Part shown: positions 1-38,279 of the stretch, one piece after another
Layout: the number at the start of each line of letters is the position of its first letter
How positions within the stretch are numbered: position 1 is the stretch's first letter
Assembly: GCA_016178625.1 (NCBI GenBank)
Contig: JACOSX010000028.1
Span: forward strand, 1-38,279
DNA from: Ignavibacteria bacterium
GTDB lineage: Bacteria > Bacteroidota > Ignavibacteria > UBA10030 > SZUA-254
DNA length: 38,279 nt
Direction: 5' to 3'
Notes under the pieces: model-generated
Seen by the model: the letters and a program-made list of their open reading frames with translations, nothing else
The model's database searches: none
What the model was told of the DNA's origin: nothing
Translations under genes and position numbers: made by a program

Positions 1-132
1 CGATGTCGTTACTGGAACTCGCGCAGCTGAGGAATATCCGGGCGCTCTTGTGTCCCAATGATGAATTAACAAAATTCATATCGTACCAACTGGCAGCGTA
101 GCCTCTGAAACGTTTTACACAGAAAAAAGGAC

Positions 133-1698
133 TTGACCCAGCACATCGCAAGTGCAATGGTGCGCATAAAGGCACGCGAAGCATTAGATCTTCAGAGGGC
201 ATATTTTCAACAATTATTTGAAAACTCTCCTGCCGGGATTGTGATGTTGGATGATCATGATATCGTGCTGAATGCTAACATAGCTTTTGAAAATATATTT
301 CAGTATTCCATTGATGAACTTCGTGGTCGTAATGTTAAAGACTGGATTGTTCCGGAATCTCACCTTGAAGAATCGCGTGAGTTGACAACGGCGACGTATC
401 GACGGCAAGTAGTCCAGAAAGAAACGGTGAGAAAGCGGAAGGACGGATCGCTTGTTAATGTAAGTATTACAGCATATCCTATTATTATTGAGGATAACTT
501 GGTTGGCGTGTACGGCATGTATGTTGATATTACCGGGAGAAAGAAATTGGAAGAACATCTCCGTGAGGCACAGAAAATGGAAAGTCTGGGTACGCTCGCA
601 GGAGGTATCGCTCATGACTTCAATAATATCTTGGCGATCATTCTTGGTCATGCTTCCATGGTTGAAAAAAAACAACGTGAACCAGGGAGATTAATGCAGA
701 GTGTCGAAGCGATAAACAAAGCAACGCAACGGGGCACTGGATTGGTCAAGCAGTTACTTACATTTGCTCGCAAGTCTGAAGTATTACTGGAATCAGTGCA
801 ACTGAACGAGATCGTGAATGAGATTGTGAAGCTCATGGCTGAAACATTTCCGAAAACGATTACTGTATCTGCGCAGCTCGAAAAGAATCTTCCCTCAATT
901 ATTGGAGATGCCAATCAGATCCATCAAGTCCTGCTCAATCTGTGTGTTAATGCACGTGATGCAATGCCAAGAGGAGGAACGATGCATCTTACCACAGAAC
1001 TGGTGGATGGAACTCTCGTTAGCGCGAACTTCCCTAAGGCAAGTGCCATGGAGTACGTTCGGGTTAGCGTTTCTGATACGGGTCTTGGAATGGATAACAC
1101 CACACGTAGCCGCATCTTCGAACCGTTCTTCACTACAAAAGAGCGTGGCAAAGGGACTGGCTTAGGTCTTGCAGTAGTATATGGTATCATTGAGAACCAC
1201 CGGGGTTTCATAGAAGTTGAAAGTAAGGTCGGAGAAGGAACTGCCTTTCATTTCTATCTCCCTATTCAGCATCGTGGTTTTGAAAGTGTGGAACGAGAAG
1301 ATACACTTCAAAAAGAAATTCCCGGTGGAACTGAGACGATTCTCCTTGTAGAGGATGAAGAGTTGTTGAGGGATTTGTTAAAAGGGGTTCTCATTGAAAA
1401 AGGCTATAAAGTATTGGCCGCTGTAGATGGAGTGGAAGCAGTTGATCTGTATGCCAGCTCTCATAAAAAGATTTCATTGGTTCTCTCAGATGTGGGCTTG
1501 CCGAAGCTTGGGGGTCAAGAAGTTCTTTTGCAATTGAAAGCGATTGATCCGGAAGTGAAAATCATTCTGGCAAGCGGTTACTTTGAGCCCAACATCAAAT
1601 CTCAAATGCAGGAGGCGGGGGCGAACGCTTTTGTTCAGAAACCATATATTATATCTGAAATCCTGCAAAAGATTCGCTATGTACTGGATAATGATTGA
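133..1698 (+). CDS. Hybrid sensor histidine kinase (PAS - HisKA - HATPase_c - C-terminal receiver)
   Basis: 521-aa ORF. PAS (FENSPAGIVMLDD), H-box (GGIAHDFNNILAIILGH), N/G boxes (NLCVNARDAM, DTGLGM, GKGTGLGLAVVYGI), receiver (ILLVEDEELLRD, SDVGLPKLGG, QKPY). The annotated start is TTG. An in-frame stop lies at 106-108. Confidence 0.9.
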   Translation: MTQHIASAMVRIKAREALDLQRAYFQQLFENSPAGIVMLDDHDIVLNANIAFENIFQYSIDELRGRNVKDWIVPESHLEESRELTTATYRRQVVQKETVRKRKDGSLVNVSITAYPIIIEDNLVGVYGMYVDITGRKKLEEHLREAQKMESLGTLAGGIAHDFNNILAIILGHASMVEKKQREPGRLMQSVEAINKATQRGTGLVKQLLTFARKSEVLLESVQLNEIVNEIVKLMAETFPKTITVSAQLEKNLPSIIGDANQIHQVLLNLCVNARDAMPRGGTMHLTTELVDGTLVSANFPKASAMEYVRVSVSDTGLGMDNTTRSRIFEPFFTTKERGKGTGLGLAVVYGIIENHRGFIEVESKVGEGTAFHFYLPIQHRGFESVEREDTLQKEIPGGTETILLVEDEELLRDLLKGVLIEKGYKVLAAVDGVEAVDLYASSHKKISLVLSDVGLPKLGGQEVLLQLKAIDPEVKIILASGYFEPNIKSQMQEAGANAFVQKPYIISEILQKIRYVLDND

Positions 1699-1702
1699 AA
1701 AA

Positions 1703-1732
1703 ATGTTCATTGCTAGAGAACATCGTCTTTTT
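1703..1732 (+). terminator. Probable intrinsic terminator after the hybrid kinase
   Basis: Stem ATGTTC (1703-1708) / GAACAT (1718-1723) with 9-nt loop, followed by cgTCTTTTT, just after the stop codon at 1698. Confidence 0.5.
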
Positions 1733-1936
1733 CCTCAGAAAATTCATCATTGTTCAGCGTGCGGAAGAAGAAACCATCCACCCCTCGAGGCTTGTCATAG
1801 CGGCTTCCACGATTGGAGTGCTCAGTAATAGCACGTTTCTCCTTTGATATTTATCACTCAGTGAATTTTTTATACTTTGTGATCTATCGTTTAAAGCATT
1901 TTTTGACAAATTGTAAAGATATTTTTTCATGCGCCC

Positions 1937-1965
1937 TTGACAGTCTTCGTTTTATTATGTATACT
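1937..1965 (+). promoter_or_regulatory. Sigma70-like promoter for the ilv/leu cluster
   Basis: TTGACA (1937-1942), exactly 17 nt spacer, TATACT (1960-1965). Located just upstream of the leader peptide and attenuator. Confidence 0.7.
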
Positions 1966-2021
1966 CATAAGAACGATTAAACACTCAAGTGGAAAATAGA
2001 CAACATATCGAGAACAACAAA

Positions 2022-2135
2022 GTGGTAAGCACTTCCATTGATGTTGTGCGGCCGCTTCTCGCTATTTTCCCGCTGGGCGTTTCCCTTCTCCTTATTAACC
2101 TCCTCGTCGTTTTGGCGCTGTTTATTAACAGCTAA
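2022..2135 (+). CDS. Branched-chain amino acid leader (attenuator) peptide, 37 codons
   Basis: GTG-initiated reading MVSTSIDVVRPLLAIFPLGVSLLLINLLVVLALFINS*, with TAA at 2133-2135. By my count 20 of the 36 residues after the start are L/V/I, including LLLINLLVVLALFI. Below the ORF-track size cutoff. Start codon and RBS are not strong; an in-frame GTG also exists at 1989. Confidence 0.75.
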   Translation: MVSTSIDVVRPLLAIFPLGVSLLLINLLVVLALFINS

Positions 2136-2233
2136 CTAAACGCCAGAGGTTAACTAAGCCCACACCAACATATAATCCCAACAGTTTAAACGGTTAAGCA
2201 AGGTTCCCTCTGGCGGACAAGAGGATTTTTTTT
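2111..2233 (+). promoter_or_regulatory. Ribosome-mediated transcription attenuator (protector/antiterminator/terminator)
   Basis: Protector: TTTGGC (2111-2116) with GCCAGA (2142-2147), stacked on hairpin GCTGTT-TATT-AACAGC (2117-2132). Antiterminator: CGCCAGAGG (2141-2149) with CCTCTGGCG (2207-2215), 9 bp perfect. Terminator: CCTCT (2207-2211) with AGAGG (2220-2224), followed by A and T8 (2226-2233). The stems are mutually exclusive by overlap. Confidence 0.72.
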
Positions 2234-2255
2234 GTCTGAACAAGAGTGAATCATA

Positions 2256-3965
2256 ATGAACAATGGAACAGGCGATAACCGTCGAAGCAAGCTGATCACG
2301 TATGGGGCGCAGCGCTCTCCTAATCGCGCTATGCTTCGTGCTGTTGGATTCAGCGATCAGGATTTTGAGAAGCCGATCATTGGTGTCGCAAACGGCTATA
2401 GCACCATCACACCATGCAACATGGGTCTGAACGTCCTGGCAGGATGCGCAGAGTCCGCTCTGCGACGAGCCGGCACTATGCCTCAAGTCTTTGGCACAAT
2501 CACCGTGAGCGATGGGATTTCCATGGGAACGGAAGGGATGAAGTACTCGCTTGTTTCCCGCGAAGTGATCGCCGACTCCATCGAAACGGTATGTAATGCT
2601 CAGCGCCTGGATGGACTGCTGGCGATTGGCGGGTGCGATAAGAATATGCCGGGGGCAATGATCGCTATTGCCCGAATGGACATCCCCGCGATCTTCGTGT
2701 ATGGAGGAACGATCAAAGCCGGTCACCTCGATGGGAAAGATCTCACCGTTGTCAGCGCGTTTGAAGCTGTGGGGCAGTTTGGTGCCCGAAAGATCAACCA
2801 GACCCAGTTACTGGAGGTGGAGCGCCACGCTTGTCCCGGTGCCGGCGCGTGCGGTGGCATGTTCACCGCGAATACAATGTCCTCCGCGTTCGAAGCAATG
2901 GGCATGAGTTTGATATATTCTTCGACAATGGCTGCGGAAGACGCTGAGAAAGTCGAGAGTGCGGCACTATCTGCAAAAGTCCTCGCCAACGCAGTTCACA
3001 AACAAATCCTTCCGAGTCAGATCCTCACCCGTAAAGCGTTTGAAAATGCAATTTCAGTTGTAATGGCGATTGGAGGCTCAACAAACGCCATATTACATCT
3101 GCTTGCTATCGCACACGCTATGGATGTGACGTTGTCTCTTGATGACTTCGAGGACATTCGCTCTCGTGTGCCAGTTTTGTGTGATCTGAAACCTTCCGGA
3201 AAATATGTAACAACCGATTTCCATAAGGCAGGTGGTGTGCCGCAAGTGATGAAAATGCTTCTGGAGCATGATCGTCTTCACGGGGATGCGCTCACGATTA
3301 CCGGTCAAACCATTGCTGAGGTGTTAGCGGATGTCCCATCGACGTCGCGTTCGAATCAAGAAGTTATCCGACCATGGGCTGATCCACTCTACTCACAGGG
3401 TCATCTTGCCATTTTGAAAGGTAATCTTGCAACGGAAGGGGCAGTTGCAAAAATCACTGGCGTGAAGAATCCCAAAATGACCGGCCCTGCTCGGGTTTTC
3501 GATTCTGAAGAAACTTGCCTCGAAGCAATTTTAACGGAAAGAATTAAGCCGGGGGATGTCATAGTTATTCGCTATGAAGGTCCAAAAGGGGGACCCGGCA
3601 TGCGTGAGATGCTCGCACCGACTTCGGCCCTTATTGGTGCCGGGTTAGGCGATTCAGTAGGGCTTATTACCGATGGACGATTCTCCGGTGGAACGTTTGG
3701 TATGGTCGTTGGACATGTCTCTCCGGAAGCGGCCGTCGGTGGGACGATTGCCTTGGTGCAGGAAAACGATTCAATCACCGTCGATGCCGAAGCGCGCTTA
3801 TTGCAGCTCAATGTAACAGAGGATGAACTTACGCGTCGCCGAGCCCGGTGGTGCGCACCCGAGCCACGCTATACAACAGGCGTCTTGGCGAAATACGCAA
3901 CGTTAGTTTCGAGCAGCAGTCTTGGTGCAGTTACTGATTTGAATTTGAATGGAATGCGATCATGA
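2256..3965 (+). CDS. ilvD: Dihydroxy-acid dehydratase
   Basis: 569 aa. [39 protein letters not shown] and [19 protein letters not shown] are IlvD/Edd hallmarks. Confidence 0.97.
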
Positions 3966-5770
3966 TTCTAAATAGAACATCCGTATCGGCTCAGGAAGAA
4001 CTGTTGATGCCGGCGAAATCAATGACCACAACTTCTGAAAAGCTCATGACCGGATCGGAAATTTTTGTTCAATGTTTGATCGCCGAAGGTGTGGACGTGG
4101 TTTTCGGTTATCCGGGTGGCGCAAACATTGGGATTTACGATGCCTTGCATGATGCTGTTGCCATTAAACACGTGCTCGTAAGACATGAACAGGGTGCAAC
4201 TCATGCGGCGGAGGGCTACGCCAAGGCTACCGGTAAACCCGGCGTAGTGCTTGTCACCTCAGGGCCCGGTGCAACAAATACTGTCACCGGTATCGCTGAT
4301 GCATTCATGGATTCCATTCCAATCGTAGTCTTCACGGGCCAAGTTCCACTCAAGCTCATCGGCAATGATGCCTTTCAGGAAGCGGATATCGTTGGCATCA
4401 CTCGACCGATCACCAAGCACAATTACTTAGTACGCGATATCAGAGAATTGGCAAAGACAATAAAAGAAGCATTTTACATTGCCACGACCGGGCGACCTGG
4501 TCCTGTGCTTGTTGATCTGCCGAAAGATATCATGGCGCAGAAGACGACGTTCGAGTATCCTCAGCACGTGGAGCTGCGAAGCTATAAGCCGATCGTTGAT
4601 GTGGATATCATGCAAATCATGAAGGCTGTTAAGCTTATCAATGAAGCGAAGCGCCCGGTTCTGTATGTCGGTGGAGGTGCGATCCAATCGAATGCTTCGG
4701 CTGAGTTGAAAGCGTTAGCAGAGAAAATGCAATGCCCTGTGACGACGACTCTTCACGGCCTCGGTTCGTTTCCTGAAGATAATCCGCTCTCCATGGGGAT
4801 GCTCGGCATGCACGGCACGTGGTACAGCAACATCGCCGTAAGTATGTGTGATGTTCTCATTGCAGTCGGGGCTCGTTTCGATGATCGTGTGACAGGCAAT
4901 GTGAACGCCTTCGCATCCAATGCAAAAAAAATTCACATCGATATTGATCCAGCGTGCATCAGTAAGAACGTTGTAGCAGATGCTCCTATTGTCGGCGATG
5001 TGAAAAACGTGTTGACGAAGTTGATGGATCTTGTTCATCGGGTCGATACCCACGATTGGCTTGCGACGATCGAGCAATGGAAAAAAGAACATCCGCTCAG
5101 GTACACACATGGGAAAGAAATTCGTTCGCAGTATGTTATTCACAAGCTTGGTGAGATTACTAAGGGTAATGCCATTCTTGTTACTGATGTCGGTCAACAC
5201 CAGATGTGGACGGCACAGTTCTTCAATTGGATCCACCCGCGCTCGCACATTACCTCTGGCGGATTAGGAACAATGGGGTTCTCACTACCGGCGGCAATGG
5301 GTGCGGCGTTTGGACGGAAGGATCTCTCCGTGATCTCGATCAGCGGCGACGGGGGCATTCAGATGAACATTCAGGAGCTTGCAACCATTGTTGAGCATAA
5401 GCTTCCGTTGAAAATCTTTGTGATCAACAATGGGTTCCTTGGGATGGTGCGGCAGTGGCAGGAACTGTTCTATGAGCGACGATACTCACAGGTAGCACTA
5501 CGCAACCCGGATTTCGTCAAGCTCGCGGAAGCCTATGGATGTCGAGCGTACAAAGTAACGGAGAGTTCTGAAGTTGAGGGTGTCGTTCGGAACGCAATGG
5601 CATATAACGACGGACCCGTTTTTGTGGAATTCGTAGTTGCGCAAGAGGATAATGTGTTCCCGATGATGCCCTCAGGCCAGACCGTCAATGAGATGATTGA
5701 TACACCCGATCCCGTGAATAAGAATGGACAACCTGACCATAAAGGGTTATCCATCCTGGAAAAAGGATAA
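3962..5770 (+). CDS. ilvB: Acetolactate synthase large subunit
   Basis: 602 aa TPP enzyme: [68 protein letters not shown]. Start overlaps ilvD stop (ATGA). The true start may be an internal ATG nearer GSEIFVQCL. Confidence 0.96.
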
Positions 5771-5773
5771 GAG

Positions 5774-6334
5774 ATGGACAACATAGTATCACACATACAG
5801 ATATCGCACAGAGCACGGGCGCAAGCAAACGGTGAAGAACATTTTCAGAAGCACACGATTTCAATTCTCATGGAGAACAACTTCGGGGCATTCAATAGGA
5901 TCGCGGGATTGTTCGCCGCAAAAGGATACAATATCGAAAGCATCACAGTTGGTCCGACTGAAGAAAAGGATGTTTCACGGATGACCATTGTGACTCGCGG
6001 AGATAACCAGGTCATTGAACGAATAATCAAACAGCTTCATAAACTCGTTGATACCATCACCGTTGCTGATCTAACGTTCGACAGTTTCGTTGAACGGGAT
6101 CTTATCCTGGTCAAAGTTCAGTCAACTCCTGAAACACGGTCGGAGATCATGCAGATCGCCGAGATCTTCCGCGCCAAAGTTGTGGATATCAGTCCGGAGA
6201 CATTGACAGTTGAAGCGACGGGGAGTCAGCTGAAAGTTGATGCTATCATTAAAATGTTGAGGCCGTTTGGCATTAAAGAGTTAGCGCGGACAGGAAGGGT
6301 TGCATTAAAACGCGAATTCCAAGGTGAAGTCTAA
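5774..6334 (+). CDS. ilvN: Acetolactate synthase small (regulatory, ACT-domain) subunit
   Basis: 186 aa; [47 protein letters not shown] is the classic IlvN/IlvH ACT domain. Confidence 0.95.
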
Positions 6335-7430
6335 AGAACACCAAGCAGGGAATGACACTACAAATGAACAAGATGGTTTGGTATATCGTATGATCATTGT
6401 TATGAAAGCTGGGGCTTCCCAGCACCAAATTGAACATGTGTTTGAGAAAGTTCGTGAACTTGGATTTCAGGCTCATCCAATATATGGCGAGCTGAGAACC
6501 GTGATCGCCTGTGTAGGAGATGAACGAGGGAAATCGCGGTTACAAGCTCTTGATTCTCTCGATAGTGTTGAAAGCGTTGTTCCCATTCTGAAACCGTTTA
6601 AACTTGCAAGCAAGGAATGGAAAAGAGAGAAGACAGCGATTAATCTTAGGTCGGCAACATCAAACGGGGAAGCATTCGTGTCAATTGGAAACAATCAGTT
6701 TGTTGTCATGGCGGGACCGTGTTCGGTGGAAAGTCGGGAACAAATTCTCGCAAGCGCCCAGCAGGTGAAAAATGCCGGAGCGCGGATTCTCCGCGGTGGT
6801 GCCTTCAAACCAAGAACCTCCCCCTACAGTTTCCAAGGACTTGAGGAAGAAGGTCTGAAACTTCTCGCCGAGGCAAGAGAGAAGACCGGATTGTTTATTG
6901 TCACCGAAGTGATAACTCCAACTGACGTTCCGGTGGTTGCAGACTATGCTGACATCCTTCAACTTGGAGCGCGGAATATGCAAAACTTCGCCCTCTTGAA
7001 GGAAGTTGGCAAGACAAAAAAACCCGTGCTGTTAAAACGAGGGATGTCGTGTACTCTCAAAGAGCTTTTGATGTCGGCGGAATACATCATGTCGCAGGGA
7101 AATTATCAGGTGATTCTCTGTGAGCGTGGCATTCGCACATTCGAAGATTACACGCGCAATACCTGTGATTTGTCTGCTGTTCCGGCGTTAAAAGAAATGA
7201 GTCACCTTCCTGTCATCGTCGATCCAAGTCACGGCACTGGAATTCGTACTCTTGTGACACCACTAGCAAAAGCAGCGGTCGCGGTTGGCGCTGATGGATT
7301 ATTGATTGAAGTTCACCCCAATCCTGAAGAGGCATTTTCAGATGGTGCTCAGTCGTTACTTCCTAATCAATTTGAAGAGTTGATGGAGTGGGTGAAAAAG
7401 TTAGTTCAGCTTGAAGGTAGGAAACTATAG
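6324..7430 (+). CDS. aroF: 3-deoxy-7-phosphoheptulonate synthase with N-terminal ferredoxin-like domain
   Basis: [22 protein letters not shown]-terminal domain, then [46 protein letters not shown] and DPSHGTGIR. The likely real start is the in-frame ATG at 6390 rather than GTG 6324. Confidence 0.93.
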
Positions 7431-7445
7431 GGAAAGATTTCAACG

Positions 7446-9125
7446 GTGGAAGAACGCATATACATTTTTGATACTACACTGCGCGACGGTGAGCAATCGC
7501 CGGGTGCAACGATGACGTCTGCTGAGAAGTTAGAAGTGGCGCGTGCGCTTGCCAGAATGGGTGTCGATATCATTGAGGCGGGGTTTCCCGCTGCATCCCC
7601 CGACGACCTCGAAGCTGTACGCCGCATCGCTGTGGAAGTTGGGTCAACGGTTGCAACTCCCAGTGGCGATCCGCCGATCATCTGTGGTCTCGCCCGGACA
7701 AACAGGAATGATATCGACAAGGCGTGGGAAGCCATACGCCATGCCGTTCGTCCACGCATTCACACATTCATTGCGACGTCCGAAATCCATATGCAATACA
7801 AATTGAAGATGACCCGCGGGCAAGTAGTTGAGCGAGTGAAAGAAATGGTCGCGTATGCGCGCACGCTGTGTGAGAATGTGGAATTCAGTTGTGAAGATGC
7901 AGGCCGGAGCGATTCTGAGTTTTTATATCTCGTGCTGGGTGAAGCAGTGAACGCTGGTGCTACAACTCTGAATATACCAGATACAGTTGGTTATACAATG
8001 CCAGATGAGTTCGGAGCGTTGATCTCAGGGATCATTCAACACACACCCGGGATAGAACAGTGCGTCGTCTCCGTCCACTGCCATAACGATCTTGGTATGG
8101 CTACTGCTAATACACTGGCGGGTCTTCGTGCCGGTGCTCGCCAGGCAGAGGTGACGATTAACGGCATCGGTGAGCGAGCGGGGAATACTTCTCTTGAAGA
8201 AGTGGTGATGTCACTTCATACCCGCAGTTCGGTGTTCAACCTCACAACAGGTATCGATACGCCGCAGATCATGCGTGTCAGCAAACTGGTGAGCAACTAT
8301 ACCGGCATCGTCGTGCAACCGAACAAAGCTATCGTTGGCGCAAATGCGTTTGCTCATGAAGCAGGCATCCATCAGGATGGAATGCTCAAGCATCAGCAGA
8401 CGTATGAGATCATGCGCCCGGAAACAGTCGGCGTCAGCCAAACACGACTTGTATTAGGAAAGCATTCTGGTCGGCATGCCTTCAAGACGCGTTTGGCAGA
8501 GTTGGGATACAGTTTCAACGAAGCTGAGCTTGTCAAGGCGTTTGCGCGTTTCAAGAATCTTGCTGACAAAAAGAAGATTATTACTGATGCTGATCTCGAG
8601 GCAATCGCATCGGATGAACTTTATCAGCCACGTGAAATTTTCACGCTTGATGGCTTGCAGGTTGCCTGTGGAACTATCGGCATGCCCACAGCAACTGTAC
8701 GTTTGCGCGGTCCGGACGGTCGGTTGTTTGTGCAAGCATCTGTGGGAACTGGTCCCGTTGACGCGAGCTACAAAGCGATTGACTGTATTGTTCAAGCACC
8801 AAATACGCTGCTTGAATTCTCTGTCCATGCTGTTACAGAGGGAATTGATGCTCTCGGCGAAGTTACCGTACGAATCGGAGGAAGAAATGGTCAGCACGTA
8901 CTCAATGCTCAGAACGAAAGTGACCTTCCCCGCACCTTTGGTGGATACGGTGCAGATACGGACATCATTGTCGCAAGCGCCAAGGCTTACCTCAGCGCGC
9001 TCAACAAATTACTCGTGACGACAGGGGGCTTCAGCGATGAACCTGAACGCGTTGCAGAACTCAGTGCGGGAACACTTTCGCAAAATCAATCTACCCATTT
9101 AATGACAACAACAGAATCACGATGA
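7446..9125 (+). CDS. leuA: 2-isopropylmalate synthase
   Basis: 559 aa; [70 protein letters not shown], plus a C-terminal LeuA-dimer domain. Confidence 0.96.
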
Positions 9126-10534
9126 AACCTCAAACGCTTTTCGAGAAAGTTTGGAACGAACATATTGTTGCCCAGGAACCGGAGTCACCTGCTGTGCTCT
9201 ACATTGATCTCCACCTAATCCACGAGGTGACATCGCCGCAGGCGTTCTCAGGTCTTAGACGACGAAGACTCAAGGTCAGACGACCGGATAAAACTGTGGC
9301 GACGGTCGATCATAGTGTCCCCACGCGTGATGTATCACTTCCCATACGAGATCCACTTGCGGCAAAACAGATTGCACAGTTGGAGGAGAATGCGCGAGAG
9401 TTCGGTGTGAGATTGTACGGTATGAACAGCCCTCGCCGTGGCATCGTCCATGTGATCGGTCCTGAACTTGGCTTAACGCAGCCGGGGATGACGATCGTCT
9501 GCGGCGACAGCCATACGTCAACGCACGGTGCATTCGGAGCGTTGGCATTCGGCATCGGTACGAGTGAGGTTGAGCATGTCCTTGCCACGCAATGTTTGCT
9601 TCAACGGAAGCCTAAGACGTGCGAGGTGCGCGTTGATGGGAAGCTCTCACCGGGTGTTACAGCAAAGGACGTTATTCTCGCACTCCTTGCCAACATCGGT
9701 ATTGGAGGCGGCACAGGACATGTCTTCGAATACACCGGTTCCGCGATCCGGGCTCTCACCATGGAACAGCGAATGACGATTTGCAACATGTCGATTGAGG
9801 GCGGTGCGCGTGCTGGGATGATCGCTCCAGATGATGCAACATTTGAATTCATAGCAGGCAAGGAGTTCGCACCAAAAGACGAAGCATGGGATGCCGCTCT
9901 TCATCGATGGAAAAATCTTCCTTCTGGCGAGGGTGCATATTATGATAAAACTATCATGCTGAACGCAAGTGAGATTGCTCCAATGATTACTTATGGAACA
10001 AATCCTGGGATGGGCATTCCGGTAACCAGTAATGTGCCTGACCCTGACCGATTCACCGATGCATCACAAAAGTTGGCCCTGCGGAAGGCACTTGAATACA
10101 TGGATCTTAGGCCGGGACAGCCGCTCATTGGACATCCGATTGATGTCGTGTTCATCGGAAGCTGTACGAATTCACGGATCTCGGATTTGCGGCTTGCCGC
10201 ATCGCTTCTCAAGGATCGAAAGGTTGCGCCAAACATACGCGTCCTGATAGTCCCGGGTTCACAAGATGTGAAGATTCAATCAGAGGCAGAGGGGTTGGAT
10301 AAAATCTTCAAAGCCGCCGGCGCCGAATGGCGAGAAGCCGGCTGCTCGATGTGTATTGCAATGAATGGTGATGAACTTCAACCTGGTCAGTATGCCGTGA
10401 GCACCAGCAACCGTAATTTCGAAGGTCGGCAGGGTAAAGGCGGTCGAACGTTCCTGGCATCACCCCTCACAGCAGCGGCAGCAGCAATTACTGGAACAAT
10501 TACCGACGTTCGCACTTTGATATCGACAAACTGA
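9122..10534 (+). CDS. leuC: 3-isopropylmalate dehydratase large subunit
   Basis: 470 aa; [65 protein letters not shown]. Confidence 0.96.
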
Positions 10535-10557
10535 AATTTAAAAAATCAAAAACCATT

Positions 10558-11145
10558 ATGGCATCTTTTACAACACTTACATCTCGAGTTCTGCCCCTTC
10601 TGGTGAACGATATTGATACTGACCAGATTATTCCTGCTCGCTTCCTGAAGGCAATCGATAAGCTTGGCTTGTCCGAAGGGTTATTTTACGATTGGCGGTA
10701 TAATGCAGACGGCTCGCCGAAGCGTGATTTTATCTTAAACAAGCCTGAAGCGAAAGGCGCTCAAATACTTTTGGCAGGCGATAATTTTGGATGTGGTTCA
10801 TCTCGTGAACATGCCCCGTGGGCACTCATGGGCTTTGGGTTCCGCGCTGTCATCAGTACGTCGTTTGCCGATATTTTCTGTAATAATGCGTTGAAGAATG
10901 GACTTCTTCCCATCATCGTTAGCGCACAAGGTCATAACGAATTGCGGGAGTTGGTAGAGAACACCCCAAGTGCCCAATTGACAATTGATCTTGCGGCACA
11001 GACTGTCAAGCTGCCCGATGGAACATCATTCCAGTTTCCCATTGATGGTTTTTCAAAAGCATGCTTGCTGAACGGCGTTGACGAACTTGGTTATATACTT
11101 CGTTTCGAAGACAACATTACTGCATACGAAACACTGCATCGGTAA
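10558..11145 (+). CDS. leuD: 3-isopropylmalate dehydratase small subunit
   Basis: 195 aa; NDIDTDQIIPARFLK, GDNFGCGSSREHAPWAL. Confidence 0.95.
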   Translation: MASFTTLTSRVLPLLVNDIDTDQIIPARFLKAIDKLGLSEGLFYDWRYNADGSPKRDFILNKPEAKGAQILLAGDNFGCGSSREHAPWALMGFGFRAVISTSFADIFCNNALKNGLLPIIVSAQGHNELRELVENTPSAQLTIDLAAQTVKLPDGTSFQFPIDGFSKACLLNGVDELGYILRFEDNITAYETLHR

Positions 11146-11154
11146 GGTGACCAT

Positions 11155-12057
11155 ATGGAAAAACATCAAGTTCACGTTGTCAATCAAACAATGCACCATC
11201 ACGTTCTTAATCGTTCCATAGCAGTTGTAGGCTCTGGTAACATGGGAACGGCATTGATGAAAGGAATCATCAATGCAAAATTGACTACGCCCGAAAAAAT
11301 CGTTGCGTGTGGGATTCACCTTGGTAAACTTCAAAATCTTTCAGCTCAATGGAATATCGGACACACGCTGAATCCTCTAGAGGCCGTCGAAACATCGGAG
11401 ATTGTGTTGCTTTGTGTCAAGCCCCAGACTGTGCCGAAGGTTCTCGATCAGATCAAGGGTTCTCTGCACGAACGGCACGTATTGATTTCCATCGCCGCCG
11501 GCATGAAGATTGAGTACTTTCAGAAACGCATCGGAAAAAATTTGCCGGTGGTGCGCGCCATGCCCAACATCGCTTCCACAGTGGATGAAGGGGCAACAGC
11601 GCTTTCCTTTGGTGCATGTGTTTCCGAGGAACAGCAGCGCATTGCAATCTCCATTTTCGAGGCGGTCGGTGAAGTGGTTGTCGTCGCAGAGGAACAGCTT
11701 GATGCAGTCACCGGCCTGAGCGGCAGCGGTCCCGCATACATTTATATGGTGATCGAAGCACTGATCGATGGAGGTGTGAAGATGGGATTATCTCGAGAGA
11801 TCTCAACGAGATTGGCAGTCCAAACCGTTCTTGGCTCAGCGAAGCTTGTGAAAACATCAGGCTTACATCCAGCAATTTTGCGAGATCAAGTCACTACTCC
11901 CGCGGGAACCGCTATTAATGCAATTCATGAGCTTGAGTCACACGGATTACGTTCGATGTTAATTAACGCGGTAGCCACAGCGACACGCCGCTCTGAAGAA
12001 ATCAGTCAGTCTTTCAGCAAACCAAACTATCAGAATGACAAGGCAGGGGATTCGTAA
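11155..12057 (+). CDS. proC: Pyrroline-5-carboxylate reductase
   Basis: 300 aa; IAVVGSGNMGTALMKGI Rossmann motif, RAMPNIASTVDEGATAL, GLSGSGPAYIYMVIEALIDGGVKMGL, TTPAGTAINAIHELE. Confidence 0.93.
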   Translation: MEKHQVHVVNQTMHHHVLNRSIAVVGSGNMGTALMKGIINAKLTTPEKIVACGIHLGKLQNLSAQWNIGHTLNPLEAVETSEIVLLCVKPQTVPKVLDQIKGSLHERHVLISIAAGMKIEYFQKRIGKNLPVVRAMPNIASTVDEGATALSFGACVSEEQQRIAISIFEAVGEVVVVAEEQLDAVTGLSGSGPAYIYMVIEALIDGGVKMGLSREISTRLAVQTVLGSAKLVKTSGLHPAILRDQVTTPAGTAINAIHELESHGLRSMLINAVATATRRSEEISQSFSKPNYQNDKAGDS

Positions 12058-13624
12058 AACGATGGACACGATCGTCCACATCTATGACACAACATTACGA
12101 GATGGTACTCAACGGGAGGGGATATCACTCTCGTGCGACGATAAATTGAAGATTGCCCGTAAGCTCGATGACCTCGGTGTGGATTTCATCGAAGGTGGCT
12201 GGCCCGGCTCGAATCCAAAGGATGAGGAATTTTTCAGACGAGCGCAACACCTTAAGTTACACCACGCTGTCATCACAGCATTTGGATCGACGTGTCGCGT
12301 CAACGGCAATCCAAAAGACGACCCCAATATCAAGGCGTTGCTTGATGCCAACACAAGCGTTTGTACTATTGTCGGCAAAACCTCCATGTTACATGTTACC
12401 GACGTCCTGCGCACGACGGCTGGTGAAAACTTGAGGATTATCGAACAGAGTATTGCCTATCTCGTACAGCACGGTCGCCGTGTGTTCTACGACGCCGAAC
12501 ACTACTTCGATGGTTATAAGCTCGATACGGAGTATGCTTTGGAGACGCTACGAGCCGCTCATCGTGGTGGTGCCGAAATCAGCATCTTGTGCGATACGAA
12601 CGGCGGTGCAATGCCTTGGGAGGTTGAGGAGATCGTTTGTGCCACGAGAGATGAATTGGATATGTCGTTGGGGATTCACACGCACAATGATGGTGAATGT
12701 GCGGTTGCCAATGCTCTTGCCGCAGTGAGAAAAGGGTGTGTGCAGGTTCAGGGAACGATCAATGGTTATGGAGAACGCTGCGGTAATGCAAATCTTATTT
12801 CTGTTATCTGTAATCTTCAACTGAAGATGGGATACAAATGTTTGCCCGAAACTGGTCTTCAGCATCTCACGGAATTAGCACACCTTATCGCAGAGGTGGC
12901 AAATCTCGCTCCCGATGAACACATGGCGTATGTTGGTAATTCTGCGTTTGCGCATAAAGGTGGTATCCACGTTGCAGCCATTCGGCGTAACCCGAATTCT
13001 TACCAGCATATCGATCCACACATTGTCGGTAACAAGACGCGGGTTGTTGTTTCGGAATTATCAGGCAGAGGAAATCTTCTGAGCAAAGCCGAGGAGTTTG
13101 AGTTGGAAGTCCATGCCGAAGAAGATCTCGCCCATGTGCTCGATGAGATCAAGGCGCTCGAAGCGAAAGGCGGTTCCTTCGAAGCCGCAGAAGCCTCCGT
13201 GGCGATGATGCTTAAACGGTTGCAGAAAGAGTACAAGCCACCATTTGAGCTGGTGGACCTCACGGTGAATGTTGAACACCGGCAGGGACGCGGTATCTTT
13301 GCCGAAGCTACAGTGAAGGTGAAGGTGAATGGCGAGGTAATCCACACTGTCGCAGAAGGTGTTGGTCCGGTTCACGCTCTGGACAGTGCATTGAGGAAAG
13401 CCCTCGTGCCAGTCTATCCGGCTCTCCAGGAATTCCAGCTTGCTGATTATAAGGTCCGTATTCTCGACGGGGACAATGGCACAGCAGCTACCACTCGCGT
13501 CCTTATCGACACCCAGAACGGAACAAAGCGCTGGAGTACCGTTGGCGCAAGTGCAAACATCATCGAAGCAAGTTGGTATGCACTGGCTGATAGCATAGAG
13601 TACGGATTAACGTTAACAGATTAA
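12035..13624 (+). CDS. cimA: (R)-citramalate synthase
   Basis: HIYDTTLRDGTQREGISLSCDDKLKIARKLDDLGVDFIEGGWPGSNPKD, HTHNDGECAVANALAAVRKGCVQVQGTINGYGERCGN. CimA-type rather than LeuA-type. Likely start is ATG 12062. Confidence 0.93.
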   Translation: MTRQGIRKTMDTIVHIYDTTLRDGTQREGISLSCDDKLKIARKLDDLGVDFIEGGWPGSNPKDEEFFRRAQHLKLHHAVITAFGSTCRVNGNPKDDPNIKALLDANTSVCTIVGKTSMLHVTDVLRTTAGENLRIIEQSIAYLVQHGRRVFYDAEHYFDGYKLDTEYALETLRAAHRGGAEISILCDTNGGAMPWEVEEIVCATRDELDMSLGIHTHNDGECAVANALAAVRKGCVQVQGTINGYGERCGNANLISVICNLQLKMGYKCLPETGLQHLTELAHLIAEVANLAPDEHMAYVGNSAFAHKGGIHVAAIRRNPNSYQHIDPHIVGNKTRVVVSELSGRGNLLSKAEEFELEVHAEEDLAHVLDEIKALEAKGGSFEAAEASVAMMLKRLQKEYKPPFELVDLTVNVEHRQGRGIFAEATVKVKVNGEVIHTVAEGVGPVHALDSALRKALVPVYPALQEFQLADYKVRILDGDNGTAATTRVLIDTQNGTKRWSTVGASANIIEASWYALADSIEYGLTLTD

Positions 13625-13651
13625 TTATTCAATACATTTTCGAAACATGAA

Positions 13652-14722
13652 ATGAAATCAACGATCGTAGTTCTTCCCGGCGATGGCATTGGTCCCGAGG
13701 TCACTGAAGAAGCAGTGCGCGTATTGCAGGATGTTGGTTCAAAGTTCGGTCACGAATTTACATTCACTGACTATCTGATTGGGGGGCGCTCCATCGATAG
13801 GTTCGGTACTGCGCTCACCGCGGAAACTCTCGCCGCATGTAAAGCCTCAGACGCGGTTCTACTCGGCGCCGTCGGTGGACCCAAGTGGGATGATCCTCAC
13901 GCGAAGGTTCGTCCGGAACAGGGGCTTCTCGCTCTCCGAAAAGAGTTAGGGTTGTATGCCAATCTCCGCCCGGTGAAACCATTCCCTGTCTTGGTGAATG
14001 TATCACCGCTAAAACCTGAGAAACTTAAATTTGTCGATCTCATCGTTGTTCGTGAGCTTACGGGAGGATTATATTTCGGCAAGCCTCGCGGGCGTGATCG
14101 TGTAAATGGCTTCGTCCGCGCAGTGGATACGATGGAATACTATGATTACGAAATCAAACGTGTTGTCGAGTTTGCTTTCAAACTTGCAAAGAGTCGCCGT
14201 AAGAAAGTGACGTCAGTTGATAAGGCAAACGTGCTCGAGACTTCGCGGCTTTGGCGGCAAACGGCCGTAGCTGTTGCTTCTGGACATGTAGACGTTCTTC
14301 TGGAACACATGCTGGTCGATACTGCGTCCGTGCGTCTGATTACCTCCCCCTCCAGCTTTGATGTGGTCGTGACAGAGAATATGTTTGGTGATATTCTTAC
14401 CGATGAAGTGTCGGTATTAACGGGATCGATGGGAATGCTTCCGTCCGCATCACTTGGTGATAACGGACCCGGCGTTTATGAACCTGTTCACGGTTCGGCG
14501 CCTGATATTGCCGGAAAAGGAATTGCTAATCCCATTGGAGCAATACTCAGTGCGGCGATGCTGTTGCGCTATTCACTGCATCTCGAGCGAGAGTCTGTTG
14601 CGATCGAAACAGCGGTTGATCAGGCGGTTACCAATACTCTGCGCCCCATGGATCTCGGCGGCAGACTGAATACTCGACAGATGACGGATAGAATTATCGC
14701 ACATATAGTATCAAATCAATGA
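13652..14722 (+). CDS. leuB: 3-isopropylmalate dehydrogenase
   Basis: 356 aa; LPGDGIGPEVTEEA, VRELTGGLYFGKPRG, SVDKANVLETSRLWRQTA, EPVHGSAPDIAGKGIANPIG. Confidence 0.96.
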   Translation: MKSTIVVLPGDGIGPEVTEEAVRVLQDVGSKFGHEFTFTDYLIGGRSIDRFGTALTAETLAACKASDAVLLGAVGGPKWDDPHAKVRPEQGLLALRKELGLYANLRPVKPFPVLVNVSPLKPEKLKFVDLIVVRELTGGLYFGKPRGRDRVNGFVRAVDTMEYYDYEIKRVVEFAFKLAKSRRKKVTSVDKANVLETSRLWRQTAVAVASGHVDVLLEHMLVDTASVRLITSPSSFDVVVTENMFGDILTDEVSVLTGSMGMLPSASLGDNGPGVYEPVHGSAPDIAGKGIANPIGAILSAAMLLRYSLHLERESVAIETAVDQAVTNTLRPMDLGGRLNTRQMTDRIIAHIVSNQ

Positions 14723-15693
14723 AGGAACCGTGTATGGGAATGACATCGAAATATATCTGGATGAATGGTGAATTGGTAGAATTCGAAAAGGCTACAGTCC
14801 ATTTTTTAACCCCGGCATTACACTATGGCATTGGTGTCTTTGAGGGAATCCGCTGCTATGCCACCGATGATGGTCCGGCAGTGTTTCGGCTGGAAGATCA
14901 TGTCAATCGATTGATCAACTCTGCAAAGGTCTTGGGGTTCACCAACCTCTTGTACAGTGCGGAAGAGATTGCCGATGCAATCAAGCTTACTGTGGCAGTA
15001 AATGAATTCACCGAGTGTTATATCCGTCCCTTGATCCATTTAAGCGGTGGTGGCTGGAACCTCAATGTCGATGGAGGAAAAGCAGATGTGGGGATTGCTG
15101 TATGGGAATGGTCGAATTATTTGGGTGCCGATGCCTTGCAGTACGGCGTTCGTGCAAACATTGCCTCCTTCACGCGTCATCATCCTAACGTCATGATGAC
15201 GAAAGCGAAGATTTGTGGAAACTATGCGAACAGTTTTCTTGCAAAAACGGAATCTCTACGGTTAGGATTTGATGAAGCTATTCTTCTTGATCCTCAAGGA
15301 TACGTTGCAGAATGTACGGGTGAGAATCTTTTTATTGTGCAGAACAAGAAAATCTACACACCGAATCTTGCCCCTGTACTGGAAGGAATTACGCGCCACT
15401 CGCTTATCGCACTTGCCGGTGACCTCGGCTATGAGGTCACCGAAACGCTCATCTCACGCGATCAATTGTACACGGCTGATGAAGTGTTTGTCTGTGGTAC
15501 CGCAGCAGAATGTATTGCATTGCGGGAGATCGATTTTCGCGTGATCGGGAGCGGAAACATGGGACCGGTTACGAAGGAACTTCAGCAGGCGTTTCAATTG
15601 GCGATTCACGGCAAGCACCCTCGTTCGGCAGAGTGGCTCGACTATGTGAATGTTGCCGAGTCGCTTCCACTGCGCAGGGCAGCTTCAGCCTAA
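14719..15693 (+). CDS. ilvE: Branched-chain amino acid aminotransferase
   Basis: 324 aa fold-IV PLP enzyme; ALHYGIGVFEGIRCY, KICGNYANSFLAKTESLRLGFDEAILLDPQGYVAECTGENLFIV. Confidence 0.95.
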   Translation: MKEPCMGMTSKYIWMNGELVEFEKATVHFLTPALHYGIGVFEGIRCYATDDGPAVFRLEDHVNRLINSAKVLGFTNLLYSAEEIADAIKLTVAVNEFTECYIRPLIHLSGGGWNLNVDGGKADVGIAVWEWSNYLGADALQYGVRANIASFTRHHPNVMMTKAKICGNYANSFLAKTESLRLGFDEAILLDPQGYVAECTGENLFIVQNKKIYTPNLAPVLEGITRHSLIALAGDLGYEVTETLISRDQLYTADEVFVCGTAAECIALREIDFRVIGSGNMGPVTKELQQAFQLAIHGKHPRSAEWLDYVNVAESLPLRRAASA

Positions 15694-15741
15694 GTCACTT
15701 ACACACGAACTCTCAGTTCAACAGAAAGGGAATGCACAGCT

Positions 15742-16800
15742 ATGGCACTAATCGATTTTGGCGGTATCAAAGAGGAAGTAATCACTCGAGAAGAATTTCC
15801 GCTTGTGAAGGCGCAGCGGGTTTTGGAAAACGAAATCGTCGCAATTCTTGGATACGGTCCTCAAGGGCAGGGACAATCGTTAAACCTGCGTGACAACGGA
15901 ATTAATGTGATCGTCTATCAGCGAAAAGGAGGAAAAGGATGGAGTGATGCGATTCACGATGGTTGGGTAGAAGGCAAAAATCTTTACTCAGAAATTGATG
16001 AGGTGATGCAACAAGCATCCATCGTTCAATACCTGCTTTCGGATGCCGGGCAGAAGGAGCAATGGCACACGGTGAAAAAGAATCTGAGGAAAGGTCAGGC
16101 ATTGCACTTCTCTCACGGCTTCTCGGTTGTTTTCAAAGAACAAACGGGCGTCATCCCACCGCCGGATGTTGATGTGATCCTTGTAGCGCCGAAAGGTGCA
16201 GGACGAACCGTACGATCAAACTATCTTACAGGCAGTGGTATCAATGCGAGCTACGCAGTCTATCAGGATGCTACCGGTAGAGCCCACCAGCGTGCCGTTG
16301 CACTTGGGATTGCAATAGGTTCGGGGTATCTGTTTGCGACGACCTTCGAAAGAGAAGTATATAGTGACCTTACAGGCGAGCGCGGTGTGCTCATGGGAGC
16401 GATCGCAGGGGTCATGAAGGCTCAGTATGATACGCTTCGAGCAATGGGTCATTCGCCGAGTGAAGCGTTCAACGAGACTGTTGAAGAAGCAACACAGAGT
16501 TTGTACCCCTTGATCGGTAAGAACGGTATGGATTGGATGTTCGCCTCATGCAGCACCACAGCGCAGCGAGGCGCACTTGATTGGTCCAAGCGCTTTGAAA
16601 CCGCCGTGAAGCCTCTGTTTGAATTGCTCTACCGGAATGTGCAGGAAGGATTGGAAACGAAGCGTGTCTTGGATGCCTGTGGTGTACCTGATTACCGCGC
16701 GAAACTTCAGAAAGAATTGGATGAGTGGAAAAACTCTGAAATGTGGCGCGCCGGGGCTGTCGTTCGGTCGTTGCGACCGGAGAATCAAAAAAATGACTGA
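15742..16800 (+). CDS. ilvC: Ketol-acid reductoisomerase
   Basis: 352 aa; ILGYGPQGQGQSLNLRDNG, VILVAPKGAGRTVRSNY, EVYSDLTGERGVLMGAIAGVM. Confidence 0.95.
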   Translation: MALIDFGGIKEEVITREEFPLVKAQRVLENEIVAILGYGPQGQGQSLNLRDNGINVIVYQRKGGKGWSDAIHDGWVEGKNLYSEIDEVMQQASIVQYLLSDAGQKEQWHTVKKNLRKGQALHFSHGFSVVFKEQTGVIPPPDVDVILVAPKGAGRTVRSNYLTGSGINASYAVYQDATGRAHQRAVALGIAIGSGYLFATTFEREVYSDLTGERGVLMGAIAGVMKAQYDTLRAMGHSPSEAFNETVEEATQSLYPLIGKNGMDWMFASCSTTAQRGALDWSKRFETAVKPLFELLYRNVQEGLETKRVLDACGVPDYRAKLQKELDEWKNSEMWRAGAVVRSLRPENQKND

Positions 16801-16869
16801 CCGTCAACAATGAACACGAAGATGTTACCTCAATTATTCTCTTAATCATTTACATAGCAAGGAGATGAT

Positions 16870-17118
16870 ATGTCGATCCAGTCTAACAATGTTCATCATG
16901 CCTCTGTCCAGGATGTTGAACTATTGCTGGAACAAGAGAAGAAAGCAGTGGAAACATATTGGCACGAGGCTGCTCACATCGAAGATCCAGCACTGAAAAC
17001 ACTTTTTAAGAGACTTGCAGAACTTCGCGCACGATGTTGCGCCGAACTCGAATCGCATATGACCGAGGCAAAATCTCAAAACGTGATCGTTGGGCAAATT
17101 AATGAGATGTTCTGGTAA
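16870..17118 (+). CDS. Small helical protein, possibly ferritin/rubrerythrin-like half domain
   Basis: 82 aa ATG ORF with RBS (aaggagatgat). EQEKKAVETYWHEAAHIEDPALKTLFKRLAELRARCCAELESHM resembles one helical hairpin of rubrerythrin-like domains. Confidence 0.6.
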   Translation: MSIQSNNVHHASVQDVELLLEQEKKAVETYWHEAAHIEDPALKTLFKRLAELRARCCAELESHMTEAKSQNVIVGQINEMFW

Positions 17119-17145
17119 TATAAGAACGGCAAGAGAGGCTCACTG

Positions 17146-17382
17146 ATGAACGGAAATGCGTGCTCTGTAGATTTATGCCGGGGATCAAGTGTCGCCCGAG
17201 GGTTATGTTGGAAACATTACGTGCGGTGGCGTCGCCATGGCGATGCGCTTTTCACTAAACGTGGCTACAGAATGCCATATCACTGCCGCCGCTGTGGAAC
17301 AACAACGCCGAGTTCCTTTTACGCCTATTACAAAAGTATCTGCAAGGTTTGTCGAAAACTGAGAATCCTCCAGAAGGATTGA
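17146..17382 (+). CDS. Small protein with two candidate zinc-binding modules
   Basis: 78 aa; C-x4-C-x9-C-x2-H (CSVDLCRGSSVARGLCWKH) followed by YVRWRRHGDAL, then C-x2-C...C-x2-C (CRRC...CKVC). Resembles the zinc-finger-like N-terminus of some phage HNH proteins. Confidence 0.6.
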   Translation: MNGNACSVDLCRGSSVARGLCWKHYVRWRRHGDALFTKRGYRMPYHCRRCGTTTPSSFYAYYKSICKVCRKLRILQKD

Positions 17383-17444
17383 AGGGTTTCGAAAGGGGCA
17401 ATTGCGGAAAATTAAGGATTCGATAATAATCAGCGATGTGAAGT

Positions 17445-20400
17445 ATGGAATTCTTTGATCGCGAAGAACGATCGAGTTGCGGCGTTGGGTTTGTCGCAAA
17501 CAGAAAATGTGAATACAGTCATTCCATTTTGCAGGAAACGCTTCGGGCATTGCGCTGTATGGAGCACCGTGGTGCCTGCGGTGCTGATGGTCTCACCGGC
17601 GATGGCGCCGGGGTCATGACGGATATTCCGTTCGAGCTTTTCGGTTACAAGAAACGCGAGGTTGCCGTTGCTACGCTGTTCATGCCGCGCGATCCGTTAC
17701 GCATGAAGCAATCGCTGGATGTTTTTGAATCTACCTTCGCCCTGTACGAACTGGAGGTTGTTGACTATCGCGAAATACCTGTGAACGTGTCCGTCCTCGG
17801 CGAGGAAGCGTTGCATACCATGCCGGCGATGAGACATGCAATCATCCGCCGACCTAAACACTGTCGAACCGATGCTTCATTCGACAAAGTGTTGCATGCT
17901 GCTAAGCAGCGAGTTCGCACGAAACAATCACAGCACGGCATTAACAAAGAATTCTTCTTCACTTCTCTCTCTGCCAACACCATCGTTTACAAAGGGCTCA
18001 CGCGCGCAGAGGTGACCGATCAATTCTACCTTGATTTACAAAATCCTAACTTCAAAACTCGGTTTGCGATGTTCCATCGGCGTTACAGCACCAACACACG
18101 AACCTCGTGGGACAAAGCGCAGCCATTTCGATTAATCGGCCACAACGGTGAGATCAACACTATCGAAGGCAATCGCTCGTGGGCGCTATCAAGGGAAAAA
18201 TCACTCGGTCTCCCACCTGATCAGCTTCTCACACACACAGGCATCAGCGATTCGGGTAGTCTGAACGAGATGGTTGAAGCGCTCATGAATCGCAGCAGTA
18301 TCCCGCAGATTGAAGATATTCTTGCCATCATGATGCCGCCGGCGTTCGGGCAGAATGATTTCTACAAGTTTTGGAGCCGTGCAATGGAGCCATGGGATGG
18401 ACCGGCGATCATTTTGTATTCCGACGGGAATACTGTCGGGGCACGGCTTGACCGCAATGGCTTCCGTCCCGCTCGCTGGGCACTTACTGAAGACACGTTC
18501 TATCTTTCTTCTGAAGCTGGCGCGTTTGCAATTGACGACGCAGCAATCCTTCGAAAGGGAATTCTCCATGGAGGTACCGGTGTCAAGGTAGATTTGAAAA
18601 ATGGTAGGGTTCACTTCCGCGATCCAGGTCTCTCGCGTGAAAATAGGGATGCAAAATTTGATCCGCGGACAATTCCTATCACATCATATCCTCTTGAGGG
18701 TGAAGAGCATGTCTCTGTTTTCAGGAAGAATCTGTTCACAATCACACAGGAGGAACTTGGGCGCGTTCTCTATACCATGATCGCTGAAGGCAAGGAGCCG
18801 ATCGGATCCATGGGTGACACCGCCCGACCGAATGTGTTCTCTTCCGAACCCCGCCCGTTCTTCGATTACTTCTACCAGAACTTCGCTCAGGTCACCAACC
18901 CTCCGCTTGATTACATGCGGGAAAAAAATGTCACTGATATGCGTGTGTTTCTTGGACGGAAGCCCAACATCTTTTTTGCCAAAGATCTGATCCCGCTTGA
19001 GCCAGCCATCGAAGTTCCGAGTCCTGTCTTGAGTCTTGGGCAAATGAAATTCATTGAAGACTTGCAGACGAAGCGCCCGTCGGAATCGCACATTATCCCT
19101 AAGGTCTTCAGCATGACATTCAAGCGGTGCGAAGGCGTGATAGGATTTCGTGCGAGCATCGATCGGCTACGGGCGGATGTATTGAAAGCGGTTGAAGACG
19201 GGACCACCGTTATTATCCTCAGTGATAAACATGCTGACTACGAGAACCCGCCAATCCCGAGTTTGATTGCGTTACGGGCAGTTGTGCGGGTGCTCAATAA
19301 TTCCGGTCTGCGATTCAACGCGTCTATTGTCATATATTCGGGCGAAGTGCGTACGCCTCATCATGTTGCAGCGTTGGTAAGTTTTGGGGCTTCTGCCGTA
19401 TGCCCATACCTTGCACTTGAAATTGCACGCAACGATACGCATGAAAGCTTCAAACATCTCACACGAGACCAGAGAGAACAGAATCTTATCAATGCACTTG
19501 AAGCAGGGCTGCTCAAGATTATGTCAAAGTGTGGTATTTCTGTCGTGCAAGGTTACATGAGCTCGAAGCTGTTTACTGCTGTTGGTTTGGGAAACGAATT
19601 GATGGACGATTTCTTTCCCGGCAGGAAGACACCCCTTGGTGGCATCGGATATGAGGAATTAGCTGAAGATATTTTATGGAAAACAGGATTGGCAAAACTC
19701 CCTGAATATTCAAACAAACTCATCAACACATATCAATTCCGCGAGAATGTCAAAGGAAACGCCGGTGAGAAACACTCAATCACGAGCGAACGGGCGAGGG
19801 TTGTTCACAAGATTGTCAGAACTGAGCGCACTCCTGAAGAAACGGTCGCAACCTATAAACAATACGTGCACCTCGGTGATGAAGCGGAGCCCGTCAATAT
19901 ACGGCACCTGTTTAACCTGAAACAGGCTGAAAAGTCACTTCCGATTGAACAAGTACAGTCACGCGAGAAGATTTTGAAGCAGTTTGGTTCAGGGGCAATG
20001 TCGTTCGGAGCCATCAGTGCCGAAGCGCAACGCGACATTATTTTGGCAATGAGAGAACTTGGCGGACGAAGCAATAGCGGCGAGGGCGGCGAGAATCCAT
20101 ACTACTTCACGCATGGTATCACCGCATCGACAAAGCAGGTTGCCTCGGCGCGGTTTGGTGTAACGGCTGAGTATCTCATTTCGGGAAGAGAGCTACAAAT
20201 TAAGATTGCTCAAGGCGCAAAACCGGGTGAGGGTGGACAGCTCATGAGTGTAAAAGTAAATCCCGACATCGCGCGTGCGCGCCATTCTTACCCCCATGTA
20301 GACCTTATCTCGCCGCCGCCGCTCCACGATATTTACAGCATCGAGGATTTGAAAGAACTGATCTACGAGCTGAAGCAGGTCAATCCGGGCGCGGAGGTTA

Positions 20401-21860
20401 GCCTAAAAGTTGTCGCAGGAACAAACATTGGCACTATCGCTGTTGGCATTGCAAAAGCTGGGGCAGATATTATCCACATTGCTGGCGGTGACGGCGGGAC
20501 AGGCGCGGCTACCATTGGATCAATGAAACATGCAGGACTTCCGTGGGAATTTGGATTGTCAGAAGTGCACAATGCACTCTGTGTGAATAAGCTTCGAGGC
20601 ACTGTCCGGCTTCGTGTGGATGGAGGATTGATGACTGGCAAAGATGTAATCATTGCAGCGGTCTTGGGCGCAGAAGAATTTGATTTCGGCAAGGTGCTGG
20701 TTGTCGCTCAAGGATGTATTATGGCGCGTGTGTGCGAGAAAAACACCTGTCCGACCGGCATCGCCACGCGATCGAAGGACCACATCGTTAAGCTGCTCAC
20801 ATTGATAGCAGACGATGTGCGGCAGCAACTCGCCGGATTGGGCGCGCAATTACTTCGGGAGATTGTAGGACGCACAGACCTTCTTGTTCTCTCACCGAGG
20901 CACGAGGAGTTCGTTCGACAGCGAAAGCTTGATCTTTCGTACTTCCTCGATTCACCCTCCGCTGGCATCACACCCGGTATTCGGCAAGTTGTTGAAGGGA
21001 TAAGTACCCTCAACAAACAGATTTTTGATGATGCATATCAAGCGATCGTGACCCACAGGACTGTTGATTTCAGTTATGATGTGTCGACGAGTGACCGCGC
21101 TGTGCTTGCGTATCTCTCCGGCGAAATTGCACGCAGAGTGTACAAACAGCGTTTGAGAGGAATGGGTCAACACGTTGAAGCACCCTGTAAAGGGTCGGTC
21201 AATGTCACATTCACCGGGAGTGCGGGTCAAGGATTTTGCGTGTTCCTTGTGGATGGCATCAACGTACGTTTGTTTGGCGAGGCAAACGATTCTGTGTGCA
21301 AATCTATGTCAGGAGGCAACGTCATAATTCAGCCGCATCCACGAGCACAGTTTTCACCTGAAGACAACGTTATCATTGGTAACTGTGCCCTCTATGGTGC
21401 AACCGGCGGAAACATCTTCGTGAGAGGGCTTGCAGGTGACCGGTTCGCTGTTCGCAACAGTGGAGCAACTGCGGTTGTGGAGGGAACGGGTTTGCATGCT
21501 TGTGAGTACATGACAAAAGGCACCATTGCTATCCTCGGTAAAGTATCATACAACGTTGGGGCTGGAATGACTGGTGGAACGCTCTACTTGAATAGAGATT
21601 ATGATGAATTCGTCAACAAAAATTATCTATCATTGTGTGAGATAGACAAAACCGACGAATTAGAATTCCGAACACTCATAGAAAAGCACTTCAAAGAAAC
21701 CGGGAGCTTCACTGCTCGTGAAATCCTCACAAATTGGGAACTTGCAAAAAAACGATATGTAAAATACGTTCCTATCAATTTTCTGGAGAGATCAGCGCGG
21801 CAACCTTTCTCCTCACAGAGACTCCACGAGTCAGACCTTGAGATTACGGCACGAAGTTAA
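17445..21860 (+). CDS. gltB: Glutamate synthase large subunit
   Basis: 1471 aa; catalytic Cys in [10 protein letters not shown] after an 11-12 residue propeptide, [84 protein letters not shown], C-terminal GXGXG-type domain. Confidence 0.97.
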   Translation: [1471 protein letters not shown]

Positions 21861-21999
21861 CGTTTTACAGAGGGTGATCTTCTAAACGCTACGTATATCG
21901 AGATCCGCTATAGCAACGGGGGATCGACCGCTCGATAGGCAGTATAACATCCCACCTCTCCTCTCTCCCAAAGCTGGACTTGAACACCTACACGCAGCC

Positions 22000-24900
22000 T
22001 TGCATCTTCCTCTTCCATTCCGTAGATTTGGACGGACAATGAGTCGGCGAGCGGCTTCCTTATACGGTGGAAATACCAAAGTACTCTCTCACATGGTGGT
22101 GCCGCGGTGCGACATCGTCCGCTCATCTTGGGTTAGTGTGAAACAGGATTTCCTCTATAAGGCATTTCGTTGCGCAAGTCTGTTCAGTCTTGCCTCATTC
22201 CTTTTTCTTCCCAACATTGTCGGGGGGCAAGTGTTGCCGTTCCACAATTATTCAACACGAGACGGTCTCCCTTCGAATCGCATTACCGCGCTTTGTCAAG
22301 ACTCTAAAGGATTCCTCTGGATTGGTACTGATGAAGGTTTGAGTGTTTACGATGGCGAAGCGTTTAAGACCTACACAACGAATGACGGGCTCGTAAACAA
22401 CTTCATTACATCAATTATCGAGAGCAAACAATCACCGGGGACGATGTGGATTGGGTCGATCGCGGGAGGAATCTCGAGGTACAAAGACGGTTCGTTCACC
22501 CCCATTAAGTTCGGATCATATATTCCGAAGACGTTTATCGGCAACGTTTTGGAGGATCAACAAGGGACAATCTGGTGCATGACGACGAACGGCGTCTTCA
22601 AAGTTTCTGGGGACACACTGCAACATTTTCCAATCCATCCACCTGAGTACATAAACGGCAACGACATGGTACTTGCATCGGATGGGAAGATCTGGTTTGG
22701 AGTCAATCGTCGCGTCTACATCTATTCACCCACTGAACAAAAAACAAACGTCATTAATCTCGACCTCCAACCCGGTGCATTCATCAATCGTATGAAAGTT
22801 GATCGTGAAGGAGACATTTGGATTATTGGCAAGGACAGCACGTTGAGGATGTTTGTCGGGGATCGCTTGCACACTCTATGGCACAGCTCATCGCAAGGCA
22901 TTGTCACTGATCTCATTCTTGATCGGGATGGTGACCTCTGGATCACGAGCACCGGTGGACTCTGCCGAATTCCGAAGAAAGACTTCCCCAGGGGCCAAAT
23001 AGTCATTAACTTCGGTACACAGACAACCGCTGAAAGTTACTTGGAACAGATTCTTGAAGACCGTGAAGGAGATATTTGGTTCGGTGGATTCGTCACTGGA
23101 CTTCATAAACTTTCAGAGAAAAACGTAGTGACGTTACAGTTGTCCAATGAGGTCGTCGGATTTCCTGATCGCAAGGGGCATCTCTGGCTTATGAACTCTC
23201 AGGGAGCGTGGGAGTGTTGGAAAAACAACGACGGTGTCTGGTCGACAGTTAACCATCGGCTTCTTCGTGATAGGAAGGCAGTTCAGATTGGGAGTATCAG
23301 ATCGGATACTCGTGGAAGATTGTGGATCCAATATAGCGACTCTACTCTTGAATGTGATTCAATCATCACACGCGAGCGCGGACCCTCCCTGCTCCGAAAA
23401 TCTTACACGTTCAAGGCAGGAAAGGATTTTCCTGCCTTGATTTGGATGTTTTATGTCGATCCGCAGAATTACCTCTGGCTTAGCCTGGGGATCGGAATCG
23501 AAGTTATTGATCTTAATGCTTCGCCGCCGAAGGTCATCACGCTGCTCAGGCAAGAGGATGAATTACGGATGTCGTCGATCCGTGCGATCTACAGAGATTC
23601 CAAGAGCGACGTGTGGTTCGGCAGTTTCAGCGAAGGGCTTGTAAAGCTTGTTGGCGGAGATCTCACTCTTAGAGATCTGAGGCATTTCACGACGAATGAA
23701 GGTTTGCCGGACAACGGGGTGCGGTCCCTCGCAGAAGATGACTACGGCAGGCTGTGGATTGGAACACGCTTTGGGGGTGTGGCAATTTACGACGGTACAA
23801 AGTTTCGTACTATCTCGATCAAGGAAGGACTGCTGAGCAATGCAGTGTGGGCGATAACAAAAGACGAACAACACCACATGTGGCTTGGAACTGGCGGAGG
23901 CGCGATGTCGGTTAATATCGATAATCTCAAAGAGCTTCGGTGGTCGGAAGTGATGACGAAGGAACCGTGTGGGGTCTATTACTCAACAATGACAAAGAAT
24001 ATCTGGATTGTCAACACGAAAGAAGCTATTGGCTTAGGAGATAAGAGGACAACCGGGATCGCACCTCCAGTGCATATCACAAACATCACAATCAATGATC
24101 GACTGATCGATGTTCGCGGTGGGATGGAGTTCCCACACGATCAGAACAACGTCATTATTGACTACGTGGGGTTGAGTTTCAAGAATGAGCAAGCTGTACG
24201 TTATCAGTATCGACTGAAGGGAATTGACAGTGCTTGGGGTGCTCCGTCGCGCCAACGATTGGTCACCTATGCCGCACTAAGCCCAGGGAGCTACACGTTC
24301 GAAGTCATTGCAGTGAATGGAGACGGAATCAGTAGCTCTACCCCAGCTTCCTTCTCGTTCTCGATTGTACCACCCATCTGGCAGCGCTGGTGGTTTGTGG
24401 TATTAGTCGTTGCCAGTGTTGCTTCCGTGACTTATGGAGTATTCCGCCGCAAAGTTGTCAGTCTTGAACAACGCCGCGTTATGCAAGAAGAATTTTCTCG
24501 ACGACTTATTGAATCGCAAGAGAGCGAGCGAACCCGAATCGCCGCAGAGCTGCACGACAGTTTAGGACAGAACCTCCTCGTCATTAAAAATCATTCTCTT
24601 CTTGCGCTCGACGCATTGCCCGAAAGCTCCGAGATACGCGATCGATTAAATGACATCTCAAACATTAGTACTCAAACGATAACTGAAGTAAGGGAAATTT
24701 CCCACAACTTACGTCCCTATCATCTCGATAAGCTCGGTTTAACGACAAGTATACAGTCGATCATTCGCAGAATGTCTGAAGCAAGCGGGATCACCTTCAC
24801 ATCCGATATCGATGCGATTGATGAGTTGTTTTCGAAAGATGAAGAGGTTCATGTCTTTCGAATTATTCAGGAAGCCGTCAACAATATCGTTAAGCATTCG

Positions 24901-25155
24901 CAAGCGGCGGAAGCTTATGTCTCAGTCAAACAACACGACAAGCTGGTCAAGGTTATCGTCAGAGACAATGGAAAGGGCTTCACGACACCCCGTACGTCTC
25001 TCCCGACTCCAGATGATGAGCTGCACGGATTTGGGTTAATCGGGCTCGGGGAACGGGTGCGCATTCTCAATGGCAATATCTCCTACGGCTCGACTCCGGG
25101 ACGCGGCACGACCATGATCGTCGATATACCCTATCGGAGAAGGGATCATGCCTGA
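22000..25155 (+). CDS. Two-component regulator beta-propeller / Y_Y_Y / HisKA_3 sensor kinase
   Basis: Repeated propeller signatures (SKGFLWIGTDEGLSVYDG, GDLWITSTGGL, GDIWFGGFVTGL, GRLWIGTRFGGVAIYDG); Y_Y_Y-like QYRLKGIDSAWG...; HisKA_3 ERTRIAAELHDSLGQNLLVIKNH; HATPase EAVNNIVKHSQA. Start uncertain; true start may be ATG 22093 or GTG 22138, before a hydrophobic signal. Confidence 0.92.
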   Translation: MHLPLPFRRFGRTMSRRAASLYGGNTKVLSHMVVPRCDIVRSSWVSVKQDFLYKAFRCASLFSLASFLFLPNIVGGQVLPFHNYSTRDGLPSNRITALCQDSKGFLWIGTDEGLSVYDGEAFKTYTTNDGLVNNFITSIIESKQSPGTMWIGSIAGGISRYKDGSFTPIKFGSYIPKTFIGNVLEDQQGTIWCMTTNGVFKVSGDTLQHFPIHPPEYINGNDMVLASDGKIWFGVNRRVYIYSPTEQKTNVINLDLQPGAFINRMKVDREGDIWIIGKDSTLRMFVGDRLHTLWHSSSQGIVTDLILDRDGDLWITSTGGLCRIPKKDFPRGQIVINFGTQTTAESYLEQILEDREGDIWFGGFVTGLHKLSEKNVVTLQLSNEVVGFPDRKGHLWLMNSQGAWECWKNNDGVWSTVNHRLLRDRKAVQIGSIRSDTRGRLWIQYSDSTLECDSIITRERGPSLLRKSYTFKAGKDFPALIWMFYVDPQNYLWLSLGIGIEVIDLNASPPKVITLLRQEDELRMSSIRAIYRDSKSDVWFGSFSEGLVKLVGGDLTLRDLRHFTTNEGLPDNGVRSLAEDDYGRLWIGTRFGGVAIYDGTKFRTISIKEGLLSNAVWAITKDEQHHMWLGTGGGAMSVNIDNLKELRWSEVMTKEPCGVYYSTMTKNIWIVNTKEAIGLGDKRTTGIAPPVHITNITINDRLIDVRGGMEFPHDQNNVIIDYVGLSFKNEQAVRYQYRLKGIDSAWGAPSRQRLVTYAALSPGSYTFEVIAVNGDGISSSTPASFSFSIVPPIWQRWWFVVLVVASVASVTYGVFRRKVVSLEQRRVMQEEFSRRLIESQESERTRIAAELHDSLGQNLLVIKNHSLLALDALPESSEIRDRLNDISNISTQTITEVREISHNLRPYHLDKLGLTTSIQSIIRRMSEASGITFTSDIDAIDELFSKDEEVHVFRIIQEAVNNIVKHSQAAEAYVSVKQHDKLVKVIVRDNGKGFTTPRTSLPTPDDELHGFGLIGLGERVRILNGNISYGSTPGRGTTMIVDIPYRRRDHA

Positions 25156-25801
25156 GGCAATCCACATCGTTATTGCAGACGACCATCCGATCTTCCGCAG
25201 TGGTCTTCGACAGGTTCTTGCGGCGCAGGATATAGTTCACATCATCGATGAGGTCTCCGACGGCGAGAGTGCACTTCGTTCGATTGAAACATTGAATCCC
25301 GATGTTGCACTCCTCGACATCGACATGCCGAAGAAGAACGGTCTTGACGTCATCAAGGCATTGCATGAGGAGAACCTCGATATTCCAGTCATCTTCCTCA
25401 CCATGTACAATGATCGGGAAATGTTTAACAGGGCGATGGATCTTGGGGCGCGTGGTTACGTTCTCAAAGAAAGTGCTGCACGAGAGATTGTCGAATCCAT
25501 CAAACTCGTTGCTGAGGGGAAGTATTACGTCAGTCCAGCCATGTCTGCCCACCTCATTGAGAGAAATGCGCGTGCTGTTGAGATCAGGAAGACCCTCCCC
25601 GGCTTGGATGCCTTGACACCGACGGAACGAAGAATCCTCAGGCTCATCGCAGACGGGAAGACAAGCAAGGAAATCGGTTCCGTGTTAAATGTAAGTGTAC
25701 GAACTGTCGACAACCATCGTCTAAACATCTCGAACAAACTCGACATTCATGGCACACACCAGCTTCTGAAATTCGCAGTGCAGAATAAATCCTCACTCTA
25801 A
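25148..25801 (+). CDS. NarL/FixJ-family response regulator (receiver + LuxR HTH)
   Basis: 217 aa; IVIADDHPIFRSGLRQVL, LLDIDMPKKNGLDV, LTPTERRILRLIADGKTSKEIGSVLNVSVRTVDNHRLNI. Overlaps the kinase stop. Confidence 0.94.
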   Translation: MPEAIHIVIADDHPIFRSGLRQVLAAQDIVHIIDEVSDGESALRSIETLNPDVALLDIDMPKKNGLDVIKALHEENLDIPVIFLTMYNDREMFNRAMDLGARGYVLKESAAREIVESIKLVAEGKYYVSPAMSAHLIERNARAVEIRKTLPGLDALTPTERRILRLIADGKTSKEIGSVLNVSVRTVDNHRLNISNKLDIHGTHQLLKFAVQNKSSL

Positions 25802-26029
25802 TTCATCTCATTCACTCGGCACAGTTTCTTCCCAATCACGATTTTGTGACTTCTGAGTAGGTTTACTTAGATGGATTAAGTAAATAGTCAGTAAAGAGAG
25901 CGTAAACCTCTCTATAGTATTCGTCCCCCTGCCGCAGTAAATTTCCTAAAAGGTTGCTCTTCGTTGCAACCGGTGCCATGTCAAGAGCACACATCAAGTA
26001 ACTATTATAGAAAGGAGAGAATTAATCGT

Positions 26030-27760
26030 ATGAAATCCATCGCAATCTTTGCACTGGTGATGTTGATGTTCGGAATCGGAGCGGCACAAATTCCGCACAC
26101 GATATCATACCAGGGATACTACACTAATGGTGGCGGTCAGCCAATCACTGGTACGTATCCAATGACCTTCAAGCTGTACACTCAGGCAAATGGCGGCTCG
26201 CCGACGTGGTCACAGACCTTCGCGAGCGTACCGATCACTAAGGGAGTCTACAGCGTGGTGCTCGACGTCTCAACCGTTGTGTTCGATCGGCAGTATTGGC
26301 TGGAGACGGTGATCAATGGAGTGACCAGCACAAACCGAACGCAATTGACTGGCGTGCCCTACTCGCTTGCCCCGTGGGCACCGAAAGATACTAACGTCTA
26401 TCTTGCCGAAGGAAATGCAGGGATAGGGACGACGACTCCTGCTACAAAGCTGGACATCAGAGGGAACTTAACTCTTGATCCTGGAGATAGCCCTGTCCTC
26501 TTTACAGGAACCGGTTCCAGTGAACTCAATCGATACCTCAATCTCATTAACTCACCGTTATCTCCAAGCGCCTCGGGTCTCAAAGCAGGTGGTATTCTAA
26601 TTTCCGATAGCTACAGCTACGCGAATCCCGGGAAGAATGACTTAGTAGTAAGGGGCAGCGTAGCCATAGGGGGGACATCAAGCCCTAGCCACCAGTTGAC
26701 AGTTTGGGGAACCGATCTGGGAAATGGAAGCTTTGCGTCGTTCACTTCCACAAACCCCATTATCTGCTGCCCACCTCCAACGGAACTGCTCGTCGGTGCT
26801 TACGCTGGAGAAGGCATTATCTCAGCCATGGGCAGCCTTGATGATCTCGACCTGAGAGCGGGCGGAAACAACACGCGGGTGTTTATCAAATACGATGGCA
26901 ATGTAGGTATTGGCACGACTACGCCGGCCAGCAAACTGGATATCAATGCCCAAGACGGGCTGAGAATTTTTGGTTACCAACCATTTCTGACGTTGACCGA
27001 TGCGAATGCCGGAAATGCACGGGCAAGAGTGCAGTGTGCCAATGGAGACGTTAACCTCTTTACCGAGAGTTCCCTTTCCGGCGGGAATGAATATATGGTT
27101 ATGAAGTCTGGCTCCGGTAATGTCGGCATCGGAACGGCGAATCCCGCTGAGAAGTTGCACGTGGCGGGATCTTTTTTAAGGGTTGATGGCGCAGGCAATG
27201 AGCAAGCTTATCTTGGTGGTGATGGCGCTGGGGGCGATGTTCAGCTGGGTAGCTCTAACCCAGCTGTTCCCAATGTCGCATTGTATAATACCGCCACTAA
27301 TAAATACATGAATATGTATCTCGGCGTGCTCAATATCAGTGGCGGTAGTGATGTGGCTGAACCGTTTGAGACAATTGAAAGCAGTGAGTCAGAACCAGGG
27401 ACCGTCATGATCATTGATGCTGACAACCCAGGTAAGTTGAAGATGAGCGAGCATCCATATGATCCGAAGGTTGCAGGTGTTGTGAGCGGAGCAGGAGGGG
27501 TGAAAGCAGGCCTAACACTCCAGCAACATGGAGTCATGGAAGGAAACTCGCTGATTGCAATCGCCGGCCGTGTGTACTGCAAGGCTGAGGCGCTCTCGGC
27601 GTCCATTGCGCCTGGTGATTTGCTAACAACATCTGACATTTCTGGCTACGCCATGAAGGTGACCGATAAGGAACGATCAAATGGCACAGTTATCGGTAAA
27701 GCGATGTCTTCGCTGAAGAGTGGTAAAGGACTTGTGCTCGTGTTGATCAATCTTCAATAA
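26030..27760 (+). CDS. Secreted VGIGT-repeat (tail-fibre/adhesin-like) protein
   Basis: The ORF track starts at 25964, but ATG 26030 follows RBS aaaggagag and begins a signal peptide (MKSIAIFALVMLMFGIGAAQIPHTISYQGYY). Repeated GNVGIGTTTPASKLDI motifs; C-terminal GSDVAEPFE...EPGTVMIIDADNPGKL...VAGVVSGA. Confidence 0.85.
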   Translation: MKSIAIFALVMLMFGIGAAQIPHTISYQGYYTNGGGQPITGTYPMTFKLYTQANGGSPTWSQTFASVPITKGVYSVVLDVSTVVFDRQYWLETVINGVTSTNRTQLTGVPYSLAPWAPKDTNVYLAEGNAGIGTTTPATKLDIRGNLTLDPGDSPVLFTGTGSSELNRYLNLINSPLSPSASGLKAGGILISDSYSYANPGKNDLVVRGSVAIGGTSSPSHQLTVWGTDLGNGSFASFTSTNPIICCPPPTELLVGAYAGEGIISAMGSLDDLDLRAGGNNTRVFIKYDGNVGIGTTTPASKLDINAQDGLRIFGYQPFLTLTDANAGNARARVQCANGDVNLFTESSLSGGNEYMVMKSGSGNVGIGTANPAEKLHVAGSFLRVDGAGNEQAYLGGDGAGGDVQLGSSNPAVPNVALYNTATNKYMNMYLGVLNISGGSDVAEPFETIESSESEPGTVMIIDADNPGKLKMSEHPYDPKVAGVVSGAGGVKAGLTLQQHGVMEGNSLIAIAGRVYCKAEALSASIAPGDLLTTSDISGYAMKVTDKERSNGTVIGKAMSSLKSGKGLVLVLINLQ

Positions 27761-27863
27761 AAGGGCAGTAAGCAATATGACGACTCTTGATAGGCAGAGA
27801 AAATTTTTCCGTACTGAACATGAACTTTTGATACCCAGCTTTTTTTGAAAGAAAGGATATGCC

Positions 27864-28949
27864 ATGAAACACTTTATATACTTGATTCTCCTTGCCGTTG
27901 CAGGTGTTGTCACTGCACAGAACCAGCCTGTCGCATGGGATAAGGACATCCCTGTCCCTACTTCACCCTTTCAGCCCGATCTTACACCTGGCTACGTTCT
28001 GATCGAAGGAGACATCCAAATACCACTGGCACAGTACAATGCTATGTTCGAGGCCATCAAAGGCGCCAAAGGTGAAATCCGGCCCATGGCGACCTATGGT
28101 CCTGCCACATTGTGGCCGAATAACACCGTTCCGTATGACTTTGTTGACACTGGTAACGGAGGTGTCTCATCCGCCAACCGAACCGCCGCAATGAATGCAA
28201 TGAACAATATTGCCGCGAGGGCAGGCGTGATATTTCGCCCCGCTTTGGGTGGCGACGCAAATCGGATTCGGTTCCAGAACAGTTCCTTCAATAACTCGCC
28301 GGTTGGTGTCCAAGGCGGGGTACAAATCATCAACATCGCCAACTGGGGGAATTCTATCGTCATTTGTCATGAGGTCTTCCATTCTCTTGGATTCCAGCAC
28401 GAACAGAGTCGTCCCGACCGCAACACCTATGTGACTATCAACTCGGCAAGCGTATGCGGCACTGGAAGTAGCGGTACTTGTGCACCAGCCACCTGCCAGA
28501 TGTGTCAGAACAATCAGGGCAATTGGGTCTCATGTATGTATAACTTTGATATCGTATCCCAGAGTAACACGTACGGACCTTACGACTTTGATTCGTTCAT
28601 GCACTACGGTGCATTTTCTTTCTCATGCGATGGAAACGCCACCATCATGGTGAACTCGCCGTACACTGCCACTATCGGTCAGCGCAATCACTTTTCCTAT
28701 TTCGACGCCATCACGTGTCGTGCGCTCTACCCCTTCGGCAACGACCGCTGGTTGGACCGGGCTTATGGGGGTTCAACTGCTGGCACTTTCCAGCAGCCTT
28801 ATAACAATACGACTCTTGCCGGAGCCCTGGCTAACGTTCCCAGTGGTGGTACGCTGTTTATCAAATTCATGAACACGTACAGTGCGGTGGGCACGTATAG
28901 CACACCAGTCACCATCATCGCCCCTAACGGTGCTGTCTTAGGCAATTGA
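27864..28949 (+). CDS. Secreted astacin-like (M12A) zinc metalloprotease with C-terminal extension
   Basis: 361 aa; signal peptide; HEVFHSLGFQHEQSRPDR matches HExxHxxGFxHExxRxDR; Met-turn SFMHYG; C-terminal tail GTFQQPYNNTTLAGALANVPSGGTLFIK. Confidence 0.9.
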   Translation: MKHFIYLILLAVAGVVTAQNQPVAWDKDIPVPTSPFQPDLTPGYVLIEGDIQIPLAQYNAMFEAIKGAKGEIRPMATYGPATLWPNNTVPYDFVDTGNGGVSSANRTAAMNAMNNIAARAGVIFRPALGGDANRIRFQNSSFNNSPVGVQGGVQIINIANWGNSIVICHEVFHSLGFQHEQSRPDRNTYVTINSASVCGTGSSGTCAPATCQMCQNNQGNWVSCMYNFDIVSQSNTYGPYDFDSFMHYGAFSFSCDGNATIMVNSPYTATIGQRNHFSYFDAITCRALYPFGNDRWLDRAYGGSTAGTFQQPYNNTTLAGALANVPSGGTLFIKFMNTYSAVGTYSTPVTIIAPNGAVLGN

Positions 28950-29024
28950 TTAAAGACCGATGTGACCTTCAATGCTAAAAGGGATTTAATGAGTCATCAA
29001 GGATTATAAGAAGGAGTAGTAACC

Positions 29025-30059
29025 ATGAATACGCTAAAAGCTCTCGGATTAATATTTATCTCGTGTGTCTCAGTCACTTTGCTGAGCGCACAGCAGTTCA
29101 ACCTCGAGTTCTCCGTCGTCGGTACGGGAGGGGGCGTTACATCGATTGGCCCAGACACACTCATCCTCACGCTTGGGCAGCCGCTTGCAGGAGAGAGTTC
29201 AGCTGATTCTAATCTTAACTCGAGCGGCTTCCTTTATCAGTACAGCGGAGGACCAATCGATGCGTATGTTGGGGTCTACTCTGTTATCGATGGATGGAAC
29301 ATGGTCTCCGTGCCTCGTACGGTGAGTGACTACAGCAAGTCAGCAGTTTTTCCGTCAGCAGTCTCAAATGCATTTGCTTACGAAGGATCATACGTGATCA
29401 AGTCCACACTCGCCAACGGCGTGGGATACTGGCTGAAGTTTAGCAACAACCAGCAGGTCTCGATGACAGGCTACACACACACTCTTGATACAGTAAATGT
29501 GCAACAAGGCTGGAACATGATCGGCTCTATTTCTCAGTCAATTCTTGTAACAACGATACCTTCTATCCCATCAGGCATTGTAACCTCGAATTTCTTCGGC
29601 TATCAAGGGAGTTATATCATTAGCAGTACGATTGAACCGGGCAAAGCATATTGGGTGAAGGTGAATCAAAACGGAAAATTGATCTTGTCCTCTTCATCGA
29701 GCAACCCAAGCTCGGTACCGATCAGGATTGTTCCCACGTCAGAATTGCCGCCACCGCCGCCTGAGCGAGAAATGGCGGAAGTGAAGGAAGTGCCAAAGGA
29801 ATTTGCGCTCAGACAGAACTACCCGAATCCATTCAATCCCACGACCGTTATCCATTTCGAGCTTCCAGTTGCGAGCCACGTCTCGCTGAAGGTCTACAAC
29901 GTGCTCGGGCAGGAAGTAGCAATGTTAGTAGATGAGATGCAGGATGCCGGTTTCAAGTCAGTGCAGTGGGATGCCAGTCATACTCCAAGTGGCGTATACT
30001 TCTATCGATTAAATGCTGGCACTTTCTATGATGTGAAGAGAATGTTATTACTGCGATGA
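29025..30059 (+). CDS. Secreted protein with C-terminal T9SS type A sorting domain
   Basis: Signal peptide; C-terminus FALRQNYPNPFNPTTVIHFELPVASHVSLKVYNVLGQEVAMLVDEMQDAGFKSVQWDASHTPSGVYFYRLNAG. Confidence 0.9.
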   Translation: MNTLKALGLIFISCVSVTLLSAQQFNLEFSVVGTGGGVTSIGPDTLILTLGQPLAGESSADSNLNSSGFLYQYSGGPIDAYVGVYSVIDGWNMVSVPRTVSDYSKSAVFPSAVSNAFAYEGSYVIKSTLANGVGYWLKFSNNQQVSMTGYTHTLDTVNVQQGWNMIGSISQSILVTTIPSIPSGIVTSNFFGYQGSYIISSTIEPGKAYWVKVNQNGKLILSSSSSNPSSVPIRIVPTSELPPPPPEREMAEVKEVPKEFALRQNYPNPFNPTTVIHFELPVASHVSLKVYNVLGQEVAMLVDEMQDAGFKSVQWDASHTPSGVYFYRLNAGTFYDVKRMLLLR

Positions 30060-30075
30060 GGCTTACTCGCCTCAT
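30056..30075 (+). terminator. Hairpin at the 3' end of the T9SS-sorted gene
   Basis: ATGAGGC-TTACTC-GCCTCAT (7-bp stem) overlapping the stop codon. No clean T tract, so intrinsic terminator function is uncertain. Confidence 0.35.
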
Positions 30076-30103
30076 GCTTTCCATCCTCTGCGCCCGATGA
30101 CCC

Positions 30104-30445
30104 ATGATCATGATTGTCGACGATAACGCTGCGATGCGGGCAATAATGAAACAGTATATCCAGAGCATTAAAGTCAATCACGAATTTTACGAATGCGGTG
30201 ATGGCTTTGAAGCAGTTGATGCATTCCGGCGCCTTCACCCTGATTGGGTGCTCATGGATATCAAGATGCCAACGATGGATGGCTTGACTGCGACGAAAAC
30301 GATTCGTCAACAATTTCCCAGCGCGCGCGTTATCATCGTGACAAATTTTGATGATCCGGAATTGAGAGATGCTGCACAGAAAAGCGGTGCAACGGGATAT
30401 GTGTTAAAGGAGCGTCTGTTTGAGCTTCAGGGGTTGATGGCGTGA
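30104..30445 (+). CDS. Stand-alone receiver-domain protein
   Basis: 113 aa; IMIVDDNAAMRAIM, VLMDIKMPTMDGLTATK, VTNFDDPELRDAAQKSGATGYVLKE. No output domain before the stop. Confidence 0.88.
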   Translation: MIMIVDDNAAMRAIMKQYIQSIKVNHEFYECGDGFEAVDAFRRLHPDWVLMDIKMPTMDGLTATKTIRQQFPSARVIIVTNFDDPELRDAAQKSGATGYVLKERLFELQGLMA

Positions 30446-30506
30446 GCCAAATGTTTATCATTAACCCATTAACCAATGTTTAACCAACATCATAAGGAGT
30501 AATATC

Positions 30507-31901
30507 GTGAAACATCTTCTTGTTACAGTTGTGATCGCTTTGATCACTTTCCCGACGTTTGCTCACGCGCAGATCCCAGGGACACCGAAGAAAATATCGT
30601 ACCAGGGCGCTTTAACGTACGTCGATTCGCACGGTAAGACCAAGGCTGTCAAGAAGGGCACGTACTCCCTCACATTCCAGTTGTTTGATGATCCGACGGC
30701 AGGAAATTCTGTAGTGAGCGAAACTCGATCGGTTACATCAGACAAAAACGGAGTATACAGTGTAACCCTTGGGGAGGATGGATCCCCTCAAGGCAACCTG
30801 AACACAAACTTCGATCAGTTGCTTTGGTTAAAGGTCACCGTCAACTCGGGACCGGAGACAAAGATTACCTACCCGTTTGCGCTTCTTCGCGTGCAGTTGA
30901 CAAGTGTACCGTACAGCCTCAATAGCTCACATGCGGACACTGCAGAGTATGTAAGAAATGTTTCTTCCGGTGGCGGCACCCTGTTGGTGGACTCTTCAAA
31001 CCACTTTGTGGGAGTAAACCGCTCCCAACTCTTCGGCGATGAATTTTTTGGTGTTTTAGCCCCGGTAGCAGATGGCAGCTACGGGGGAATGTTTATTTCC
31101 ACCGGCAACTCCGACGGCTGGCCGTATTATGGATATGAAACCCGTACCAAAAGGGCCTTTACCTATCTGAACAGTCAGACCAATAACTGGCATGTGAACT
31201 TCCCTTTTGACGGCGGAGATGTTCTCACAGTCACCTCGAATGGCAGCGTTGGCATCGGCACGACGACTCCGAATCATCTACTCCGAATTGGTTCTGGCCC
31301 GTTATGGACTTCCAGTAGTTGGGGAGGGGCTCTGGAGCTGGAAAATGGAGCGGCGATTGGTTGGCATGCGAATGGGGCGGGTAACAGATTTGGAATGGGG
31401 CACACGAACAATGGATTCTATATATTTCGCACCGCCAGCGAGCCGGGAAACGCTGGAAGCCCTGCCACATACGATTTCCTGATTAATGACAACGGAAACG
31501 TCGGCATCGGGACAACGAATCCATCATCCACATTGGACGTTGCGGGAGATTTACACGTAAGCGGTAATATCATTGGCTCCACAGCCTGGACCGATCTTCC
31601 ACTACCAGCTGGGTTCGTCGGTCCTGCTCAGTATCGCAAGATTGGTGATATAGTATATCTGAGGGGCGCAATCGGTAAGGCAGATAACTCACATTTCGAT
31701 GATTTTGCAGTAATCGGTACGCTCCCAGCGGGGTTCAGACCGCCGGGGGGACGGCCTTTCGTCAGGTATTTTGCAGCGTACTATAATGATATCGCACTTC
31801 AAATAAATGACACCGGTGACCTCGTTTCGTACAACGAGTGCTTGAATTGTGGTGGCGGCACCATGTATCTTGACGGTGTCTTTTTTTCCACCACTCCCTA
31901 A
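30507..31901 (+). CDS. Secreted VGIGT-repeat protein
   Basis: 464 aa; signal peptide; PKKISYQGALTY N-terminal module, GSVGIGTTTPNHLLRIG and GNVGIGTTNPSSTLDVAGDLHVSGNI. Confidence 0.85.
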   Translation: MKHLLVTVVIALITFPTFAHAQIPGTPKKISYQGALTYVDSHGKTKAVKKGTYSLTFQLFDDPTAGNSVVSETRSVTSDKNGVYSVTLGEDGSPQGNLNTNFDQLLWLKVTVNSGPETKITYPFALLRVQLTSVPYSLNSSHADTAEYVRNVSSGGGTLLVDSSNHFVGVNRSQLFGDEFFGVLAPVADGSYGGMFISTGNSDGWPYYGYETRTKRAFTYLNSQTNNWHVNFPFDGGDVLTVTSNGSVGIGTTTPNHLLRIGSGPLWTSSSWGGALELENGAAIGWHANGAGNRFGMGHTNNGFYIFRTASEPGNAGSPATYDFLINDNGNVGIGTTNPSSTLDVAGDLHVSGNIIGSTAWTDLPLPAGFVGPAQYRKIGDIVYLRGAIGKADNSHFDDFAVIGTLPAGFRPPGGRPFVRYFAAYYNDIALQINDTGDLVSYNECLNCGGGTMYLDGVFFSTTP

Positions 31902-31918
31902 TTGAAGGAGAAGAATCT

Positions 31919-32530
31919 ATGACATGGAAAACTATAAGTAGTGTGCTCGTGATTGCAATCCTCTTGCTTTGGTCTTGCTCTATCCTTTACGGGCAGTCAT
32001 CGAGCCAGCTCGGCACTGCGACCGAGCAAGATGAGGAGGAGTTAATTCAGAGTGACTTGGAAGTTTCTGAATCAGCGAGTATACCATTCATGTACACCAT
32101 GACGAAAGGTACGTTTGAGGGGGCAGGGAGGGTACTCCTCTCCTCAAACGATGCAAGCACCGCAAGTGCGCTCGGTAGCCAAGGACAAATTGGTGTTCAA
32201 GATGAGACACCGGAGGACTACGCACTCTATTCGAACTATCCCAATCCCTTTAACCCAACGACGACCGTTCGCTTCGACTTGCCGATGAGCAGCATCGTGA
32301 CGCTGAAAGTCTATAACGTGCTCGGTCAAGAAGTTGCATCATTACTTGATCATGTGGAGATGGATGAAGGAGAACAAGAGATTGAGTTCTCCGCCGTAGG
32401 CGGATCCGCCTCAGGCGGAAATGCAAATGATCTCGCGTCAGGTGTGTACTTCTACCGTCTTGAGGCGAGGGATGTCGGTAACCGATCCAACATCTTCGTG
32501 CAAACAAAAAAAATGCTGCTTCTCAAATGA
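31919..32530 (+). CDS. Small secreted protein with T9SS type A sorting domain
   Basis: 203 aa; signal peptide; YALYSNYPNPFNPTTTVRFDLPMSSIVTLKVYNVLGQEVASLLD...LASGVYFYRLEA. Confidence 0.88.
   Translation: MTWKTISSVLVIAILLLWSCSILYGQSSSQLGTATEQDEEELIQSDLEVSESASIPFMYTMTKGTFEGAGRVLLSSNDASTASALGSQGQIGVQDETPEDYALYSNYPNPFNPTTTVRFDLPMSSIVTLKVYNVLGQEVASLLDHVEMDEGEQEIEFSAVGGSASGGNANDLASGVYFYRLEARDVGNRSNIFVQTKKMLLLK
32390..32419. repeat. Tandem pair of 15-bp palindromes inside a CDS
   Basis: TCCGCCGTAGGCGGA (32390-32404) directly followed by TCCGCCTCAGGCGGA (32405-32419). Confidence 0.85.
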
Positions 32531-32611
32531 CGCCCCGATGAAAAAGTAATCCCACCTCTTTCAAGTAGATGTGCACGTAAAGTAGACATACAAGGGAAGC
32601 AACAATAAGGG

Positions 32612-32640
32612 ATCCCGACATGCAGCACGCATGTCGGGAT
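32612..32640. terminator. Strong 12-bp hairpin, probable (bidirectional?) terminator
   Basis: ATCCCGACATGC (32612-32623) - AGCAC - GCATGTCGGGAT (32629-32640), perfect 12-bp stem after the 31919-32530 gene, followed by pyrimidine-rich TCTTCCTCTC. Confidence 0.6.
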
Positions 32641-33070
32641 TCTTCCTCTCAGAAGACTCCCAGTGGCAGGATCCCGTGGCGCACATGGATGACCAACTTA
32701 CCAGAAGTGTTATCCTGTGAGCCCGTTTTGGAATATCTCCGGTTACTTTTATTAAGTAAGTCTCCCTCTAGTAGTATGTAGCATATGCCGATAACCGAGA
32801 CCTTTTGTAGGAAGAACTGTTCGTAAAGCGAAGAAAGATCCTAAAATGTTGGAATCCTTTAAGATTGTTACCCTTTGCTCACACTGGAATTAAATAAGTA
32901 TTGTCTTTATCATTTCTGTACGTTACATTATATAATAAAAAGATTTTATCAATTATAGTGGTTATTTCTGTGGTAAAAGTATAGGGTTTCCATTGCTGTA
33001 AGATCTTTCGGGCCAAGGCAAGATTCGATTGATGTATCAGTCCGGTATTTCAATATAGGGGTACAAAGCA

Positions 33071-36000
33071 ATGAACTCTGTTCGCGAAGATGTGTTTGAG
33101 GAACCCCGTGGGCATGGGCAGGCATTATTTGATAATGCGTTAGATGCTATCTTGATCGTCGATAATGAAGCACACTGTGTGGATGCGAATCCTGCAGCAT
33201 GTGCTTTCTTAGGTTACAGCCGAGAAGAATTATTACAAATGAATGTCTGGGATATTGTTCAGATATCAAATCAAGACGCGGGGAAAAGTTGGTGGCAATC
33301 ATTTATTCAATCTGCCAGGCGAACCGGAGAATACACGGTTCTGTGTAAGAACAAAACTCCTCGTGAAGTCGAATATCGGGTGGTGGCTAATTTTGTGTCG
33401 GGTTATCATCTTTCGATACTTCACGATATCACAGAGCACAAGCAAGCCGAACGTGAGCTACGGTTGCTTGCTCAAGCGGTAGCGTCTACGAGAGATTGTT
33501 TCTGTCTGACGGATTTGAACAATAATATTCTCTTCGTGAACAAAGCTTTTTACGAAACATATGGATACACTGAAGAAGAACTCTTTGGAAAGAACGTTTC
33601 GTTTCTCCAATCGCAGAACACAAGACCGGAAGTCATTGATCAAATGATAACATCAACCATCGCCGGAGGCTGGAACGGTGAATTAATCAATTGCCGCAAG
33701 GACGGCAGCGAATTTCCTATCGAACTCTGGACATCCGTTGTGAGAGATGATTCTGGAAATCCGGTTGGGCTTGTGGGTGTTGCGCGCGACATCACCGAGC
33801 GCAAGCGCGCAGAAGAATCTTTACGTGAAAGTGAGGAACGCTACCGGGCAGTGATGCAATCTGCGAACGATGCGATTATTTCTGCCGACGACAATGGGAA
33901 GATTATTTCTTGGAATAGGGGTGCACACGTTATCTTTGGCTACACAGAAGATGAAGCGTTAGGGCAACCTCTCACCGTTCTGATGCAAGAACGCTACCAT
34001 GCTCACTATCAACAAGGGTTAGCGCGAGTGAAGTCCGGTGGCGAAGGACACGTTATTGGGAAAACGACTGAATTGTATGGTATCAGAAAAAACGGGAATG
34101 AATTCCCTCTTGATCTTTCCTTGGCGATGTGGGAGACAAAACATGGAAGGTTTTATACCGGTATTGTTCGCGACATCACCGAGCGCAAGCGTGCGGAGGA
34201 GGCATTGCGAGCATCAAAAGAGAAATACCAAACCCTTGTGGAAAACCTCAATGATGTAATCTTTACTCAAAATCTCCAGGGCATAATGACGTATATTAGT
34301 CCTGTCGTGAAACGGATTTCTCAATACACCATCGACGAGATCGTCGGACAAATGTTCACTCGATTTGTCCATCCTGACGATCTTCCTGCCGTGATCGCGA
34401 GTCGAGAGCGAACCCTCGCTGGTAAGTTAGAGCCTTTCGAGTTTCGACTGTTAGACAGAGATGGTTCTGTTCGCTGGGTTAGAACATCGAGTTGGGTAAT
34501 CCTCGAAAATAATCATCCGGTAGGTTTAATTGGAGTAATGACTGACATAACAGATCGCAAGCGGGCTGAGGAGGCATTGCAAGAAAGCGAACAACGTTTC
34601 CGGCAGTTGTCCGACGCCGCGTTTGAAGCGTTGGCCATCCACGACAAGGGAACGATCTTGGAGGTGAATGACGCGTTCTGTCGGATGTTTGGTTATGAAC
34701 GCGGGGAAGTCGTCGGCAAGTTTGCATTAGAAATGACGGCACCCGGGTATCGCGAACTGGTAAAGCAAAAGATCCTGTCGGGAGATACACGTCCTTATGA
34801 AGCTATGGCGTTGCGAAAGGATGGTACAGCTTTCTTCGTGGAAGTGGCAGGAAAACCGATTCAGTATCAGGGGCGTCTTCTCCGAGTAACAGCAATCAGC
34901 GACATCACCGATCGCAAACGGACGGAACGTCATCATGCCGCTCAGTACGATGTCACCCGTGTGTTGGCGGAATCTGCTACACTGGCCGAGGCCACGCCGT
35001 ACCTCCTTCAGGTTATCTGCGAAAATCTCAACTGGGAAATGGGCGAGCTTTGGGAGGTAGATCACAGCGCAAACGTGTTACGCTACGTCGAAACGTGGCA
35101 GGTTCCCTCACTCGACGCCAGCGAGTTCATCGCCTCTGGTCGCCAAACCACCTTCGCTCCGGGCATGGGCTTGCCTGGTCGTGTCTGGAAAACCGTCCAG
35201 CCCGTCTGGATTACCAATGGCTTAAAGGACCCGACCTTCCTCCGCGCTGCTGCTGCTGAACACGTTGGGCTTCATGCGGCTTTTGGGTTCCCCATCCTTC
35301 TGGGTGATCAAGTTCTGGGCGCGATGACGTTCTTCAGCCACGAGGTTCGCTTGCCGGACGATGATCTGCTCAAAATGATGTCGGTCATTGGCAACCAGAT
35401 CGGCCAATTTGTTGAGCGCAAGCAAGCGGAGTCCAATCTCCAGCAAGCTCACAAGCGGATGCAAGTCCTTTCAAAGCGGCTGCTGGAAGTTCAAGAGAAC
35501 GAGCGGCGTAACCTTTCCCGCGAGCTTCATGATGAGATCGGTCAAGTTCTGACGGCAATCAAGATCAACCTGACGACACTGGAGCGGTCATCGGATAAAT
35601 CTGTAATTGCAGATCGCCTGAAAGACAATGTTGATCTTATCGAGCGTGCTATTAATCAAACTCGTTCCATGTCGCTCTTATTAAGACCATCCGCCCTTGA
35701 TGATCTTGGACTTGTTGCAGCCTTGCGCTGGACTCTTAAAAATATGTCGCAATTGGCAGGTATCCAACCAAAGTTTCTCGGAAGCGACGTTACGAGGCGC
35801 TTCGACTCCAACCTTGAAACTGCGTGCTTTCGTGTCGCGCAAGAGGCCCTAACAAATGTTATACGACATGCTCATGCACGAATAGTCACACTTGAATTGA
35901 GCATTCACGACGATAAACTACATTTAATTGTACGCGACGATGGAGTGGGATTTGATGTTCAAAGGGCGCGGGCTGGAGTGTTGCATAGTCAGAATTTAGG

Positions 36001-36121
36001 TTTGATTGGAATGCAAGAGCGTGCTGTGCTAATCGGTGGTATACTTGAAATCAAATCCACCCCTGGGCACGGAACGGAAATCCATGCCCAGTTCCCCGTT
36101 GCCGGGGACAAGCACGAATAA
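33071..36121 (+). CDS. Multi-PAS / GAF / HisKA_3 / HATPase_c sensor histidine kinase
   Basis: 1016 aa; five PAS-like segments (DNALDAILIVDNEA, STRDCFCLTDLNN, MQSANDAIISADDNG, VENLNDVIFTQNLQG, SDAAFEALAIHDKG), several followed by DITERKRAEE or DITDRKRAEE; GAF-like region; RRNLSRELHDEIGQVLTAIKINL; EALTNVIRHAHA. Confidence 0.93.
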   Translation: MNSVREDVFEEPRGHGQALFDNALDAILIVDNEAHCVDANPAACAFLGYSREELLQMNVWDIVQISNQDAGKSWWQSFIQSARRTGEYTVLCKNKTPREVEYRVVANFVSGYHLSILHDITEHKQAERELRLLAQAVASTRDCFCLTDLNNNILFVNKAFYETYGYTEEELFGKNVSFLQSQNTRPEVIDQMITSTIAGGWNGELINCRKDGSEFPIELWTSVVRDDSGNPVGLVGVARDITERKRAEESLRESEERYRAVMQSANDAIISADDNGKIISWNRGAHVIFGYTEDEALGQPLTVLMQERYHAHYQQGLARVKSGGEGHVIGKTTELYGIRKNGNEFPLDLSLAMWETKHGRFYTGIVRDITERKRAEEALRASKEKYQTLVENLNDVIFTQNLQGIMTYISPVVKRISQYTIDEIVGQMFTRFVHPDDLPAVIASRERTLAGKLEPFEFRLLDRDGSVRWVRTSSWVILENNHPVGLIGVMTDITDRKRAEEALQESEQRFRQLSDAAFEALAIHDKGTILEVNDAFCRMFGYERGEVVGKFALEMTAPGYRELVKQKILSGDTRPYEAMALRKDGTAFFVEVAGKPIQYQGRLLRVTAISDITDRKRTERHHAAQYDVTRVLAESATLAEATPYLLQVICENLNWEMGELWEVDHSANVLRYVETWQVPSLDASEFIASGRQTTFAPGMGLPGRVWKTVQPVWITNGLKDPTFLRAAAAEHVGLHAAFGFPILLGDQVLGAMTFFSHEVRLPDDDLLKMMSVIGNQIGQFVERKQAESNLQQAHKRMQVLSKRLLEVQENERRNLSRELHDEIGQVLTAIKINLTTLERSSDKSVIADRLKDNVDLIERAINQTRSMSLLLRPSALDDLGLVAALRWTLKNMSQLAGIQPKFLGSDVTRRFDSNLETACFRVAQEALTNVIRHAHARIVTLELSIHDDKLHLIVRDDGVGFDVQRARAGVLHSQNLGLIGMQERAVLIGGILEIKSTPGHGTEIHAQFPVAGDKHE

Positions 36122-36139
36122 GACAACACGATTATACTA

Positions 36140-36793
36140 ATGACGACTGTTCGTATTCTTCTTGCCGATGATCACGTGCTTGTCCGAGCAGGAATTCGTT
36201 CGCTATTACAACAAATCTCGGGGGTGGAGGTAGTTGCCGAAGCAAACAACGGTCGAGAGGCATTACATCTGGTAAAAGAGCAAAGACCAAACGTCGTCTT
36301 GATGGACATTGCGATGAAGGATTTGAACGGGATAGAAACGACCTCGCGAATTACAAAAGAATTTCAGGATGTTCACGTGATCATTCTTTCGATGCACGCA
36401 AACGAAGAATATGTTTTGCAAGCATTACGAGCTGGTGCCAAAGGATACTTGTTGAAGGACGCTGTATTTCCAGAACTTGAATTTGCAATTAAAGCTGTTT
36501 CTCGTGGTGAAACATATCTCAGCCCCCCAGTCTCGCAACACGTCATTGACGCGTACAGACAACACGGTTTCGATGGAAAAGGTCCCGTGGAACAATTATC
36601 GTCACGCCAGCGCGAAGTTTTACAGCTTATAGCCGAGGGCCACACGACGAAAGAGATTGCTCTTCTGTTAAATGTAAAAACCAAAACAGTTGAATCTCAC
36701 CGCACGCAATTGATGGAACGGCTAGGAATCCACGACGTTGCCGGTCTTGTTCGGTTCGCCATCCGTATGGGGATTGTTTCACCAGAAAATTAA
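36140..36793 (+). CDS. NarL/FixJ-family response regulator
   Basis: 217 aa; ILLADDHVLVRAGIRSLLQ, LMDIAMKDLNGIET, LSSRQREVLQLIAEGHTTKEIALLLNVKTKTVESHRTQLMERLGI. Confidence 0.95.
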   Translation: MTTVRILLADDHVLVRAGIRSLLQQISGVEVVAEANNGREALHLVKEQRPNVVLMDIAMKDLNGIETTSRITKEFQDVHVIILSMHANEEYVLQALRAGAKGYLLKDAVFPELEFAIKAVSRGETYLSPPVSQHVIDAYRQHGFDGKGPVEQLSSRQREVLQLIAEGHTTKEIALLLNVKTKTVESHRTQLMERLGIHDVAGLVRFAIRMGIVSPEN

Positions 36794-37051
36794 GTTGACA
36801 TTAGTGCGCGTGATGTGACTTTAACGATGGGGCAATCTCACCCCACCCAGCTCTGGGCAGGGAAAAGTCATCTTCTTATGCCCTGATCACACCTCGAAAT
36901 TCCCTCAAACGTACTTGAAACTCGGAATCACGAAAACACCCTAAGGTATTTTCCTTTCCATTTTCGGGAATTTTCCTATTGCAAATTTCTAATTTTTATC
37001 GTAATTTATCAATAGAAAATTACAGTGGATGGTTCAAGAAAATCTATTGCT

Positions 37052-37172
37052 AGAGACTTCTGAATTATTATTAACTGTCATGTTGAGCGAAGCGAAACAT
37101 CTCATTTTTCATCTGTTTGAGACCCTTCGCTTTGCTCAGGGTGACAAAGAAAAGAATTTTTCAGAAGTCTCT
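37052..37172. repeat. Nested palindromic repeat (MITE/REP-like)
   Basis: Outer 13-bp perfect inverted repeat AGAGACTTCTGAA (37052-37064) / TTCAGAAGTCTCT (37160-37172). It encloses imperfect 28-nt arms TGTCATGTTGAGCGAAGCGAAACATCTC (37076-37103) and GAGACCCTTCGCTTTGCTCAGGGTGACA (37119-37146). Confidence 0.85.
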
Positions 37173-37203
37173 GCTAGGGCATAAATTCAAGGAAGGAGGT
37201 ATA

Positions 37204-37635
37204 GTGTTGATCAATAATTCTCAGGTCGCTTATGAGCCAGGACTCGGTCGAAGCCCCATACGCGTTTTGTTGGTAGATGATAGTACGGTACTTCTACAAT
37301 CTATTGACAAGTTTCTATCTACATTCCCATGGATTAATGTTGTTGGACATGCTCTTTCTGGAGAAGAAGCGATTAACATGGTTCAGGAAACTCAAATTGA
37401 TCTTGTGCTTATCGATATCAAAATGCCAGGAATTGGCGGGCTCGAGGCGACAAGCGTCATTAAAGCTCGGGCAAGCCCACCGCGGGTTCTTATCCTGACA
37501 CTATATAATAACCCTTCGTACCGCGAGGCAGCTCATGATGCAGGAGCAGATGGCTTCATCTTAAAGAGTTATTTTGTATCGGATTTGATTCCAATGGTGA
37601 GGGAGCTTTTTAGCATAAATGAGCATAGTGTGTAA
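37204..37635 (+). CDS. Single-domain receiver (response regulator) protein
   Basis: RVLLVDDSTVLLQSIDKFL, LVLIDIKMPGIGGLEATSVIK, ADGFILKSYF. Probable start is GTG 37204 after GGAGGT; the ORF-track N-terminus (from 37117) is translated repeat DNA. Confidence 0.85.
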   Translation: MLINNSQVAYEPGLGRSPIRVLLVDDSTVLLQSIDKFLSTFPWINVVGHALSGEEAINMVQETQIDLVLIDIKMPGIGGLEATSVIKARASPPRVLILTLYNNPSYREAAHDAGADGFILKSYFVSDLIPMVRELFSINEHSV

Positions 37636-37700
37636 TGTTGATATCATCAATGGATATAAACGTTTTGTAAAAGACAAGGTAGAGTAAAGGAGCACATCAA

Positions 37701-38070
37701 ATGGTTCCTAATGGTAGGTCATCTCGAACCGTGAAGGGGGATTTCATCTGCTGGCTGACGGTCATCCTTGTGGTGGGTTGCTTGCCTCAATCGCTCGCAA
37801 ATGCACAAGGTTCTCCGGCGGACACTCTAACAACCTCACTGCTTAAAAGCCGCTCTCTCGAAGAGTTAATGGAAATGGACATTACCTCTGTCTCGAAACG
37901 GGAAGAAAAACTTTTTACAGCAGCAGCAGCCATACACGTTATCACCCAGGAGGAAATTCGGCGATCGGGAGCAACAACACTTCCCGAAGCTTTACGACTG
38001 GCACCGAACCTTAATGTTGCCCAGGTTGATTCACGTCAATGGGCAATCAACGCACGGGGATTTAATGGAG
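37701..38070 (+). pseudogene. TonB-dependent receptor, 5' fragment disrupted by an IS
   Basis: RBS aaaggagcacatcaaATG, signal peptide, SLEELMEMDITSVSKREEKLFTAAAAIHVITQEEIRRSGATTLPEALRLAPNLNVAQVDSRQWAINARGFNG (plug domain), then abrupt change to IS terminal sequence. Confidence 0.88.
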
Positions 38071-38279
38071 TGACCCCATTAAACCGGACAGGCAGTTAGG
38101 CTGCTCTGTGTGAATGAAATTTATCTTCGAACTCAACCGGTGAGCAGTAGCCCAGCGATGAGTGAAGACGTTTTTTGTTGTAGATTGTTTCAATGATCTG
38201 TCCGAAGTGTCGTTGTGCGTCCTGTTCAGTTTCGTATTCGTTAAGATACACTTCCTCGGTTTTGAGAGTTTTCATGAAG
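38071..38279 (-). mobile_element. IS3-family insertion sequence, partial (one end)
   Basis: Terminal TGACCCCATTAAACCGGACAGGC resembles IS3-family ends, followed by the minus-strand transposase C-terminus. The element continues past the window. Confidence 0.85.
38096..38279 (-). CDS. IS3-family transposase OrfB, C-terminal part (partial)
   Basis: Reverse-strand reading FMKTLKTEEVYLNEYETEQDAQRHFGQIIETIYNKKRLHSSLGYCSPVEFEDKFHSHRAA*. KRLHSSLGY-SPVEFE is the classic C-terminal rve-domain motif. Confidence 0.9.
   Translation of the reverse strand, partial: FMKTLKTEEVYLNEYETEQDAQRHFGQIIETIYNKKRLHSSLGYCSPVEFEDKFHSHRAA

Follow-up and report, generated by a model that had tools for sequence, protein, structure and literature searches.

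The leader that precedes ilvD in the 38,279-nt stretch of Ignavibacteria DNA analysed here (the window) is probably a ribosome-mediated translational attenuator of the branched-chain amino acid (BCAA) operon that senses charged Leu, Val and Ile tRNAs. This interpretation is based on computational evidence: comparison of the window with its relatives reveals a promoter, a leader ORF, three alternative helices, a restricted spacing between the leader stop codon and arm 2, and co-variation of the paired arms. A preliminary description of the same DNA had interpreted the leader as 'textbook' transcription attenuation, and all of the segments it listed were read directly where it had placed them, namely TTTGGC (2111-2116), GCTGTT-TATT-AACAGC (2117-2132), the stop codon TAA (2133-2135), CGCCAGAGG (2141-2149), CCTCTGGCG (2207-2215), AGAGG (2220-2224), and T8 (2226-2233). 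However, the region 4 that is conserved is the SD region of the downstream gene, and therefore the attenuation looks translational rather than 'textbook' transcriptional. The features of the window are as follows:

1937 to 1965, + strand: promoter TTGACA-17 nt-TATACT, matching 11 of 12 consensus positions
1989 to 2135, + strand: leader ORF of 48 codons with a putative GTG start, C-terminal residues ...GVSLLLINLLVVLALFINS, stop codon TAA at 2133-2135
2095 to 2102, + strand: arm 1 (protector), TTAACCTC, within the I/L/V codons (AAC CTC), which folds with 2146-2153
2141 to 2154, + strand: arm 2, CGCCAGAGGTTAAC, the partner of either arm 1 or arm 3, with an invariant GAGG
2202 to 2215, + strand: arm 3, GGTTCCCTCTGGCG, the partner of arm 2 (anti-sequestor) or arm 4 (sequestor)
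2207 to 2233, + strand: terminator of the preliminary description, CCTCT/AGAGG followed by T8, a consensus match with a predicted energy of -5.9 kcal/mol
2214 to 2238, + strand: predicted inner hairpin CGGACAAGAG-GAUUU-UUUUUGUCUG, nested in the sequestor (coordinates counted from the fold)
2243 to 2252, + strand: arm 4, AGAGTGAATC, the SD-like region of ilvD, 3 nt 5' of the ATG, with 9 of 10 positions pairing with 2202-2211
2256 to 3965, + strand: ilvD, dihydroxy-acid dehydratase, the directly controlled gene, scoring well over the TIGR00110 cut-off
3962 to 16800, + strand: ilvB, ilvN, DAHP synthase, leuA, leuC, leuD, proC, cimA, leuB, ilvE, and ilvC

The distribution of the element was evaluated by gathering proteins similar to the window IlvD within the window's own family, order, and class, plus a public genome collection, and by searching with a covariance model built from 16 aligned leaders. 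It was found that 42 copies are present in 37 of the 98 genomes of the order, with a second copy in five genomes, and that there are none outside the order among 394 genomes sampled from the class. Judged by translated starts and sequences, the gene after the element is ilvD in 37 copies, gltB in four (G195b, G267b, G314b, and G318b), and cimA in one (G319b). Many genomes of the order have an I/L/V-rich small ORF before ilvD followed by the same arms, and no such I/L/V-rich leader was seen before ilvD in cyanobacteria, Nitrosomonas, or other distant carriers of a similar IlvD; the leader therefore did not move along with the gene. A search of the window's genome with the covariance model (R1, E <= 1) found no second copy, for example before gltB. 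A T-box, a riboswitch, or another known leader family was rejected because the window had no Rfam match at the gathering threshold, with only chance-level matches at E values up to 10.

Two observations concern ilvD itself. The nearest relatives of the window IlvD (2256-3965) in the public genome scan are mostly cyanobacterial, with 76-80% identity, and 13 of the 14 other genomes of the window's family lack a match to it; on these sequence comparisons, the window ilvD is probably a patchy, transferred gene. Furthermore, in genus g15 (copies L141, L142, L143, and L146) the leader is retained before an ilvD whose product is only about 43-46% identical to the window IlvD, as if ilvD had been exchanged beneath a conserved leader.

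The sensor part of the leader agrees with the preliminary description, which had proposed a leader peptide with I/L/V codons. All 42 copies preserve the reading frame, and among the 22 C-terminal residues 9-17 (mean 14.4) are I/L/V, compared to 6.2 and 1.7 in the other two frames, such that the short ORF is rich in codons for the end products of the operon. The GTG start in the window is assigned tentatively, by similarity to starts in relatives. The distance from the leader stop codon to the GAGG of arm 2 is 10-15 nt in 42 of 42 copies, which supports the earlier proposal that a ribosome finishing the peptide would be positioned to mask arm 2. A TTGACA-type promoter lies 143-180 nt 5' of the leader stop codon in the 42 copies, with a consensus score of at least 10/12 in 37 of them and of 9/12 in the others.

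Mutually exclusive 1:2 and 2:3 helices are supported by the co-variation of both. The protector that had been proposed to form between TTTGGC and GCCAGA is present as segments, but the main 1:2 helix of the window sits further 5', with TTAACCTC at 2095-2102 pairing with GAGGTTAA at 2146-2153; the leader Asn-Leu codons themselves form arm 1. Across the copies, the middle base of the Asn/Ser (or Gly) codon co-varies with the base that follows the GAGG of arm 2 (A-T 13, G-C 17, G-T 5, and A-C 3; Fisher p = 0.0007), and counts of pairs yield 16 double changes versus 8.6 +/- 3.0 in shuffles. The 9-bp 2:3 helix (2141-2149 with 2207-2215) is retained in relatives with compensatory changes, having 8 double-change cells versus 1.6 +/- 1.1 in shuffles, and all four Watson-Crick pairs occur at one position; the pairing given in the preliminary description was therefore borne out by covariation. 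When arms were swapped at the genus level, both the 1:2 and the 2:3 pairing became worse in all 20,000 permutations; in these shuffle and swap tests, genera were treated as independent and relatedness was not fully removed.

In the window, the 3' half of the leader (2136-2240) has a folding energy of -28.7 kcal/mol, more stable than dinucleotide shuffles (z = -3.2), so that the 9-bp 2:3 helix exceeds chance expectation. The 1:2 state of the window has a computed energy some 4 kcal/mol below that of 2:3. The 1:2 state has the lower energy in 25 of the 42 copies. Because 1:2 and 2:3 are nearly balanced in predicted energy across copies, these energies alone do not settle which state is the default.

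The preliminary description overlooked a further pairing of arm 3: the segment 2202-2211 is also complementary to the ilvD translation start region at 2243-2252. Across the copies, arm 3 (GGUUC-N-CCUC) can base-pair with the SD region of the gene that follows, and region 4 includes the SD/start region of that gene, with weak pairing in a few copies such as G195b, G314, and G321. The mean energy of the native arm 3/SD pairing is -10.3 kcal/mol, whereas it is -9.05 +/- 0.30 kcal/mol when partners are permuted and -6.4 kcal/mol when the SD region is shuffled. The permuted controls retain the generic CCUC/GAGG match, and therefore the excess of native pairing represents matching beyond CCUC/GAGG. 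Site-specific cases of such matching are GUUCGCCU/AGGCGAAC in G207, AGUC/GACU in G171, GGUC/GAUC in G027, and UUCG/CGAA in G314b. With genus-level swapping, in which genera are treated as independent, the native value is -10.6 kcal/mol versus -9.1 +/- 0.4 kcal/mol (p = 5e-5); against the sequence immediately 3' of arm 3, co-adaptation is only weak (p = 0.035).

The effect of masking each arm on the accessibility of the start region was calculated from partition functions. The mean accessibility, 0.38 in the free RNA, rises to 0.49 when arm 1 is masked, as by a stalled ribosome, and drops to 0.33 when arm 2 is masked, as by a ribosome at the stop codon. In 40 of 42 copies, masking arm 1 is predicted to leave the SD more accessible than masking arm 2 does. 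The gain in accessibility is gone when arm 2 is shuffled (0.35 +/- 0.01).

The window SD (AGAG) is a poor one, and a clear SD is absent from several genes of the window; what counts may therefore be occlusion of the start site and not SD pairing. The intact anti-SD end of 16S rRNA (CCTCC) was found in 31 of the 98 genomes of the order, including several carriers of the element; an intact 16S tail was not found in the window's genome, in which the sole pattern match is not rRNA.

The same stretch of the window bears on whether transcription is terminated. Including the nested hairpin, the sequestor of the window folds at -18.5 kcal/mol versus -5.9 kcal/mol for the proposed terminator, and most of the T8 run forms part of the 3' strand of the nested hairpin. 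Across copies, a hairpin at this position has a moderately greater stability than in shuffles (mean z = -1.2). A lenient terminator test, which asked for a hairpin with 5 bp or more and a U tract behind it, was passed by 6 of the 42 copies, versus 0.9 +/- 1.0 in shuffles, and a T8 after the hairpin is found only in the window. As judged by these counts, a terminator was rejected as the conserved output of the family, with that of the window present but weak; CCTCT/AGAGG plus T8 is a possible secondary output confined to the window's lineage.

It could be that, in the window's family, one RNA both terminates transcription and hides the SD. The window has a T8 and its relative G002 a T6, each directly after the AGAG segment, and the SD sequestor is present in both; nevertheless, G002 fails the terminator test and the element is found in only these two sequences of the family, and we regard such a dual attenuator as unlikely. 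Classical transcription attenuation, with 3:4 being the Rho-independent terminator CCTCT/AGAGG plus T8, is less likely still. The hairpin and T8 are there in the window, more copies pass the lenient test than do shuffles, and arm 3 is weakly co-adapted with the stretch just downstream; but 36 of 42 copies fail the test, many of them having no long T run, the window stem is 5 bp with an energy of only -5.9 kcal/mol, the T run is explained as one side of the nested hairpin, and the co-variation with the SD is far stronger (p = 0.00005 versus 0.035). It is very improbable that the product of the small ORF is a hydrophobic peptide that functions in the membrane and that the RNA structure is unrelated to it: the sequence of its C-terminal half is hydrophobic and resembles a membrane segment, but the stop codon-to-arm 2 distance is fixed, the Asn/Ser-Leu codons pair with arm 2 with covariation at the level of the codon, and the genomic association is with BCAA genes only, plus gltB.

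For translational attenuation, we propose a model in which, with no ribosome on the leader, 1:2 would occupy arm 2, arm 3 would pair with the ilvD SD region (3:4) and occlude it in vivo, and ilvD would be poorly translated. When amino acids are plentiful, a ribosome at the stop codon at 2133 would cover arm 2, 3:4 would form, and ilvD would be off. When amino acids are scarce, a ribosome would stall at the I/L/V codons (about 2085-2126) and cover arm 1, with subsequent capture of arm 3 by arm 2, opening of the SD region, and translation of ilvD. The closed state would consist of 1:2 plus 3:4 and the open state of 2:3, the stalled ribosome shifting the leader from closed to open. Translational attenuation fits a leader in which 1:2 and 3:4 can persist, because the decision need not fall during transcription.

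The genes from ilvB to ilvC (3962-16800) follow one another with overlaps or with gaps of no more than 48 nt; through these overlapping or nearby start and stop codons, the effect on expression would extend at least to the genes that come next. In those relatives that were checked, large ilv/leu clusters are again headed by the element. The BCAA operon of the window has embedded in it the genes for DAHP synthase (aromatic pathway; 6324-7430) and proC (proline; 11155-12057). The gltB gene is located about 645 nt beyond ilvC, and a small ORF (ATGTCGATCCAGTCT...) with a good SD (AAGGAGAT) is present between ilvC and gltB (16801-17444).

Translational attenuators of the erm/cat type work by the stalling of a ribosome on arm 1, formation of 2:3, and freeing of the SD in arm 4. 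By analogy, the same sequence of events is proposed here, although the stall signal of erm/cat is an antibiotic plus the nascent peptide and not an amino acid shortage. The enterobacterial ilvGMEDA and leu leaders are leader-peptide transcription attenuators. Leader-peptide attenuation of an ilv operon with a transcription terminator was recently described for ilvB1 of M. tuberculosis (PMC13236596). The element resembles these ilv/leu attenuators in having I/L/V codons in the leader ORF, in the control of BCAA synthesis, in the selection of alternative hairpins by ribosome position, and in a stop codon near arm 2; unlike them, it does not end in a conserved intrinsic terminator, and the place of region 4 is taken by the first gene's SD.

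Translational attenuation has been attributed to the polycysteine leaders of mycobacterial cysteine genes (Canestrari 2020, cited in PMC9031893 and PMC13236596) and to the B. subtilis anti-TRAP leader (Chen and Yanofsky 2004, cited in PMC11255114). As described in these citing papers, both resemble the present element in that end-product codons in a leader ORF control downstream translation, and they differ in amino acid and phylum, with no sequence relation shown; relative to those descriptions, what is found here is the four-part 1:2/2:3/3:4(SD) form and the BCAA target. In the Actinobacterial LEU element before leuA, Leu codons were proposed to form a stem with the leuA SD, and a pseudoknot was proposed as well (PMC1262725). 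Like the present element, it has Leu codons in its leader ORF, and the SD of a BCAA gene takes part in an interaction. The partner of the SD in the LEU element is the Leu codon run itself; in the present element this role falls to the separate arm 3, and the partner of arm 1 is arm 2. A search of open-licence papers on the order together with attenuation and leader peptides found nothing.

The copies that precede genes other than ilvD were also inspected. In four genomes, the same leader and arms stand alone before gltB, which encodes the glutamate synthase large subunit (copies L145, L149, L150, and L153), and this arrangement suggests BCAA-controlled nitrogen assimilation. The copy before the citramalate synthase gene cimA (L152, in G319b) is degenerate, with 9 of 22 I/L/V residues, and both its start codon and its sequestor are tentative assignments.

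Attenuation through transcription termination is classically illustrated by BCAA operons. The present element is an ilv sensor combined with a translational output: the same sensor logic is used with a different output, in which the ilvD start is hidden, and the combination is kept across several families of a barely studied order. The output stage can therefore differ between lineages, and the element yields concrete codon-level predictions. No Rfam family covers the element, and we think it fairly likely that it represents an undescribed family of BCAA-sensing translational attenuators limited to one Ignavibacteria-related order, which would control the ilv/leu operon and, through separate copies, gltB and cimA. 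The separate gltB copies would tie branched-chain supply to glutamate synthesis, such that a shortage of BCAAs may also set nitrogen assimilation in these organisms.
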